A stretch of DNA of 64,000 nt from assembly GCF_013032445.1 (NCBI RefSeq), contig NZ_WQCA01000012.1, positions 62,001-126,000 of the forward strand, in the 5' to 3' direction. The notes under the pieces were generated by a model that saw nothing but the letters and a program-made list of their open reading frames with translations, had not been told where the DNA came from and did no database searches. Both the position numbers and the translations under genes were made by a program. The stretch's first letter is position 1. Every line of letters begins with the position of its first letter. Shown here piece by piece: positions 1-64,000 of the stretch. This stretch comes from Ruegeria arenilitoris (GTDB lineage Bacteria > Pseudomonadota > Alphaproteobacteria > Rhodobacterales > Rhodobacteraceae).

Positions 1-1085
1 GAGCCACCCTTGTCGGTGACATCTTTGATATGCTCTTCGACTTTGGCGACCGCATCGGCGTTAATAAGCGGACCGGTGGTCGTGCCGTCGGTAAGGCCAT
101 CACCGACTTTCAACGCTTCGACGGCAGCTTTCAGTTTGGCGGCGAAGGCGTCATAAACGCCGGCCTGCACATAGATGCGATTGGCGCAGACGCAGGTCTG
201 GCCATTGTTGCGGAACTTGCACAGCATCGCGCCTTCGACGGCCGCATCCAGATCGGCGTCGTCGAACACGATGAAGGGCGCGTTGCCACCCAGTTCCATC
301 GAGCATTTCATCACCTGATCGGCAGCCTGGCGCAGCAGGATGCGCCCCACCTCGGTCGAACCGGTAAAGGTCAGTTTCCGAACGCCGGGGTTTTCGCAGA
401 ACTCCTTGCCCACTTCGCTGGCCCGCGATGAGGGGACAACGTTGAAGACGCCTGCCGGGATTCCGGCCTTCTCGGCCAGTGCTGCCAGAACCAGAGCAGA
501 AAGCGGCGTTTCAGCAGCGGGGCGTGCGACAAAAGCACAACCGGCGGCCAGAGCGGGCCCGGCCTTGCGGGTGATCATGGCGTTTGGGAAGTTCCACGGC
601 GTGATCGAGGCCGCCACACCGATGGGCTGTTTCAGGACGGTAATCCGCTTGTCGCGTTGGTGACCGGGAATGGTCTCGCCATAGACCCGCTTGGCCTCTT
701 CACCAAAGAACTCGATGAAGGACGCGCCATAGCCGATCTCACCCACTGCCTCGGCCAGCGGCTTGCCCTGCTCGGCGGTCAGGATCTTGCCCAGATCCTC
801 GGCGTTTTCCATCATCAGATCGAACCAGTGCCGCAGGATCGCTGCGCGTTCCTTACCGGTCAGCTTGGCCCACTCCTTCTGCGCGGCCTCTGCCTGTGCA
901 ATGGCCCCCGCCACCTGCGTGCGGCTCAGGTCAGCGACCTCGGCCACAACATCGCCCCGAGCCGGGTTGGTCACGGCAAAGGTGCCGTTGTCACCGTCCA
1001 CCCACTGGCCGCCGATATAGGCTTTGGTCACCAGCAGATCGGGGTTTTTCATAATCGATTTCAGGTCGGTTGTTGCATCCAGCAT
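1..1085 (-). CDS. gabD: NAD(P)-dependent succinate-semialdehyde dehydrogenase, C-terminus cut by window edge
   Basis: Oxidises succinate semialdehyde to succinate (GABA shunt end step) in the cytoplasm; the close relative glutarate-semialdehyde dehydrogenase cannot be excluded. About 361 residues are present, roughly three quarters of the usual 480-490. Visible aldehyde-dehydrogenase landmarks are the transition-state Asn motif TPWNFPNA near residue 168, the general-base Glu in MELGGNAP near 263 and the catalytic Cys in NNGQTCVCANR near 297. The Cys-x-Cys form at the active site is typical of GabD. The start ATG at 1085 has a GGAGG-type ribosome site 6-8 bases upstream. The gene is transcribed out of the window, away from the operon at 1357, leaving a shared ~270-base upstream region. 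Confidence 0.9.
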   Translation of the reverse strand, partial: MLDATTDLKSIMKNPDLLVTKAYIGGQWVDGDNGTFAVTNPARGDVVAEVADLSRTQVAGAIAQAEAAQKEWAKLTGKERAAILRHWFDLMMENAEDLGKILTAEQGKPLAEAVGEIGYGASFIEFFGEEAKRVYGETIPGHQRDKRITVLKQPIGVAASITPWNFPNAMITRKAGPALAAGCAFVARPAAETPLSALVLAALAEKAGIPAGVFNVVPSSRASEVGKEFCENPGVRKLTFTGSTEVGRILLRQAADQVMKCSMELGGNAPFIVFDDADLDAAVEGAMLCKFRNNGQTCVCANRIYVQAGVYDAFAAKLKAAVEALKVGDGLTDGTTTGPLINADAVAKVEEHIKDVTDKGG

Positions 1086-1356
1086 GGGTCAGCCTCCGGC
1101 AGGAATTTGGTTCACGCGCACCCAATCAGGTGAGGTTTGGAATGTCTATGTCCACTGTGCCTCGCGGATCAATCCAGATTTGATCAAAAGTACCCTTTGC
1201 ACCTTTTCAAAAGTTCCACGCCTGGTTGTATGAACGCGCTTTCTTTTTCGTGATGAGTTTGCGAAAGTCTGCGTGATTTTTAGACCCAAAGGGATGTAAA
1301 TGAGCGTAACATTCCCTATCTTATTGGGTAATTGAACAAAAAAAGGGATAGTGCAG

Positions 1357-2436
1357 ATGTCGAACCATCAATTTGATGCCTTGATTGAAGAAACACAGGC
1401 AAAAGTGCAGGCAAGCCAGTCGCAGATCGAAAACCTGACCTCGCGGATTGACGCGGCACGGGCCAAGATCGGCACGGCCGAGGCGGATATCGACATCGAA
1501 AATGCCACGCTTGAGGACGTGCACGCCCATACCGAGGTGATGAACGCCAACATCGCCGAGCTGATCATGGGGCTGGACGATGTCACCAACGCGTTTTCCA
1601 AGGATTTCGACGAGATGCGCTCGAAAACCGGGTGGGAGTCGTTTGTTGGCATCTTCTCACGCCGGAAATCGGAATCGATGCGGCAGGAGCGGATGCGCAC
1701 CGCCAATATCGACGACAAGCTGCAGGACCTGATCGCCAAATCCGACGTGATTGTGAAACTGCTGCAAGGGCAGCTGTCCGTGTTGGAAGAACAGCGCGTC
1801 AAGGTCGAGGACAACCTGACCGGCACTCTGGACGACCGCGAGGCCACCGTGGCCGAGCTGGAATCGCTGCGCGCCGAAATTCTGGGCATGGACCCGACGA
1901 TAATCACGCTGGAAAACAAGATCAGCGTCGAACAGGACGCCGCCGCGCGGACCCAGTTGGAAACCGAACTGGCTGAGCTGAACAAGCAATATAACGCCAA
2001 GGTTCAGGAAGAGCAGGTCAAGCTGGCTAAAAGCCAGACGCTTGAGCGCTACATTGAAAAGGGCAAAACCTGGGTTGATTCACTACAGAACCAGGCGGCG
2101 ACGCAGATGGTGCTGATCAACAAGCTGCAGACAGACACGCAACAGCGCGTGGTGCTGTATGACGCCCTGACCAAATCGCTGAAAACCGCGCAGCAACAGG
2201 ACGTGGCCCACCGCATCAACGAGATCGGCGTGCAGACCGACCAAGAGGCGCAAACCGCCATGGCCGCCATCGGCACCGCAACCAATCAGAAGATGGCGGA
2301 TATGCTCGAGGCGCATGAGGACCACATGGTCTTTGCCCGCGACGTGCTGGAGAAAAAGGCCAAGGCGGATGAACGTTTTGCCCGCCGGTTTGCCTCGATT
2401 GTCGAGAAGCATGATAAGAACTTGTATGGCGGATGA
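1357..2436 (+). CDS. Long coiled-coil protein, first gene of the AAA+ operon
   Basis: A 359-residue soluble protein, almost entirely predicted alpha-helical coiled coil: heptad-like Leu/Ile spacing, many Glu, Lys, Gln and Asp, few Gly or Pro. There is no signal peptide or membrane segment. A short non-coiled patch near residues 85-110 (GWESFVGIFSRRKSES) separates an N-terminal helical arm from the long C-terminal rod. The helical register of the last ~130 residues recalls TelA/KlaA toxic-anion-resistance proteins, but that is a weak impression. An in-frame GTG exists at 1351; I chose ATG 1357 because AAGGG lies about 9 bases before it. The stop overlaps the next start (ATGA). Its position ahead of an AAA+ ATPase suggests a filament, adaptor or substrate-like partner; this is inference. 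Confidence 0.75.
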   Translation: MSNHQFDALIEETQAKVQASQSQIENLTSRIDAARAKIGTAEADIDIENATLEDVHAHTEVMNANIAELIMGLDDVTNAFSKDFDEMRSKTGWESFVGIFSRRKSESMRQERMRTANIDDKLQDLIAKSDVIVKLLQGQLSVLEEQRVKVEDNLTGTLDDREATVAELESLRAEILGMDPTIITLENKISVEQDAAARTQLETELAELNKQYNAKVQEEQVKLAKSQTLERYIEKGKTWVDSLQNQAATQMVLINKLQTDTQQRVVLYDALTKSLKTAQQQDVAHRINEIGVQTDQEAQTAMAAIGTATNQKMADMLEAHEDHMVFARDVLEKKAKADERFARRFASIVEKHDKNLYGG

Positions 2437-2714
2437 AGTGGTTTAGCCGAAAAGACGTAAGGCTGCTAAGGATTGGCTTCTTTCTCGTAGTTTGGCCGAT
2501 CCCGATTTATGTCCTAACTGCTCTTTTACACGAATTGGATGTTGCAGGCGGAGCTTACAAACTGCTCGGTTTTCTCACTCTTTACGTCGGGCCGGGCAGT
2601 ATGATTTTTGGGCTTATCATTTTCGCATTGTACTTGATCTCAGAAGTTTTTCTCCTGCCTTGGCGGCTCAACCAATTCTGTGGAAACCGTGATAGAAGAT
2701 CCACTAATGACTGA
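2433..2714 (+). CDS. Small two-segment membrane protein of the AAA+ operon
   Basis: A 93-residue protein with two hydrophobic stretches, near residues 14-32 (VVWPIPIYVLTALL region) and 43-75 (TLYVGPGSMIFGLIIFALYL region), followed by a basic tail. No family recognised. It starts in an ATGA overlap with the coiled-coil gene and runs 8 bases into the next gene, so translation is probably coupled. Base composition is visibly more A+T rich than its neighbours, with codons such as TTA, CTA and ATA that are scarce around it. It may be a late insertion into the operon or simply a membrane gene with relaxed codon use. Confidence 0.6.
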   Translation: MKWFSRKDVRLLRIGFFLVVWPIPIYVLTALLHELDVAGGAYKLLGFLTLYVGPGSMIFGLIIFALYLISEVFLLPWRLNQFCGNRDRRSTND

Positions 2715-3825
2715 TCCCACCCAAGACCATGTCGGCCTGACCGACACCTTCGCCTCGCGCCGCTATTTCCGCAAATTTGAGGTGATCACGGTCCACCTCC
2801 TGCGCGTGGCCGCGACGATGGAGGCGGAGGGCGCGATCAGCAAGCAAGAGGTGCGGATCGTGTCGCGCTACCTCTCGGGGCTGCTTTACACGTTCCGGGC
2901 GCTCAGCATGAAGTACCTGCTGGTCGGGCGCGATACGGGTCGGTTCTTTGGCAGCCTCGCCATGGACAAGCGCGACAGTGGGTTTCCTGTAGCGGCCGAA
3001 TTGCTGACCATGGCCAACGATGCGCAGCAGGCGCAGGTGCATCTGGCGAATATGCCCTCGGAAGACGATCTGAAAACCGACATGGTGCGGACCATCATTG
3101 GCGACCGTGACATCCCCACCAAACTGCAATTCGCGCTGTCCCAAAGGCTCTATTACGAGGAATTGCTGAAAGGACAGCTTTTCTGGGCTCGCAACGATCC
3201 CGAATGCCATTGGATCGGGAACGATGGCGAGCGGCGCAAATTCCTGATCCATTGGGCGGTGTATGACAGCCAGGTCAACTTGCCCGTGATTTATCTGATG
3301 CAGCTTGAGGACAGCGGCAAAACTGCGTTGCCCAAGGATCAGCGCCGCTGGCCTGAGGTGCAGGCGCATCTGATGGCGCAAGCGCTGGGCGGGTTGAAGC
3401 TGGTGACCATCGCCAAAGGCTTCGATCAGGATTTCGACGACCTGCACCCCAAACACCTGCGCCGCATCCATGTGGGGCCGATGTATTCCTCGGCCTATAC
3501 GGAGCAATCCGGCCCTTTGCGGCAGGTGCTGGAAGATGCGCAGGCGCCCGAGGGGCAGGACTGGGCGCTGGCCTGGACCACCGAGGAGCTGGAAAGCGAA
3601 GAGGTGATCGAAGAGCGCGCCGGGTGGTTCTCGACTGTCGAGCGCGAGGTCTTTGCGTTGGACCCGTTCGGTGGGCAGGGGGCCGAAACCGGTGCCACTC
3701 GCACCCAACGGTCGATCATCCTGCCGCAGCGCCCGTTTCAGGTGCTGGCCGAACGCAACCCGCCGGGCTTTGCGGATGTACGCAAGTTCGTGGTCAGCAA
3801 GTCCGGGCAGGTGTTGAGGTATTGA
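2707..3825 (+). CDS. Conserved protein of unknown function in the AAA+ operon
   Basis: A 372-residue, apparently cytoplasmic protein without recognisable catalytic motif, signal peptide or membrane segment. The N-terminal ~150 residues are helical with alternating charges. A Trp/Tyr-rich middle (FWARNDPECHWIGNDGERRK near 162-181) and an acidic stretch (TTEELESEEVIEERAG near 298-313) follow, and the tail ends in basic residues. I do not recognise the family. ATG 2707 overlaps the previous stop; an upstream in-frame GTG at 2680 would lie inside the preceding gene without a ribosome site. A Rhodobacterales intergenic repeat separates it from the ATPase gene, the only real gap in the operon. Confidence 0.7.
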   Translation: MTDPTQDHVGLTDTFASRRYFRKFEVITVHLLRVAATMEAEGAISKQEVRIVSRYLSGLLYTFRALSMKYLLVGRDTGRFFGSLAMDKRDSGFPVAAELLTMANDAQQAQVHLANMPSEDDLKTDMVRTIIGDRDIPTKLQFALSQRLYYEELLKGQLFWARNDPECHWIGNDGERRKFLIHWAVYDSQVNLPVIYLMQLEDSGKTALPKDQRRWPEVQAHLMAQALGGLKLVTIAKGFDQDFDDLHPKHLRRIHVGPMYSSAYTEQSGPLRQVLEDAQAPEGQDWALAWTTEELESEEVIEERAGWFSTVEREVFALDPFGGQGAETGATRTQRSIILPQRPFQVLAERNPPGFADVRKFVVSKSGQVLRY

Positions 3826-3841
3826 GGTTTTCGCCTTCCCT

Positions 3842-3900
3842 AACGGCCCCTTTCAGGGCCTGTCGGGCCATGAGACGAGAGTATTTTTGAAAAGATGAAG
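3842..3900 (+). repeat. Rhodobacterales intergenic repeat, degenerate copy
   Basis: A GGCCC/GGGCC hairpin (3845-3849 with 3856-3860) is followed by a tail, roughly 3877-3900, running GAGAGTATTTTTG then AAAAGATGAAG. A second, fuller copy lies at 56032-56097 with the tail GAGGATATTTTGGACAGATGAAG in the same order. Hairpin plus AGATGAAG tails are familiar between genes in roseobacter genomes; mobility or function is unknown to me. Here it sits inside an operon, where it could act in transcript processing or partial termination. Confidence 0.6.
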
Positions 3901-3917
3901 CAAGGGCGGTTGTTCAG

Positions 3918-5849
3918 ATGAGTTTGACGTCAGATCAGATGGAATTGCGCGAGGCGGATATTCGCAAACATTATCCGGCAGCGACTGCTTTGCTGAACGG
4001 GTTCGAACACGCGCCGCGGATTGCCAAACCCGTTGAGGCTACGGTCGAACGATCTCCGGGCGTGTCGACGGGGCGGCGGTTTCGGTCGACCACACCGGGG
4101 CTGGTAACGCGGCGTACCACACGGGCCGACGGGGTGCATCTGGTCGAACGGATTGAGGCGTCGGATGATGGGGATGCGTTGGTTTCTCCGCCGCAAGCCA
4201 CGACGCAGCAAGCGATACGCCGCGCCATTGCCATCGCTTTGTCTGTAGCGGAAGCCTATGCAGAGCAAACCCCTTTGGCCGATCTGAAACGTGCGAATTT
4301 GGCCGGAGACTTGCCGGCTGCTCGTAAGACCGAGTTCTCAGAGCTGCTGACCGTCGAAGCGCTCATTACACTCCACACCTTCGGCAATGCTCTGGCTTAT
4401 CTGTTGTCTTCACATCTGGGCGAAACCACGGTTGATCTGGGCGAAATCGAGGAGGTTCTGACCGACAATGGCCAACTCGCTCTGCATGGCGCTTTGTGGG
4501 AGCTGGACCAGACGCTGGCCAAACACGCCCCCGACGACGCCCACCTGATCGCGGCCACCAGCGCTTATGCCGAGCAGTTGATGGACAAGGCCGCCCTGCG
4601 CGCGCAGTCTGCGGGTCATCTGGCCCCGTTCCAGAACGCCGCCTGGCATATCGAGGCCGATGACCTGACGATCCGGGGATTCGAACCGGCATCGAAGGCG
4701 AAATCCACCACGCTGACCATGACATTCAAGAAACCGAACGAGGTGGTGGGCAACCATATCGCCAAGTATCAGGCGATGAAGCTGGCCAAAATGCTGATGG
4801 CCTATGATTTCGACCGCCGCCTGAACCCGTTTGCGGAACTCGGGGGGTTCATCTTCACCTTCATGGGCGACGGCAAACCGGGCACCGGCAAGACCACCCT
4901 GATCCAGATGATGGCCGGGCTGATCAACGACTATTGCCAGAACGCAGGCTATCCGTTCCGCTATCAGAACCTGAGTACCGACAACATCGACAGTTATCAG
5001 GGCAAATCCGGTCAGAACGCCAAGGCGTTTATCAATACGATCATCGACCCCTCGGTCATCGGCTTCGGCACCATCGACGACATTGACCAGCTTGCGGGCA
5101 AACGCGGCGACCGGCAGTCGTCAGCCGGGCAACTGGAAATCACCGCCGTTCTGATGGAGAGCTTTGCGGGCGCCAACACCGTCGTGCGCGGCAACTGCAC
5201 CTTTGGCATGTTCTCGAACTACCCCGAGAATGTGGACGACGCCCTGCGCCAACGGGCTGGGGCGCGGTTTCTGGTGGACGGGCCGCAGACGCGCGAGGAT
5301 TACATCGACATTCTGCACCTGCTGATGGGCCGCAACCACGACATCCCGTTGGGCGAGCACGACGCCTATGCCGCGCAGGAAATCAAAAAGGCCGTCGCCG
5401 CCAGTTTCGAAAGCCACTCCCGCCCGCATGAGGATGCCTTGCTGCAGGTCTATGACCGGGTCTCCGGCGATATCGGCCAGATGGACACAATCGCCAAACT
5501 GGGCACCTACCTCAAGGCGATCCAGCAGGCGGATGAGCGGTTTACAGGCCGCGCGATCAAGAACATCACCGACGCGGTCAAGGTCCGCGCGATGGATTTC
5601 GAACTGCCTGACGAGTGGATGGAAAACCCCGACCTGTTCCTGTTTCGCGACTACGACACCAAGAAGGCTATGATCGAGGATCTGCGCCAGCCGATCACTG
5701 TCGAGATGGTGATGCAAGAGATCAACCGCTACGCCGACAGCGAGTTCCGCTATGCCGACAAGAGCGACGAGGTCGCCATCGAAAACGCGGTGCGTGAGAT
5801 GGGCCGGATGGAAGAGGCCAAGCGGCGGTTTAGAAAGGAACTGGAATGA
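3918..5849 (+). CDS. AAA+ family ATPase
   Basis: A 643-residue cytoplasmic ATPase with an unrecognised N-terminal region of about 300 residues and a C-terminal AAA+ module. Walker A is MGDGKPGTGKTT near 314-325 and Walker B is GFGTIDDIDQ near 377-387. A sensor-1-like Asn is in MFSNYPENV near 431-437, and the following DDALRQRAGARF resembles the classical AAA second-region arginines. The Asp-Asp Walker B is the less common form of Asp-Glu, so hydrolysis should be tested rather than assumed. The residues after Walker A (YQNLSTDNIDSYQGKSGQN) look like pore-loop material. ATG 3918 follows AAGGGCGG. The stop overlaps the next start (ATGA). It is the likely engine of the operon, remodelling one of the co-encoded proteins; the substrate is unknown. 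Confidence 0.85.
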   Translation: MSLTSDQMELREADIRKHYPAATALLNGFEHAPRIAKPVEATVERSPGVSTGRRFRSTTPGLVTRRTTRADGVHLVERIEASDDGDALVSPPQATTQQAIRRAIAIALSVAEAYAEQTPLADLKRANLAGDLPAARKTEFSELLTVEALITLHTFGNALAYLLSSHLGETTVDLGEIEEVLTDNGQLALHGALWELDQTLAKHAPDDAHLIAATSAYAEQLMDKAALRAQSAGHLAPFQNAAWHIEADDLTIRGFEPASKAKSTTLTMTFKKPNEVVGNHIAKYQAMKLAKMLMAYDFDRRLNPFAELGGFIFTFMGDGKPGTGKTTLIQMMAGLINDYCQNAGYPFRYQNLSTDNIDSYQGKSGQNAKAFINTIIDPSVIGFGTIDDIDQLAGKRGDRQSSAGQLEITAVLMESFAGANTVVRGNCTFGMFSNYPENVDDALRQRAGARFLVDGPQTREDYIDILHLLMGRNHDIPLGEHDAYAAQEIKKAVAASFESHSRPHEDALLQVYDRVSGDIGQMDTIAKLGTYLKAIQQADERFTGRAIKNITDAVKVRAMDFELPDEWMENPDLFLFRDYDTKKAMIEDLRQPITVEMVMQEINRYADSEFRYADKSDEVAIENAVREMGRMEEAKRRFRKELE

Positions 5850-6301
5850 ATGATGTTCTACCTCTCATTGCGTATTACTCTTTGAGTGTCGCGATTTCGG
5901 CGCTTGTGGGGTGGTACGCAGGAAAAATGCGCTTGAAGAGAGACGAACACGCCGGCATGGGAGCGGTACTCGTAAGTTTGTTACTTGTATTCATTGTAGT
6001 GCCAATTGGACCTGCGATTCTTTCATCAATACTATCGGATGGGTTCGGTGACGTTCTGGGTTTTCTGAAATTTTGGGGATGGCTTCTTCTTCTTTCCTCT
6101 GTTTCCGACAAAGGGAGTGAATACTTTTTTCTCCTCTTAGTTTCGTGTGTTGCGGTCTGCTTGCTGAACCACGCTTTAGGGCGTCGCGCGGCGGCTGACG
6201 GCATTGCTTCGATGCAAGAAACTCAAAGCCGAATAAACTCTCAAAAGAGCCGTATGGGAGAAGCGCTTACACGCCATTCATCAAGGGATGGGCTGAAATG
6301 A
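5846..6301 (+). CDS. Small polytopic membrane protein of the AAA+ operon
   Basis: A 151-residue protein with about four hydrophobic segments, near residues 5-24, 40-62, 72-86 and 92-110, and a soluble C-terminal tail of ~40 residues rich in Arg, Ser and Gln. No family recognised. It is tied to both neighbours by ATGA overlaps, so it is co-translated with the ATPase and the DUF6638-like protein. A+T content is clearly higher than in either neighbour, as in the 93-residue membrane gene at 2433, hinting at later acquisition. A role as membrane anchor for the ATPase complex is speculation based only on position. Confidence 0.6.
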   Translation: MNDVLPLIAYYSLSVAISALVGWYAGKMRLKRDEHAGMGAVLVSLLLVFIVVPIGPAILSSILSDGFGDVLGFLKFWGWLLLLSSVSDKGSEYFFLLLVSCVAVCLLNHALGRRAAADGIASMQETQSRINSQKSRMGEALTRHSSRDGLK

Positions 6302-7635
6302 TCCGCCTCATCGAAAAAGGCCTGATGTTCGGCAACCTCGTCCACATCTCCAGCCCGGCTCTGGTCGAGCGGTATAACCGCGCATTGCAGCATCTGGCGG
6401 GCAAGACCACGGAACTGACAGATTTCCATGTCGATATCTCGGGTTATTCGCCGGAGGTGGGGATTGAGCTGGAAGACGAGCTCTACCTCAACCCCAACGG
6501 GGTCAACCGGCAGTTCATCCTGCTGACGACCGAGCAGAAACGCGCGCCTCTGCTGAATGTCAAATTTTCGACCTCGCGCGATATCCTGCGCGAATTCATC
6601 GAGATGAACGAGGCGCAGTTGTTCGCCCTGACCGCCACCGATGCGGTGGCCGGAGAGCTGGTGAACTCGGTTTTCAAACTCACCACACCGCGTGACTTGC
6701 TGAACCTGCGCAAGATTGAGATTGAGGCCGACACGGTCGGTGGCACCCTGCGCAAGGCCGAGCAACTGGCGGGCATGGTCGAACGGTTCAAAACCGAAGA
6801 GGACGCCTGGTTCGATGATGTGCTGATCGCAAAGATGATCGAAACCGCCAAGGAAACCGGCGACGTCACCCGCAACCCCGTCCACCTTCGCCACACCGCG
6901 TTTGAACAGCGCAACTTCTGGACGGCGCATTTCGGCGGGCTCTATCTGTTTCCCGATCTGGACTATCCGGCGGCGATTTGCATGGGCGAACTGCCTGATG
7001 ACATGCCGATCAAGCATGTTTTCGATCCTTCGCAAAAGCACCGGATTGCGGCCTTCCTGAACGACAATAATCTGGTAGAGACGATCATCGAGGCGCGTGG
7101 GGTGAACTCCACCGCTGTTCTGCAGCAAAAGATGGATTTTCTGACCGTCCACGCCGCCGCCGACGCAGGAGTTGACCTGACCGGGCTGGACCGTAGCGAC
7201 ATGCGCCGCCTGGCGCGAAACCACGCGGATCGCCTGCCCGAGGCGTTTCACGGCCTCGCCCAATTGCTGCGCTGGGCCAGCGATGGTGGGCCGTGGCCGC
7301 GCATCACCTCGGACCATCCGGCCTATTTCTATACGCTGCGGGCGTCTGATACACCCAACCGCGATCTGGTCAATATGCTGCTGGCGGAACTGGCACCGCT
7401 GGACCCACGTCAGATGTTCATCTGCCATAAGGAATTGTTCTACAGCACCTATTCCACCTGGCCCGAGACCAAGAAAGCCTATGTTGCCGACTTCCTCGCG
7501 CGCGAGTATCAGGTGGACAAGGCCGGTGCCCGCGCCGCGCTGTTCGGCCATGAACCGGACATGAGCGGTAATGACCGGGTCAGCGATGACATCATCGCAC
7601 GCGTTGGCCCGTGGGGCGCCGTTGGGAGAGGATAA
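6298..7635 (+). CDS. DUF6638-like conserved protein of the AAA+ operon
   Basis: A 445-residue, apparently soluble protein. The sequence reminds me of the Rhodobacterales family annotated as DUF6638, an attribution made from memory and not verified. No catalytic motif is evident. The N-terminal half has mixed strand/helix character. The middle holds an aromatic patch (HFGGLYLFPDLDYPA near 216-230). The C-terminus carries a short His/Tyr/Phe-rich segment (MFICHKELFYSTYSTWPE near 373-390). It starts in an ATGA overlap and ends immediately before the next ATG (TAA-ATG), so it is tightly coupled on both sides. Its repeated position beside the AAA+ gene suggests it is a partner or client; this is inference. 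Confidence 0.7.
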   Translation: MIRLIEKGLMFGNLVHISSPALVERYNRALQHLAGKTTELTDFHVDISGYSPEVGIELEDELYLNPNGVNRQFILLTTEQKRAPLLNVKFSTSRDILREFIEMNEAQLFALTATDAVAGELVNSVFKLTTPRDLLNLRKIEIEADTVGGTLRKAEQLAGMVERFKTEEDAWFDDVLIAKMIETAKETGDVTRNPVHLRHTAFEQRNFWTAHFGGLYLFPDLDYPAAICMGELPDDMPIKHVFDPSQKHRIAAFLNDNNLVETIIEARGVNSTAVLQQKMDFLTVHAAADAGVDLTGLDRSDMRRLARNHADRLPEAFHGLAQLLRWASDGGPWPRITSDHPAYFYTLRASDTPNRDLVNMLLAELAPLDPRQMFICHKELFYSTYSTWPETKKAYVADFLAREYQVDKAGARAALFGHEPDMSGNDRVSDDIIARVGPWGAVGRG

Positions 7636-7902
7636 ATGTTTGTCGCGCTAAGGTTTTTGATTCCACTGCTGATTTTCCTGACGATCCTCTATGTCGGCGT
7701 ATCGCTCTATTCCCGCTGGGTGCGACGCGGTAAACTGATCGCACATTGGGAGAAAAAGGGACTGACCGGCGATCGGGATGCTTTTGTTCGGCGCGGGTTG
7801 GAAAAATATGACGGATCATTTCGCCGCAAACTGATCCTGGGGATTTACGTGGTGCCGCTGGGACTAATCGCGATCCTGATTTACGTTTCGAATTTCATGT
7901 GA
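7636..7902 (+). CDS. Small membrane protein of the AAA+ operon
   Basis: An 88-residue protein with one hydrophobic helix at the N-terminus (near residues 4-24) and another at the C-terminus (near 65-85). A basic, soluble middle (RWVRRGKLIAHWEKKGL) lies between them. This is a two-pass inner-membrane layout. The family is not recognised, though the length and layout recall small Rhodobacterales cation-transporter-like hypothetical proteins. It starts directly after the stop of the preceding gene and overlaps the region of the next start. Confidence 0.65.
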   Translation: MFVALRFLIPLLIFLTILYVGVSLYSRWVRRGKLIAHWEKKGLTGDRDAFVRRGLEKYDGSFRRKLILGIYVVPLGLIAILIYVSNFM

Positions 7903-7913
7903 GGGTTTCGTCA

Positions 7914-8558
7914 ATGCGTTACATCAAATGGGCCATCATCATCCTGTTCTGGGGGACGATTGCAGTGGTGCTGAACTATACCCTGCCGCAGCATGACGTG
8001 GTGCGAATCTCGGATACCTATGAAAAACGGATCGATCCGGGTGAGAACAGTATCTTTTGGTCAGTGCAGGACGTTGGCAGCGACGCGACCACTCCGAATC
8101 GGGACGTGTTCTTCATCCAGACGCGCAAGACGAACGGCAAGGTCATGGTCTACCGGAACGAAGACACCGGCTGGGGCTGGCCGCCCTATTTCAAGCTGAA
8201 TTCCTCGAACCTGCAGGCTGAGGCCGCGGACCTTAAATCAACCACCGAAAGCCCGCGATGGGTCGTCGTGCGCCACTATGGCTGGCGTAGCGAATTCCTG
8301 TCGATCTTTCCAAACGCTGTGAAAATCTGGCAGGTCGACGATCCGGACATCCGGATCATACCGTGGTTCAACATTATTTTCCTGACCGTCTTCTTTGCAC
8401 TGATCTGGGCCATCTGGGTACGCTGGCGCCGGTTCCGCGAGGCGCGCGTCGATCCGATGCTCGAGAATGTGGAAGACGGTCTTTACGCCGCTGGCGATGC
8501 AATCGAAGAAAAAAGCAGCCGGTTCAAGCAATGGCTGAACAGTTGGAAGTCCAAATGA
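7914..8558 (+). CDS. DUF1523 family membrane protein
   Basis: A 214-residue protein matching my recollection of DUF1523, a family seen mainly in alphaproteobacteria and lacking an assigned function. An N-terminal membrane helix (residues 4-22) is followed by a periplasmic strand-rich domain with GWGWPPYFKLN near 84-94. A second membrane helix lies at about 150-168, and a basic cytoplasmic tail ends the protein. ATG 7914 is preceded by GAGGG eight bases away; a GTG at 7899 is also in frame but overlaps the previous stop without a site. It is the last gene of the operon, facing flgI tail to tail. Confidence 0.75.
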   Translation: MRYIKWAIIILFWGTIAVVLNYTLPQHDVVRISDTYEKRIDPGENSIFWSVQDVGSDATTPNRDVFFIQTRKTNGKVMVYRNEDTGWGWPPYFKLNSSNLQAEAADLKSTTESPRWVVVRHYGWRSEFLSIFPNAVKIWQVDDPDIRIIPWFNIIFLTVFFALIWAIWVRWRRFREARVDPMLENVEDGLYAAGDAIEEKSSRFKQWLNSWKSK

Positions 8559-8559
8559 C

Positions 8560-8582
8560 GGCGGAGATCATCTGATCCCGCC
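8560..8582. terminator. Hairpin between convergent operons (weak terminator)
   Basis: GGCGG-A-GATC, a four-base loop and GATC-CCGCC form a hairpin with one bulged A, two bases after the DUF1523 stop and 22 bases from the flgI stop. There is no T tract on either strand, so it may mark RNA 3' ends or depend on Rho. Confidence 0.35.
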
Positions 8583-8603
8583 ATCGCCCCGGCAACCATG
8601 TAA

Positions 8604-9698
8604 CTATCGCACGACGAATTCCGCGTGCAGTGCCCCGGCCGCTTTGATCGTTTTCAGAATGTCGATCATATCGCGAGGCGACACGCCAAGCGCGTTTAGC
8701 CCCGCCACAACCTCGGAAAGGGTGGCTGCCTCGGGGATTTCCGCCAGTCCGGTACCTTCCTCTTCTTCGATGCCAGCGAAGGTGCGGGGGACGACAACAG
8801 TCTCGCCGCGCGCAAACGGGTTTGGCTGGACTGCGATTGGCGATTCCTCGACCGTCAGGGTCAGGTTGCCTTGGGATACAGCAACGCGCGAAATTCGAAC
8901 CTCTTGCCCCATGACGATGGTGCCTGAACGTTGATCGACGACCACGCGGGCCTTGGTTTCCGGCTCGACCAGAATATTCTCGATCCGGCCCAGCGCGTGC
9001 GCCGTCGAAGTTGCCTGCGTCGCGGCGATGTTAAGCTCAACCGTCCCGGAATCCCGCATGATTGCCACTGCCCGATTGAATTCAGAGTTAATCGCAACCT
9101 CAATGCGGCTGGCGGTGGTGAAATCGGGCTCGCGCAGGGCCAACCGCATTTGTGTCAGTGTCGAGAGGTCGAAATCGATCTCACGCTCCACCCGCGCGCC
9201 CGATGGGATCACGCCCGAGGTCGGAACCCCCTGTACGACCGAAGCAGCCTCGCCCTCGGCCACGGCGCCACCAGCCAGAACCGTGCCCTGCGCCACCGCA
9301 TAAATTTGCCCGTCTGCCGCATTCAGCGGTGTCATGATCAGGGTGCCACCCAGAAGGCTTTTTGAATCACCGATCGCCGATACCGTGGCGTCGATCTGTC
9401 CGCCGACCCGGGCAAAAGGCGGCAGGCTGGCGGTCACCAACACGGCCGCCACGTTCTTGGGGCGAAAATCCTCTCCGTTCACGTTGACGCCCAGCCGCTC
9501 GAGGATGTTGGACATGATCTCTTCGGTGAAGGGCGAATTGCGCAGCCCGTCACCAGTGCCGTTAAGCCCGACAACCAGGCCATAACCCACCAGATCATTG
9601 CCCCGCACCCCGTCGAAATCCACAAGGTCCTTCAGGCGGATCGCACCGGCTGAGACGATCCCGGGCAGCAGCATCAATAGGAAAAGAAGAAGTTTCAT
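8604..9698 (-). CDS. flgI: Flagellar P-ring protein FlgI
   Basis: Forms the periplasmic P ring, the bushing of the flagellar rod in the peptidoglycan layer. It is 364 residues, the usual length, with a Sec signal peptide at residues 1-18 (cleavage after VSA). Family signatures are IRLKDLVDFDGVRGNDLVGYG near the mature N-terminus, the VTASLPPFARVGGQIDATVSA block, and a C-terminal ALGVSPRDMIDILKTIKAAGALHAE. Last gene of flgE-flgK-flgL-flgI; its ATG overlaps the flgL stop (ATGA). No flgJ-type rod cap follows. Confidence 0.96.
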   Translation of the reverse strand: MKLLLFLLMLLPGIVSAGAIRLKDLVDFDGVRGNDLVGYGLVVGLNGTGDGLRNSPFTEEIMSNILERLGVNVNGEDFRPKNVAAVLVTASLPPFARVGGQIDATVSAIGDSKSLLGGTLIMTPLNAADGQIYAVAQGTVLAGGAVAEGEAASVVQGVPTSGVIPSGARVEREIDFDLSTLTQMRLALREPDFTTASRIEVAINSEFNRAVAIMRDSGTVELNIAATQATSTAHALGRIENILVEPETKARVVVDQRSGTIVMGQEVRISRVAVSQGNLTLTVEESPIAVQPNPFARGETVVVPRTFAGIEEEEGTGLAEIPEAATLSEVVAGLNALGVSPRDMIDILKTIKAAGALHAEFVVR

Positions 9699-10705
9699 CT
9701 CAGGAAATTCACCAGCGACAGGTTCGCGTTGCGAACGGTGACGGAATACAGGCTTTCCAACTGGAACTGCACGGTTTGCAATTGCGCGGCGGTTTCATAT
9801 GGGTCCGCTGCAATCAGTTTATTCCGGCTGTATTCCAGGCTGGTCTGCGCCGCACTGTTGCGCGTGGCGGCCTGTTCGATCCGCGCCTCGGCCGACCCCA
9901 CCTGCGCGCGCAGGTTGACGATATCATTCTGGGTATTGGCCAGATCGACGCCCAGTTGCGTGAACAACGCCGTGCGTTGGTCACGCGGCAGGTTGAGCCT
10001 GTCATCCGACACCAGCGCCGCAACGGCAATATCCCGCAGCGCATCCTTGATCGCGGGGTCAGTCGCAGTGATCGGAATACGAACACTTTCATTCTCGGAG
10101 ATCTGCATAGCGGCCAAGGCGGTGTCCGATCCCTGATAGATCACCGTGTCAAACCCGGCGGGATCGTTGAACCAATCCTCTGCCGCCTGCCGGATATCCG
10201 ACACTGTGGGGTGCCCTGTCAGTTCAGCCTCCAGCGCAGTCAGCAGCATGTCGGTTGAGGGCAGGGGAGAAACATCCGTGGCCACGCCGGAATACAGGCT
10301 GCGCCCGCCGGCCCGTGTATTCAGCGCAGACATGATCGTGTCTAACTCGTTGCGCGCCTGCACGGACGCGTTTTCGTGGCTGACCGCCTGGTTCGATGTG
10401 CCAAAAGACAGCAGGGACGCGGTGAATTCGCTGACCGAGTCATCAACTGTCGTCAGGCTCAACTGCATGGCGTCCGTGAACAACCCGGCCTCGGCCGTGG
10501 ACACCCGATAGGCATCCAGCCGTGACAGGCTGCGGTCCAGATCCAGCAAGTGCGAGTAATCGCCATCCAGTCGCCCGGACACATTCTGAACCTTGCCGGT
10601 GGACATCTCGTGCGACAGGGTCTCGATCTGGGTTTTCAACTCGGTCGAGCGGGTCTTCAATGTCATGCCCCGCGCCAGATCACCGATAGACGTCAAATTA
10701 ATCAT
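9695..10705 (-). CDS. flgL: Flagellar hook-associated protein 3 (hook-filament junction)
   Basis: Joins hook and filament outside the cell; secreted by the flagellar type III apparatus. It is 336 residues with flagellin-like helical N- and C-terminal domains. The N-terminus has LARGMTLKTRSTELKTQI and the C-terminus SLYSVTVRNANLSLVNFL, as in other alphaproteobacterial FlgL. The start ATG 10705 shares bases with the flgK stop (TGATG); a GTG three bases further upstream is also open but is less likely. Confidence 0.93.
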   Translation of the reverse strand: MINLTSIGDLARGMTLKTRSTELKTQIETLSHEMSTGKVQNVSGRLDGDYSHLLDLDRSLSRLDAYRVSTAEAGLFTDAMQLSLTTVDDSVSEFTASLLSFGTSNQAVSHENASVQARNELDTIMSALNTRAGGRSLYSGVATDVSPLPSTDMLLTALEAELTGHPTVSDIRQAAEDWFNDPAGFDTVIYQGSDTALAAMQISENESVRIPITATDPAIKDALRDIAVAALVSDDRLNLPRDQRTALFTQLGVDLANTQNDIVNLRAQVGSAEARIEQAATRNSAAQTSLEYSRNKLIAADPYETAAQLQTVQFQLESLYSVTVRNANLSLVNFLR

Positions 10706-12156
10706 CACAACCTCAACAGAGTATTCATCAATTCATCCACCACCGAGATGACCCGGGCATTAGCGGCATAGGCTTGTTCGATCTGCATCAGGCGCTGCAG
10801 TTCCTGATCCGTATCGACGCCGTCTTCGGCCTCGATCCGGGCCATTTCCAGCTGGGCGCCGTTGGCGAAGGTCAGGCGCTGGCTGGCCGTGTGGGCCTTG
10901 GCGCCAGCTTTGGACGAAAGCGCCTCGGTCATATCCGAGGCGCGCATGGCACCGGTGCCAAAGGGTGACCCTGCAACCGGACGCGCATCGCTGAGAATGG
11001 CACCAAGGGCCTGCAGCTGTGTTGCACCACCCGGATCGCCGGGGACTGCTGCGCCCAGTCCGTCACGCAGCCGCCAGCTGTCGCCGCCATTGTCGGGATC
11101 GACAATCGTGTTCAGACTAATGCGCGAGGCCAGCCCCGCCGGAGCCGTCACATCGAACCGGTTACCGGCGTCGGTGAACAGGCCCGTATCGGTGGGCAGC
11201 GCGGAGGGGTCCAGACCGGGGGTTTCGAACCGTTCGATCAGGTCCCGGGCGACCGAGTCCAGATTGGCCTGTGCTTCAACCGCCAGCTCATCGCGGATCT
11301 GGAACTGCGCCATCAACGCGCCGCCGCGAATCTGAGCGGTGCCTCCACCGGTGCGCACCGGATTGCCGTTCATCTCCAACCCCGACAGCAGGCCGTTGCC
11401 GACCGTCATATGGGGTTTGGTGTCTCCGGTGGTTGTAAAGGAAAACTGCGTCGCTGTGCCTTCCAGCAGGATCAGGCCGCCGTCGGAAAACAGCGACACC
11501 TGATTGTTCGCCCGTGGCACCGCGTTGACCGGCACCAATTCGTTGACCTGATCAATCAGCACCTGCCGCTGGTCCAGCATGGCCCCGATGTCACCGCCCG
11601 AATGTTTGACCGACGGAATTCTGGCGTTCAGCTTCTCGATATCCTTGAGGGTCTGGTTCAGGCTGTCCACCTGTTTGCCAATGGTGCGGTCCGCGTCCGA
11701 GCGCAGCTGCCGCACGCCTTCGGAGGCGGAATTGATCCTGTTGGCCAGATCGCGCCCAGTGCGGGCGACCTGATCCAGCCGCTCAGACGAGTCGGGCAGG
11801 CTGGCTGCCGTGATCAGGCTACTGTCGAAATCGGCCAGCCGGGCGGCCAGCGATGACAGATCGTCAGCCTTACCTATAAAACCCTCAACCCCGGCGTGAA
11901 AGCTGGATACGGCGGTTTGATACGCCAGATCTGCGTCGGTGACGCGGCGATTGGCGGTCAGGACCGGATCCTGGTTGCGCACCACGCCGACGGTTCGCAC
12001 CCCATGGCCCGAGATTGTGTTCGTCGTCAGTTCCAGCGACCGTCGGGCAAAGCCGGGGGTCAGCGCGTTGGCAATATTGTCCGACACAACTGACGTGCCC
12101 CGGCCCGCGGCCGTCAAACCGCTTACTGCGTTGTTGAATGCCGTCGTCATATTCAT
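10705..12156 (-). CDS. flgK: Flagellar hook-associated protein 1
   Basis: First hook-filament junction protein, exported through the flagellar type III system. It is 483 residues. The N-terminus carries the rod/hook-family motif FNNAVSGLTAAGRGTSVVSDNIANA, and the C-terminal helix includes QRLMQIEQAYAANARVISVVDELMNTLL. The central region is variable as expected. ATG 12156 is preceded by AAGGGGGG. It lies 33 bases after flgE and overlaps flgL, so the three are one transcript. Confidence 0.94.
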   Translation of the reverse strand: MNMTTAFNNAVSGLTAAGRGTSVVSDNIANALTPGFARRSLELTTNTISGHGVRTVGVVRNQDPVLTANRRVTDADLAYQTAVSSFHAGVEGFIGKADDLSSLAARLADFDSSLITAASLPDSSERLDQVARTGRDLANRINSASEGVRQLRSDADRTIGKQVDSLNQTLKDIEKLNARIPSVKHSGGDIGAMLDQRQVLIDQVNELVPVNAVPRANNQVSLFSDGGLILLEGTATQFSFTTTGDTKPHMTVGNGLLSGLEMNGNPVRTGGGTAQIRGGALMAQFQIRDELAVEAQANLDSVARDLIERFETPGLDPSALPTDTGLFTDAGNRFDVTAPAGLASRISLNTIVDPDNGGDSWRLRDGLGAAVPGDPGGATQLQALGAILSDARPVAGSPFGTGAMRASDMTEALSSKAGAKAHTASQRLTFANGAQLEMARIEAEDGVDTDQELQRLMQIEQAYAANARVISVVDELMNTLLRL

Positions 12157-12189
12157 CGGACAGCCCCCCTTTCCGGGTTAATACCCAAA

Positions 12190-13485
12190 TCAGCGTTTGA
12201 TGTTGGTGGTTTCCTGCAGCATCTCGTCAACGGTCTGGATCACTGTGGCGCTCGAGGAATAGGCACGTTGGGTTTGAATCAGCGAGGTCAGCTCGGTGGC
12301 AATGTCGGTGGTCGATTCCTCGCGCGCGAAGGAGACAAGGTCTCCGGTCGGCCCTTCGCCTGCATTCCACAGGAAGAAGGTGCCGCTTTCGCGGGACGGC
12401 GCATAGGTCTGGCTGTCCAGCGCGTTCAACCCGTTGGGATTGGGCACATCCGCCAAAGGGATCTGAAACATGCGGCGGCTGATACCGGTATCATAAAACG
12501 CATAAACATAGCCGTTCTCATCGACCTGAACGCTGGTCATAGTACCCACGGCCGAGCCGTCGCGCGTGATCGAAACCGGCGCGAAGGTGTCGGACAGCTG
12601 CGTGATGCCGTCCGCGTCGCCGATCTGGCCGATATTGACCTCCATCGGGCCACCGGCGACGTTCACCACAAGGCTGCCGGTGGTCGGATCGTAGGCCCCT
12701 CCGGATACGGTTGTGACAGTTGCCAGCGTGCCGCCAGCGGTCCGGCTGTCGGTGAAGGTCAGGGTATATTCCCCGATCACCGCCCCGCCCGAGGCCGAAT
12801 CGCGCAGGATCATTGTCCATTCATTGCTGCTGCCGACGGCAGGCACGGTTGGTACCAGCTCGATGTCGACGCTTTCGGATTTGCCCAGGTTGTCGAAATA
12901 CTCAACAGACAGAGGCTGGGTGTCGCCCGGCGCGCCAGCATCGGTCGCCGTGGCTGGCAGGTTCATGCGCAGGTTCATTGCCGTGGTCGGCGCGCCGGAC
13001 AGTTGATTGACGCTCAGTTGGATGGGTTCCAGCGCTGCTGGGGTGTCCCGCGGCACTGCCGGAATCGACCCGTCAGGATTTGCACGCCAGCCCAACAGGA
13101 CAAGGCCGGATTCGGTGACCAGATACCCTTCTTCATTGGTGCGGAACGATCCGGTTGTGGTCAGCTGCATCTCGTTCGATCCGCCCGCGATTTGCGAGCT
13201 TGGGCGCACCGGCAACATGCCCCGGCCCCGCACGGCCAGATCGGTCGAGTTGTTGGTGGTCACCAGCGATCCGCGTTGGTCGATCAGCCGCTGACTGGTG
13301 GTTCTGACCCCGCCCGCCGAATAACTGCCGCCCTGGCCCGACGTGACCATCGAATGAAAATCCGTTTCGACCCGCTTGTAGCCGAAGGTCGAAGAGTTCG
13401 CGATATTGTCCGAAATGGTGGCCAGCCGGTTGGCGTTGGCCTTCAATGAGGCCACACCGGCATTCAGCGAGGAGGAAATCGTCAT
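12190..13485 (-). CDS. flgE: Flagellar hook protein FlgE
   Basis: Major subunit of the flagellar hook. It is 431 residues from ATG 13485. The N-terminal signature is SSSLNAGVASLKANANRLATI with DNIANSSTFGYKR, and the C-terminal helix is LTSLIQTQRAYSSSATVIQTVDEML. The frame stays open another 53 codons upstream, but that stretch is compositionally odd and lacks a ribosome site, whereas AAGGGCG precedes ATG 13485. A CtrA-like box lies about 54 bases upstream. It heads flgE-flgK-flgL-flgI, so it is probably a mid-to-late flagellar transcript. Confidence 0.95.
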   Translation of the reverse strand: MTISSSLNAGVASLKANANRLATISDNIANSSTFGYKRVETDFHSMVTSGQGGSYSAGGVRTTSQRLIDQRGSLVTTNNSTDLAVRGRGMLPVRPSSQIAGGSNEMQLTTTGSFRTNEEGYLVTESGLVLLGWRANPDGSIPAVPRDTPAALEPIQLSVNQLSGAPTTAMNLRMNLPATATDAGAPGDTQPLSVEYFDNLGKSESVDIELVPTVPAVGSSNEWTMILRDSASGGAVIGEYTLTFTDSRTAGGTLATVTTVSGGAYDPTTGSLVVNVAGGPMEVNIGQIGDADGITQLSDTFAPVSITRDGSAVGTMTSVQVDENGYVYAFYDTGISRRMFQIPLADVPNPNGLNALDSQTYAPSRESGTFFLWNAGEGPTGDLVSFAREESTTDIATELTSLIQTQRAYSSSATVIQTVDEMLQETTNIKR

Positions 13486-13538
13486 TGGCACGCCCTTCTG
13501 TTGCGTCAATCTTGATGCAACAGCTAACGCACTGCCCC

Positions 13539-13554
13539 TTAACAGCGCGCTAAC
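13539..13554 (-). promoter_or_regulatory. CtrA-type box upstream of flgE
   Basis: TTAA-N7-CTAAC, one mismatch from the alphaproteobacterial CtrA consensus TTAA-N7-TTAAC, 54 bases before the flgE start. The adjacent motB gene has a perfect copy at a similar distance, which strengthens the call. Confidence 0.55.
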
Positions 13555-13582
13555 AGGTAAAATGCCGTCTATCCTGTGATCG

Positions 13583-14419
13583 TCAGGTCTCGCGCAGGAA
13601 AATGATCTCGATTCGGTTGTTACGCACGGCCATCGGGTTTTCATCTGACAATTCCCGGTCGGCGCGACCGGTCACGCGATCCAGTCGCGAAGTCGCAAAC
13701 CCCTTATCTTCAAGCAGTTGCCGCACCACCTGTGCGCGTGAGGTCGAGATATCCCAGGACGGATCACGCGCCAGAACCACCGGCGAGGCGCTGACATGGC
13801 CTTCGACCGCCACGTCATTGGTCACCAGATCCGAAGAACGTGTCACCAGCAGTGCCAGCGCTCGCATCATCGGGGTCGGTTCATCTGTGCCCGATTCGAA
13901 CAGCGGCTGATCCTCGGTATCGAACAACTCGACCACCAGACCCTTGTCGGTGACGCGCGTGACGATGTGTTTTAGCAACTTGTCCGAAACCATGCTTTCC
14001 CCGGTATGCCCCAATAGTTGTGCCTCGAGCGTCGAGAAATCGTCGGACACTTCCTTGCCGCCATCCGGGTTCACCCCGATCGACCCGCGCGCTTGCCGGG
14101 CGACTGTGGGATGCCGTTTGGCCGCCCCCGAGCCATCCATCACCATGGTCTTTTCGGAAAACATGTTGTTGCCGCCAAAAGCGCCGTCACCGCCGCCCGA
14201 GACCGGATTCACCGGAATCGTCGGCGAGAAGTAATCCGCCAGCCCTTTGCGTTGTTTCTCAGTCGTTGCGTTCAGCAGCCACATCAACATGAAGAACGCC
14301 ATCATGGCCGTGACAAAGTCGGCATATGCGACCTTCCACGCGCCACCGTGGTGGCCATCGCCACCTGACACACGTTTCTTCTTGACGATGATTGGCACCG
14401 CATTGGATTGCGCACCCAT
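13583..14419 (-). CDS. motB: Flagellar motor stator protein MotB
   Basis: Stator subunit that couples proton flow to rotation and anchors the stator to peptidoglycan. It is 278 residues. A basic N-terminus leads into one membrane helix carrying the essential Asp in KVAYADFVTAMMAFFMLMW (Asp near 34). A plug/linker region rich in Gly and Pro follows, then a C-terminal OmpA-like domain (DPSWDISTSRAQVVRQLL ... NNRIEIIFL). ATG 14419 has AGGTGG upstream; an in-frame GTG at 14428 is also possible. The usual partner motA is not in the window. A perfect CtrA box lies about 48 bases upstream. Confidence 0.94.
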   Translation of the reverse strand: MGAQSNAVPIIVKKKRVSGGDGHHGGAWKVAYADFVTAMMAFFMLMWLLNATTEKQRKGLADYFSPTIPVNPVSGGGDGAFGGNNMFSEKTMVMDGSGAAKRHPTVARQARGSIGVNPDGGKEVSDDFSTLEAQLLGHTGESMVSDKLLKHIVTRVTDKGLVVELFDTEDQPLFESGTDEPTPMMRALALLVTRSSDLVTNDVAVEGHVSASPVVLARDPSWDISTSRAQVVRQLLEDKGFATSRLDRVTGRADRELSDENPMAVRNNRIEIIFLRET

Positions 14420-14466
14420 CTCCACCACCTTTTATTCACCCGACTACAGGCGTAGCCGGGCAGGTC

Positions 14467-14482
14467 TTAAGGTGGGCTTAAC
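14467..14482 (-). promoter_or_regulatory. CtrA box upstream of motB
   Basis: Exact TTAA-N7-TTAAC (TTAA at 14467-14470, TTAAC at 14478-14482) in the 85-base gap between fliI and motB, about 48 bases ahead of the motB ATG. In Rhodobacterales CtrA is known to activate flagellar genes; binding here is inferred from the match. Confidence 0.7.
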
Positions 14483-14504
14483 ACTTAAAACTTTTCGGAC
14501 TTCT

Positions 14505-15842
14505 TTAGCGCGACACGTTTGCTCTGGCCCGTCGCAGGATCAGTTGCAAGTGGTTGAAGCTGTTCTTGATGCCGTCCGGCTCAGCCTTGCCAAAGAAAAC
14601 GTCCAGTTCCTCGTGCACGCGCACGGCCTGATCAAGCAGCGGGTCCGCGCCCTCGGTATAAAGCCCCGCTTTGATCATCACCTCTGACTGCTCATAACTG
14701 CCAACCAGTTTGCGGATTTCCGAGATCATCTGGTTTTCTTCCGGCGTCGCCGCACCCGGCAGGCTGCGTGAGACCGAGCGGCTGAGGTCGATGGCCGGGA
14801 ACCGCCCGCGTTCGGCAATGTCGCGGCTGAGTACAATGTGCCCGTCCAACACGCCGCGCAAGATATCCGCGACGGGTTCGTCCATATCCGACCCGGCGAC
14901 CAGAACGCTGAACACGGCGGTTATGTCGCCCTGATCTGCGGTGCCAGGACCGGCGCGTTCGCAGAGCCCGGCAATCAGCGGCGTGACCGACGGGGGAAAG
15001 CCGCGCAGCGAGGGCGCTTCTCCCATCGCAACGGCGATCTCGCGATGCGCCTCGGCAAAGCGGGCCACCGAATCGGCTAGAAACAGCACGTTCAGCCCTT
15101 GGTCGCGCAGATGCTCCGCCACCGACATCGCCGACCACGCGCAGCGTCTGCGTGCCAATGCCGACTGGTCGGACGTCGCCGCCACAACGACCGAACGTTT
15201 CATCCCCTCGGCGCCCAGAGCTTGTTCGACAAATTCGTTCACTTCGCGCCCGCGTTCGCCGACCAGCGCGACCACCACCGCATGCGCCTGCATCGACTTG
15301 GCCAAGGTTGCCAGCAAGGTGGACTTGCCCACTCCCGATCCGGCGAACAGACCGATCCGCTGACCCTGCACCACAGGCAGCATGGTGTTGAGCATGGCCA
15401 GCCCTGTCTCCATCCGCTCGCCCAGCGGTTTGCGGTTCACGGCCGGGGGCGGTGCCCGCATGATGTCCTGTTCCTGCGTGCCCGACAGCAAAGGCTTCCC
15501 GTCCAACGGTTTGCCGAACGGATCTACTACCCGCCCCAACCAGTGCATCCCCGGCGCAAAAGCGGGTGTCTGATCCAGAATCACCCGGTCGCCCAGGCAG
15601 ACCCCATCCGGCGCGGCGATCGGCATCATGTGAATCACGTCCGATTCGACATGCAGCACTTCGCCCGGCAGATCCGGCCCGCTGCGCCGCCGCAGGGTCA
15701 GGTGATCGCCGATCCGCGCCTGCCCCTCAAGCCCTTGTATTTCAATGACCCCACGCGCCACGCCGGACACGCGGCCCATATGGCGCAAGGCGGACAGGCG
15801 GTCGAATTCGCATTTAAGAAGCATCGGGTCGAGATCGGACAT
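14505..15842 (-). CDS. fliI: Flagellar type III export ATPase FliI
   Basis: Energises export of rod, hook and filament proteins. It is 445 residues from ATG 15842 with GGAGAA upstream, the normal FliI length; the frame remains open far upstream but that part is opposite flgB. Walker A GLFAGSGVGKSTLL lies near 169-182, Walker B in GLNVLFLADSVARFAE near 245-260, and the F1-like motif RGFPPSVTPLIAGLCERAG near 285-303. No fliH or fliJ is adjacent. Divergent from flgB across 87 bases. Confidence 0.95.
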   Translation of the reverse strand: MSDLDPMLLKCEFDRLSALRHMGRVSGVARGVIEIQGLEGQARIGDHLTLRRRSGPDLPGEVLHVESDVIHMMPIAAPDGVCLGDRVILDQTPAFAPGMHWLGRVVDPFGKPLDGKPLLSGTQEQDIMRAPPPAVNRKPLGERMETGLAMLNTMLPVVQGQRIGLFAGSGVGKSTLLATLAKSMQAHAVVVALVGERGREVNEFVEQALGAEGMKRSVVVAATSDQSALARRRCAWSAMSVAEHLRDQGLNVLFLADSVARFAEAHREIAVAMGEAPSLRGFPPSVTPLIAGLCERAGPGTADQGDITAVFSVLVAGSDMDEPVADILRGVLDGHIVLSRDIAERGRFPAIDLSRSVSRSLPGAATPEENQMISEIRKLVGSYEQSEVMIKAGLYTEGADPLLDQAVRVHEELDVFFGKAEPDGIKNSFNHLQLILRRARANVSR

Positions 15843-15891
15843 CGTGGGTTCTCCAACGGGTTTCTGAAAACGCTTTCTAAAGGAATCGGGG

Positions 15892-15907
15892 TTAAGCCTT
15901 GATTGAA
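15892..15907. promoter_or_regulatory. CtrA-like box in the fliI/flgB divergent gap
   Basis: TTAA-N7-TTGAA, preceded by G so that the reverse orientation reads as TTCAA-N7-TTAAC: one mismatch from the consensus. It is 22-38 bases before flgB and about 50 bases before fliI, so one site could serve both directions. Confidence 0.45.
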
Positions 15908-15929
15908 ATTGATCGAGGGAGAAGCCCCG

Positions 15930-16316
15930 ATGTTCTATGACCTGAACGTCTTTAAGACAGCGCACGCAATGGCAACTCATGCCGGACAACGGCAGGCCGT
16001 TATCGCGCGCAACATGGCCAATGCGGATACGCCGGGTTACCAGCCCCGCGATATCGAGGCCTTTCAAAAAGCATTCGAAAACTCGGACCGTGAGGTCGCC
16101 ATGACCGCCACACGGGCTGGTCACCTGAACGGTGCATCTGGCCCGCAACCCTGGGCCGAATATGAGGTCGCGCCCTCGGGCGACCCCAATGGCAACGGCG
16201 TGTCTGTTGAGGAAGAGATGTTCAAAGCCGTTGAGGTCAAGCGTCAGCATGATCGCGCGCTGACCATCTACAAATCCTCGATGAACATTCTACGCAGCAG
16301 TATTGGTCGGTCATAA
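15930..16316 (+). CDS. flgB: Flagellar proximal rod protein FlgB
   Basis: Innermost rod subunit. It is 128 residues from ATG 15930 (GGGAGA upstream), the usual length; a longer in-frame reading from 15903 has no ribosome site. The family motif GQRQAVIARNMANADTPGY lies near 18-36 and the C-terminal rod helix (EEEMFKAVEVKRQHDRALTI) near 98-117. First gene of the nine-gene plus-strand block. Confidence 0.94.
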   Translation: MFYDLNVFKTAHAMATHAGQRQAVIARNMANADTPGYQPRDIEAFQKAFENSDREVAMTATRAGHLNGASGPQPWAEYEVAPSGDPNGNGVSVEEEMFKAVEVKRQHDRALTIYKSSMNILRSSIGRS

Positions 16317-16328
16317 GGTGGCTAAGAC

Positions 16329-16715
16329 ATGAGTGATTTTTCCCATTCCCTCGCCGCCTCGACCAGCGCCCTGCGCGCGCAATCATCGCGCCTGCGGCAC
16401 GTGTCCGAGAATATTTCGAACGCCGACACGCCGGGCTATCGCCGCAAGACCGTGCCGTTCGAGACGGTGCAGAAAGACGGGCGCGAATTGGTGGAGGCCG
16501 GGCGCGTCAAGCTGGACCGCCGTGACGGGACACGTATCTATGACCCCGGCCACCCGATGGCGGATGAAACCGGTCACTATCGTGGCTCGAATGTCGATCT
16601 GATGATCGAGATCGCCGACGCCCGTGAAGCGCAGCGCAGCTACGAAGCCAATCTCAAGATGTTCGACCAGACACGCCAGATGTCGTCGAGCCTGATGGAA
16701 CTCCTCAGAAGATAA
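16329..16715 (+). CDS. flgC: Flagellar proximal rod protein FlgC
   Basis: Rod subunit. It is 128 residues. The N-terminal motif LRHVSENISNADTPGYRRK lies near 23-41 and the C-terminal GSNVDLMIEIADAREAQRSYEAN near 92-114, both diagnostic. It follows flgB by 12 bases. Confidence 0.95.
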   Translation: MSDFSHSLAASTSALRAQSSRLRHVSENISNADTPGYRRKTVPFETVQKDGRELVEAGRVKLDRRDGTRIYDPGHPMADETGHYRGSNVDLMIEIADAREAQRSYEANLKMFDQTRQMSSSLMELLRR

Positions 16716-16727
16716 AAGGACACCAGA

Positions 16728-17018
16728 ATGGATATCCGATCCCTGACCGCAGCCCAGAACTATGCAGTTGCGCGCCCGGCCACGCAGGCCGATCCAAATC
16801 ACGCCGGACCGGCGCAGGGGCTGCGCAACACGTTTCAGGACTTTGCCGCAACGCTAAAACAGAGCGAGCAAGTTTCTCAGGCCGCCATGACCGGACAGGC
16901 TGACCCACACGCGCTGGTTCAGGCGTTGGCGCAGACCGAATTGGCGGTGGAAACGGCCGTGGTCGTGCGCGACAAGGTGGTCGAGGCCTATCAGGAAATC
17001 CTGCGGATGCCGGTCTGA
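16728..17018 (+). CDS. fliE: Flagellar hook-basal body complex protein FliE
   Basis: Adapter between the MS ring and the rod, needed early for export. It is 96 residues, close to the family norm. The C-terminal helix includes LAQTELAVETAVVVRDKVVEAYQEILRMPV, a clear FliE signature. It sits between flgC and fliQ with 12- and 4-base gaps. Confidence 0.92.
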   Translation: MDIRSLTAAQNYAVARPATQADPNHAGPAQGLRNTFQDFAATLKQSEQVSQAAMTGQADPHALVQALAQTELAVETAVVVRDKVVEAYQEILRMPV

Positions 17019-17022
17019 CGAG

Positions 17023-17295
17023 ATGCTGAGCGAAGGTCTCTTCTATGACATCGTGCGTCAGGCTCTGTGGGTCGCGGTGATCACCTCGGTCCCGATCCTG
17101 GCGGTGGCGCTGGTATCGGGCCTGATCGTCGGCCTGTTCCAGGCGCTGACCTCGGTGCAGGAGATGACGCTGACCTTCGTGCCCAAGCTGATCGCCATCG
17201 TCATCGTGTTCTGGATTTCAATGGGCTTCATGACCCAGACGCTGGTGACGTTCTTCACCACAACCCTCATCCCACTGATTGCAGGAGGCCGCTGA
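17023..17295 (+). CDS. fliQ: Flagellar export gate protein FliQ
   Basis: Inner-membrane component of the type III export gate, with FliP and FliR. It is 90 residues with two membrane helices, near 17-40 and 52-75, and the typical VSGLIVGLFQALTSVQEMTL loop. The stop overlaps the flgF start (TGATG). fliP itself is not in the window, which is unusual for the pair. Confidence 0.95.
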   Translation: MLSEGLFYDIVRQALWVAVITSVPILAVALVSGLIVGLFQALTSVQEMTLTFVPKLIAIVIVFWISMGFMTQTLVTFFTTTLIPLIAGGR

Positions 17296-18005
17296 TGGAT
17301 ACCGCCTATGTCACCCTGTCCCGCCAGTCCGGACTGATGAATGAAATGCGGCTGGTGGCGAACAATATCGCCAATGCCAACACCACCGGATACCGCGCGC
17401 AGGGCCTGGTGTTTTCCGAATTCGTCCGCGACATGCCGGGCAACCCCTCGCTGTCGATGGCGCGGGCCGAGACGCGAAATACCTCGCTGCAGCAGGGCCT
17501 TCTGACTGAAACCGGAGGCCAGTTTGATTTTGCCATCGAAGGCGACGGGTTTTTCATGGTTGAAACCGCGTCCGGCAATCGTTTGACAAGGGCAGGGGCC
17601 TTTTCCCCTAGCGCCGAGGGCGATCTGGTTACGATGGACGGCCACCGGGTGCTGGACGCGAACGGCGCGCCTGTTTTCATCCCTCCGGACGCGGCCTCGA
17701 TCGATGTGGGCAGCGATGGAACGCTTAGTATCGAAGGGCAGTTTTTGGGGCAGATTGGTGTCTACCGCGTGGCCGATCCCAGCATGCTGGTGCGTGAGGG
17801 CAGCACGCAATTCCGTGCCGAAGGTGAGATTGAACCGGTTGAAAACCCGGTTGTTGTGCATCGGTTCCTCGAAGGGTCCAACGTTAACGCGGTTCATCAG
17901 GTGACCCGGTTGGTAGAAATCCAGCGCGCCTATGAACTGGGGCAGAGCTTTCTGGAAACCGAAGACGAACGTGTGCGCGAGGCGCTGAAGGCGATAATGC
18001 GCTGA
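17295..18005 (+). CDS. flgF: Flagellar basal-body rod protein FlgF
   Basis: Rod subunit. It is 236 residues from ATG 17295; the frame opens further back but only as a shadow of fliQ. Motifs are MNEMRLVANNIANANTTGYR near 15-34, FAIEGDGFFMV near 78-88, and the C-terminal VTRLVEIQRAYELGQSF near 203-219. It is followed by flgG after 22 bases with GGAG upstream of that gene. Confidence 0.94.
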   Translation: MDTAYVTLSRQSGLMNEMRLVANNIANANTTGYRAQGLVFSEFVRDMPGNPSLSMARAETRNTSLQQGLLTETGGQFDFAIEGDGFFMVETASGNRLTRAGAFSPSAEGDLVTMDGHRVLDANGAPVFIPPDAASIDVGSDGTLSIEGQFLGQIGVYRVADPSMLVREGSTQFRAEGEIEPVENPVVVHRFLEGSNVNAVHQVTRLVEIQRAYELGQSFLETEDERVREALKAIMR

Positions 18006-18027
18006 TTTGTGAAAAGGAGATTTCAAC

Positions 18028-18813
18028 ATGCGGGCTTTGAAAATTGCAGCAACGGGCATGACCGCGCAGCAGATGCGGGTCGAGACGATCTCGAACAACC
18101 TGGCGAACACGAACACCACCGGCTACAACGCGCGCCGGGCCGAGTTCGCGGATTTGCACTATCAACAGATGGCGCGGGCAGGGACGGTGAACGCCAATGA
18201 CGGCACGGTTCTGCCCACCGGTATTCAGCTGGGTCTGGGCGTTCGTCCGGCGGCTGTCACCGTGCAGCTGGCGCAGGGCGGGTTGTCGGCCACCGGCAAT
18301 GATCTGGACGTCGCCATCGAAGGCCGCGGTTATCTTGAGGTGACGCTAACCAACGGTCAGTCCGGCTTTACCCGCGATGGCAGCCTGAAACGCTCGGCCG
18401 AAGGGCTGATCGTCACGTCCGATGGGTACGCGGTCGCACCCGAGATCACCATTCCCGACGATGCGCATTCGATCTCGATCAACGCTTCGGGCGAGGTCTA
18501 TGCCTATTTCGACGATGCGCCCGAGGGGCAGTTGTTGGGAGAAATTACGCTGGCCAGTTTCTCGAGTGCCAAAGGGCTCGAGGCGATCGGCAGCAACCTG
18601 TTCAAGGAAACCGAAGCGTCCGGCGCACCGGTGGTTGGCACCCCGGGCGAGGACGGGCTGGGCACCTTGCGGCAGGGCTATCTTGAGGACAGCTCGGTCG
18701 ACGCAATCCGCGAGGTGACCGAACTAATCGAGGCGCAGCGCGGATATGAGATGAACGCCCGGGTCATTTCCGCCGTCGATCAGATGATGGGCGCAACCAC
18801 ACAGGTGCGGTGA
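18028..18813 (+). CDS. flgG: Flagellar distal rod protein FlgG
   Basis: Forms the distal rod. It is 261 residues, the standard length. Motifs are GMTAQQMRVETISNNLANTN near 11-30, LDVAIEGRGYLEV near 92-104, and the C-terminal EVTELIEAQRGYEMNARVIS near 231-250. The stop overlaps the flgA start (TGATG). Confidence 0.96.
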   Translation: MRALKIAATGMTAQQMRVETISNNLANTNTTGYNARRAEFADLHYQQMARAGTVNANDGTVLPTGIQLGLGVRPAAVTVQLAQGGLSATGNDLDVAIEGRGYLEVTLTNGQSGFTRDGSLKRSAEGLIVTSDGYAVAPEITIPDDAHSISINASGEVYAYFDDAPEGQLLGEITLASFSSAKGLEAIGSNLFKETEASGAPVVGTPGEDGLGTLRQGYLEDSSVDAIREVTELIEAQRGYEMNARVISAVDQMMGATTQVR

Positions 18814-19229
18814 TGCGGGCCCTGATCCTAATTGTGGGGCTGCTGATGCCGGTATTTGTGCACGCTGACATTGTCGTGCCGACCCGCACCATCCGTGCCA
18901 AGGAAATCATCTCGGCGACCGATCTTGAAATCAAGGCGCAGCAAGTGCCCGAGGCGATGACCGATCCCAAATTTCTGATTGGGCAAGAGGCCCGTGTCGC
19001 GCTCTACCCCGGGCGCCCAATCCGCGCCGGAGATATCGGCGCGCCGGCGCTGGTGGATCGCAACGATCTGGTTGTGCTGATCTTTGACCGCAAACCGCTG
19101 TCGATCACCGCGGAAGGCCGCGCGCTGGGGCGCGGCGCCGCCGGGGAACGCATCCGGGTGATGAACTTGTCCTCCCGCACGACCGTGACCGGTCTTATCC
19201 GGCCCGACGGCCAAATCGAGGTGAAATGA
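18813..19229 (+). CDS. flgA: Flagellar P-ring assembly chaperone FlgA
   Basis: Periplasmic chaperone for P-ring (FlgI) assembly. It is 138 residues with a signal peptide at 1-18 (cleavage after VHA). A SAF-like domain follows (VPTRTIRAKEIISATDLEIK near 22-41) and the end reads VTGLIRPDGQIEV. It is shorter than the E. coli protein and has the SAF domain only, as in other alphaproteobacteria. Co-translated with flgG and flgH through overlapping stop/start codons. Confidence 0.92.
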   Translation: MRALILIVGLLMPVFVHADIVVPTRTIRAKEIISATDLEIKAQQVPEAMTDPKFLIGQEARVALYPGRPIRAGDIGAPALVDRNDLVVLIFDRKPLSITAEGRALGRGAAGERIRVMNLSSRTTVTGLIRPDGQIEVK

Positions 19230-19960
19230 TGTCAGGACTTTCGAAATCTCTGTTGTTTACAGTGCTTGCCCTGTCGGCCTGCGGTCGGGTGGATCATTTG
19301 GGTAAGCCACCCAGTTTCACACCGAATGAGGACTCGCCTGAACATGTTGCAATGCTGTGGCCGGGCTTGCCGCTGCACACGCAACCGCAGCGTAACGTTG
19401 ACCAGTCTTCGTTATGGAGCGGTGGTCAGCAATCGTTGTTGGGTGATCAGCGGGCGATCAAGAAAGGTGACATCCTGACGGTCGTAATTGAACTGGACGA
19501 GAAAGCCGAGTTTTCGAATGACACGGAACGGTCGCGCTCTGCTTCGGACAGTCTGGGAATAGATGGTCTTTTTGGTCTGCCACAACGCGCGGCCAAACAT
19601 CTGCCAGAGGGTGCGTCGCTTGCTGATGCGGTCGAGATCGAGTCCTCTTCGGAAAGCACCGGCGAAGGATCAGTGAAACGCAAAGAGAAGCTGACCCTGC
19701 GTGTCGCCGCCACCGTGATCGATGTGCTGCCGAACGGTGTTCTGTCGATCTCGGGCTCACAGGAATTACGCGTGAATTTCGAGCTGCGCGAGCTGTTGGT
19801 TGCGGGCTATGTGCGGCCGCAGGATATCTCGCGCCAGAATGAGATCACCTATGACAAAATCGCCTCGGCCCGCGTGTCTTATGGCGGTCGCGGACAGATC
19901 ACCGACGTGCAGCAGCCGCGATACGGTCAGCAGGTTCTCGATGCCGTACTGCCGTATTGA
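19229..19960 (+). CDS. flgH: Flagellar L-ring lipoprotein FlgH
   Basis: Outer-membrane L ring. It is 243 residues with a lipoprotein signal (lipobox LSAC, Cys near 19). Family motifs are GDILTVVIELDEKAEFSND near 84-102 and VLSISGSQELRVNFELRELL near 171-190. ATG 19229 is chosen over ATG 19226 because GAGG lies seven bases ahead; both overlap the flgA stop. Confidence 0.94.
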   Translation: MSGLSKSLLFTVLALSACGRVDHLGKPPSFTPNEDSPEHVAMLWPGLPLHTQPQRNVDQSSLWSGGQQSLLGDQRAIKKGDILTVVIELDEKAEFSNDTERSRSASDSLGIDGLFGLPQRAAKHLPEGASLADAVEIESSSESTGEGSVKRKEKLTLRVAATVIDVLPNGVLSISGSQELRVNFELRELLVAGYVRPQDISRQNEITYDKIASARVSYGGRGQITDVQQPRYGQQVLDAVLPY

Positions 19961-19969
19961 GGAGCAGAT

Positions 19970-20476
19970 ATGATGAAGAAACTGTTGCCCGTCATCTTTT
20001 TGCTGGTCGGCCTTGGGGCCGGTGTAGGGGCAGGCGTCATGTTGGCACCGTCAGGGTTTAAAGAGGCCGCCAAACAGGTAAAGGCGGAAAAGTCCAAGGA
20101 GAATTCCGCAAAAGCCCAGGACGACAAGACAGGAAAAAAGAACAAGCCAAGCGACTATGAATACCTCAAGCTGACCAAGCAATTCGTGGTGCCGGTCGTT
20201 GATTCAGAACGCATCGAAGCGCTGGTCACCATGTCGCTGAGCCTTGAGATCACCCCCGGTATGACCGAGGCCTTTTACGCGGTCGAGCCAAAGCTGCGCG
20301 ACGGGTTCCTTCAGGTCATGTTCGATCACGCCAACACCGGGGGTTTCGATGGCGCCTTCACCGAATCCGATAATCTTAAAGTGTTGCGCAAAGCCCTGCT
20401 TGAGACAGCGCGCCGTGATCTGGGGGATGACGTCTCGCAGGTTCTGATCATGAGTGTCAGCCGTCAGGATGTTTGA
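19970..20476 (+). CDS. fliL: Flagellar basal-body-associated protein FliL
   Basis: Single-pass inner-membrane protein that stabilises stators and influences torque. It is 168 residues with a membrane helix near 6-27, a Lys-rich linker (KAEKSKENSAKAQDDKTGKK) and a periplasmic stomatin-like domain. GGAG precedes ATG 19970; ATG 19973 is equally possible. Last gene of the block; fliM, which often follows, is absent. Confidence 0.92.
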   Translation: MMKKLLPVIFLLVGLGAGVGAGVMLAPSGFKEAAKQVKAEKSKENSAKAQDDKTGKKNKPSDYEYLKLTKQFVVPVVDSERIEALVTMSLSLEITPGMTEAFYAVEPKLRDGFLQVMFDHANTGGFDGAFTESDNLKVLRKALLETARRDLGDDVSQVLIMSVSRQDV

Positions 20477-20502
20477 ACCGGGCGGCGCAGCCGAAGCCGG
20501 TT
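20476..20502. terminator. Inverted repeat between convergent fliL and the fliJ-like gene
   Basis: AACCGG and CCGGTT arms around a 15-base spacer cover both stop regions of the convergent operons. No T tract, so a bidirectional terminator is only plausible. Confidence 0.35.
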
Positions 20503-20884
20503 AAACGGACAGCTTCTTGTTCAACGCGTGTTTGCGTGCCGATTTCTGTGCCGCCGACAGGTTCGTAACAGCCTGCTGACGGCCAAACGCCGTGCGCAAC
20601 GCCTCCATCGCCGTCAGCTTTTGTGCCCGCAGCCGGGCGAGCTCCATGTTTAGCTGGCGGCGCGTGGCCGATTCCCATCCATTCCACAAAACGTCCGTGC
20701 CCGTGACGCGATACCCTTCGGCTGAAGCACTGTCCCGGCGGGTTTGCTGAACCTGAGCATCTAATCGCGCCAGTTGTTGCTGCACCTGCGCCTCGGCTTC
20801 GATCAGCGGGCGTAGGGCGTTGTATTCCTTTTGAAACGCCACTTCCGTGACTTTTTCGAGGTCTAAAAACCCGTCCTGTTTCAT
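20501..20884 (-). CDS. Small helical protein after flhB, FliJ-like by position
   Basis: A 127-residue, highly charged, coiled-coil-rich protein without signal peptide or membrane segment. Long helices run over residues 10-50 and 70-110 (RQLNMELARLRAQKLTAMEAL). Its start overlaps the flhB stop (ATGA), so it is the fourth member of flhA-fliR-flhB. Size and composition fit an export chaperone such as FliJ, but I see no decisive motif; treat it as an unassigned flagellar gene. Confidence 0.6.
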   Translation of the reverse strand: MKQDGFLDLEKVTEVAFQKEYNALRPLIEAEAQVQQQLARLDAQVQQTRRDSASAEGYRVTGTDVLWNGWESATRRQLNMELARLRAQKLTAMEALRTAFGRQQAVTNLSAAQKSARKHALNKKLSV

Positions 20885-21969
20885 CTGATCTGTTCCTTTG
20901 CCCGCTTGCGCATCGCCTCGGCAAACCGGATTGCGGCGGCCACGGGACGATAGTGTTCTTCGGTAATTTCCTGACCGATCTCGACGGCTGCATGAAGCGC
21001 GCGCGCGGTGGGTGGATCGGAGTGTATGGGCAAACCGGATTCGGCGGCGCGTGCGCGGATCGCCGCAGCGACCTCGTCGACGCCCTTGGCCACACAAACC
21101 GGAGCCGAGCCCGCCGTCCGAGCCCATTTCAGTGCCACCGCATAGTGGGTTGGGTTGACGATCACCACATCCGCCGATGGCACATCCGACATCATCTGGT
21201 TTGCCGCGATATCCTGCGCCCGCTGGCGGCGTTGCTGTTTTACATGCGGATCGCCCTCGGCGTCTTTGGTTTCGTCCTGGATTTCCTTTCGCGACATTCG
21301 GTTCTTGCGCATGTGTTCGGCATATTGCCACAGGTAATCCACCACCCCGATCGCCAGGGCCACGGCGATGACGATGAACAGGAAGCGAAACAGCAGGTTC
21401 ATCATCAACATCACCGAGGATCGCGCGGGGGCAGTGCTGGCCGACAGGATTTCGCTCAGGTTCGAACGCAGGAATAGCGCCAGACAAGTGCCGTAGATCA
21501 CCAGTTTCACAAAGCTCTTGGCAAATTCGAACAGGCCGCCGCGACCGAATTTGTTTTTGGCGTTGGAAAAGAGCGAGATACGGGACAGTTTCGGTTTCAG
21601 CTTACTGGGCGCAAAGATCAGCGCGCGCTGGGCGATCAGGCTGAGCAGAACAGCACAGGCGGGCAGGGCAAACAGGATCGAGACGGACAGCAAGGCGGTT
21701 TTTAGCATCCCGCCAACCGGGGTTGCCGCTGGGCCGTCGGTCACTAATGGGGCAAGTGTATCCGCCTGATCGATCAGGACGACAAACAGGGACCCCATAT
21801 GCTGCACGCCAAACTGACCGGCTGCAAACAACGCGACGAGAAACCCGGTATAGGCAGCCACAACGGAAAGGTCGTTGGATTTGGCGACCTCACCCTTTTC
21901 CCGCGCCTTCTGCAGTTTCTGCGGCGTCGGCTCATAGGACTTGTCACTGTCGTCATCCGATCCGCTCAT
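20881..21969 (-). CDS. flhB: Flagellar export switch protein FlhB
   Basis: Inner-membrane switch that changes export specificity from hook to filament. It is 362 residues: a cytoplasmic start (DKSYEPTPQKLQKAREKGEV near 8-27), four membrane helices and a cytoplasmic domain with the self-cleaving NPTH motif (VIVNPTHYAVALKW near 268-281). The stop overlaps the small FliJ-like gene and the start overlaps fliR. Confidence 0.97.
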   Translation of the reverse strand: MSGSDDDSDKSYEPTPQKLQKAREKGEVAKSNDLSVVAAYTGFLVALFAAGQFGVQHMGSLFVVLIDQADTLAPLVTDGPAATPVGGMLKTALLSVSILFALPACAVLLSLIAQRALIFAPSKLKPKLSRISLFSNAKNKFGRGGLFEFAKSFVKLVIYGTCLALFLRSNLSEILSASTAPARSSVMLMMNLLFRFLFIVIAVALAIGVVDYLWQYAEHMRKNRMSRKEIQDETKDAEGDPHVKQQRRQRAQDIAANQMMSDVPSADVVIVNPTHYAVALKWARTAGSAPVCVAKGVDEVAAAIRARAAESGLPIHSDPPTARALHAAVEIGQEITEEHYRPVAAAIRFAEAMRKRAKEQIR

Positions 21970-22739
21970 CGTGTGCCCTCAAGCGGGTTTACCATGAAGG
22001 CGAACAGGGCTTCGGACCAAACTGACAGGATCAGAGGGGTGCCTGCAAACAGTAGGAACAGCCCTGCAAAGGTGATGGCGGGGGCGCCGACAAAGGCCAC
22101 CATCAGCTGCGGCATCGCACGATTGATGACACCCAGCGCGAGGTTGTAGATCAGCGAGGCGATGACAAAGGGCATGGCCAACGCAAAGGCCGTACCAAAG
22201 CTGCGTGCGATCTGCTGCACGCCCCATTGCGACAGGTCTGGCGCCATCGGCGCGGTGCCCATCGGAAACAGGGTATAGCTCTGGATCAGAAACTGCGCGA
22301 CGCGGATATGCAGACCCAATAGCACCGCCAAAGCCAATCCCGCCAAGGTCAGCAGATACCCCATTGCAGGGACCGGATCGGCTGCCGCTCCGCCCAGGAT
22401 CTGAGACAATGAGGTCGCCTGCGCCGCAATCGATCCAGCCGTTTGCAGGGCGAGTACGAACAGGCGCAGGCCCAGCCCCAGTACTACTCCGATCAGGGCC
22501 TCAACCACGATCATCCGCGCCAGCGGAAACAGGTCAGGCGCAGCGCCCGCAGCCTGTATCGCTGGCGCCACAATCAGCGTAAACGCTACCGCGATGCCAA
22601 GTTTGGCGCGGGTCGGGATGCTGCGTTCCCCGAAGGCCGGTAACAATGAGACCATGGCTGAGACGCGTAGAAAGACGGCAAACAGGTGCCACAGACCCTC
22701 GCCCAACTGGGGCAGAAGTTCTGGCGGCAGCGCGATCAC
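21966..22739 (-). CDS. fliR: Flagellar export gate protein FliR
   Basis: Export-gate membrane subunit. It is 257 residues with about six hydrophobic segments and conserved FLRVSAMVSLLPAFGERSIP near 23-42 plus ALIGVVLGLGLRLFVLALQ near 80-98. Overlaps flhA upstream and flhB downstream by four bases each, indicating coupled translation. Confidence 0.95.
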   Translation of the reverse strand: MIALPPELLPQLGEGLWHLFAVFLRVSAMVSLLPAFGERSIPTRAKLGIAVAFTLIVAPAIQAAGAAPDLFPLARMIVVEALIGVVLGLGLRLFVLALQTAGSIAAQATSLSQILGGAAADPVPAMGYLLTLAGLALAVLLGLHIRVAQFLIQSYTLFPMGTAPMAPDLSQWGVQQIARSFGTAFALAMPFVIASLIYNLALGVINRAMPQLMVAFVGAPAITFAGLFLLFAGTPLILSVWSEALFAFMVNPLEGTR

Positions 22740-24823
22740 GCGGGCACTGTTCCAACCAGCGCAGGGCGCGCCTCAAGCCCGATTTCCTCGAAGGACAGAA
22801 CCGGGTTGGCGATGCCGCGCGCGTGCATGATGGTGCGCAGTAACCTGCGTCGTCGGGTTGAGGTGACCACGGCCGGAAACACCCCGTGATCGGCGGATTG
22901 TGCCACACTGCCAACCACCCCATCGGCCAGCTTGTTGAACAGGTTCGGCGGCAGCGCCACGTCCAACCCGGCATTTGGCGCGTCGATTTGGTAGGTGGCG
23001 AAGGTGTCCTCCCATTCCGGGGCCAGCTGGATCAGGGGGATCGAGCCATCCTCGCGTTTCATCTCGGCCACCAGTTGGAAGCCCAGCCGTTGCCGGACCA
23101 GCTCGCAGATGCCCTCGGGCTGGGTGGTGGTCAGGCGCGCCTCGGCCACGCTTTCCAGAATAAGCGCCATGTTGCGGATCGAGACACGTTCGTCCAGCAA
23201 AAGCCGCAGCACTGCGTGCAGCGTATCGATCGGCACCTTGTCGGGGATCAGCTCGTCCAAAAGCTTGCGGTTGGCCTCGGCCCGGACCGGATCGCTGAGG
23301 CGCGTCATCTCGGACAACAAGCGGCGCAGGGATTTCAGCGTCAGCAGGCGCGAGAAGTTCTGTTTGATAATCTCCAGCAGATGCGTGGCCAGAATCTCGG
23401 GTGGAGAGACAATCGTGGCTCCGCTCATCGCCGCGGCCTCCTGATCCTTGGGCAGAATCCAGCGGGCCGGGGCGCCATAGACGGGCTCGGTCACGTCATT
23501 GCCTTCGGGAAGCATATCGCGGTCATCCTGCACCAGCGCCAACACCAGATCGGGGTTCAGAACACCGCGCGCCTGTTCCACCCCCTGCACCTTGACCACG
23601 TAGGTACCCATAGGCAGATCAGCGCGGTCGGTCAGGCGGATATCGGGCAGGATCAGCCCAAAGCTTGAGGCCACATAAGTCCGCATATTGGCAATTCGCG
23701 CGTCCAGACCGGTGCCGGGGTTCAGGACCATGCTGACCAGATCGGGGGCGAACTCCAGATGCACGTCGTCCAGATCCAGAATGTCGCCGATTGCCTGCGA
23801 GACTGGCGTTTTATCCTGTGGCGCCGGGTTCAATGCGGCCTCTTCCTCGGCCTTTTGTTTGCGATGCACGTTGAAGGCGGCATAGCCCAGCACACCAGCG
23901 CCCAGAATGAAGGGCAAAAACGGCAGGCCGGGGACCAGCGCAAACAGCACCATCAGGATCGCGACCGTCCCCAGCGCTGCCGGATGCTTGCCCAGTTGTG
24001 AGAAAATCGCGTTGTCGGTGGCCCCCTGCGTGCCGCCGCGCGCCAGCAGCAGGGCCGAGGCGATGGAGATGATCACCGCCGGGATTTGCGACACCAGCCC
24101 ATCGCCGACGGTCAGGATGGCATAGGTCGCGAACGCCGCAGAAATCGGCATCCCGTGTACAATCACGCCCATGATCAGACCCATCACGAGGTTCAACAGT
24201 GTGATCAGCAGACCGGCAACTGCATCGCCTTTGACGAATTTCGATGCGCCATCGAGTGAACCGAAGAAAGTGGTCTCCTGCTGTTCGCGCTCGCGCCGTT
24301 CCTTGGCTTGCTGGTGGTCGATGGCCCCGGCGGACATGTCGCTGTCGATGGCCAGCTGCTTGCCCGGCATCCCATCCAGTGCAAAACGCGCGCCGACCTC
24401 GGCCATCCGCGCGGCACCCTTGGTGATGACCATGAAATTCACGATCAGCAGCACGCCGAACACCACCAGACCCAAGAAAATACTGCCGCCCATGACGAAA
24501 TCGGCAAACCCCTCGATCACGTCGCCGGCGGCGTTGGGGCCGGTATGCCCCTCTCCGATGATCAGCTTGGTTGAGGACACGTTCAGCGACAGCCGCAACA
24601 TCAGCGAGGCCAGCAGGATCGTCGGGAAGGACGAGAAATCCAGTGGTCGTTCGATGAACAGCGTCAGCGTGAAGATCAGGATCGCCAGCGCGAACGAGGC
24701 CGCCAGCCCCACATCCAGCACCCAGGCGGGCATGGGCAGGATCATCATCACGATGACCGTCATCAGCGCCAACGCCAGCAGCACGGTCGGAGAAAACAGG
24801 GAACGGGCGTCGATCTTGGGCAC
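22736..24823 (-). CDS. flhA: Flagellar export gate protein FlhA
   Basis: Major export-gate protein and docking platform. It is 695 residues: eight membrane helices in the first ~310, then a cytoplasmic domain. The FHIPEP-type block is visible around SLMLRLSLNVSSTKLIIGEG near 69-88 and KGAARMAEVGARFALDGMPG near 135-154. A conserved Asp lies in the AIDSDMSAGAIDHQQAK loop near 158-174. It leads flhA-fliR-flhB and begins nine bases after the slt gene. Confidence 0.97.
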   Translation of the reverse strand: MPKIDARSLFSPTVLLALALMTVIVMMILPMPAWVLDVGLAASFALAILIFTLTLFIERPLDFSSFPTILLASLMLRLSLNVSSTKLIIGEGHTGPNAAGDVIEGFADFVMGGSIFLGLVVFGVLLIVNFMVITKGAARMAEVGARFALDGMPGKQLAIDSDMSAGAIDHQQAKERREREQQETTFFGSLDGASKFVKGDAVAGLLITLLNLVMGLIMGVIVHGMPISAAFATYAILTVGDGLVSQIPAVIISIASALLLARGGTQGATDNAIFSQLGKHPAALGTVAILMVLFALVPGLPFLPFILGAGVLGYAAFNVHRKQKAEEEAALNPAPQDKTPVSQAIGDILDLDDVHLEFAPDLVSMVLNPGTGLDARIANMRTYVASSFGLILPDIRLTDRADLPMGTYVVKVQGVEQARGVLNPDLVLALVQDDRDMLPEGNDVTEPVYGAPARWILPKDQEAAAMSGATIVSPPEILATHLLEIIKQNFSRLLTLKSLRRLLSEMTRLSDPVRAEANRKLLDELIPDKVPIDTLHAVLRLLLDERVSIRNMALILESVAEARLTTTQPEGICELVRQRLGFQLVAEMKREDGSIPLIQLAPEWEDTFATYQIDAPNAGLDVALPPNLFNKLADGVVGSVAQSADHGVFPAVVTSTRRRRLLRTIMHARGIANPVLSFEEIGLEARPALVGTVPA

Positions 24824-24832
24824 GCAGGTCTC

Positions 24833-25525
24833 CTAGTTGAAAGAAATAAACGCGATGGCAGTGTCGGAGGGTGGAGCCAGCGAGCCCAAAACGCTGCCGG
24901 ATTGCGGCAGGTTGACCGGGATCAGAGGGGTTGCCGCAGTGGTGAACGGGTCGCGCGACGCCTCTTCCGGAGCGGCGGGCAGTGTCTGGTCCAGCTGTGC
25001 CAGCACGGTCTGAAACCGGCCAGAATAGGCCTGGGCCAAGGATGGCGTGCGGGAATGATAGGCCCCGACGGCAGCAGGCCACGAGCCGAGCTCGGCATAA
25101 AGGTCATTCAGGAACCGCGCGGCATAGGTGGCGTTTTCATCCGGGTCGAACATGGCGTCGATCGAGCGGAACGCCTTGGCGTGCCAGCGGTAGTTGATCT
25201 GGAAACAGCCGATGTCGAAGCTGCGTTTGCCTGCCTTGAAGATGTTGAAAACGTAGGATTTCGCCTCGATTTCCGAGGTGAACCAATACCCCTGCCCCTC
25301 GACATTGATGGTCCAGGGCCAGGGTTCCAGCCGTCCGTCCTGCAGACGTCCGGTTTCGACCCGGGCGATTGCACGCAGCACGTCGAGCGGGACGCCTTCG
25401 GACTGCGCGGCCCGGCGCGCGGCCGAATCGCACACCCCCGCGACGCGGGCATCAGGCATGGCAAAGCCCTGTTGCGCCAAAAACAGCGCAAAGAAACTCA
25501 GGCCAAGGATCAAACTATGGGGCAT
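24833..25525 (-). CDS. Lytic transglycosylase, SltF-like
   Basis: Cleaves peptidoglycan to let the rod through; Rhodobacter sphaeroides SltF is the known flagellar counterpart. It is 230 residues with a Sec signal peptide (1-22) and a Slt-type domain. The catalytic Glu is in AIARVETGRLQDG near 52-64, followed by FDIGCFQINYRWH near 98-110 and YAARFLNDLYAELGSWPAAV near 133-152. It lies in front of flhA, in the same orientation, which supports a flagellar role; a general wall-remodelling role is possible. The weak ribosome site is preceded by an interrupted palindrome. Confidence 0.85.
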   Translation of the reverse strand: MPHSLILGLSFFALFLAQQGFAMPDARVAGVCDSAARRAAQSEGVPLDVLRAIARVETGRLQDGRLEPWPWTINVEGQGYWFTSEIEAKSYVFNIFKAGKRSFDIGCFQINYRWHAKAFRSIDAMFDPDENATYAARFLNDLYAELGSWPAAVGAYHSRTPSLAQAYSGRFQTVLAQLDQTLPAAPEEASRDPFTTAATPLIPVNLPQSGSVLGSLAPPSDTAIAFISFN

Positions 25526-25534
25526 TCTGCCGGT

Positions 25535-25556
25535 CCGGGATTCTGATCAGTCCCGG
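25535..25556. promoter_or_regulatory. Interrupted palindrome before the slt start
   Basis: CCGGGA and TCCCGG arms flank a TGATCA core, ending ten bases before the lytic transglycosylase ATG. It could be an operator or an RNA hairpin that limits access to the ribosome site, since no clear Shine-Dalgarno follows it. Confidence 0.4.
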
Positions 25557-25598
25557 CCAAGCTAGTCCCGCTTGGGTTTACAGACGGTTATCAGCCAC

Positions 25599-26027
25599 CT
25601 AGTTTCGGTCGATCCGGCGACCGAAGACAACGCTTGTATTGGTGCGCAGCACGCCGGGGATCTTGGCCAGATCGTCGACCAGAATGTCCAGATCCTCGAT
25701 TCTTGGGGCCTCGGCCGACAGCAGCAGGTCGAACTCGCCATTGATTGACAGGCAGAGTTTGACCTCGGGGTAGGCTTCGAGTCGTTTGATGATACGCGTG
25801 GTTTCCTTTTGCTGCACTTCCAACAGCACCACGACCTGCACGCGCGGGGCATCCTCGGAACTGTTCAGGATTACTGAGTATCCGGCGATTACGCCATTTT
25901 CTTCCATCCGGCGAATGCGTTCGTGCACGGTGGTTCGGGCTACGCCCAATTTCGCCGCGATTTTCGAGGTCGTCTCGCGGGCGTTGTGCTGCAGGGCGGC
26001 GATGATGCGACGGTCTAGCTGGTCCAT
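25599..26027 (-). CDS. Lrp/AsnC family transcriptional regulator
   Basis: A 142-residue DNA-binding regulator. The N-terminal helix-turn-helix is KIAAKLGVARTTVHERIRRM near 22-41 and the C-terminal RAM ligand-binding domain spans roughly 65-140. The CLSINGEFDLLLSAEA stretch near 95-110 is typical. The ligand is probably an amino acid. It lies 35 bases downstream of the MFS exporter, same strand, and may control it. Confidence 0.88.
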   Translation of the reverse strand: MDQLDRRIIAALQHNARETTSKIAAKLGVARTTVHERIRRMEENGVIAGYSVILNSSEDAPRVQVVVLLEVQQKETTRIIKRLEAYPEVKLCLSINGEFDLLLSAEAPRIEDLDILVDDLAKIPGVLRTNTSVVFGRRIDRN

Positions 26028-26062
26028 GATCCCCTAGATGTAATGCACAGAGGGCGGGGGGC

Positions 26063-27319
26063 TCAAGACGTGTCAGAGCGTTCTTTTGAAACAGCTTTCC
26101 GACGTGGGCGCGGCCAGATCAGGGCCGCCGCCACAAGGCCGGGCGATGCGACTACAGACATGACCGCAAGCGTCGTTGCGGTGTTGGTCGTCGTCATCAT
26201 CCAGCCCGCAAACGGGTACAGCACCAGCCAGCACGCATGGGACAGCGTGAACTGGGCGGCAAACACCGCCGGTCTGTCCTCGGGGCGGGCCGAGCGGGTC
26301 AGCAGGCGACCCGAAGGGGTCAGCGTTGCGGAATAGCCAAACCCGATGCAGGCCCACAGTATTGTCAGCCCGATCAGCGAGACTTGCGTGACGGCAAATG
26401 AAACTGTCGCTACCCCCATCGCCAAAGTGCCGATCGCGGCTCCGGTCAACATGACGCTGCGGTCCTTGTAGGTGTCCAACAACTTGGGAAGGGTGAACGC
26501 GGCCAGCATCGAGCCGCCGCCAAACCCGGCCAGAGCGATGGCCACCGCGCTTTCGGACAGGCCCAGATCGGCGCGGACGATGACCACGGTGTTGACGATG
26601 ACCATTGCGCTGAGCGCTGCCGCCGTCCAGTTGAGTGCCAGCAGGCCCCGCAGGCGCGGTGTGCTCAGGTACAGGCGGATGCCACGCGTGGTCCGGTCGT
26701 AGATACCCCGGCGCTCTGTCGGTTTGGGCGAGGGCAAGGCGACCGACACCACAAGCAGAGCCGAGGCGATGAACCCCAGCCCGGTTCCCCAAAACAGGCT
26801 GTCAAAGCTTACGATCAACAGCAGCGCGGCGGCCAGCATCGGGCTCAGCAGGCTTTCCAGATCATAGGCCAGCCGCGACAGGGACAGGGCCTTGGTATAG
26901 TCCTGCTCGTCCGTCAACACATCCGGAATGGTGGCTTGAAACGCCGGGGTGAACCCGGCCGAGGCCGATTGCAGCACGAAGATCAGCACATAGACCTGCC
27001 AGATCTCGGTGACAAATGGCAGACAGATCGCAACCAGGGCCCGCACCAAATCCAGCGCCACCAGCATTCGGCGGCGGTCCAGCCGTTCGGCAATGGCCGC
27101 AGCAAGGGGGGCGATGATCACATAGGCGACCATCTTGATCGTCAGGGCCGTGCCCAGAACCATGCCCGCCGCATCGCCGGCCAGATCATAGGCCAGCAGC
27201 CCCAGCGCCACTGTCGCCAGCCCGGTGCCCGTCAGGGCCACCAGCTGTGCCGCCAGCAGGTGGCGATACGTTTGATTTCGCAGGACACTCAGCATCGGCA
27301 GGTTGTACCTTTTGACCAT
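26063..27319 (-). CDS. Major facilitator superfamily transporter
   Basis: A 418-residue inner-membrane protein with about twelve hydrophobic helices. The loop after helix 2 carries the MFS-like AAAIAERLDRRRMLVALDLV near 62-81. It belongs to the drug/efflux type by sequence feel, and the substrate is unknown. ATG 27319 (GGAG nine bases upstream) is preferred; the frame extends a further 107 codons upstream, but that portion is opposite the rnd gene. Likely co-transcribed with the downstream Lrp regulator. Confidence 0.82.
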   Translation of the reverse strand: MVKRYNLPMLSVLRNQTYRHLLAAQLVALTGTGLATVALGLLAYDLAGDAAGMVLGTALTIKMVAYVIIAPLAAAIAERLDRRRMLVALDLVRALVAICLPFVTEIWQVYVLIFVLQSASAGFTPAFQATIPDVLTDEQDYTKALSLSRLAYDLESLLSPMLAAALLLIVSFDSLFWGTGLGFIASALLVVSVALPSPKPTERRGIYDRTTRGIRLYLSTPRLRGLLALNWTAAALSAMVIVNTVVIVRADLGLSESAVAIALAGFGGGSMLAAFTLPKLLDTYKDRSVMLTGAAIGTLAMGVATVSFAVTQVSLIGLTILWACIGFGYSATLTPSGRLLTRSARPEDRPAVFAAQFTLSHACWLVLYPFAGWMMTTTNTATTLAVMSVVASPGLVAAALIWPRPRRKAVSKERSDTS

Positions 27320-27434
27320 TCGGACCCGCTCCGGAGCCCCCTTTGACCCGAAGCGTTGCGCCCAAAACCATTTTCCTGTCAATGCCTTCGGGGTCAAGAA
27401 ATCCGCGCAACTTGGCCGCATTCCATTGATAGCG

Positions 27435-27463
27435 TTGAGTTTGCGGACCAAACCTCCTATCTC
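27435..27463 (+). promoter_or_regulatory. Candidate housekeeping promoter for rnd
   Basis: TTGAGT, a 17-base spacer and TATCTC, about 30 bases before the rnd GTG start, inside the 174-base divergent gap to the MFS gene. Match is moderate. Confidence 0.35.
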
Positions 27464-27493
27464 GGGGGCAATACCGGACAAAGGAAGACCCCC

Positions 27494-28108
27494 GTGGCGA
27501 ACCATCTCTATAAAAACGACCTGCCGGACGGGTTGGATCTGGGCCCTGTTGTGGCCATTGACTGCGAAACCATGGGGCTGAACCCGCATCGTGACCGCCT
27601 GTGCGTGATCCAGATGTCGGGCGGTGACGGCAACAGCCATATCGTGCAGGTTGAGAAGGGCCAGACGCAGGCGCCGAACCTGTGTGCGATGCTAGAAAAC
27701 CCCGACGTGCTGAAGCTGTTCCACTTTGGCCGGTTTGACATAGCCGCGATGTACCACACCTTTGGCGCACTGGCAGCACCGGTCTATTGTACCAAGATCG
27801 CCAGCCGTCTGGTGCGCACCTATACCGACCGCCACGGCCTGAAGAACTTGTGTCAGGAGCTGATCGGCGTCGATATCTCGAAGCAGCAGCAGATGAGCGA
27901 CTGGGGTGCTGAGACCCTGACCGATGCGCAGCTGGACTATGCCGCTTCTGACGTGCTGTACCTGCACCGCCTGCGCGAGGCGCTGGACGGGCGTTTGGCC
28001 CGCGAAGGGCGTACTGAGATGGCGCAGGCGTGTTTTGACTTCTTGCCGACGCGTGCGAAACTCGATCTCGCCGGTTGGCCCGAAACGGATATTTTTGCGC
28101 ACTCATGA
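27494..28108 (+). CDS. rnd: Ribonuclease D
   Basis: 3'-5' exoribonuclease for tRNA and small RNA 3' trimming. It is 204 residues, the short alphaproteobacterial form with only the DEDD exonuclease domain and no HRDC domain. Motif I is VVAIDCETMGL near 19-29, motif II HFGRFDIAAMYH near 76-87, and motif III TDAQLDYAASDVLYLHRL near 141-158 with its Tyr and Asp. GTG start with AAGGAAG upstream. Overlaps kdsD by four bases. Confidence 0.9.
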   Translation: MANHLYKNDLPDGLDLGPVVAIDCETMGLNPHRDRLCVIQMSGGDGNSHIVQVEKGQTQAPNLCAMLENPDVLKLFHFGRFDIAAMYHTFGALAAPVYCTKIASRLVRTYTDRHGLKNLCQELIGVDISKQQQMSDWGAETLTDAQLDYAASDVLYLHRLREALDGRLAREGRTEMAQACFDFLPTRAKLDLAGWPETDIFAHS

Positions 28109-29067
28109 CCGATACCGAAGCATTCCTGAGAACCGCCCGACAGGTTGTTACTGACGAAGCCCGTGCGTTGGACGTTCTGGCCGACAGTCTGGACGAACAT
28201 TTTGCCGAGGCCGTGCAACTGATCCTGCAGGCGCCGGGCCGGATCATCATCAGCGGTATCGGCAAGTCGGGCCATATCGGCCACAAGATCGCCGCCACAC
28301 TGGCCAGCACCGGTACGCCGGCCTATTTCGTGCACCCGGCCGAGGCGAGCCATGGTGATCTGGGCATGGTTTCGAAAGGCGATGTGGTTCTGGCGATTTC
28401 GAATTCGGGCGAGGCGCCGGAACTGGTGAACCTGCTGGCCTTTACCCGCCGTTTCAGCATCCCGCTGATCGGACTGTCCAGCAAGCCGGAAAGCACACTG
28501 ATGAAGCAGGCCGATGTGCATCTGCTGATCCCGTCGATGGGTGAGGCCTGTGGCTTTGGCATGGTGCCGTCGATCTCGACTACGCTGACACTGGCGATGG
28601 GCGACGCGCTGGCAATCGCGCTGATGAAGTACCGCGACTTCAAACCCGAGGATTTCCGCGCCTTCCACCCCGGCGGCAAGCTTGGCGCGCAGTTGTCCAC
28701 CGTGCGTGACCTGATGCACGCCGATCTGCCCGTGGTGCCCGAGGGAACCCCGATGAGCGAGGCGCTTCTTGTCATGAGCCAGAAGAGCTTTGGCGTTGTC
28801 GGCGTGACCGATGAGGCGGGTCGACTGATAGGCATCGTGACCGATGGTGACTTGCGCCGGAACATGGACGGCTTGCTGAACAAAACCACCGAAGAGGTCA
28901 TGACCCGCAACCCGCTGACCATCGCACCCAACGCAATGGCGGAAGAGGCGGTGGCAATCATGAACGACCGCAAGATCACATCGCTGTTCGTGGTTGACCC
29001 CGATACGCAGGGCCCGGCGCAGGGGTTGCTGCACATCCACGACTGCCTGCGCGTCGGCCTGGGCTAG
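28105..29067 (+). CDS. kdsD: Arabinose-5-phosphate isomerase
   Basis: Converts ribulose-5-phosphate to arabinose-5-phosphate, the first step towards KDO of LPS. It is 320 residues: a SIS sugar-isomerase domain (GRIIISGIGKSGHIGHKIAA near 48-67 and SNSGEAPELVNLL near 99-111) followed by a CBS pair (from about residue 205). It leads directly into lptC-lptA-lptB, tying precursor synthesis to export. Overlaps rnd (ATGA). Confidence 0.93.
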   Translation: MTDTEAFLRTARQVVTDEARALDVLADSLDEHFAEAVQLILQAPGRIIISGIGKSGHIGHKIAATLASTGTPAYFVHPAEASHGDLGMVSKGDVVLAISNSGEAPELVNLLAFTRRFSIPLIGLSSKPESTLMKQADVHLLIPSMGEACGFGMVPSISTTLTLAMGDALAIALMKYRDFKPEDFRAFHPGGKLGAQLSTVRDLMHADLPVVPEGTPMSEALLVMSQKSFGVVGVTDEAGRLIGIVTDGDLRRNMDGLLNKTTEEVMTRNPLTIAPNAMAEEAVAIMNDRKITSLFVVDPDTQGPAQGLLHIHDCLRVGLG

Positions 29068-29082
29068 GCGGAGGGTTACGCG

Positions 29083-29682
29083 GTGGACGGACATTCCCGC
29101 AGGGTTCAGTTCTTCAAGGTGGTACTGCCATTGGTAGCCATCCTGATGCTGTCGACCGTTTTCCTTTTGTCGCGCAGTATCGAGACCAATGTGAGTGTTC
29201 CCTTTACACAGCAGGACATCGACGAACGTCTGGCCGATCAGGTGGTGACGCAGCCGAACTACCGCGGCACTACCCGCAAGGGCGAAGAGGTTCAGATTGA
29301 GGCGAACCGGGCTATGCAGGGAAGGGAAGGTTCAATTCCTACTGCCGCCGAATTTCGTGGTCGCATGAACCTTTCGGATGGCAAGGTCATCACGTTGGAT
29401 TCGAATTCGGGCATGATCCGCCCCGATAAGAACACGGCCACTTTTGTCGGCGATGTGGTCATCACCTCGACCGACGGTACGGAAATCACGACCGATTTGC
29501 TAAACACTGCGCTGGACGAAATCCGGGGTAACGCACCCGGTCAGGTCAATGGCACTGGGATTATCGGCAATTTTACCGCTGGCAGTATGACCTTTGGTAC
29601 GGAAAAAACTGACGGTCCGGTCCATATTCTTTTTACAGACGGTGTGAAGCTGATATACGAGCCTGAAAAAGCAGAAAGATAA
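29083..29682 (+). CDS. lptC: LPS export protein LptC
   Basis: Bitopic inner-membrane protein handing LPS from LptB2FG to LptA. It is 199 residues with an N-terminal membrane helix near 12-30 and a periplasmic beta-jellyroll domain (TFVGDVVITSTDGTEITTD near 122-140). GTG 29083 follows GGAGGG. It lies 15 bases after kdsD and 3 bases before lptA. Confidence 0.88.
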   Translation: MDGHSRRVQFFKVVLPLVAILMLSTVFLLSRSIETNVSVPFTQQDIDERLADQVVTQPNYRGTTRKGEEVQIEANRAMQGREGSIPTAAEFRGRMNLSDGKVITLDSNSGMIRPDKNTATFVGDVVITSTDGTEITTDLLNTALDEIRGNAPGQVNGTGIIGNFTAGSMTFGTEKTDGPVHILFTDGVKLIYEPEKAER

Positions 29683-29685
29683 CCT

Positions 29686-30177
29686 GTGTTCGATTTTCGA
29701 TTTGTCACAATTTGCCTTTGTATGACCCTCGGTGCCATTTCCGTTGCGGCGCAGGAGACTCAGGTTGCCTTTGGCGCCACTCAGGCCGACCCCAGCCTGC
29801 CGGTTGAGGTGACCTCGGAAAAGCTGAACGTCAATCAAGAGGACGGATCGGCCGAATTTCTTGGCAATGTGATCGTCATTCAGGGGGAAATGCGTCTGAC
29901 CGCTGAAAGGGTACTCGTTATCTACAACGAAGAACGCTCGGGCATCGAACGGATGGAAGCGACCGAGGATGTGGTTCTTATAAGCCCGCCCGATGCAGCC
30001 GAGGGCGATTGGGCCGAATATACCATCGATTCCGGCGTGATCGTGATGAAAGGCAATGTGCTTTTGAACCAGGGGCCCAGCACCATCAGCGGCGATCAGA
30101 TGAATGCCGACCTGACCGCCGGTACCGCGACGATGACCGGCAATGTCAAAACCATACTGCAGCAGGGCGACAACTGA
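29686..30177 (+). CDS. lptA: LPS transport periplasmic protein LptA
   Basis: Periplasmic bridge for LPS, OstA-like. It is 163 residues with a signal peptide at 1-21 (cleavage after VAA) and repeated beta-strand motifs (AEFLGNVIVIQGEMRLTAER near 55-74). GTG 29686. The stop overlaps the lptB start (TGATG). Confidence 0.9.
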   Translation: MFDFRFVTICLCMTLGAISVAAQETQVAFGATQADPSLPVEVTSEKLNVNQEDGSAEFLGNVIVIQGEMRLTAERVLVIYNEERSGIERMEATEDVVLISPPDAAEGDWAEYTIDSGVIVMKGNVLLNQGPSTISGDQMNADLTAGTATMTGNVKTILQQGDN

Positions 30178-30935
30178 TGATGCGCCCGGAACTGACCGTG
30201 GCCGAAGGGCAATCCGGCCTCAGAATCGAAAAGCTGCGGAAATCCTACCGCAAGAAGACCGTGATCCGCGATGTGTCGATGACGCTGGATCGGTCCGAGG
30301 TTGTAGCGCTTCTGGGTCCGAACGGATCGGGGAAGACGACCACTTTCTATTCCGTCGCCGGTTTGGTCTTTCCCGAGGCGGGCACGGTCACGATCGACGG
30401 GCAGACGGTAACAACCTTGCCCATGTACCGGCGCGCGCGTCTTGGTATCGGTTATCTGCCGCAGGAGATGTCGATCTTTCGTGGCATGAGCGTCGAGGAC
30501 AATATTGCCGCCGTTCTGGACATTACGGTGCGCCATGCTCACCGCCGCAAGGAGCGTTTGGAAGAGCTCTTATCGGATTTCTCGATCGAACATCTGCGCC
30601 GGGCACCGGCACTGGCGCTGTCGGGTGGTGAGCGTCGCCGCGTTGAGATTGCCCGCTGTCTTGCGGCTGACCCAAAATATCTGCTTTTGGATGAACCCTT
30701 TGCGGGTGTTGACCCGATCAGCGTCGGCGATATCCGCCATCTGGTTGCGGATCTGAAAAAGCGCGGCATCGGTGTTCTGATCACTGACCATAACGTGCGG
30801 GAAACGCTGGAAATTGTGGACCGCGCCTATATCCTGCATGACGGGCAGGTACTGATGTCCGGCACCCCGGACGAAGTGGTCGAAAACGAGAACGTCCGCC
30901 GGGTCTATCTGGGTGAAAACTTCAGGATTTCATGA
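30177..30935 (+). CDS. lptB: LPS export ABC transporter ATP-binding protein LptB
   Basis: ATPase of the LptB2FG transporter. It is 252 residues. Walker A LLGPNGSGKTTTFYS lies near 44-58, the Q-loop PQEMSIFRGMSVEDN near 94-108, the signature LSGGERRRVEIARCLA near 149-164, Walker B YLLLDEPFAGVDPI near 169-182, and the switch His in ITDHNVRETLE near 202-212. Start ATG 30177 overlaps the lptA stop; ATG 30180 is possible. In many bacteria rpoN follows lptB; here it does not. Confidence 0.95.
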   Translation: MMRPELTVAEGQSGLRIEKLRKSYRKKTVIRDVSMTLDRSEVVALLGPNGSGKTTTFYSVAGLVFPEAGTVTIDGQTVTTLPMYRRARLGIGYLPQEMSIFRGMSVEDNIAAVLDITVRHAHRRKERLEELLSDFSIEHLRRAPALALSGGERRRVEIARCLAADPKYLLLDEPFAGVDPISVGDIRHLVADLKKRGIGVLITDHNVRETLEIVDRAYILHDGQVLMSGTPDEVVENENVRRVYLGENFRIS

Positions 30936-31065
30936 GCTTGCGCAGAAATGCGCCGAATGCATGCCGGAAATCACGTATATACACGTCTGTTTTGATTGAC
31001 TCTTCCGCCGTCTCTTGCCTCAATTGGGTCATGGCATTTCTTCGGTTCCCGTCTGGATCACGAGG

Positions 31066-31082
31066 CCCCTTCGTTGAAGGGG
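31066..31082. promoter_or_regulatory. Hairpin in the lptB-hpf gap
   Basis: CCCCTTC, loop GTT and GAAGGGG form a perfect 7-base-pair hairpin with no T tract, in the 252-base gap 30936-31187. The rest of the gap shows no gene and no clear rpoN remnant. It probably holds the hpf promoter and leader. Confidence 0.4.
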
Positions 31083-31187
31083 GAACCGTGCGGCTACCGC
31101 GGGAAATGTCTCTACCCCCCACCCGATAAAAACAAGTGCGTCGCGTTACGTGACGTCAGAATGGGTGTGAATTGTGAAGGAGATCAC

Positions 31188-31751
31188 ATGCGTTACCAAA
31201 TCAGCGGAAAACAGATCGACATCGGCGAAGCACTTCAGACCCATGTGCAGACCGAACTTGGCGAGGTTGTTGGGAAATATGCCCAGCGTCCGACCGACGC
31301 CAATGTCGTCTTTTCCCGTTCTGCGCATGAATATGTATGCGAAACCACCGTACATCTTTCCACTGGCCTGACGGCGCAGGCCAAGGCCCACGCAACCGAG
31401 ATTTACGCAGCATTTGAGGCTTGCTGCGACAAGATGGAAACCCAATTGCGTCGCTACAAGCGCCGTCTCAAGGATCACCACAAGGATCGTTCTGAGCCGG
31501 TTGAACTCTTTGGTGCTTCCTCATATATCCTCGCTTCTGACGAGTCTGAGTCGGCGAGCGAACCCGAATCCTTGCAGCCGATGATTGTGGCTGAGATGGA
31601 AACCAAAATCCCATCGCTGAGTGTTGGTGAAGCCGTTATGCAGATGGAACTGGTCGGTGCTCCGGTGCTGGTGTTCCGCAATGAAAACAAGGACGGATTG
31701 AACGTCGTGTACCGCCGGGATGACGGCAACATCGGCTGGATCGATCCGTAA
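31188..31751 (+). CDS. hpf: Long-form ribosome hibernation promoting factor
   Basis: Dimerises 70S ribosomes into inactive 100S particles in stationary phase. It is 187 residues: an N-terminal S30AE domain (residues 1-95, ISGKQIDIGEALQTHVQ) plus a C-terminal dimerisation domain (about 125-187, PVLVFRNENKDGLNVVYRRD), the long form. GAAGGAG precedes the ATG. Followed by ptsN, the usual partner. Confidence 0.92.
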   Translation: MRYQISGKQIDIGEALQTHVQTELGEVVGKYAQRPTDANVVFSRSAHEYVCETTVHLSTGLTAQAKAHATEIYAAFEACCDKMETQLRRYKRRLKDHHKDRSEPVELFGASSYILASDESESASEPESLQPMIVAEMETKIPSLSVGEAVMQMELVGAPVLVFRNENKDGLNVVYRRDDGNIGWIDP

Positions 31752-31773
31752 CAGGCAAGAATGACAAAGGCAC

Positions 31774-31797
31774 GCCCCTGCAACCTGCGGGGGCTTT
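31774..31797 (+). terminator. Weak hairpin between hpf and ptsN
   Basis: GCCCCTGC and GCGGGGGC pair over eight positions with one G-T, loop AACCT, followed by only three Ts. It may partly terminate hpf transcripts and lower ptsN expression. Confidence 0.4.
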
Positions 31798-31813
31798 GCC
31801 GTGGAGCGTGATC

Positions 31814-32278
31814 ATGGAGCTTTCGAGCATACTGAAACCAGAAGCGGTGCGTGTATTGTCGGCCGCATCCAGCAAGAAGCGGCTTTTTCAGGAAATTGCC
31901 GATGTGGCAGACGCGACTCTGGGTCTTGAGGCCCAGATCGTTGCCGATGGCCTGCTGGAACGGGAAAGCCTGGGTCCCACTGGTGTAGGTCATGGCGTGG
32001 CTCTGCCGCACGCCCGCATGGCTGAGCTTGAGGCTGTTGCCGGTGTCTTCGTGATGCTGGAGAAGCCGATTGATTTCGGGTCGGTCGATCGGCAACCAGT
32101 TGATATCGCCTTTGCGCTGTTTGCGCCGGAAGAGGCCGGGGTCGACCACTTGAAAGCCCTTGCGCTGGTGTCGCGGACCCTGCGTGATACTGCAGTCTGC
32201 TCGAAATTGCGGGCCAATCCGGACCCGGTCAAACTCTACGCCATTCTAACCGAAGCGCAGTCAATGCAAGCCGCCTAA
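31814..32278 (+). CDS. ptsN: PTS nitrogen-regulatory IIA protein (EIIA-Ntr)
   Basis: Phosphorylated end-point of the nitrogen PTS, regulating potassium, nitrogen and envelope functions. It is 154 residues with the phospho-acceptor His in GHGVALPHARM near 59-69 and the typical PEEAGVDHLKALALVSRTL near 105-123. ATG 31814 has GGAG seven bases ahead; an in-frame start at 31796 has none. Ends at a strong terminator. Confidence 0.93.
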   Translation: MELSSILKPEAVRVLSAASSKKRLFQEIADVADATLGLEAQIVADGLLERESLGPTGVGHGVALPHARMAELEAVAGVFVMLEKPIDFGSVDRQPVDIAFALFAPEEAGVDHLKALALVSRTLRDTAVCSKLRANPDPVKLYAILTEAQSMQAA

Positions 32279-32293
32279 ACCATTCTCGATACG

Positions 32294-32323
32294 AAAAAGC
32301 CCCCGGTTTGCCGGGGGCTTTTT
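32294..32323. terminator. Intrinsic terminator after ptsN
   Basis: AAAAAGCCCCCGG, a four-base loop and CCGGGGGCTTTTT: a perfect 13-base-pair stem with a T run on both strands. It serves ptsN and, from the other side, the CAP-domain gene. Confidence 0.92.
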
Positions 32324-32344
32324 CGTTTTCGGATAGGGTTGCGG

Positions 32345-32860
32345 TTATCCGCCCGCACCCATTTCCAGCGTCCACCAGATCTTGCCGCCGCCTTCCTGAT
32401 GCCAGGAAAAGCCCATCTGCGTGGCCTTGGGATCCATGATCACCGAACGCGGGCCGGGTTCCTGCATCCACGCGGCCAGAGTTTCAGTCTCGGTTTCATA
32501 AGTCTCAGAGATCGCCTCGCCCAGAAATGTGCCGTAATACCCCACGCGCTGGGCTCGATCAATTGGTGAAGAACCATCCGATCCAAAATGCCATGGGCGG
32601 TTTTGGCGCGCCATGTCCTTCGCATGCGTCGCCGCTGCTGCGTTGAGTCGCGAATTCAGCTGCACCGCCTGCAAACCCTGGGCCTGACGCAGGGCATTGA
32701 CCGAATCAAGCATACGGAACTGCAGTTTTTCGGGATTGCCCCGGATTTTATAGACTGTCGGCAGTGGCCGCCCGTCCGATCCATATGTCGGCGTGCTGCC
32801 GGGGGTACATGCGGCCAGCCCGATAAAGCAGGCAAAAAGCAAAGAAATGATACGCGTCAT
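32345..32860 (-). CDS. CAP-domain (SCP-like) lipoprotein
   Basis: A 171-residue secreted protein. Its lipoprotein signal has the lipobox LAAC (Cys near 18). The CAP domain shows LNAAAATHAKDMARQNRPWH near 74-93 and a YGTFLGEAISE block near 108-118. Bacterial CAP proteins are extracytoplasmic with no common activity; a wall-related role is the usual guess. Convergent with ptsN. Confidence 0.82.
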   Translation of the reverse strand: MTRIISLLFACFIGLAACTPGSTPTYGSDGRPLPTVYKIRGNPEKLQFRMLDSVNALRQAQGLQAVQLNSRLNAAAATHAKDMARQNRPWHFGSDGSSPIDRAQRVGYYGTFLGEAISETYETETETLAAWMQEPGPRSVIMDPKATQMGFSWHQEGGGKIWWTLEMGAGG

Positions 32861-33028
32861 GATCGACCTGATGATTGGTTTAACCTAGGGCATAGCGCGA
32901 CAGACCGCCTTGGGCAAACGCGCATTACCCCAGTTCCGCGTGATTCTGCCGGTTTGATTTGCGACTGAAGCATTCTGGCCATAAAATGGGCTGGAATTTC
33001 AGACTGGCCCTAACAAAGGACCGCCGCC

Positions 33029-33628
33029 ATGGTCAAAAAACTCTTTAATGCGCCCTCCCGCCGCGGATTTCTGACCGGAGCGTCAGCCCTGCTGGCCTCT
33101 CCTGCGGTCGCCCAATATATCCCCGGTGACCCGCTGCGTCCCGCGCCCGAACCGGAACCAGAGGTGCGTCGCAATATCTCAGGTTTCCGCGCGCTGGACT
33201 GGCAGCCCTATTTTTCCAACACGAACAACGGCGCCATTCTGGTCGATACCGTATCGCGTGCGCTACACTACTGGTCCGATGATCAGTCGGTGTACAAACT
33301 TTACCCCTCGTCTGTGCCATTGACCGAGGAATTGACCCGGCGCGGCCGGACCAGCGTGATCCGCAAAGTCGAAGGGCCAAGCTGGTCGCCAACGCCATCA
33401 ATGAAGAAGCGCAATCCGGAATGGCCGGACTATATCCCTCCGGGTCCGGATAACCCGTTGGGAACACACGCTTTGTATCTGAGCTGGAAGTACTACCGAA
33501 TCCACGGAACCCACGATACGCGCAAAATCGGTCGCCGGTCATCGAATGGCTGCATTGGTTTGTTCAATGAAGACATCGCTGAGTTGTTCTCTATGACGAA
33601 GGTCGGCACGCAAGTGTTGCTTATTTGA
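33029..33628 (+). CDS. L,D-transpeptidase (YkuD), Tat-exported
   Basis: Makes 3-3 peptidoglycan cross-links or attaches outer-membrane protein to the wall. It is 199 residues. The twin-arginine signal is SRRGFLTGASALLASPAVA near 10-28. The YkuD core has GTHALYLSWKYYRIHGT near 149-165 and the catalytic Cys in SSNGCIGL near 175-182. No LysM domain. Sits between the CAP protein and a small membrane protein. Confidence 0.9.
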   Translation: MVKKLFNAPSRRGFLTGASALLASPAVAQYIPGDPLRPAPEPEPEVRRNISGFRALDWQPYFSNTNNGAILVDTVSRALHYWSDDQSVYKLYPSSVPLTEELTRRGRTSVIRKVEGPSWSPTPSMKKRNPEWPDYIPPGPDNPLGTHALYLSWKYYRIHGTHDTRKIGRRSSNGCIGLFNEDIAELFSMTKVGTQVLLI

Positions 33629-33768
33629 CGACATTTTCGCGCACGAACCCGCTTGCGGCGCAAGTTGCAATTGCATTCCAGTCGGATAGCTGATTAGAAA
33701 AAACATACGAGGTAAGTCTTGGGTGTGCGGTTTCGCTATTTGGAACCGTGCAAATTCTGGAGGTTAAT

Positions 33769-33951
33769 ATGAAGAAACTCGTTCTCGCCGCTGCACTGAC
33801 TGCTGCTGCATCGACCGCCTACGCTGGCAACCTGGAAGAGCCGGTTGTTGAAGCACCGGTTGTTGTCGAGGAAACTCAAGGTTCGTCGCAGGGCATCATC
33901 CTGCCGCTGATCCTGCTGGTCGTAGTTGCCGCAGCTGTTGCAGCAAGCTAA
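33769..33951 (+). CDS. Small exported protein with C-terminal membrane helix
   Basis: A 60-residue protein with a signal peptide (residues 1-19, cleavage after AYA) and a Val/Pro/Glu-rich linker (EEPVVEAPVVVEET). The C-terminus is one hydrophobic helix (IILPLILLVVVAAAVAA near 43-59). No family is recognised. CTGGAGG is well spaced before ATG 33769, and a strong terminator follows, so it looks like a single-gene, well-expressed unit. Confidence 0.75.
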   Translation: MKKLVLAAALTAAASTAYAGNLEEPVVEAPVVVEETQGSSQGIILPLILLVVVAAAVAAS

Positions 33952-33972
33952 TTTGACGAGCACCATCTAGAG

Positions 33973-34004
33973 AAAAGGCGGTGGAGCATTCCACCGCCTT
34001 TTTT
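33973..34004. terminator. Intrinsic terminator after the 60-residue protein
   Basis: AAGGCGGTGGA, loop GCAT, TCCACCGCCTT and a T run. The opposite strand also ends in a purine-to-T context, so it may serve convergent hemH too. Confidence 0.9.
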
Positions 34005-34038
34005 CATGTCTGGTTGATCGGCCTGATTGAAAGGGTGG

Positions 34039-35088
34039 TCAGTCCAGCCAGCCCTTCAGGTTGTCTTCGACTACCTTGCCAAGCGCCGCGATGTGCGAAT
34101 CATCGTCGTTGAGGCACGGAATATAGGTGAAATTTTCGCCGCCTGCTTCTTCGAAGCTTTCCCTGATCTCTTCGTTGATCTCTTCCAGCGTCTCGATGCA
34201 GTCAGCGGAAAATGCCGGTGCAATCACGGCGATGTTCTTTTTGCCCTGCTTGGCCAGTTCGGCCACGTGATCGACCGTATAGGGTTTCAGCCATTCCTCG
34301 GGGCCGAATCGGGATTGGAAGGTTGAAACAAGCTGGTCGTCCGCCCAGCCCAGCCGTTCCTTCAGCAACCGCGAGGTTTTTGCACATTGGCAGTGATAGG
34401 GGTCACCCTGCTGCAAATAACGCTCCGGCATTCCGTGGTATGAGACGACCAGAATGTCCGGCTGTGTCTCCATCGCCACATAGGCTTTTTCCACCGATCC
34501 GGCCAAGGCATCGATATAAGCGGGCTCATCAAAATAGGCGGGCACGGTGCGCGTGGCGGGCTGCCAGGCTTCCTCCATCAGCGCGCGGAAGAACTGGTCG
34601 TTGGCGGTGGCGGTCGTGGCACCGGCATATTGCGGGTAAAGGGGGAAGAACAGGATGCGGTCGCAGCCCGCCGCCACCATCTCGCGCACCTTGGACTTGG
34701 TTGAGGGGTTGCCGTACCGCATACAGAAATCGACCAGAACACGATCGCCATAGCGCGCCTGCATCGCATCGCGCAGCTTGGCGGTCTGGTCCTTGGTGAT
34801 CGTCATCAGCGGGCTTTCGCCCTTGTCGTGGTTCCAGATCGACTTGTAGGCCTCGCCTGAGCTGAAGGGGCGTTTGGTTAGGATGATGCCCTGCAGGATC
34901 GGTTGCCACTTCCATTTGGGATAGTCGATGACGCGCTGATCCGACAGAAACTCGTTCAGATAGCGGCGCATCGGCCAATAGCTGTAGTCGTCCGGAGTGC
35001 CCAGATTGGCCAGCAGAATGCCGACGCGGCCCATCTTGACCTTGGGGTGGTCTGCGGGGGCATGGGATGGGCGAGTGGCGTCAAACAT
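34039..35088 (-). CDS. hemH: Ferrochelatase
   Basis: Inserts Fe(II) into protoporphyrin IX, the last step of haem synthesis. It is 349 residues from ATG 35088 (AGGAAG upstream); an upstream reading lacks a ribosome site. Motifs are VGILLANLGTPD near 22-33, FFPLYPQYAGATTATAND near 149-166, VSYHGMPERYLQQGDPY near 215-231 with the catalytic His, and APAFSADCIETLEEI near 291-305. Membrane-associated. Confidence 0.96.
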   Translation of the reverse strand: MFDATRPSHAPADHPKVKMGRVGILLANLGTPDDYSYWPMRRYLNEFLSDQRVIDYPKWKWQPILQGIILTKRPFSSGEAYKSIWNHDKGESPLMTITKDQTAKLRDAMQARYGDRVLVDFCMRYGNPSTKSKVREMVAAGCDRILFFPLYPQYAGATTATANDQFFRALMEEAWQPATRTVPAYFDEPAYIDALAGSVEKAYVAMETQPDILVVSYHGMPERYLQQGDPYHCQCAKTSRLLKERLGWADDQLVSTFQSRFGPEEWLKPYTVDHVAELAKQGKKNIAVIAPAFSADCIETLEEINEEIRESFEEAGGENFTYIPCLNDDDSHIAALGKVVEDNLKGWLD

Positions 35089-35145
35089 GTCGAGCTTCCT
35101 GAGATTTCTCTTTGCCAAGCTGAGATAACCGGAATTCACCGGTCG

Positions 35146-35976
35146 TCAATCGGGCAGTTTGCCTTCTTTTGCACCTAGTGCATCCGCAAGCCGCGCTTGG
35201 GCCGATCCGGGGCGCAGGGGTTTCTGCTGGCTGTCGTCGGGCGACCAGCCGGTCAGGCAGATCAGCTCGAACGTGGCGGCCAGACGGCCCTGAGGCGTGG
35301 TGAAGTGGTCGGCATAGATCTGCTGCGCCCGGGCAAAGACCTGCCGTTTTGTGGGGTGTTTCATGCGTCCGGACAGGCTGTTGGTCTCACCCATCGCGCG
35401 CAGGTCGTGCATCAGATGGGTCAGGTCGCGGTATTCTGCCGTCAGACGCGCGGTGTCGGCCACTGGCAGCGCAAGACCTACTCGTTGCAGCAAACCGCCC
35501 AGATCGCGCAGCTCGGCCATCGGCGCGATGCGAGGGCTGAGGCCGCCGGTGACTTCGATCTCGGCCTGCCCCAGCGCGGCGCGCAACTCGTGCAGGGTCT
35601 CTCCGCCCAGGCAAACCACCAGCAGCAGCCCGTCTGGCCGCAGGGCACGGTGGCACTGGATCAGTTGCCCAACCGGGTCGTTGGCCCAGTGCAGGGCCAT
35701 GGCGTGAATTACCAGATCATGCGCGCCGGGCGTCAGGTCCAGCACCTCGTCATCCCCAACGATCCGTGCCCCGGGCAGCACATCCTGCCAAATCTGCGCA
35801 ACCGGCGTCACCACTGCGGGTGCCGTAAAGGTTTTCTTAACCATAGAGAGCCGATCCTGCACCTCGGCCACGGCGGCATGGTGCAGAAACAGCGCGTCAT
35901 CCTGCGCGCGGGCGCGGTGCCGGGTCAGGGCCGGGCGGTCAAATAGAGAGGGTGCGTTGGAGTCGGGCAACTTCAT
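35146..35976 (-). CDS. SAM-dependent methyltransferase, NDUFAF5-like
   Basis: A 276-residue class I methyltransferase. It matches the alphaproteobacterial counterpart of mitochondrial complex I assembly factor NDUFAF5 (a hydroxylase/methyltransferase-fold protein), from the N-terminal FDRPALTRHRARAQ and LVIHAMALHWANDPVGQL near 88-105. ATG 35976 faces comF ATG 35993 with only 16 bases between; no Shine-Dalgarno is visible. BioC-like activity is the alternative. Confidence 0.8.
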   Translation of the reverse strand: MKLPDSNAPSLFDRPALTRHRARAQDDALFLHHAAVAEVQDRLSMVKKTFTAPAVVTPVAQIWQDVLPGARIVGDDEVLDLTPGAHDLVIHAMALHWANDPVGQLIQCHRALRPDGLLLVVCLGGETLHELRAALGQAEIEVTGGLSPRIAPMAELRDLGGLLQRVGLALPVADTARLTAEYRDLTHLMHDLRAMGETNSLSGRMKHPTKRQVFARAQQIYADHFTTPQGRLAATFELICLTGWSPDDSQQKPLRPGSAQARLADALGAKEGKLPD

Positions 35977-35992
35977 AGGGCGCAATTATCGC

Positions 35993-36721
35993 ATGTGGCA
36001 GCGGATTCAAACCGCTGTTCATCTGATCTATCCGCCGCGCTGTTTGGGATGCGGTGAATTGACCGAAGCGGATTTCGGTTTGTGTGGCCAATGCTGGCGC
36101 GACACGCCCTTTATCGGCGGGGTGGTGTGCGAAAGCTGCGGCGTGCCGCTGCCGGGCGAGGCGGACGGCCATCGGATCGAATGTGACGACTGCATGAAAA
36201 CCCCCCGCCCGTGGCAGGACGGGCGTGCGGCGCTTTTGTATGACGGCAAAGCGCGGTCCTTGATTCTGGCGCTGAAACATGGGGACAGGCCGGAACTGGC
36301 GAAACCAGCGGCCCGCTGGATGGCGCAAGCCGGGCAGGCTCTGTTTCACGACGACATGCTGATCGCGCCGGTGCCCCTGCACTGGTCGCGGCTGATGAAA
36401 CGGCGCTACAACCAGTCGGCCCTGCTGGCGCAGCATCTGGGGGGGCTGACCGGGCTGGATGTCTGCCCGGATTTGCTGGTGCGACGGGTGCGGACCCCGG
36501 TGCTGGACGGCAAAACCGCTGCGCAAAGGGCGGAAACGCTGTCAGGTGCCATTGCAGCGCACCCCAAACGGGGTCACCGGATGCAAGGGCGCGACGTGTT
36601 GCTGGTGGATGATGTTATGACTTCGGGCGCAACGCTGGCGGCTTGTGCGCGTATCTGCCTTGCCGCGGGAGCAAATCATATTTTCGTGTTGGTACTGGCG
36701 CGCGTTGCCAAGGATGCCTAA
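35993..36721 (+). CDS. comF: ComF family phosphoribosyltransferase-fold protein
   Basis: Linked to DNA uptake or recombination; a cytoplasmic PRTase-fold protein. It is 242 residues. The N-terminal Cys pairs (CLGC, CGQC, CESC, CDDC within residues 17-65) make a zinc ribbon. A PRPP-binding-type loop VLLVDDVMTSGAT lies near 203-215. ATG 35993 is preferred over an upstream GTG that overlaps the neighbouring gene. Confidence 0.9.
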   Translation: MWQRIQTAVHLIYPPRCLGCGELTEADFGLCGQCWRDTPFIGGVVCESCGVPLPGEADGHRIECDDCMKTPRPWQDGRAALLYDGKARSLILALKHGDRPELAKPAARWMAQAGQALFHDDMLIAPVPLHWSRLMKRRYNQSALLAQHLGGLTGLDVCPDLLVRRVRTPVLDGKTAAQRAETLSGAIAAHPKRGHRMQGRDVLLVDDVMTSGATLAACARICLAAGANHIFVLVLARVAKDA

Positions 36722-36758
36722 TTCGCTCAGGATTGCGCGAAACCCGAAGGGACGAAAT

Positions 36759-37016
36759 ATGAAGCCGGTTGAACTCTACACCTCTCCGCTATGCGGTTAT
36801 TGCCACGCGGCCAAGCGGTTGCTGAAACAGAAAGGCGTCGAATTCAAAGAGATCGACGTGCTGCTGCACCCCAAACGCAAGCCCGAGATGATCCAACGCG
36901 CGGGTGGCAAGCGCACCGTGCCGCAAATCTTCATCGGTACCGACCACGTTGGCGGTTGCGACGATCTTTATGAGCTGGAGCGTCAGGGCAAACTGGATCG
37001 CCTGCTGGCGGCCTGA
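36759..37016 (+). CDS. grxC: Glutaredoxin 3
   Basis: Reduces disulfides with glutathione. It is 85 residues with the active site CGYC near 11-14, a variant of CPYC in which Pro is replaced by Gly. The cis-Pro TVPQIFIG lies near 53-60 and the GSH-binding GGCDDLYEL near 65-73. The stop overlaps the amidase start (TGATG). Confidence 0.92.
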   Translation: MKPVELYTSPLCGYCHAAKRLLKQKGVEFKEIDVLLHPKRKPEMIQRAGGKRTVPQIFIGTDHVGGCDDLYELERQGKLDRLLAA

Positions 37017-37846
37017 TGAAAACCGCGCTGCTGCAACTCACCTCGTCGGATGACCCGGCCGAAAATCTGGCTACCGTGCGCACCATGATGGCCGAGGCAG
37101 CAGATCAGGGCGCGCGGTTCATCCTGACGCCCGAGGTGACGAACTGCGTGTCCACCAGCACGACACGGCAACATGAGGTGTTGCAGCGCGAAGAAGACGA
37201 CCAGACGTTGGCGGGCCTGCGGGATCAGGCCGCCGCGCTGAGCGTATGGCTGCTGATCGGCTCATTGGCGGTCAAGACCCATGATGCCGACGGGCGTTTC
37301 GCCAACCGATCCTTCATGATCGGCCCGCAGGGGCAGATCGTGGCGCGATACGACAAGATTCATATGTTCGACGTGCAGGTCTCTGACTCCGAGACCTTTC
37401 GCGAATCCAAGAACTACCGCCCCGGCGAACGCGCGGTGCTGGCGCAGACCGAATTTGGCGCAGTTGGCATGACAATCTGTTATGACATCCGGTTCCCGCA
37501 TCTCTATGCGGCTTTGGCGCAGGCAGGTGCGCGTATCCTGACCGTTCCGGCGGCGTTTTCCCCGGTGACTGGCGCGGCCCATTGGCAATCGCTGCTGCGC
37601 GCGCGGGCGATTGAAAACGGCTGTTGGGTGCTGGCCCCCGCACAGACCGGCACGCACCCGAAAACCCGCGGTAAGACGCGCTATACTTACGGGCACAGCA
37701 TGGTTGTGGCCCCGTGGGGAGAGGTCGTCATCGACGCAGGCACCGATCCGGGCATTCACATTTTCGATTTGGATGATAGTTCTGTGACTGAGGCGCGCCG
37801 CCGCGTGCCTTCCTTGACTCACGTGCGGCCCTTCGACGGGCCCTGA
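37016..37846 (+). CDS. Carbon-nitrogen hydrolase (Nit2/omega-amidase-like)
   Basis: Hydrolyses amides such as deaminated glutathione or alpha-keto acid amides. It is 276 residues with the catalytic triad Glu near 41 (FILTPEVTN), Lys in RYDKIHMFDVQV near 112-123 and Cys in MTICYDIRFPHLYAALA near 154-170. Co-translated with glutaredoxin, which fits a glutathione-repair function (inference). Confidence 0.87.
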   Translation: MKTALLQLTSSDDPAENLATVRTMMAEAADQGARFILTPEVTNCVSTSTTRQHEVLQREEDDQTLAGLRDQAAALSVWLLIGSLAVKTHDADGRFANRSFMIGPQGQIVARYDKIHMFDVQVSDSETFRESKNYRPGERAVLAQTEFGAVGMTICYDIRFPHLYAALAQAGARILTVPAAFSPVTGAAHWQSLLRARAIENGCWVLAPAQTGTHPKTRGKTRYTYGHSMVVAPWGEVVIDAGTDPGIHIFDLDDSSVTEARRRVPSLTHVRPFDGP

Positions 37847-37860
37847 TCCAGAACCGAGAC

Positions 37861-38301
37861 ATGACGGACGAGAAAAATGCCCTTGCGGTCACGCTGTTCA
37901 GCGAGATCCTGACCGCCGACCAGTTGCTGCGGAACCGGCTCAGCCGGGTGCTGCCCAAGGGCATGGAAATCTCGCATTTCTCGGTGCTGAACCATCTGGT
38001 GTTTGTGGGCGACGAGCGCACGCCTGCGCAACTGGCCAGCACCTTTCACGTGACCCGAGGCGCGATGACCAACACCTTGGCCAAGCTGGAATGGGCCGGA
38101 TACATCCACATCCGCCCCGACTGGGACGATGCCCGCCGCAAGATGGTCGCCATCAGCCCTGCGGGTCGCCGTGCGCGGGATCAGGCGATTTCTTCCATCG
38201 CACCACTGATCAATCGCGTGGTCGGAGAGCTGGGGCTGGAACGAGTCCGCAGCACGCTGCCGGTACTGCGGGATTTGCGATTGCAGTTGGAGGGGGAGTA
38301 G
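37861..38301 (+). CDS. MarR family transcriptional regulator
   Basis: A 146-residue winged-helix regulator. Recognition-helix region TPAQLASTFHVTRGAMTNTL lies near 58-77 and the wing RPDWDDARRKMVAISPAGRR near 87-106. It follows the amidase after 14 bases; target unknown. Confidence 0.88.
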   Translation: MTDEKNALAVTLFSEILTADQLLRNRLSRVLPKGMEISHFSVLNHLVFVGDERTPAQLASTFHVTRGAMTNTLAKLEWAGYIHIRPDWDDARRKMVAISPAGRRARDQAISSIAPLINRVVGELGLERVRSTLPVLRDLRLQLEGE

Positions 38302-38343
38302 GGGTTCATAGATTGAGTTCGCCGCGCCGAAGGACCGTAGAAG

Positions 38344-39033
38344 ATGACGGATGAAATTTGGATTTCCGACATTACCGTCGGGATGGACCTGCAGAGACCA
38401 TTTCGTGCGCTTGTTCCCGACGATTTTCCTGAAGAACCAAGTGAGCGCTTTAAAGCATTCAGGTGGCAGCCAGGATCAGGATATCACTCCAATCTGGCGC
38501 GTTGGCAGCGTCTCGGAGAACCGTTAGAGCAGCAGGATATTTTGCCCAACTTCTTTCAGGAGGTTGCTCCTGAGGATCATGATTTTGAACCTCACTACGG
38601 CAATTATTCTCCTGTAATCGAGTTGTTTGGTATTCTGGCGGTCCGATCAGATGTGGCCGATGTCCTCAAGAATTTCGAATTAGGTCAAGGGGGGCTTTAT
38701 CCCGTCAACCTGTTCGAAAAAGACAAGATCACACCGATTGAGCAGAACTACTCGATCCTTTGGATCGCAAATAAATCAGGCACGCTGAACGTTGCTGAGT
38801 CAAAAGGCCTTCGACGCGCCCGGCCCGACCGTGATGATCTATTCCGACTTCCTGAATGGAAGGATTTCAAGCCCGGGGATGTGGTCTGCAATGCGGATGC
38901 GGCGTCCGGTATCGATATATGGCGCGACCCGGGCGTACCACATCGCGTTTTTCTAAATGGGCGTCTCAAACAAGCGTTGGGCAAAGCCGGGTTTTCTCCG
39001 GCTTTCAGTCTTCGCTGTTTGACCGTCAAATAG
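38344..39033 (+). CDS. Imm11-like (DUF1629-like) protein, orphan
   Basis: A 229-residue soluble protein. The C-terminal pattern, with a Trp-Arg-Asp-Pro region (GIDIWRDPGVPHRVFLNGRL near 192-211) followed by a short helix and a hydrophobic end, resembles immunity proteins of the Imm11/DUF1629 group. The resemblance is from memory and moderate. No toxin gene adjoins it. Composition is more A+T rich than the flanks, and a long perfect palindrome lies right after its stop, so it looks acquired. Confidence 0.55.
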   Translation: MTDEIWISDITVGMDLQRPFRALVPDDFPEEPSERFKAFRWQPGSGYHSNLARWQRLGEPLEQQDILPNFFQEVAPEDHDFEPHYGNYSPVIELFGILAVRSDVADVLKNFELGQGGLYPVNLFEKDKITPIEQNYSILWIANKSGTLNVAESKGLRRARPDRDDLFRLPEWKDFKPGDVVCNADAASGIDIWRDPGVPHRVFLNGRLKQALGKAGFSPAFSLRCLTVK

Positions 39034-39036
39034 GTA

Positions 39037-39070
39037 ATCGTAGGATGGGTGTGAACACCCATCCTACGAT
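39037..39070. repeat. Perfect 34-base palindrome over the ubiG stop
   Basis: Two 16-base arms (ATCGTAGGATGGGTGT and its exact complement) with a GA loop. The right arm overlaps the last Ser codon and stop of ubiG. Short hairpins with this GTAGGATGGGT core are familiar as repetitive palindromes in other genomes. It may act as a terminator for the Imm11-like gene and ubiG, though without a T run. Confidence 0.8.
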
Positions 39071-39813
39071 CCCGGCTTCACACTCGCCGTCACGTAATTC
39101 ACGCTAAGGTCGCGGTCCGAGATCGACCAGCTCCACAGGATCGGGTTGAACACGAATCCCTTGCGGTCCACCGGCTCCATCCCGGCTTGGCGCAGCAGGT
39201 CGAACAATTCGTCGGGGGTGATGAACTTGTTCCACTCATGCGTGCCGCGCGGCAGCCAGCGCATGACGACCTCGGCCCCGAAGATGGCCATGGCATAGGA
39301 TTTCGGGTTGCGGTTGATGGTCGAACAGATCAGCAGGCCGCCCGGTTTAAGCAAGTGCTGCGACGCGGTTAAAAATCCCGCCGGGTCGGCGACGTGTTCG
39401 ACCACCTCCATGTTCAGCACCACGTCGAACTGTTCGCCTGCGGCGGCCATGTCCTCGGCGGTGGTGTGGCGATAGTCGATCTCAAGCCCCGATTGCTCGG
39501 CATGGATACGCGCGACGGGCAGGTTGCCTTCGGCGGCATCGGCGCCGACGACCGTGGCCCCAAGGCGCGCCATGGGTTCGCTCAGCAGACCGCCACCGCA
39601 GCCGATATCCAGCAGGCGCAGGCCTTCGAACGGGCGCGGGGCTTTCAGATCACGGTCGAATTCGCCCGCAATCTGTTGTGTGATATAGTCCAGACGGCAC
39701 GGATTCAGCATGTGCAGAGGCTTGAATTTCCCATGAGGGTCCCACCACTCGGCCGCCATCGCTTCGAATTTTGCGATCTCGGATGGGTCCACCGTGTTCG
39801 GATGCGCTTGCAT
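39064..39813 (-). CDS. ubiG: Ubiquinone biosynthesis O-methyltransferase
   Basis: Performs both O-methylations in ubiquinone synthesis. It is 249 residues with SAM motif [19 protein letters not shown] near 67-85, [12 protein letters not shown] near 129-140, and the post-core [20 protein letters not shown] near 187-206. GGAG precedes ATG 39813. The stop codon lies within the palindrome, so its last residues may have been altered by that element. Confidence 0.95.
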
Positions 39814-39861
39814 TCCTGTCTCCGTATGCTCTTTTACGTTTAAGGACTATATAGGGCCATA

Positions 39862-40839
39862 ATGGACAAGTACCCGGACCAAAAGCGCGCAGTTCAATAT
39901 CTGTACCCGCCGATCGATCCTTTTGATCAGCGCATGGTGGATATGGGCGAAGGCCATCGCATTTATATGGAGCAATGCGGCAATCCAAACGGCAAGCCGG
40001 TGGTCGTGCTGCATGGTGGGCCAGGCGGCGGATGCAGCCCGGCGATGCGGCGCTATTTCGATCCGTCTGTCTATCGGGTGATTCTGTTCGACCAGCGCGG
40101 CTGTGGGCGGTCTCGGCCGCATGCGTCGGTGACCGACAACACGACGTGGCATCTGGTCGCGGATATCGAGCGGTTGCGGGCTTTACTGGATATCGACGAC
40201 TGGACGGTGTTTGGCGGCAGCTGGGGCGCGACCCTGGCCCTGATCTACGCGCAAACCCATCCGGACCGTGTGAACCGATTGGTGCTGCGCGGTGTGTTTT
40301 TGGCCACCCAGTCTGAGCTGGATTGGTTCTACGGCGGCGGCGCGGGCAAATTCTGGCCCGAGCAATGGGCCAAGTTCACGGCTTTGCTGACCGAGGCTGA
40401 GCTCTCTGACCCGATTGGTGCCTACAACAAGCGTCTATTCTCGGGGGATCGGGCTACGGAAATTTTGTACGCTCGGGCGTGGTCATCGTGGGAAAACGCG
40501 CTGGCGTCGATTCATACCAATGGCGCGACTGGGGAAAGCCCCGGCGAATACGCGCGCGCCTTTGCGCGGCTTGAGAATCACTATTTCATCAACAACGCTT
40601 TTCTTGAGAAAGACGGGCGGATTCTGGATCAGATCGAGAAGATCGCCCATATCCCCGGCCATATCGTGCAGGGGCGCTATGACATGATCTGCCCGCCGCA
40701 GGCCGCGTGGAACTTGGCCGAGCGCTGGCCCAATGCCGAGCTGAAAATGGTGCGCAACGCAGGTCACGCCCTCTCTGAGCCCGGTATCAGTGCCGAACTG
40801 GTCCGGATCATGGACCGCGTGGCAGAGGAGGTGGCATGA
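39862..40839 (+). CDS. pip: Prolyl iminopeptidase
   Basis: Removes N-terminal proline from peptides. It is 325 residues, an alpha/beta hydrolase. Oxyanion region VLHGGPGGGCSP lies near 49-60, DQRGCGRSRPHA near 76-87, and the nucleophile Ser in GGSWGATLAL near 118-127. A catalytic Asp is probable in RYDMICPP near 272-279 and the His near 305 (NAGHALSEPG). Divergent from ubiG by 48 bases; overlaps the next gene (ATGA). Confidence 0.93.
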   Translation: MDKYPDQKRAVQYLYPPIDPFDQRMVDMGEGHRIYMEQCGNPNGKPVVVLHGGPGGGCSPAMRRYFDPSVYRVILFDQRGCGRSRPHASVTDNTTWHLVADIERLRALLDIDDWTVFGGSWGATLALIYAQTHPDRVNRLVLRGVFLATQSELDWFYGGGAGKFWPEQWAKFTALLTEAELSDPIGAYNKRLFSGDRATEILYARAWSSWENALASIHTNGATGESPGEYARAFARLENHYFINNAFLEKDGRILDQIEKIAHIPGHIVQGRYDMICPPQAAWNLAERWPNAELKMVRNAGHALSEPGISAELVRIMDRVAEEVA

Positions 40840-41657
40840 CCCGGATTGATCGCCGTGCTCTGTTTGCCTCGGGTGCTGCTGCTGCTTTGCTGGCGGCCAC
40901 GGGGGCGTCGCTGGCGGATACGCCGAAGGCCGGTGGTACGCTGCGTCTTGCGGTGCCGCGCGACGACAGTCTGGAGCAGGTGGCTCGAGGGGCCGTGTTC
41001 GATACCCTGACCGAGATCGCCCCCGACGGCACTTTGCGCGGTGAGTTGGCAACTGGTTGGCAGACCGATTCTGACGCGCGCATCTGGCGTTTTGATCTGC
41101 GTACAGACGTAACCCTCCACGATGGCGCGGCGCTGGATGTGGCAGACGTGGTCTCGGTGCTGCGAGAGGTTGGGCGAGCCGAGGCGCTGACACCCGACTC
41201 GGTGAGGTTGGAACTGGTCAAAGCCAACCCGGGCCTGCCTTTCCTGCTGGCTGACAGCCGCTTTGTCATCACGCGCGAGGGTCAGGGCGTTACACCTCTG
41301 CACGCGGCCAATGGTACCGGTTGCTATCGTGTCGAACGGGCCGAGGATGATCGCCATTTTCTGGGCCGCAAGGTTGCCGGGCATTACAAGGACGGCACCG
41401 CAGGGTGGGCTGACACGTTCGAAATTATCGTGATCCCGGACGCCCGCGTTCGGGCCGAGGCCCTGCGGGACGGCTATGTGGATGTGGCTGCCCTGCCTGA
41501 AGGCGACGATCTGAAAGGCCAGCGCGGTCTGCGGTATCATCCCGGCGAATCGGATATGGCGCTGGCCGTGGCCCCGCATGTAGGTATGCCGCGCCAGATA
41601 GGGGCACAGCGTGCGCTGGACGACGGGCGCATTGCCGAACGGTGGTGGCGGGCGTAA
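40836..41657 (+). CDS. Half-length peptide/nickel ABC substrate-binding-like protein
   Basis: A 273-residue protein with a Tat-like N-terminus (RIDRRALFASGAAAALLAA) then the start of a family 5 binding protein (GGTLRLAVPRDDSLEQVARG, WRFDLRTDVTLHDGAALDVADV). The family is normally about 500 residues, so the C-terminal lobe is largely missing; the sequence ends with RWWRA without an apparent frameshift. It is co-translated with prolyl iminopeptidase. Either a shortened functional form or decay product. Confidence 0.65.
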   Translation: MTRIDRRALFASGAAAALLAATGASLADTPKAGGTLRLAVPRDDSLEQVARGAVFDTLTEIAPDGTLRGELATGWQTDSDARIWRFDLRTDVTLHDGAALDVADVVSVLREVGRAEALTPDSVRLELVKANPGLPFLLADSRFVITREGQGVTPLHAANGTGCYRVERAEDDRHFLGRKVAGHYKDGTAGWADTFEIIVIPDARVRAEALRDGYVDVAALPEGDDLKGQRGLRYHPGESDMALAVAPHVGMPRQIGAQRALDDGRIAERWWRA

Positions 41658-41682
41658 ATCCGTTCACGAATCCCGCCGGGGG

Positions 41683-41711
41683 TTGCAGTTTCGACAAACC
41701 CTGCGTATATG
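41683..41711 (+). promoter_or_regulatory. Candidate promoter of rimP-nusA-infB
   Basis: TTGCAG, a 17-base spacer and TATATG, about 105 bases before rimP. A start near 41718 would give a leader of about 98 bases that includes the terminator-like hairpin at 41766. Confidence 0.45.
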
Positions 41712-41765
41712 CAGTTTCAACAGCGGCGTGTCGGGCTTCGGTCCGGGGCTCCACCGGAAATTTCG

Positions 41766-41788
41766 ACGGGCCGCGCGCCCGTTTTTTT
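41766..41788 (+). terminator. Terminator-like hairpin in the rimP leader
   Basis: ACGGGC, loop CGCGC, GCCCGT and at least six Ts form a textbook intrinsic terminator 27 bases before the rimP start. As too little room remains for a promoter downstream, it probably works as an attenuator of the operon, or terminates the preceding gene. Confidence 0.85.
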
Positions 41789-41815
41789 GTGCCCGGATGA
41801 AGGGTAGATAACCAG

Positions 41816-42406
41816 ATGACAAACGACCTTATTGCCAAGGCTGCCATTGACCGGCGACTGGCCGAGATTATCACCCCTGTGATCGAGGATCTGGGGTATG
41901 AGTTGGTCCGCATTCGCCTGATGAGCGGCAAGCAGACCACGCTGCAGATCATGGCCGACAAACCCGATGGCGGTATCGAAGTGGATGACTGCGCCGAGAT
42001 TTCCAACGCGGTCAGCGCCACGCTGGATGTTGAGGACCCGATCCTGGACGCCTATACGCTGGAGGTTTCCAGCCCCGGCATCGACCGCCCTCTGACCCGT
42101 CTCAAGGATTTTGAGACCTTCGAGGGTTATGAGGCCAAGATCGAAACCGCTGAATTGATCGACGGCCGCCGCCGATTCAAGGGTGAGCTGGCCGGGATCG
42201 AAGGGGATGAAGTTCTGATCAACATCCCCGAGGGGGCTGAGACGATCACCATCGGTCTGCAATTCGACTGGCTGAGCGACGCCAAGCTGGTCCTGACCGA
42301 TGACCTGATCAAGGAAATGCTGCGCCAGCGCAAAGACGCCGGTGCCCTGAACGAGAACGCTTTCGACGAGATTGAGACCGAAGGGTCCGAAGAGGAGACG
42401 AACTGA
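41816..42406 (+). CDS. rimP: Ribosome maturation factor RimP
   Basis: Needed for 30S subunit maturation. It is 196 residues: N-terminal domain to about 90 with [19 protein letters not shown] near 72-90, then the SH3-like C-terminal domain. The acidic C-terminal tail ([10 protein letters not shown]) is common. The stop overlaps nusA (TGATG). First gene of rimP-nusA-ylxR-infB. Confidence 0.93.
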
Positions 42407-44019
42407 TGGCAATCACCTCAGCCAACCAGCTGGAGCTGCTGCAGACCGCCGAGGCCGTGGCCCGCGAAAAGATGATCGACCCCGGTCTGGTTGTCGAAGC
42501 GATGGAGGAATCGCTCGCCCGTGCCGCCAAGAGCCGTTACGGCGCCGAGATGGACATCCGGGTTTCAATCGATCGCAAGACCGGCAAAGCGACCTTTACT
42601 CGCGTTCGCACTGTCGTCGAGGATGAGGAACTGGAGAACTACCAGGCCGAGATGACCGTCGAGCAGGCGAAACAGTACATGGAATCGCCCGAGGTTGGTG
42701 ACGTCTTCGTTGAAGAGGTTCCACCGGTCGAGATGGGCCGTATCGCTGCTCAGTCCGCCAAGCAAGTCATTCTGCAGAAGGTTCGCGAAGCCGAGCGGGA
42801 TCGTCAGTACGAAGAATTCAAGGATCGCGCAGGCACCATCATCAACGGTGCGGTCAAACGCGAAGAATTCGGCAACGTCATCGTCGATCTGGGTGGTGCC
42901 GAGGCTGTTCTGCGCCGCAACGACAAAATCGGCCGCGAAAGCTATCGCCCGAATGACCGTGTGCGCGCCTACATCAAGGAAGTTCGCCGCGAAGTGCGCG
43001 GCCACCAGATCTTCCTGTCGCGCACTGCGCCGGAATTCATGGCCGAACTGTTCAAGATGGAAGTTCCGGAAATCTATGACGGCATCATTGAGGTCAAAGC
43101 CGTGGCTCGTGACCCCGGTTCGCGCGCCAAGATCGCCGTTATCTCATACGATGGTTCCATCGACCCCGTCGGTGCCTGCGTTGGTATGCGCGGCAGCCGC
43201 GTGCAGGCCGTTGTGAACGAGCTGCAGGGTGAGAAAATCGACATTATCCCGTGGAACGAAGATCAGCCGACTTTCCTGGTGAACGCACTGCAGCCAGCCG
43301 AGGTTTCCAAGGTGGTTCTGGATGAAGAAGCCGGCAAGATCGAAGTTGTGGTTCCCGAGGAACAACTGAGCCTTGCCATCGGCCGCCGTGGTCAGAACGT
43401 TCGTCTGGCCAGCCAGCTGACTGGTCTGGACATCGACATCATGACCGAAGCCGAAGAATCGGCGCGTCGTCAGAAGGAATTCGAAGCCCGCACCAAGCTG
43501 TTCATGGACAGTCTGGATCTGGACGAATTCTTCGCTCAGTTGCTGGTTTCGGAAGGCTTCACCAACCTCGAAGAGGTTGCCTATGTCGAGCTTGACGAAC
43601 TGCTGGTAATCGACGGTGTCGACGAAGGTACCGCGCAAGAGCTGCAGACCCGTGCTCGTGAATTCCTGGAAGCACAGGCCAAAGCGGCACTGGACAGTGC
43701 TCGCGCACTGGGCGCCGAAGACAGCCTTATTGAATTCGAAGGCTTGACACCCCAGATGGTAGAAGCTCTGGCAAAGGACGACGTGAAAACGCTGGAAGAC
43801 TTTGCAACCTGCGCCGACTGGGAACTGGCGGGTGGCTGGACCACAGTCGATGGTGAGCGTATCAAGGATGACGGTGTGCTTGAGCCTTTCGGCGTGACGC
43901 TGGAAGAGGCGCAGGATCTGGTCATGACTGCGCGCATCATGCTGGGCTGGGTCGATCCGGCCGAGTTGGAGCAAGCCGAAGAAGACAGCGAAGTTGCTGA
44001 AGAGGAGGTCGAGGCCTGA
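42406..44019 (+). CDS. nusA: Transcription termination/antitermination factor NusA
   Basis: Binds RNA polymerase and nascent RNA. It is 537 residues, normal for alphaproteobacteria: N-terminal polymerase-binding domain, S1 domain around 135-200, KH1 and KH2 around 230-345 ([18 protein letters not shown] and [15 protein letters not shown]), then C-terminal helix-hairpin repeats and an acidic tail. Because NusA influences termination, it may regulate its own operon through the upstream hairpin. Confidence 0.97.
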
Positions 44020-44042
44020 TCTCAGGGCCTCGGGTGGCGCAC

Positions 44043-44666
44043 ATGGGTCGCGGTGGCGTCCATAAGGATCGGTCCGAAGGACCTGAGCGCAAGTGCATCG
44101 CCACGGGCGAGGTTCAGCCTAAATTTGGCTTGATCCGCTTTGTGACGGGGCCGGACGGTCAGGTCTATCCGGATGTCGCGGCGAAATTGCCGGGGCGCGG
44201 GGTCTATGTGGCGGCGGATCGCGCTGCGCTGGACAAAGCCGTGGGCAAGAAACTGTTTGCCCGTGGGTTCAAGGCGCAGGTGAGCGTTCCGAACGACCTG
44301 ACCGATGAGGTCGAAAAGCAGGTTGCGCGCCGTGTGATCGAGTTACTCAGCCTGGCGCGCAAGTCCGGTGACGCGGTCGCCGGGTACGAAAAGGTCAAGA
44401 CGTGGCTGGACCGGGAAGAGGCCCAGGTTCTGATTCAGGCCATCGATGGATCGGGGCGCGGCAAGTCGAAACTGAGCACGCCGCACTTCGGTAAATTCAT
44501 CGGATGGCTCACGGCGGACGAGTTAGGGCAGGCATTTGGTCGCCAAACGGTGATTCATGCGGCCTTGGCCTCTGGCGGACTCGCCAAACGTGTTGTAGAG
44601 GAAGCGCAGCGCCTGCGTGGCTTGCGCGAAACGGATGACGGCGGCAGGGGCCGCGCGGAAGGGTAA
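44043..44666 (+). CDS. YlxR/DUF448 RNA-binding protein with L7Ae-like domain
   Basis: A 207-residue nucleic-acid-binding protein. The N-terminal YlxR domain has [12 protein letters not shown] near 14-25 and [19 protein letters not shown] near 49-67. The C-terminal half (from about 90) is L7Ae-like ([20 protein letters not shown] near 99-118). Conserved between nusA and infB. GTG 44034 is an alternative start. Confidence 0.85.
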
Positions 44667-44674
44667 GAAGCTTT

Positions 44675-47149
44675 ATGAGCGATAATGACGGCAAAAAGAC
44701 ATTGGGTCTTCGTGGCGGGGCACGCCCCGGAAATGTGAAACAGAGTTTCAGCCACGGACGCACCAAGAATGTCGTGGTGGAAACCAAACGCAAGCGCGTG
44801 GTGGTTCCCAAGCCGGGCGCCGGCAAGCCGGGTGGCGGAGCAACGCCCTCGGGTGATCCGTCGCGCCGCCCTGCCGGGATTTCCGACGCGGAAATGGCCC
44901 GCCGGATGAAGGCATTGCAGGCCGCCAAAGCGCGCGAGGCCGAAGAGGCCGCCGCCCGTGAGGCTGCTGAGAAAGCGCGTGAAGAAGAACGCGCCCGTCG
45001 CCGTGCCGAGCAGGAAGCCAAAGAACGCGAACAGCGTGAGGCTGAAGAACGTGCAAAGGCCAAGGCCGAAGAGGAAGAGCGCAAGCGCAAAGAGGCGGAA
45101 GAAGCCGCCAAACGCGCCGCGGCCGCCCCGGCCCCCGAAGAACCCAAAGCCGCCCGTGCTCCGGCCAGCAAGCCGGCGCCTGCTGCGACTCCGCGCAAGC
45201 AGGATCGCGAACGCGAACAGCGCGGTCGTGGCAAAGGTCGTGATGACAACCGTCGTTCCGGCAAGCTGACACTGGGTCAAGCCACCGGTGGCGAAGGCAA
45301 CCGCCAACGCTCGATGGCGTCGATGAAGCGTAAGCAGGAGCGTGCGCGTCAAAAAGCCATGGGCGGCCCGGTCGAGCGGGAAAAGGTGATCCGCGACGTT
45401 CAGCTGCCCGAGGCGATCATGGTTTCGGAGCTGGCCAACCGTATGGCCGAGCGTGTGGCTGATGTCGTCAAATCGCTTATGCAGATGGGCATGATGGTCA
45501 CGCAGAACCAGACCATCGACGCCGACACTGCCGAGCTGATCATCGAAGAATTTGGCCACAAGGTCACTCGCGTATCCGATTCGGATGTTGAAGACGTCAT
45601 CAAAGAGGTCGAAGACAGCGAAGACGATCTGCAGCCGCGTCCGCCGGTTATTACCATCATGGGTCACGTTGACCACGGTAAGACCTCGCTGCTGGATGCG
45701 ATCCGTGACGCGCGCGTTGTGGCAGGTGAGGCCGGTGGCATCACCCAGCATATCGGCGCTTATCAGGTCAAAACCGATGGCGGCACCACGCTGACCTTCC
45801 TGGATACTCCGGGTCACGCGGCGTTTACGTCGATGCGTTCGCGCGGGGCTCAGGTCACGGATATCGTGGTTCTGGTTGTTGCTGCTGACGACGCGGTGAT
45901 GCCGCAGACGATCGAGGCGATCAACCACGCGAAAGCTGCCGGAGTGCCGATGATCGTGGCGATCAACAAGGTCGACAAGCCGGATGCAAACCCGGACAAG
46001 GTGCGCACCGATCTGCTGCAGCACGAAGTCATCGTTGAGAAAATGTCGGGTGAGGTTCAGGACGTCGAAGTCTCCGCCATCACCGGTCAGGGTCTGGACG
46101 AACTGCTGGAAGCCATCGCGCTTCAGGCCGAGATTCTGGAACTGAAAGCCAACCCCGACCGCGCCGCCCAAGGTGCCGTGATCGAGGCGCAGCTGGATGT
46201 AGGTCGTGGTCCCGTTGCCACCGTTCTGGTTCAGAACGGCACGCTGCATCAGGGCGACATCTTCGTTGTGGGTGAGCAGTACGGTAAGGTCCGTGCGCTG
46301 ATCAACGACAAGGGTGAACGCGTCAAGGAAGCTGGCCCCTCGGTTCCGGTCGAAGTTCTGGGCCTCAACGGTACGCCCGAGGCCGGTGACGTTCTGAACG
46401 TGACCGAGACCGAAGCACAGGCCCGTGAGATCGCGGAATATCGCGAACAGGCTGCGAAGGACAAACGCGCTGCTGCCGGTGCCGCAACGACCCTTGAGCA
46501 GCTGATGCAGAAGGCCAAGGAAGACGAAAACGTCACCGAGCTGCCGATTCTGATGAAAGCGGATGTGCAGGGTTCCGCCGAAGCCATCGTTCAGGCGATG
46601 GAGAAAATCGGCAACGACGAAGTGCGCGTACGCGTTCTGCACTCGGGCGTGGGTGCGATCACCGAAACGGATGTCGGTCTGGCCGAAGCGTCAGGCGCAC
46701 CGATCTTCGGGTTCAACGTGCGTGCCAACGCTTCTGCGCGGAACACTGCGAACCAGAAGGGTGTCGAGATTCGGTACTACTCGGTGATCTATGACCTCGT
46801 CGATGACGTGAAAGCGGCCGCGTCCGGCCTGCTGAGCGCCGAGATCCGCGAAAAGTTCATCGGTTACGCCGAGATCCGCGAAGTCTTCAAGGTTACCGGA
46901 GTCGGCAAAGTTGCAGGCTGTCTGGTCACCGAAGGCGTTGCCCGCCGTTCCGCAGGCGTGCGCCTGCTGCGCGACAACGTGGTGATCCACGAAGGCACGC
47001 TGAAGACGCTGAAACGCTTCAAGGACGAAGTGGCCGAAGTTCAGTCGGGTCAGGAATGCGGTATGGCATTCGAAAACTACGACGACATCCGCGCTGGCGA
47101 CGTGATCGAGATCTTCGAGCGTGAAGAGGTCACCCGCACGCTGGACTGA
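44675..47149 (+). CDS. infB: Translation initiation factor IF-2
   Basis: GTPase that brings initiator tRNA to the ribosome. It is 824 residues: an Ala/Glu/Lys/Arg-rich, repetitive N-terminal region to about 250, a connecting domain, then the G domain with G1 [10 protein letters not shown] near 330-339, G3 DTPGHAAF near 375-382 and G4 NKVD near 430-433. Beta-barrel and C-terminal tRNA-binding domains follow. A long open frame on the opposite strand is a shadow. Confidence 0.97.
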
Positions 47150-47174
47150 TCTGGTGTTGCATTGAAAAAAATAG

Positions 47175-47198
47175 CGGCGGCCCAATCGGTCGCCGTTT
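47175..47198 (+). terminator. Candidate terminator after infB
   Basis: CGGCGGCC and GGTCGCCG pair over eight positions with one G-T, loop CAATC, then TTT. An A run precedes it. Placed 25 bases after infB. Confidence 0.55.
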
Positions 47199-47317
47199 CT
47201 ATGTCTTGTCTGAAGCTTTCCGATTTCAAAAACAACTACGCATCGCTTAATCGCCCTTTAGCCTCAAGAGGACAACGGCCGATTGTCTGCTGTGCGGACA
47301 AAGCTGCCCTTGGCTTG

Positions 47318-48184
47318 CTAAGACAGACTAGCAACCGCGCCGACAAATTCGATCCACCGCTCGCGATCCACAAACCCGTAATGTCCAGCGTCCGGCCACT
47401 CATGCGCTGTGCAGTTGGGAAGCTCGGAGCAAAGGTGTCTTGGCATTTCCGGTGAGATAATGTCGTCCGCAGAACCGTAAAACATATTCACTGGTTGCCG
47501 GACTTCATTCGGTGAGAAGCCCCAGTCCCAAAGTGCCATGGTCATTTCAAAAACACCTTCCTCGTGTTGTTGGTAACCAAGGCGAAAGTTATCTTCGAAC
47601 AAGGCTTGCTGCTCTGGATTGCGAAGGATCGTTTTAGCTTCGTTGGGCATTTGGTCAACGACAGACTCCACATAGGATGGGATGTCTTTTAGAGCACTTT
47701 TAGCGCCCGAACGCTCGGCCCAGCGGATCAGGAAGGTCAGATGGCGCAGTTTCGCGATGGTCTTCAGGTCCTTCAGCACCAGCATTTTGGTGACACCGGG
47801 CTCATCGAATGGGGCAACAGGCGAAGCGAGCGCGACCTTGCGCACACGTTCGGGCATATGAAATGCTACCGCCAAAGCATGGGGGCCGCCTCCGGAATGG
47901 CCAGCTACGTTGAAGGTATCAAGGCCAAGATGGTTGGCCAGATCCTCCATATCAGCGCCCCAGTCGACCATTCGCCGATCCTTCTTTGGGCTCGACCCTC
48001 CAACCCCGGGTTCGTCGGCTGAAATCCACCGCACTCCAAGCGAAGCAGTTAGATTGTCGTCGGGGTGACGAATGACGTGAGAGTCGGAAAAACCATGGCT
48101 AAAAATCACGGGTGTTCCGTTTGGATCGCCGTAAGTGCTAAATGCGAGTGCTCTGCCATCTCTGAGAGTTAAACGTTCAGTCAA
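47318..48184 (-). CDS. Alpha/beta hydrolase of unknown substrate
   Basis: A 288-residue hydrolase. The oxyanion loop IFSHGFSDSHV lies near 27-37, the nucleophile Ser in NVAGHSGGGPHALAVA near 92-107, an Asp candidate in YGSADDIISPE near 235-245, and the His in WPDAGHYGFVDRE near 260-272. The body reads more A+T rich than the flanking genes. Nothing nearby tells the substrate. Between infB and kynB with a ~180-base gap on its start side showing no gene. Confidence 0.8.
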   Translation of the reverse strand: MTERLTLRDGRALAFSTYGDPNGTPVIFSHGFSDSHVIRHPDDNLTASLGVRWISADEPGVGGSSPKKDRRMVDWGADMEDLANHLGLDTFNVAGHSGGGPHALAVAFHMPERVRKVALASPVAPFDEPGVTKMLVLKDLKTIAKLRHLTFLIRWAERSGAKSALKDIPSYVESVVDQMPNEAKTILRNPEQQALFEDNFRLGYQQHEEGVFEMTMALWDWGFSPNEVRQPVNMFYGSADDIISPEMPRHLCSELPNCTAHEWPDAGHYGFVDRERWIEFVGAVASLS

Positions 48185-48365
48185 ATTGCCCTCCTAAAGC
48201 AAAATACCATTTTGTAGTGAGTTCGTTTGGTTGCTGGCATAGATTTGCTAAGAGGATACGTGCCGCATTCATTTTTCGTACCATAACTATTGATCCGTAC
48301 AAGGAAACCCAGATGTCAGTTTGGTCTCGAACCAGACATTTTGGGCGCGCAGCAAATACCCTTGC

Positions 48366-49193
48366 CTATTTCGACCCCGGCAAAAACGTCCCCGGATGCA
48401 TGATTATATCGAAGTGCTGCATCCCCTTTTTCAGATCGAAGCCGACTGAATGGCCGCCCTTGCGTAGTAATTCGGCATAGTCGCGGCTCTGGCGGATGAA
48501 CTCGGGTGTGTCCCGTTCGGCCACGGTCACGTGATAACGCGGGCCGGGTCGGGGCACGTGGCGGATCGGAGAAAGATCGTTCACCTCAACCGGGGTCAGT
48601 TGCAGCGGATCGTTGACCGGGGTCAGGCTGATCGGTTCCAGATCGTAGACCCCGCTGATCAGAATCACGTCGCGCACCCGCATCCCTGCACGGGCCAGTG
48701 CATCGGCCGAACCTGCCATAACCATACTAACCAATTGTGCCCCGGCACTGTGGCCGGACAGACTAACTCGGGATGGATCGAAGCCCAGATTGAACGCGTT
48801 CTCTGCCAGCCAAAGCAACGCGTTGCGGCATTCCTCAATCATGTCCCCGATGCGCGCATCCGGGGCGAGCGTGTAGTTCAGAGTAGCAAAGGACTGCTCG
48901 GCTGCGATCAGCGCAGGGGCCATCATCGCCGATTCACGCTGACTAAGCGCCTGCCAATAGCCGCCGTGGATAAACACATGCAGCGGTGCGCCTGCGCCTT
49001 TTGCGGGAAAGAAATCCAACACCTGCGCCGGGCTGTCGCCATAGGCCAGGTTCTCTTTCACCTTCATCTGTGCCCGGTGCTGTGCGCTAAGCGCGGCGTA
49101 GCTGTCGACATAGGGGGTCAGGTCACCGCCGATCATCGACCGGGGCGAATATTCCTGATCCAGTTCGTCCTGAGTGAAACCCCGGTACAGCAT
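48366..49193 (-). CDS. Kynurenine formamidase, alpha/beta hydrolase type
   Basis: Hydrolyses N-formylkynurenine to kynurenine. It is 275 residues with the HGGYW oxyanion motif near 75-79, Ser nucleophile in SLSGHSAGAQLVSMV near 143-157, and a His candidate in KKGMQHFDIIMHP near 255-267. It lies three bases after tryptophan 2,3-dioxygenase, which fixes the function; the eukaryote-like hydrolase form is used rather than the metal-dependent KynB. No kynureninase is in view. Confidence 0.85.
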   Translation of the reverse strand: MLYRGFTQDELDQEYSPRSMIGGDLTPYVDSYAALSAQHRAQMKVKENLAYGDSPAQVLDFFPAKGAGAPLHVFIHGGYWQALSQRESAMMAPALIAAEQSFATLNYTLAPDARIGDMIEECRNALLWLAENAFNLGFDPSRVSLSGHSAGAQLVSMVMAGSADALARAGMRVRDVILISGVYDLEPISLTPVNDPLQLTPVEVNDLSPIRHVPRPGPRYHVTVAERDTPEFIRQSRDYAELLRKGGHSVGFDLKKGMQHFDIIMHPGTFLPGSK

Positions 49194-49196
49194 CGC

Positions 49197-50075
49197 TTAC
49201 TCCTGCTCGGTATACATCAGTTCGGTGCGTACATCGTAGAGATCATGGAAAAAGCGCAAATCCAAGGCCTTGCGCAGAAAGGCCACGCCGCTGGATCCGC
49301 CAGTGCCGGGCTGGTTGCCGATCACCCGCTCGACCGCCGTTACGTGATCAAACCGCCAGCGCTGGAACAGGGATTCCACATCCATCAGCTTTTCCGCCAG
49401 TGCATAGAGGTCCCAATACCGATCCGTGTCACGGAACACCTGCACCCAGATTTTCACCACGCGCGGGTCGCCGGAATAGGGCTGTGCAAAATCCCGCTCC
49501 AGCAGGTCCTGCGGTACGTCAAGCCCTTGGCGGGACAGCATAAACAGTACTTCGTCATAGAGGGACGGCTTGGTCAGCGCGGTGTTCAGCATCTCCATGA
49601 CTTCCGCGTCATGTTCATGCACTTTCAGGGTCGCGGCATCCTTGTTGCCTAGAATGAACTCGATCTGTCGGTAGCCATAGCTTTGGAAACCAGACGAACT
49701 GCCTAACGCCTCGCGAAAGGTCATGTAATCGGCGGGTGTCATGGTCAGCAAAGTTTCCCAGGCCGAGATCAACTGGCGCTGGATCGCCTTGACCCGGTCG
49801 AGGTTTTTCATCGCCGGGCCAAACGCGTCCTGTTGCAGGAAGTGGCGCGTCTCGACCAGTTGGTGATGCATCAGCTTCAGCCATAGCTCGCTGACCTGAT
49901 GGATGATGATGAACAGCATCTCATCCGGTTGGGCGGGGTCCTGAAAGGTCTTTTGCAGGTTCAGTAGGGTCTTGAGTTGCAGGAAATCTCCATAGCTCTT
50001 GCGATGGGTCTGCGCGAAATCAGTGACCAGAGAGTCCTCGATCCCGCGTTCCAGATACCTGTCCTTGTCGCCCAT
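49197..50075 (-). CDS. kynA: Tryptophan 2,3-dioxygenase
   Basis: Haem enzyme opening the indole ring of tryptophan. It is 292 residues from ATG 50075 (GGAGGAG upstream). Substrate/haem motifs are LFIIIHQVSELWLKLMHHQL near 54-73, MTFREALGSSSGFQSYGYR near 117-135 and IGNQPGTGGSSGVAFLRK near 253-270. Heads the kynA-kynB pair. An inverted repeat lies just ahead of its ribosome site. Confidence 0.95.
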   Translation of the reverse strand: MGDKDRYLERGIEDSLVTDFAQTHRKSYGDFLQLKTLLNLQKTFQDPAQPDEMLFIIIHQVSELWLKLMHHQLVETRHFLQQDAFGPAMKNLDRVKAIQRQLISAWETLLTMTPADYMTFREALGSSSGFQSYGYRQIEFILGNKDAATLKVHEHDAEVMEMLNTALTKPSLYDEVLFMLSRQGLDVPQDLLERDFAQPYSGDPRVVKIWVQVFRDTDRYWDLYALAEKLMDVESLFQRWRFDHVTAVERVIGNQPGTGGSSGVAFLRKALDLRFFHDLYDVRTELMYTEQE

Positions 50076-50088
50076 GTGCTCCTCCAAA

Positions 50089-50127
50089 CGCGCGGGTTAT
50101 TCCCTGTTTAGGGTCAAAACCCGCGCG
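50089..50127. promoter_or_regulatory. Long inverted repeat between tdh and kynA
   Basis: Arms CGCGCGGGTT and AACCCGCGCG (10 of 10 matched) with a 19-base spacer that holds a further CCCT/AGGG pair. On the kynA strand the hairpin ends a few bases before GGAGGAG. Either a terminator for tdh without a T tract or a leader structure of kynA. Confidence 0.6.
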
Positions 50128-50138
50128 GTGCCAGAGCG

Positions 50139-51182
50139 TTAGGTCCAGTCTAGCACCACCTTGCCGGACCGGCCCGATTTCATCGCGGCAAAGCCTTCGG
50201 CGAAATCGTCGACCTTCATCTGGTGCGTGATGACCCGGCTGACGTCCAGACCGTTCTGCAACATGGCGATCATCTTGTACCAGGTCTCGAACATCTCACG
50301 CCCATAGACGCCCTTGATGGTGATGGCCTTGAACACGATGCGGGACCAATCGACTGGGGATTTTCCCGGCGGAATTCCCAGCAGGGCGATTTTTCCACCC
50401 ATCACCAGCGCCTCGACCATCTGGTCCAGCGCGATTTGTGAGCCGGACATTTCCAGACCCACGTCAAAGCCTTCCTTCATGCCCAATTCGGTGATGACGT
50501 CTTGAAGATCCTCCTTGGAGACATCGACGGTGCGCACGGTGGGTACGACATGCTCGGCCAGTTTCAGACGATCCGGGTTAATATCTGTGATCACCACATG
50601 CCGAGCACCTGCATGACGCGCGACTGCCGCGGCCATGATGCCGATGGGGCCTGCGCCGGTGATCAGAACATCCTCACCCAGCAGATCAAAGCTGAGCGCG
50701 GTGTGTACGGCGTTGCCTAGCGGGTCGAGGATCGCTCCGATCTCATCCGGGACATCATCCGGCAGAGGCACCACGTTGAACGCGGGCAATTTCAGGTATT
50801 GCGCGAAAGCCCCCTGTTCGTTCACGCCGATGCCCCGCGTTCCGGGGTCCAGATGGAACTTGCCCGCACGGCTCTGGCGGCTGTCTGTGGTGATCAGATG
50901 GCCCTCGCCGGAACAGCGCTGGCCGATTTCAAGGCCCGTCACGTTGCGTCCAAGTTCAACGATCTCACCGGCGAATTCGTGGCCGGTGATCATCGGGATT
51001 GGCACGGTCGCGGCGGCCCATTCATCCCAGTTCCAGATATGGATATCGGTGCCGCAGATGCCGGTCTTGTTGATGCGGATCAGGACCTCTTCCGGGCCGA
51101 TTTCGGGCACCGGGGCCTGCACCATCCACAACCCCTCTTCGGGCTTGGATTTCTCAAGTGCTTTCATGCTGTTGGCTCGCAT
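50139..51182 (-). CDS. tdh: L-threonine 3-dehydrogenase
   Basis: Oxidises threonine to 2-amino-3-ketobutyrate with NAD. It is 347 residues. Catalytic-zinc region [16 protein letters not shown] near 42-57 and [17 protein letters not shown] near 67-83; Rossmann [15 protein letters not shown] near 171-185. The usual structural-zinc loop with four Cys is replaced by [20 protein letters not shown] near 97-116, which has no Cys. ATG 51182 is used; an internal Met at 51167 is possible. Third gene of kbl - PLP enzyme - tdh. Confidence 0.94.
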
Positions 51183-51186
51183 GAGT

Positions 51187-52137
51187 TTACTCCCACAAAT
51201 CGGTGGACAGGTATTTCAACCCGCTGTCACACATCACAATAGCAACGCAGCCGCCCTTTTCGGGCCCCCGCAACAGGTCGATAGCCGCAGCAAGGTTGGC
51301 CCCTGCTGAAAAGCCGGCGAAAATGCCCTCGGTCCGGGCCAACAGCCGCGCGCCTTCTCGTGCTGCGTCGCCAGAAACTGCCAAATGCCCGGCCAGAGGT
51401 GTTCCGTTCAGATGAACCAGATCACCCATGGCATAGCCTCCGCCCTGAATTGGGTGACCGGGGTTGCTGACTGTTTCTCCGGCCAATGCGCGGGCACCTT
51501 CGGGTTCGACTGCATAGCATCGCACGCCCAGCGTTGTCAGGTATTCTGCCGCTCCAGCCAGAGTGCCGCCAGACCCAGCAAAGTCGCAGAACGCCGTTAC
51601 GGACCCGCCGGACTGGTCCCAGATTTCAGGCCCCGTACCGGTGGCATGGGCTTTGGGGTTACCCGAGTGACCGAACTGATCAGCCCGAAACGCCTTGCGT
51701 TCGAAGGTGATGCGTTGCGCGGCGTCATCCACCAGCGCTAGATCGGCCCCCGAGACTTCTCCGGGTTTGCTGCCCTCGGCTTGTGGGACGATCACGACTT
51801 CGGCCCCCAAGGCCCGCATCATCCGCGCGCGTTCGACCGAGTTTCCGGCGCTCATGACCGCTACAAAAGGGTGCCCCAGAATGCCGCAGACAATCGCCAA
51901 ACCGGTGCCCATATTGCCCGAGGTCAGTTCGACAACCGTTTGCCCTGAGGCCAATGTGCCGTCTGCGCGCGCCAGTTCGATGATGGATTTCGCGGCCCGG
52001 TCCTTTTTGGAAAACCCCGGCAGCAGATAGTCCAGCTTGGCCAGAATGCGACCTTCCAGATCAAGGTGCTGGCAAACGCGTGAAAGGTCGACGAGCGGGG
52101 TGCCTCCGATTGCGTCGATCACAGAAGGCAGAATCAC
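51187..52137 (-). CDS. CysK-family PLP-dependent enzyme
   Basis: A 316-residue fold-type II PLP enzyme related to cysteine synthase/cystathionine beta-synthase. The PLP Lys lies in [16 protein letters not shown] near 40-55, the substrate loop in [15 protein letters not shown] near 69-83, and the phosphate loop in [15 protein letters not shown] near 185-199. It sits between kbl and tdh with a four-base overlap to kbl. The substrate is unknown; position suggests threonine- or serine-derived metabolites, not bulk cysteine synthesis. Confidence 0.85.
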
Positions 52138-53321
52138 GAGATCACTCCCAATTCCTTGCCGACCTTGCCGAAGGCCGCCAGTGCTCGGTCTAATTCGTCC
52201 TTGGTCAGAGCCGCATTCATCTGTGTTCTGATCCGTGCCTGCCCGCGCGGAACGACGGGGAAGAAAAAGCCCGAAACATAGACGCCCTCGTCAAACAATT
52301 TTGCAGCCATATCCTGCGCCAAAGTCGCCTCACCCAGCATCACCGGGATAATCGGATGTTCGCCGGGCAGAAGGTCAAAGCCCAGCTTCTCCAACCCTGC
52401 GCGCCAGTATTTGGCATTGCCGAAAAGTTGGGCCCGCAACATGTCGCCCTCTTCGACCAGTCGGATCGCTTCCAGACCGGCCGCAACGATGGAGGGAGGC
52501 AGCGAGTTTGAGAACAGATAGGGCCGCGCACGCTGCCGCAGCAGGTCGATTACTGGCTGCGGCCCGGCGATGTAACCGCCGATTGCCCCGCCAAGTGCTT
52601 TACCCAAGGTGCCTGTCAGGATGTCTACTTCGACGCCGAAATGATCCGGCGTGCCCGCACCGTTCGGCCCCATGAAGCCTGTGGCGTGGCAGTCATCCAC
52701 CATGACGATAGCGTCATACTTGTCGGCCAGTTCGCGAATCTTCGGCAGGTTGGCCAGATAGCCGTCCATTGAAAACACGCCGTCTGTCGCGATCATGATA
52801 TGTCGCGAGCCATCCTCGCGCGCCTGTTTCAGCCAGGCTTCGAGGTCGTCCATGTCATTGTTCATGTAACGATAGCGCTTGGCCTTGCACAGCCGCACCC
52901 CGTCGATGATCGAAGCGTGGTTCAGACTGTCCGAAATGATGGCATCTTCAGGCCCTAACAAAGGCTCAAACAGCCCGCCATTGGCGTCGAAACAGGCGGC
53001 GAACAGAATCGCATCGTCCTTGTTCAGGAACTGCGCCAGCTTTTGCTCCAACTCGCGGTGAATATCCTGCGTGCCGCAGATGAACCGGACCGAGGCCATG
53101 CCGAAGCCCTTGGGCTCCATAGCACCCTTGGCGGCGTCGATCAGTGCCAGGTGATCGGCCAGACCCAGATAGTTGTTGGCGCACAGGTTGATCACCTGCT
53201 TGTCGCCCACCGTAATCTCACCGCCCTGAGGCGAGGTGATCATTCGTTCGCTTTTGTACAGGCCTTCAGCTCGAATCTGGTCGAGCGTTTCGGTGACGTG
53301 GTTCAAGAAATCTTGCGACAT
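52134..53321 (-). CDS. kbl: 2-amino-3-ketobutyrate coenzyme A ligase
   Basis: PLP enzyme splitting 2-amino-3-ketobutyrate and CoA into glycine and acetyl-CoA. It is 395 residues from ATG 53321 (AAGGAGGA upstream). Motifs are [20 protein letters not shown] near 50-69, [20 protein letters not shown] near 206-225, and the PLP Lys in [16 protein letters not shown] near 233-248. Leads the threonine-catabolic operon; its promoter holds four ATNNCGGAAT repeats. Confidence 0.95.
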
Positions 53322-53352
53322 CGAATCCTCCTTGCGCAGGACATTATCTATC

Positions 53353-53397
53353 ATAGCGGAATTGATTCCGGAATACGGGAATTCTGTATTGCGGAAT
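53353..53397. promoter_or_regulatory. Operator-like repeat cluster upstream of kbl
   Basis: Four copies of an ATNNCGGAAT pattern (53353-53362, 53365-53374, 53373-53382, 53388-53397), including a perfect CGGAAT/ATTCCG palindrome. The first copy covers a TATGAT -10 candidate on the kbl strand. Likely regulator-binding sites; the XRE-cupin regulator at 54160 is the nearest candidate. Confidence 0.6.
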
Positions 53398-53449
53398 AAA
53401 ATCCGAAATATTGGAAATGCAAGGGGTACACCTTGCTGGATGCATCTAA

Positions 53450-54082
53450 CTAATTTGTGTCGTTGATCTTTTTTTGAAACTCTTTGCTGGAGTTGGTCAG
53501 AGGATAGGGTTCTTCAGGGGCGTCGACCCCAAGGAATTCGCATAGTGGGTCCCAACCACTCCCGGTTTCATAGATCAGCAACCGGTCCGCCGCGATTGTC
53601 TGGCCGACCGCATCAACATGTGCCTTGAACACGCGTGTTGCGTGCTCGCGGTCATTCATTTGGCCCTCAAAGATATCCTGTACAATGAACTTGCTGCACA
53701 TTTCGGCAATGGCATTTAGGTGCGGTTGATCGTGCTTGCCCCGCATCGTTGTCATGAACGGGCCAATTGTGGCCTGCACACTGTCAAACCATGCGTCAGG
53801 GTCACGGACGCTCAGAATGACTTTGGCGGCGGGGTAATGCGTGGCGAGCTGTCGCCAGTAAGCGGCGCCGGGCCAATCGACCTGCGCGCGATAGCCCTGA
53901 AACATGGCATCCCAATCCGAAGATTCCCCGCGTGCCGCAGCCTCCCACGCGGGCAGTTGCTTGGGATTTTCGCGAACTTCGAACATGTGATGACAGGGTC
54001 CAAAGCCCAGTTGTTCCAAAGCGATTTTCAGAGAATTCGTTCCTGTGCGGCCAAATCCGGCCCCAATAACTTCAAGCCCCAT
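53450..54082 (-). CDS. Sulfotransferase family protein (Sulfotransfer_4-like)
   Basis: A 210-residue P-loop-like protein. The N-terminal PAPS-binding-type motif is [20 protein letters not shown] near 7-26, then [10 protein letters not shown] near 27-36, and [16 protein letters not shown] near 86-101. Acceptor unknown. It lies between the kbl promoter and the XRE regulator, same strand as both. Confidence 0.82.
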
Positions 54083-54159
54083 CCGGATGCCCCCAATGGT
54101 TGATAAAGCTAATAGCTATCGCAGGTTCGGCGTTTTCCCCAATCTTAGGGCCGAAACGT

Positions 54160-54723
54160 TCAGGCGTTCTTAACGATCAGGAACACGCGCGCGGTGCTTT
54201 TGGCTGTGATCGAATGGGTCACGTCAGCGGCATAGCGTGCGGTGTCACCTGCCTGCAGATCGTTGACTGCAGTGCCCGAAGTCACGCGGACCGATCCTTC
54301 CAGCACCGTCAGTTGTTCGCGTGCACCGCGTGCATGGGGTTGGCTGGTCAAAGCGCCATCGGTGTCGAATTCGATATCGTAGACCTCGTGCCCACCGGCC
54401 TCTTCGGGCGGTGAGAGGATGCGGATACGGCAGTTTTGACCCATGTTGTCGATGCTGGGTACTTCGGCTTTGCGCAGAACTTCGATCTGGTCGGCGGTGT
54501 TTGCGTCTTCCAGCAGGCCCGCGAAATCGACCTGCAAGGCGCGGGTCAGGTTCCACAGGGTCGAGATGGTCGGGCTGCTTTCACCGCGTTCGATCTGGCT
54601 GACCATGGAACGAGACACACCGCTGAGATTGGCCACGGCTTCAAGCGACAGGCCTTTGGCCCGGCGCGCCTCTTTCAGGCGGGCAGGCAGGCGTGTCAGG
54701 ATATCGTCAGTGTTGTCCGTCAT
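54160..54723 (-). CDS. XRE-family regulator with C-terminal cupin domain
   Basis: A 187-residue repressor-type regulator: helix-turn-helix LSLEAVANLSGVSRSMVSQI near 24-43 and a cupin sensor domain over about 110-185. Such regulators often control amino-acid catabolism or polyamine genes. A GGAAT half-site overlaps its start and an ATTCC half-site lies 30 bases upstream, similar to the kbl cluster, suggesting autoregulation. Confidence 0.88.
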   Translation of the reverse strand: MTDNTDDILTRLPARLKEARRAKGLSLEAVANLSGVSRSMVSQIERGESSPTISTLWNLTRALQVDFAGLLEDANTADQIEVLRKAEVPSIDNMGQNCRIRILSPPEEAGGHEVYDIEFDTDGALTSQPHARGAREQLTVLEGSVRVTSGTAVNDLQAGDTARYAADVTHSITAKSTARVFLIVKNA

Positions 54724-54840
54724 GACGGAATTTCATGCGCCGTGTGGGGGTGGATGTCAATTCCAACCGTGACGGGACGTCTCATAGGACAGGTCTATGC
54801 CGCAGATGCATAATGGCCCCGAATCCCGGAGGAGACAGAC

Positions 54841-56016
54841 ATGACCGATATCGTATTGCTGGACGGTGCCCGCACCGCAATTGGAACCTTTGGCGGCGCG
54901 CTGGCGTCGACCGCGCCCATCGACTTGGCGACCGTTGCCACCGAAGCTGCGTTGGAACGCTCGGGTGTTGAAGGCGCTCAGATCGGGCATGTGGTGTTTG
55001 GTCATGTCATCAACACTGAGCCACGCGACATGTACTTGTCCCGTGTTGCCGCGATGCAGGCGGGTATTCCGAATGGAACGCCCGCGATGAATGTGAACCG
55101 GTTGTGCGGATCAGGCGCGCAGGCGATTGTCTCGGCGGTACAGTCCCTGATGCTGGGCGATGCCGAGTTTGCCGTAGCCGGCGGAGCCGAGAGCATGTCG
55201 CGCAGCCCCTATATCGTGCCGCAGGCGCGGTGGGGCGCAAAGATGGGCGACGTTACTTCGCTGGATATGATGCTTGGGGCGCTGAACTGTCCTTTCGGCA
55301 CCGGCCATATGGGTGTGACGGCTGAGAATGTCGCTGACGAGCACCAGATCAGCCGCGAGCAGATGGACGACTTTGCAGTGACCAGCCAGACCCGCGCTGC
55401 AGCGGCGATCGATGCAGGGTTTTTCGACAGCCAGATCGCGCCGGTTCAGGTCAAGGTCAAGCGGGATATGGTGGACTTCAAGGTCGACGAACACCCCAAG
55501 GCCACCACGGCCGAGGCTTTGGCAGGGTTGCGGCCAGTGTTCAAAAAGGATGGTCGTGTGACCGCGGGTAACGCCTCGGGCATCAATGACGGTGCTGCGG
55601 CCATGGTTCTGGCCACGGCAGAGGCGGCTGAAAAGGCTGGGTTGAAGCCTAAGGCGCGCATTCTGGGCTATGCCCATGCCGGTGTCCGCCCCGAGGTGAT
55701 GGGGATCGGGCCCGTTCCAGCCGTGCGGAACCTGATGGACAAGACCGGCCTGTCGGTGGATGATTTCGACGTGATCGAAAGCAATGAGGCTTTCGCGGCG
55801 CAGGCTCTGGCGGTCAATCAGGAGCTTGGGTTGGATGCGTCCAAGGTGAACCCGAATGGCGGGGCGATTGCCCTGGGCCATCCGGTGGGGGCGACCGGGG
55901 CGATCATCACGCTGAAGGCGCTGTACGAACTGGAGCGCACGGGTGGGACCAAAGGGCTGATCACCATGTGCATCGGAGGCGGACAAGGGATTGCCATCGC
56001 CATCGAGCGGCTCTGA
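54841..56016 (+). CDS. Acetyl-CoA C-acyltransferase (beta-ketothiolase)
   Basis: Thiolytic cleavage or condensation of acyl-CoA. It is 391 residues with the acyl-enzyme Cys in NRLCGSGAQAIVSA near 85-98, catalytic His in NPNGGAIALGHPVGATGA near 339-356, and the base Cys in MCIGGGQG near 377-384. Divergent from the XRE regulator by ~118 bases. AtoB/BktB-type; exact chain length preference is not visible. Confidence 0.92.
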   Translation: MTDIVLLDGARTAIGTFGGALASTAPIDLATVATEAALERSGVEGAQIGHVVFGHVINTEPRDMYLSRVAAMQAGIPNGTPAMNVNRLCGSGAQAIVSAVQSLMLGDAEFAVAGGAESMSRSPYIVPQARWGAKMGDVTSLDMMLGALNCPFGTGHMGVTAENVADEHQISREQMDDFAVTSQTRAAAAIDAGFFDSQIAPVQVKVKRDMVDFKVDEHPKATTAEALAGLRPVFKKDGRVTAGNASGINDGAAAMVLATAEAAEKAGLKPKARILGYAHAGVRPEVMGIGPVPAVRNLMDKTGLSVDDFDVIESNEAFAAQALAVNQELGLDASKVNPNGGAIALGHPVGATGAIITLKALYELERTGGTKGLITMCIGGGQGIAIAIERL

Positions 56017-56031
56017 GTCGGGGCCGGGCAG

Positions 56032-56097
56032 GGGGGCTGTCTGCCCCCATCGCGCGGGGCGCGATTCCCCCCGAGGATATTTTGGACAGATGAAGCG
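56032..56097. repeat. Rhodobacterales intergenic repeat, fuller copy
   Basis: Two hairpins (GGGGGC/GCCCCC at 56032-56048; ATCGCGC/GCGCGAT at 56049-56065) followed by a tail GAGGATATTTTGGACAGATGAAG. Related to the degenerate copy at 3842-3900. Lies between the convergent thiolase and ubiB genes, where the hairpins could terminate both. Confidence 0.7.
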
Positions 56098-56109
56098 GGC
56101 GGGATGGCT

Positions 56110-57639
56110 TTAGCTGAGCGCGTTGAGCAGCAGAACCAGCGCAGCGCCAACAGCAGCGCCGATACCGGCTGGCAGGGCCGCGGACCACAGAGGTGATGTT
56201 TGCGGCTCGTCCTTCTGGGTCTGGGCAATCAGAGCGTTTTCGACCAACCCCGGCAGGCGCGGGCCAAACCGGGCCAGAACCCAAGCCGTTTTGCCGAAAT
56301 CGCGCAGGGCTGCGCGGGGGCCGATTGATTGTTTGATGTAATCCTCGACCACGGGGCGGGCGACTTCCCAGATGTTCGTGTGTGGATCGAGCGAGCGTGC
56401 GACGCCCTCGACTACCACCATCGTCCGTTGCAGCAGGATCAACTCGGTCCGGGTTTCCATGCCGAATCGTTCGGTGACTTCGAACAGGTAGTTCAGCAGG
56501 CGGCCCATCGAGATATTCGAGGCGTCCATGCCAAAGATCGGCTCACCCACCGCGCGCAGGGCGCGGGCGAATTCATCCACATCCTGGTTGGCGGGAACGT
56601 ATCCGGCTTCAAAGTGCACCTCGGCCACGCGTTTGTAGTCGCGGCGGATGAAGCCGAAGAGGATCTCGGCATAGACCCGGCGGGTGTATTCGTCGATATG
56701 GCCCATGATGCCGTAGTCATAGGCGATGATATCGCCATTGGCCGCGACCTTCAGGTTGCCTTGATGCATGTCGGCGTGGAAATAACCGTCGCGCAGGGCG
56801 TGCAATAGGAACAGGCGCAGGACGCGTTCGGCCAGATCGCGGCGGTTGTGCCCCGCCGCATCGAGCGCTTCGTTTTCGCCCAGCGGAATACCGTCGGCCC
56901 AGCTGAGAGTCATCACCCGACGGGCAGAGAGTGACCAGACCACAGGCGGCAACCAGAACCCGGCATCGTCCTTGGTGTTGGCGGCGTATTCCGACGCGGC
57001 AGCGCTTTCCAGACGCAGGTCCAGTTCTCCGCGCACGACGCCGTCAAAGTGCTCGATCACCTCCATCGGGCGCAAGCGGCGCGCGCCGGGGGCGAACAAT
57101 TGGACAATGCGGGCGGCGAAGTAGAACGCGTCTACGTCTTTGCGGAAGGCGCGTTCGATGCCGGGGCGCAAGACCTTGACGGCAACGTCTTCGCCGGTGC
57201 TAGTCAGCTTGGCCTTGTGGACCTGTGCGATCGAAGCAGCTGCGATGGGTTCGCTGAATTCCGAGAACACCTCATCCACTGACTGACCGAGTTCTTTTTG
57301 AACTTCGGCCATGGCCTCGGCTCGGGAAAAGGGCGGTAGCTTGTCCTGCAGCACGCGCAACTGGGCGGCCAGCTCGTTGCCCACCACGTCAGGGCGGGTC
57401 GAGAGCACCTGACCGAACTTGATATAAGCCGGGCCCAGCGCAGTTAGTGCACGGGTGGCGGGAGGCATGTCTGGGTCGCCCTTGTAGCCCAGCCATTGGA
57501 ACGGTTTGCCCAGAGCGTGCGCAATAAAACGCAAAGGACGTGGGGCCTCAAAAGCGTCCAGCACCACATTCATGGCGCCAGTGCGTTCAAGCGTTGCGCC
57601 TGTGCGGATCAGGCGGATGATGTTGTGAGGGCCGCGCAT
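56110..57639 (-). CDS. ubiB: Ubiquinone biosynthesis kinase-like protein UbiB
   Basis: Atypical kinase/ATPase assisting ubiquinone synthesis at the membrane. It is 509 residues. The Ala-rich-loop region IAAASIAQVHKAKLTSTGED near 130-149 with the ADCK Lys near 155, the catalytic FHADMHQGNLKVAANGDIIA near 289-308 and DYGIMG near 310-315. Two hydrophobic helices at the C-terminus. Three bases after ubiE. Confidence 0.95.
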   Translation of the reverse strand: MRGPHNIIRLIRTGATLERTGAMNVVLDAFEAPRPLRFIAHALGKPFQWLGYKGDPDMPPATRALTALGPAYIKFGQVLSTRPDVVGNELAAQLRVLQDKLPPFSRAEAMAEVQKELGQSVDEVFSEFSEPIAAASIAQVHKAKLTSTGEDVAVKVLRPGIERAFRKDVDAFYFAARIVQLFAPGARRLRPMEVIEHFDGVVRGELDLRLESAAASEYAANTKDDAGFWLPPVVWSLSARRVMTLSWADGIPLGENEALDAAGHNRRDLAERVLRLFLLHALRDGYFHADMHQGNLKVAANGDIIAYDYGIMGHIDEYTRRVYAEILFGFIRRDYKRVAEVHFEAGYVPANQDVDEFARALRAVGEPIFGMDASNISMGRLLNYLFEVTERFGMETRTELILLQRTMVVVEGVARSLDPHTNIWEVARPVVEDYIKQSIGPRAALRDFGKTAWVLARFGPRLPGLVENALIAQTQKDEPQTSPLWSAALPAGIGAAVGAALVLLLNALS

Positions 57640-57642
57640 GTA

Positions 57643-58395
57643 TCAGATCTTCCAGCCGGAATGCAGCGCGGCGATACCCATGCTGAGGTTGCGGTACTTG
57701 GCATTTTCGAACCCGGCGGTGCGGACCATGTTCAGGAACGTCTCTTGATCCGGGAATTTGCGGATCGATTCTACCAGATACTGATAACTGTCGTAATCAT
57801 TGGCGATGAGCTTACCCATGCGAGGGATGACGTTGAAACTGTACAGATCATAGAGCTTCTGCAGCCCGTCATTCGGCAACTGGCTGAATTCCAGCACCAT
57901 CAGGCGGCCACCGGGTTTGAGCACGCGGAACGCTTCGTTCAGGGCTTCTTGCGGGCGGGTGACGTTCCGGATGCCGAATGAGATGGTGTAGACGTCAAAG
58001 GTGTTGTCCTCGAACGGCAGCGCCATCGCATCGCCCACCACCCAGTTCAGGCTGTCGGACATCTGATCGGCCTCGGCACGTTGGCGGCCTTCGACCAGCA
58101 TCGGTTCGGTCAGGTCCAGCACGGTGGCGTGGCCATAGCCCGCGCGTTTAAGGAAGCGGAACGAGATATCGCCCGTACCCCCCGCCACGTCCAGCAGCCG
58201 CTGACCGGGGCGCGGAGCCAGCCAATCCATCATCGCGTCTTTCCAGACCCGGTGGATGCCCATCGACATGACATCGTTCATCACGTCGTATTTCGAGGCG
58301 ACCGAGTTGAACACGCCCTGTACACGCCCGGCCTTGTCGGCCTCGCGCACGGTTTCGAACCCGAAATGTGTGGTCTTGTCGTTGCTGTCGGACAT
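57643..58395 (-). CDS. ubiE: Ubiquinone/menaquinone C-methyltransferase UbiE
   Basis: SAM-dependent methylation of the quinone ring. It is 250 residues from ATG 58395. The UbiE signature is [20 protein letters not shown] near 35-54, the SAM loop [12 protein letters not shown] near 66-77, and the second signature [16 protein letters not shown] near 160-175. A further upstream ATG at 58425 has its AAGG directly abutting and is unlikely. In line with ubiB. Confidence 0.95.
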
Positions 58396-58584
58396 TGAAA
58401 GGACGCCTTTGCCTGTGTTGCTCATCCTTATAGGGCTCAGCGCCGGGAAGACAATCGCGCCCCGCCTGGACGGACAGATTGGCGCAGTTTGGTGCGCTCC
58501 AAAGTCACAAATGTGCCCCATTGACGGTACATGTTCGCGGCGGGTTATACACGGCAGCCCGCGTGATAGGACATTGCTGACAAA

Positions 58585-59277
58585 ATGATTGAGGTTACTC
58601 CGCTTCTTGTCCTTCAGACGTCGGTGTTTGTCATACTGGTTGTCTTGTTTGTCCGGGCGATCCGCTTTGGGCGCCAGTATTTCGCGAAATGGCGCGGTCC
58701 GAATGAATGGAACGACATACACGATCAGAGCAAGGACCTTCCAATATGGGATCGCGGCTTCGAAAGAACGGCCATGCGCGGCAGCCAAAGTTCACCCGAA
58801 CACACACTGAATAAAACCACCTATCGGACGACCTATGGGCTGCGTTTTAAAACTCTGTTTGTGCTCGTGGCGGTTTATCTGGCTCTCGCCTACAAACTCG
58901 ATGTTTACGCGATGGGAGCGCTTGAGGCGGAATTCGGCAGTTATCCCGTCACCCTTTTCAAGGTCGCGCTGATAGCAGTGCTTGCCTTCAATGTGTTGCA
59001 CCATTTCGTCTATCGGTTGACCTTTGATGGAAAGGAACTGACCGTGACCGGGGCATTGTTTCAACGCCATTCCTTTGATCTGGGCAAGCTTGTGGCGGTC
59101 GAACACAGCAACGGTCCGATGTATCGTTTGCGTTTTTCAGATGGGAAGACGGCGCGCATTCTGAGATATGTAACCGGACATGATGAAATGGTGCGAGCGC
59201 TGGAAGGCGCGTTGGCGGCAAATCAGGAGAGCACATGCCGGAACTTCCCGAAGTCGAAACGGTCCGCCGTGGGCTGA
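58585..59277 (+). CDS. Membrane protein with PH-like C-terminal domain
   Basis: A 230-residue protein with membrane segments near 7-25, 88-106 and 118-138, then a soluble strand-rich domain ([20 protein letters not shown] near 142-161), like bacterial PH domains. Function unknown. Its last 43 bases overlap the fpg coding region in another frame, so its C-terminus (about residues 217-230) is constrained by fpg. Confidence 0.7.
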
Positions 59278-60086
59278 CACCCGCCATGGAGGGCGTGGTG
59301 ATCGAACGGGCCGACGTGAACCGCCCCGATCTACGCTGGCCCTTCCCTGACCGCATGGCCGAACGGCTGACCGGGCAGCGGGTTGACCGGCTGCGGCGGC
59401 GCTCGAAGTATATTCTGGCTGATCTCAGCAATGGTGAGACCTTGCTGATTCATCTGGGAATGTCCGGGCGGATGACGGTGTCGGGTGATCCGCTGGGTCA
59501 GTTCGTACACGAACACCCGATGCCGGAAAAACATGATCATGTTGTGTTCCACATGGCCAATGGCGCGAGGGTGACCTTCAACGACCCGCGTCGGTTCGGC
59601 GCGATGGACCTGCTGCCGACCGCTACTGCCGAGGCGCATAAACTGTTGTCGGTTCTGGGGCCGGAACCCCTGGGAAATGATTTCCACGAACAGCACTTGA
59701 TCGAGGCATTCAAGGGCAAGAACACACCGGTCAAATCGGCGCTTCTGGATCAGGGAATCGTTGCCGGATTGGGCAATATTTATGTTTGCGAGGCGCTTTA
59801 TCGCGCAGGCGTGTCGCCACGTCGCAAAGCTGGACAGATTTCTGCGGGGCGCGTTGCGGCGCTGGTACCGATCATCCGGCAGGTGCTGCAGGACGCCATC
59901 GAGGCGGGCGGCTCATCCCTGCGTGATTTCCGCCAAGCCGATGGAGAACTTGGATATTTTCAGCACAGCTTTGACGTTTATGGCCGCGAGGGCGAACCCT
60001 GCCGCACCGATGGCTGCGATGGCATCGTCAAAAGAATCACCCAATCCGGTCGCTCATCCTTCTATTGCGCGCAATGCCAAAGATAG
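59235..60086 (+). CDS. mutM: Formamidopyrimidine-DNA glycosylase
   Basis: Removes 8-oxoguanine and other oxidised purines. It is 283 residues with the catalytic [13 protein letters not shown] (Pro2, Glu3), Lys in [11 protein letters not shown] near 75-85, [13 protein letters not shown] near 178-190, and a C-terminal zinc finger with four Cys (CRTDGC ... YCAQC). AGGAG precedes the ATG. Confidence 0.96.
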
Positions 60087-60152
60087 CTTGATCCAGCGCC
60101 CTCGCGTGATAAGGAATCGTATCTGAACGGAACAACCGGAAGCTTACACCTC

Positions 60153-60929
60153 ATGGCTTTTGAGACGATCATCGTCGAAATCGAAGACCACGTCGCACTT
60201 ATAAAGCTCGACAGACCCGATGCACTGAACGCGCTGAACTCGCAGCTCACGCAAGAGCTTAGCTCAGCGCTTGAGGATGCGGATCAGAACGACAAGGTGC
60301 GTTGCATCGTCATCACCGGCTCGGACAAGGCCTTTGCGGCTGGTGCGGATATCAAAGAGATGTCCGAGATGAGCTTTGTCGACGTCTACGAGGCGAACCT
60401 GTTCGGCGACTTCAATGACCGCATCTGTGCGATCCGCAAACCGGTTATTGCCGCCGTGTCTGGCTATGCGCTGGGCGGCGGGTGCGAACTGGCGATGATG
60501 TGCGATTTCATCATTGCCGCTGACACTGCAAAGTTTGGTCAACCCGAGATCAATCTGGGCGTCATTGCCGGACTGGGGGGTACACAGCGCCTGACCCGCT
60601 TTGTCGGCAAGTCCAAAGCGATGGACATGAACCTGACCGGCCGTTTTATGGACGCCGAAGAAGCCGAGCGCGCCGGGCTGGTCAGCCGCGTCGTTCCGGC
60701 CAAGAAGTTGATGGAAGAGGCGATTGGTGCGGCTCACAAGATCGCCGAGAAATCCCAGCTGAGTGCGATGGCCGCCAAAGAGGCCGTCAACCGCAGCTAC
60801 GAAGTGACGCTGAGCGAAGGCCTGCTGTTCGAACGCCGCGTCTTTCATTCCATGTTCGCGACTGAAGATCAGAAAGAAGGCATGGCCGCGTTTCAGGAAA
60901 AACGCGCTGCCCAGTTCCGCGACAAGTAA
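60153..60929 (+). CDS. Enoyl-CoA hydratase
   Basis: Hydrates trans-2-enoyl-CoA in beta-oxidation. It is 258 residues with [19 protein letters not shown] near 12-30, the oxyanion region [14 protein letters not shown] near 60-73, and both catalytic Glu in [13 protein letters not shown] near 106-118 and [20 protein letters not shown] near 127-146. Typical crotonase. Followed by a good terminator. Confidence 0.93.
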
Positions 60930-60952
60930 TCCGCGCGCAACGGATCGGAACG

Positions 60953-60974
60953 GGCGGGCCTGACCCGCCTTTTT
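60953..60974 (+). terminator. Intrinsic terminator after enoyl-CoA hydratase
   Basis: GGCGGG, loop CCTGA, CCCGCC and TTTTT, 24 bases after the stop. Confidence 0.9.
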
Positions 60975-61005
60975 CATGCCTGCCATGCACCGCGAAAGAA
61001 TCCGC

Positions 61006-61034
61006 TTGGCAAAGCCGGCAATCTTGGATAACTA
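61006..61034 (+). promoter_or_regulatory. Candidate rpsT promoter
   Basis: TTGGCA, a 17-base spacer and TAACTA, about 120 bases before rpsT. Moderate match. Confidence 0.35.
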
Positions 61035-61155
61035 GCGCCGCTATACATGCGCGTGCGGCCCGCTTGGCCCGACTCACACCCGTGATTCTGATCCGGTGCG
61101 GATAATCCGTGACGCGTAACCGAATATAACCGTACCGAACGAAGGTCAGAAACAC

Positions 61156-61419
61156 ATGGCAAATTCGCCCCAGGCTAAAAAACGCGCGCGTCAGAACGAC
61201 AAGCGTTTCGCAATCAACAAAGCACGCCGCTCGCGCATCCGCACCTACTTGCGCAAAGTCGAAGAAGCGATCGCATCCGGCGACAAGGATGCAGCGACCG
61301 CAGCCCTGCGCGCAGCTCAGCCCGAACTGATGCGCGGCGTCACCAAAGGCGTCTTCCACAAGAACACCGCCTCGCGCAAGATGTCGCGCCTGTCGGCACG
61401 GGTCAAAGCACTGGGCTAA
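61156..61419 (+). CDS. rpsT: 30S ribosomal protein S20
   Basis: Binds 16S rRNA at the base of the small subunit. It is 87 residues, basic and helical: [20 protein letters not shown] at the start, [15 protein letters not shown] near 25-39, and [20 protein letters not shown] near 64-83. Standard neighbour of dnaA in this group. Ends before an inverted repeat and a terminator. Confidence 0.97.
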
Positions 61420-61466
61420 ACCTAAAGGTTGACGTAAGGTCAACAAAACAATGCTAAATTGTTTAC

Positions 61467-61495
61467 AAAAGCGTCACAATTCGTGGCGCTTTTTT
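61467..61495 (+). terminator. Intrinsic terminator after rpsT
   Basis: AAAAGCGTCAC, loop AATTC, GTGGCGC and a T run (one G-T pair). A shorter GTTGAC/GTCAAC inverted repeat lies 61428-61444, just before it. Confidence 0.85.
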
Positions 61496-61973
61496 CGTGC
61501 TGTTGCCTGAAAGCCGCGTCTTCACGAAGCCGAGAGATTCTTTCTGCCGAAGACCCGAGTCAACATCAGAGTTTCGTTGCCGTACGCCATGGCCTCTTGT
61601 TACCACTAAGTCAGCGATTCACTCGCTTGGGGGGACAGGCTGTTTCACTGATTATACTGACGGGCATCAGGATGGTCGTGAAACAAATGTCGGCAAACGG
61701 ATACTGCCTGTTTGCTGGTCTGCTATAGGTTTTTGGGTCACCAAAGATCTGAGCCCTGTCTAAAACATGTTTGCGATGCGCAACCCGGCCTACGGGGAGC
61801 CCGGTTTATGGGTGTCCATTGGCTAGGCCGTGCTGACTATTACGACATCCTCGCCAAATCCATGTGGTTTGGCGTATGGGTACCCTTTTGCAAGTGTACG
61901 CCAATAACCGGGTAACCGGAACTGGGTAATAAGGCCGACAGGCCAATAAAGAATGGGATGCGTGAGGCGCTTG
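61496..61973 (+). other. rpsT-dnaA intergenic region
   Basis: About 480 bases with no convincing gene. It must hold the dnaA promoter. I found no TTATCCACA-type DnaA boxes. A notable element is TGGCGTA ... TACGCCA (61870-61876 and 61897-61903) enclosing the palindrome GGGTACCC (61878-61885), followed by two GGGTAA repeats up to about 61930. Confidence 0.6.
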
Positions 61974-63365
61974 ATGACACAAGAAAAATGGGGACAACTG
62001 CGTAACAAATTGCTCAAGGCGGTCGGTAAGAACAACTATACCACCTGGATCGAACCTCTTGAATTCCAAGAGCTGCAGGATGGTGTGGCGGTGTTCTCGG
62101 TTCCGACGAATTTTATGGGCAACTATGTGAGCCAGAATTTTGCGGACCTCATCTTATATGAGATGAACACCGCCGGGGAATCGGTTCAACGATTGGCGTT
62201 TCGTGTTGCCGCCAATTCGCCGGTGCGCCCGTCTAACGAAACTGCACCCGCAGTCGTTCAGGATACGCCTCAGCCTCAATCTCTGTCACAGCAGGCCGAG
62301 TCGGCAAATGATGCGTTGGAATCGCTGCAGGCCGCGCCTTTGGACGCCCGTTTTACTTTTGACAGCTTTGTGGTCGGCAAGCCGAACGAGCTGGCCCATG
62401 CTGCGGCGCGCCGTGTGTCCGAAGGCGGCCCCGTCACCTTCAACCCGCTGGTTCTTTATGGGGGCGTTGGTCTGGGTAAAACGCACCTGATGCACGCCAT
62501 CGCATGGGAGCTTAAAACCAAGCGTCCCGAATTGAACGTTCTTTACCTGTCGGCGGAACAGTTCATGTACCGCTTTGTTCAAGCTCTGCGCGAGCGCCGG
62601 ATGATGGACTTCAAACACCTGTTCCGTTCGGTCGATGTGCTGATGGTCGATGACGTGCAATTCATCGCAGGCAAGGACTCGACCCAGGAAGAGTTCTTTC
62701 ACACTTTCAATGCGCTGGTGGATCAGAACAAGCAGATCATCATCTCGGCGGACCGCGCCCCGGGTGAGATCAAGGATCTGGAAGACCGCGTGAAGTCACG
62801 TCTGCAGTGCGGTTTGGTCGTGGACCTGCACCCGACCGATTACGAGTTGCGGCTGGGCATCCTGCAGAACAAAGTACAGCAATACAGCAATACATATCCC
62901 GACCTGACCATCGCCGATGGCGTGCTGGAGTTCCTGGCCCATCGCATCTCGACCAACGTCCGTGTGCTGGAAGGTGCCCTGACCCGTCTGTTCGCCTTTG
63001 CCTCGTTGGTGGGTCGTGAGATCGACATGGAGCTGACGCAGGATTGTCTGGCCGACGTGCTGCGCGCGTCCGAGCGCAAGATCACCGTCGAAGAGATTCA
63101 GCGCAAAGTGTCGGATTATTACAACATCCGCCTGTCCGACATCATCGGCCCCAAGCGCCTGCGGTCTTATGCCCGCCCGCGTCAGGTGGCGATGTATCTG
63201 TGCAAGCAATTGACCAGCCGCTCGCTGCCCGAGATCGGACGCCGGTTTGGCGGGCGTGACCACACCACGGTCATGCATGGTGTTAAGCGCATCGAAGAGC
63301 TGAAAACCACCGACGGCCAGATTGCTGAAGACGTGGAAATGCTGCGCCGCGCGCTGGAAGCCTGA
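61974..63365 (+). CDS. dnaA: Chromosomal replication initiator DnaA
   Basis: Opens the origin and loads the helicase. It is 463 residues from ATG 61974 (GAGG six bases ahead); the longer frame from 61953 has no site. Domain I WGQLRNKLLKAVGKNNYTTW near 5-24, Walker A YGGVGLGKTHLMHAI near 162-176, Walker B VLMVDDVQFIAGK near 221-233, and domain IV signature RRFGGRDHTTVMHGVKRIEE near 423-442. Sits ahead of dnaN with a terminator between them. Confidence 0.98.
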   Translation: MTQEKWGQLRNKLLKAVGKNNYTTWIEPLEFQELQDGVAVFSVPTNFMGNYVSQNFADLILYEMNTAGESVQRLAFRVAANSPVRPSNETAPAVVQDTPQPQSLSQQAESANDALESLQAAPLDARFTFDSFVVGKPNELAHAAARRVSEGGPVTFNPLVLYGGVGLGKTHLMHAIAWELKTKRPELNVLYLSAEQFMYRFVQALRERRMMDFKHLFRSVDVLMVDDVQFIAGKDSTQEEFFHTFNALVDQNKQIIISADRAPGEIKDLEDRVKSRLQCGLVVDLHPTDYELRLGILQNKVQQYSNTYPDLTIADGVLEFLAHRISTNVRVLEGALTRLFAFASLVGREIDMELTQDCLADVLRASERKITVEEIQRKVSDYYNIRLSDIIGPKRLRSYARPRQVAMYLCKQLTSRSLPEIGRRFGGRDHTTVMHGVKRIEELKTTDGQIAEDVEMLRRALEA

Positions 63366-63388
63366 GACATACCTCAAGTCCCTCAGGG

Positions 63389-63421
63389 AAAGCCTCGGAC
63401 CTTTGTGCCCGGGGCTTTTTT
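63389..63421 (+). terminator. Intrinsic terminator after dnaA
   Basis: AAAGCCTCGG, ten-base loop, CCGGGGCTTT and further Ts (one G-T pair). It suggests that dnaN has its own promoter in the following ~170 bases. Confidence 0.8.
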
Positions 63422-63591
63422 GTGCGCATTAATCCACGGTTGCCGGTGAACTGTGCCCGCCGGGCCACGCGGCCCTTGACGCAATGGGCGTTCCGACCCA
63501 GAAAACCGTAAAAAATCCTTGTGCCTCAGGGTGGAACCGCTAACGTGCCAGTCCCGCCCATGTCGGTACGCAAGTCAGAGGAACTGAGGGT

Positions 63592-64000
63592 ATGAAGATC
63601 AGCATCGAACGCGGCACCCTTCTCAAGGCCGTTTCCCAGGCCCAATCTGTTGTAGAACGTCGTAACACCATTCCCATACTTGCCAACGTGCTGATCGAGG
63701 CCGAAGGCAACGAAGCCATGTTCCGCGCCACCGACCTGGATATCGAAGTGGTCGACAAGGCCCCGGCGCAGGTGGAAAAGGCGGGTGCCACAACCGTGGC
63801 CGCGACAACCCTGCATGAGATTGTGCGCAAATTGCCGGACGGTGCATTGGTGACCCTGACCGCCGACAGCGCCGCAGGCCGTCTGACGGTTGAGGCGGGC
63901 CGGTCGAACTTCTCGCTGGCGACGCTGCCGAAAGAAGATTTTCCGGTGATGGCTTCGTCGGAGTATCAGTCGAACTTCACCGCATCCGCGGCTTTGCTGC
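63592..64000 (+). CDS. dnaN: DNA polymerase III sliding clamp, 5' part
   Basis: Beta clamp that tethers the polymerase to DNA. The first 136 residues are present (about 370 expected). MKISIERGTLLKAVSQAQSV, VVERRNTIPILANVLIEAEG and LPKEDFPVMA are typical. TGAGGG precedes the ATG. The gene runs off the window. Confidence 0.96.
   Translation, partial: MKISIERGTLLKAVSQAQSVVERRNTIPILANVLIEAEGNEAMFRATDLDIEVVDKAPAQVEKAGATTVAATTLHEIVRKLPDGALVTLTADSAAGRLTVEAGRSNFSLATLPKEDFPVMASSEYQSNFTASAALL

Follow-up and report, generated by a model that had tools for sequence, protein, structure and literature searches.

Four genes embedded in an eight-gene operon of the alphaproteobacterium Ruegeria arenilitoris, designated here A, C, D, and F, keep the same order on one strand in every one of the 118 loci that carry all four of them (125 distinct loci, after loci sharing the last 400 residues of D were removed from an initial 134). 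As judged from sequence comparisons, the conservation of this four-gene order across Alpha- and Gammaproteobacteria goes far beyond chance. Because the order is kept in distant bacteria, and because the genes tend to be gained and lost jointly, the A-C-D-F block probably represents a single molecular machine. We propose, as a reading whose chances we judge to be evenly balanced, that the block encodes one ATP-driven protein-remodeling machine in which the motor protein D would remodel the helical protein A near the inner membrane.

The window, which is the whole 64,000-nucleotide stretch of R. arenilitoris DNA that was analyzed, carries the eight genes on the forward strand at positions 1357–8558 (Table 1), and all of the predicted open reading frames are present. 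A preceding sequence-only reading had counted seven genes, which is an error, as the same list names eight. It had also described almost all of the genes as linked by overlapping or abutting codons. This holds for six joins (five overlaps of 4–8 bases and one abutting pair), but not for C and D, which are separated by a gap of 92 bases. A hydropathy scan found hydrophobic segments in B (two), E (three), G (two), and H (two), and none in A, C, D, or F. Scans of the operon for promoters and terminators yielded no more sites than were found in shuffled sequence, and neither an Rfam search nor a search of E. coli DNA gave a match.

Table 1. Genes of the R. arenilitoris operon, with positions counted from the first nucleotide of the window
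Gene	Position	Strand	Description
A (core)	1357-2436	+	359 aa; coiled-coil protein, predicted all-helical, soluble
B	2433-2714	+	93 aa; small two-pass membrane protein, variable A-C slot
C (core)	2707-3825	+	372 aa; soluble, uncharacterized
D (core)	3918-5849	+	643 aa; classical-clade AAA ATPase by sequence; AAA domain E=1.3e-11
E	5846-6301	+	151 aa; small three-pass membrane protein, variable D-F slot
F (core)	6298-7635	+	445 aa; soluble; DUF6638 E=2e-226
G	7636-7902	+	88 aa; small two-pass membrane protein
H	7899-8558	+	219 aa; DUF1523 membrane protein E=1.7e-72; hydrophobic segment near either end

Co-occurrence of the core genes is most evident among 149 genomes of one family, where A, D, and F were each detected in an identical set of 89 genomes. 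The earlier description of an uncharacterized operon with a co-occurring core is thereby borne out, and the independent scatter of core genes that a test set beforehand had looked for was not seen. Both presence and absence of the cassette were observed within at least six genera of this set. In one of the 89 genomes (G123), A, C, D, and F persist just as decayed pieces, the four having been lost together. Each positive genome carries one copy of the cassette, and in G137 this copy is split across two contigs. Gain and loss tend to involve the block as a whole.

The cassette is also found in Aestuariispira, Stappia/Roseibium, Sinorhizobium, Halomonas, Vibrio, and a remote gammaproteobacterium. 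Examples with A-C-D-F include S. meliloti, Shinella, R. leguminosarum, and Vibrio, and in the remote gammaproteobacterium the matches to A, C, D, and F have E-values of 5e-14, 2e-9, 1e-69, and 5e-49, respectively. D was detected in only one of 43 genomes from the order that contains the Aestuariispira genome, and the cassette is therefore rare in that order. Seven of the 125 distinct loci lack one or more of the four genes. Among these, L120, L126, and L134 end at contig edges, and L136 is broken by an assembly gap of N. Loci L182 and L186 carry A-C-D, but the next 4.7 and 9 kb downstream contain no F, and L113, from a metagenome-assembled genome, holds D alone in 19.9 kb. No conserved gene context beyond the operon was found around the cassette loci; the cluster seen most often at its flanks, which resembles an aldehyde dehydrogenase gene as judged by inspection of its sequence, occurs in 40 loci. 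With flagellar genes next to the cassette in just about nine loci, a flagellar link was dropped.

The membrane proteins encoded beside the core vary between lineages. When 226 loci were searched, B matched only two Ruegeria loci (L160 and L168) beyond its own genome, and E gave a single weak partial match in a congener. Elsewhere, the D-F slot is occupied by other ORFs, often encoding small membrane proteins, or by little. On this distribution, B and E are variable slots outside of the conserved system. G is present in 101 of the 118 complete loci and H in 106; one or both occur in 107, and nine of the remaining 11 carry DUF2333, which takes the place of G/H in rhizobial-type loci. G was not detected in rhizobial-type, Vibrio, Aestuariispira, or Stappia loci. 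Their pattern of occurrence marks G and H as lineage-specific membrane add-ons. H is a member of DUF1523 (PF07509; 243 bits against a curated cut-off of 23) without a match to PDB profiles at E≤1, and it is probably a borrowed partner because DUF1523 is named in other organisms as well, such as in a table entry for Haemophilus. None of G, H, and DUF2333 occurs in the Vibrio and R. leguminosarum loci, and the genes that adjoin the Vibrio cassette on its strand seem to encode soluble proteins; on this evidence, a membrane site is not a general feature. In 116 of 118 loci the core does have membrane proteins next to it, as originally suggested, but the individual proteins differ between lineages and hence do not belong to the core.

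D can be assigned to a protein class from its sequence. It scores 45.5 bits against the AAA family PF00004 (cut-off 21.2), and its homolog from the remote gammaproteobacterium scores 55.1 bits. The protein carries a Walker A motif (GDGxPGTGKT), a pore loop (YQGKS), a Walker B motif (GFGTIDD), a sensor-1 Asn, and arginine fingers (ALRQR). Walker A, the pore loop, sensor 1, and the arginine fingers are each present in all 125 D proteins, and Walker B in 123. We take the functional roles of these motifs to be those familiar from AAA proteins in general. On these sequence features D is a classical-clade AAA ATPase, and the original characterization of it as a mechanoenzyme stands, with the pore loop and arginine fingers conserved.

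Besides the AAA core, D has an N-terminal helical domain (about residues 91–229) and a C-terminal lid. The best 50 structural matches listed for the lid are all AAA proteins, including FtsH, Rpt, Vps4, Msp1, spastin, and katanin (aligned at about residues 454–612; Z 6.2–8.1, rmsd 2.5–7.8, 63–105 residues aligned); a Z of about 6–8 is modest and within the common background range, and some of the aligned region was predicted with low pLDDT. The predicted structure points to a C-terminal helical lid of the AAA type. The AAA core was modeled poorly (block pLDDT 27–63), and Foldseek was uninformative with the whole D model and gave usable matches with the lid alone. The PDB matches of D include Vps4, and the remote gammaproteobacterial D matches AFG2, Cdc48, fidgetin, Pch2, and Vps4. 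Neither an N-terminal MIT domain nor a Vps4 C-terminal oligomerization domain gave a Pfam match in D at E≤1, a threshold at which a highly divergent MIT domain could be missed. A crude hydropathy scan found one or two hydrophobic windows in D from 33 of 118 loci and none in D of the window; these are perhaps buried helices of the N-domain.

The lid and AAA core of D fit FtsH, i-AAA, Rpt, Msp1, AFG2, and Cdc48 no worse than they fit Vps4. The machine might accordingly be a quality-control or complex-assembly unfoldase that follows the logic of Msp1, AFG2, or Cdc48 and extracts or unfolds varied clients, with A, C, and F selecting these clients as adaptors instead of serving as the substrate, and the three conserved non-ATPase partners do exceed the needs of a simple ATPase-substrate pair. 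AFG2/SPATA5, Cdc48/p97, FtsH/i-AAA, and Rpt share the classical-clade AAA core and lid with D, but D has a single AAA domain, no recognized protease domain, and a different N-domain. Indeed, a protease domain was recognized in none of the eight operon proteins. Furthermore, A is constrained as strongly as the motor itself, as would suit a structural partner or a client dedicated to D. Median tree distances are 0.50 for A and 0.62 for D versus 1.31 for C and 1.24 for F, meaning that C and F evolve about twice as fast as A and D. Similar slow rates of this kind can arise without contact, and between-gene tree-distance correlations of 0.67–0.75 made no pair prominent among the 77 loci closest to the group of the window. 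On balance, we consider such an unfoldase unlikely.

F is a member of DUF6638 (PF20343; 752 bits against a curated cut-off of 27), which like DUF1523 is an uncharacterized family, and a full-text literature search returned no paper that names it. For C, Pfam gave no relative at E≤1 and the PDB none that is credible, and comparisons of A, C, and F with PDB profiles gave matches at E>0.1 only.

The manner in which the cassette is distributed raises the prospect of an antiphage or other defense system, patchily spread by gain and loss of the block and carrying variable cargo in its slots. Such a reading would account for a family in which 89 of 149 genomes are positive and both states occur in at least six genera, and for the variable ORFs that occupy two slots. 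It would also suit the location of the Vibrio copies on megaplasmid records and the transfer to Halomonas; outside that genus, the closest relatives of the Halomonas A, C, D, and F all lie in the same Leisingera-group loci, so the block moved whole. Yet the PADLOC matches of D are weak (best TRIP13, E=7e-6), a search of a phage collection with D gave no match, and each genome holds only one copy. No nuclease or effector domain was recognized in the core proteins, and A is 70–84% identical to that of the window in 25 family members, unlike defense genes that turn over fast. A defense function is thus improbable.

Protein A, the presumed partner of the motor, shows no transmembrane window in any of the 118 complete loci. 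Within the family it contains a near-invariant segment (about residues 226–298) and a conserved aromatic/basic element (about residues 92–115). The alignments folded for A and D were built from 18 loci each, and the resulting model of A is all-helical with long helices, albeit weak (pLDDT 69, pTM 0.51). The filament-like partner proposed at the outset is consistent with this prediction of an elongated helical protein. The model matches alpha-pore-forming toxins, syntaxins, F-BAR, and axonemal proteins (Foldseek E>0.01, Z up to 15.3), values close to what long helical proteins give as background, with generic helical proteins dominating the matches. ESCRT-III chains are absent among the best 50 fold matches listed for A, an absence that carries no weight against such a relationship. 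The identity of A as a pore-former was dropped because a scan at the 19-residue threshold found no hydrophobic stretch in the protein.

A resemblance of A to TelA had been offered as a hint of a Ter-type stress link, and TelA (PF05816) and A are indeed both soluble, helical, and of similar length. Homology between them is undetectable, however. A has no Pfam TelA match at E≤1, and profile–profile comparison gave a probability of 0.9% (E 0.06, 44 columns), against 0.2% for reversed controls. A comparison of A with PspA by hhalign gave 0.3%, against 0.3–0.4% for reversed controls. Because the alignments used for these two profile–profile comparisons were thin (7/8 loci for TelA, 4/12 loci for PspA), remote homology of A could be missed. 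PspA_IM30 and Snf7 were absent among the matches of the window's A at E≤10 (25 listed of the 66 families that one or more of 18 A members matched), and PspA was not matched in the R. arenilitoris genome itself at E≤0.001. That A is a TelA-like protein at the heart of a Ter-type stress system is very improbable, since the length and helical character of A and a profile probability slightly above reversed controls are set against the missing Pfam match and a true TelA encoded on another contig of the same genome.

For the preferred reading, in which D remodels A, we infer the substrate, site, and purpose of the machine as follows. D would act as a hexamer, its ring carrying an aromatic pore loop, and its dedicated client would most likely be A, which evolves as slowly as D and would be an elongated, self-assembling helical protein. 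Pulling by D would disassemble or recycle the A assemblies. The faster-evolving C and F would act as adaptors or co-assembly subunits. Anchoring of the cycle at the inner membrane would fall to the accessory membrane proteins: G, H, and those of the B and E slots, with DUF2333 taking this role in rhizobial-type loci. Membrane remodeling or envelope stress is plausible as the purpose of such a machine by analogy only.

This overall logic would be similar to that of ESCRT-III/Vps4 (archaeal CdvB/CdvC), where an operon likewise joins an AAA ATPase of the classical clade to an elongated helical protein that is soluble, here with a polymer of no detectable homology. The proteins of the window have no MIT, Vps4_C, or Snf7 match at E≤1, C and F are two extra conserved partners, and A is not detectably related to ESCRT-III or PspA by profile, so the relation is one of analogy and not of membership. 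In PspA/Vipp1 systems, a helical protein is linked to membrane proteins and, in some cases, to an AAA ATPase with two AAA domains (PMC11237479). D differs in having one Pfam AAA domain, and A shows no PspA similarity. A more ambitious version holds that the cassette is an independently evolved machine of the ESCRT-III/Vps4 type, whose dedicated AAA motor builds and dismantles unrelated coiled-coil polymers at the inner membrane with the aid of two new-fold adaptors, and which spread both vertically and by whole-cassette transfer across Proteobacteria. We regard this version as tentative and rather doubtful.

The titles and abstract openings listed in literature searches contain no description of the cassette. 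To our knowledge, few bacterial AAA motors of the Vps4/Cdc48/AFG2 clade with a dedicated elongated partner have been described. A four-gene machine whose members have no known function, and which is present in Sinorhizobium and some Vibrio, offers a well-defined target for study that is also tractable, since it is inherited as a block and can be deleted cleanly, and the catalytic residues of the motor can be read from its sequence. If D does process assemblies of A, then AAA-driven polymer recycling would have arisen more than once.

In the window, the eight genes A to H form an operon on the plus strand (coordinates are collected in the table). Five of the seven gene joins overlap by 4 to 8 bases and one abuts, in line with the sequence-only reading; the 92 bases separating C from D are the exception. 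Only D (AAA domain), F (DUF6638) and H (DUF1523) scored above Pfam cut-offs, and A, B, C, E and G matched no family above the curated cut-offs of Pfam and NCBIfam. PADLOC returned weak matches only, the best being D against TRIP13 (E = 7e-6), and in PHROGs only D and H matched, weakly (E ≤ 0.01). The genome is 5.24 Mb in size. Downstream of the operon, on the minus strand, are genes that look by sequence like flgI, flgL and flgK. This flagellar neighborhood, which recurs at only some 9 loci, is probably incidental.

The original observation holds, and the part of the operon that forms a real system conserved in many lineages is A-C-D-F. An initial set of 40 loci, picked from 89 D-positive genomes, carried A, C, D, F, G and H in this order on one strand without exception. 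B and E were absent from all 40, including a congener whose D protein is 97% identical. The set grew to 134 loci with the inclusion of other families and of 80 named loci, and 125 of these have distinct D proteins. All four core genes are present in 118 of the 125, always in the order A-C-D-F on a single strand. Among the seven incomplete loci, four break off at a contig end or in an assembly gap, two (L182 and L186) have A-C-D with F not nearby, and one, from a metagenome-assembled genome (L113), has D alone.

The A-C and D-F gaps are variable slots. In a search of 226 loci, B was found outside the window's own genome at two loci, both in Ruegeria, with 81% identity at one and 63% at the other, and E gave a single weak partial match in a congener. 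Other small ORFs, many of them containing hydrophobic segments, occupy these gaps. The most frequent cluster, a 114-residue three-pass protein, fills the D-F slot in 24 loci, and a 284-residue protein recurs there in 10; neither has a Pfam match above cut-off. At one Sinorhizobium meliloti pSymB locus, D and F are separated by a gene with an endonuclease domain and by an IS4-like transposase (ISRm16). In the window's family, most DUF6638 proteins carry a GPWG tail at or near their ends, which is missing from the aligned rhizobial-type, Vibrio, Halomonas and Aestuariispira proteins.

Coordinates of the operon, its neighbors and features of homologous loci
Feature	Locus	Position	Strand
Operon, genes A to H	window	1357-8558	+
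F, DUF6638 gene	window	6298-7635	+
flgI, flgL, flgK	window	8604-12156	-
114-residue slot protein (example)	L188	11005-11346	
284-residue slot protein (example)	L160	10912-11763	
Endonuclease-domain gene and transposase	L214	11106-12851	
M50B-like peptidase gene	L221	13181-13846	
Fragmented core genes	L226	2385-5804	

The core genes are also inherited together. A common set of 149 genomes from a single family was searched for D, for F (by its Pfam model) and for A (by profile). Each gene occurs in 89 of them, and the resulting genome lists are identical. Two such sets would match exactly by chance with a probability of about 1e-42 if genomes were independent, a figure that relatedness makes far too small. 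The argument is therefore carried by the genera, at least six as judged from 20 of the 60 non-carriers, that contain both carriers and non-carriers. In one of the 89 genomes (G123, locus L226) the core cassette has decayed as a whole: A, C, D and F are all fragmentary and carry internal deletions, and the frames of D and F are shifted. Thus, A-C-D-F is a co-inherited unit, for which the whole-genome presence lists cover A, D and F.

The suggestion that D is a mechanoenzyme holds as well. Walker A, pore-loop, sensor-1 and arginine-finger motifs occur in all 125 D proteins, and Walker B in 123. The Walker B motif closes with DD in place of the DE of many AAA proteins, and the segment preceding Walker A resembles a classical AAA linker. 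The best PDB matches of the window's D are i-AAA, fidgetin-like 1, Vps4 and katanin; those of a remote homolog, among the best 60 of 142, are AFG2, Cdc48/p97, fidgetin-like 1, Rpt, Pch2 and Vps4. The best 50 structural matches of the predicted lid are all to AAA lids, at modest Z scores. Together, motifs, matches and lid establish D as a classical-clade AAA motor, with no single named subfamily assignable with these tools. Its N-terminal helical domain in the predicted structure (about residues 91-229, block pLDDT 79-95) was not recognized as MIT.

The coiled-coil protein A is predicted, with modest confidence (pLDDT 69), to be all-helical (residues 3-38, 51-100, 102-115, 118-191 and 195-354) and soluble, and no transmembrane window was found in it at any of the 118 loci. 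Its most conserved part within the family spans about residues 226-298. Another conserved element, WESFVGIFS and the basic run after it (about residues 92-115), is similar in kind out to Vibrio, fits a loose pattern at 116 of 118 loci, and would be suited to membrane contact. The TelA-like character first suggested for A was not upheld: profile comparison gave 0.9% against TelA (reversed controls, 0.2%) and 0.3% against PspA (0.3%-0.4%), which shows a relationship to neither. C and F evolve at about twice the rate of the slow-evolving A and D, and we therefore propose A as the dedicated partner of the motor.

The D profile was found in 5 of 289 genomes in a class-wide draw (four in the window's family), in 20 of 299 phylum-wide (ten in that family, eight in one other), in 1 of 43 from the order of the Aestuariispira genome, and in 2 of 321 Gammaproteobacteria. 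Beyond the window's family, then, the distribution of the cassette is patchy. Among the carriers known by name are Aestuariispira, Stappia, Roseibium, Halomonas, Sinorhizobium, Shinella, Rhizobium and Vibrio. At the Vibrio locus L215, profiles match every core gene (E values: A, 1e-93; C, 1e-81; D, 9e-202; F, 4e-78), and the remotest case, genome G1023, keeps the order A-C-D-F (E = 5e-14, 2e-9, 1e-69 and 5e-49, respectively). At this gammaproteobacterial locus (L221), a gene for an M50B-like membrane peptidase sits immediately upstream of A, and two genes with apparent hydrophobic stretches follow F. For each core gene, the nearest non-Halomonas relatives of the three Halomonas copies (L108, counted as such from near-identity to L135 and L137) are the same Leisingera-group loci, so the block probably moved whole between classes. 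Correlations between the tree distances of the core genes are 0.95-0.97 over all 118 loci and fall to 0.67-0.75 within the 77 nearest the window's group.

A full-text search of the open-licence literature returned no paper naming DUF6638. MIT, Vps4_C and a PspA profile, features of ESCRT-III/Vps4 membership, were not found in the cassette. A survey of PSP partners covers AAA ATPases encoded close to PspA/Snf7, as well as a Vps4-like ATPase that passed from archaea into bacteria and neighbors TPR/6TM proteins there; the cassette fits neither arrangement (PMC11237479).

Membrane genes lie beside the cassette in 116 of 118 complete loci. G, a small two-pass membrane protein, is present in 101, H in 106, and one or both in 107. 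A DUF2333 membrane protein is close by in nine of the 11 loci that lack both (after F in S. meliloti), which makes the membrane link a little stronger; the other two are Vibrio and Rhizobium leguminosarum. The case for an inner-membrane site is weakened by Vibrio, where the nearest same-strand neighbors at L215 look soluble. The co-inherited unit and its classical AAA motor are well established, and by analogy with ESCRT-III/Vps4 the cassette might work as follows: D would form a hexamer acting on A, which would itself polymerize, C and F would serve as adaptors, and the inner membrane would be the site of action.
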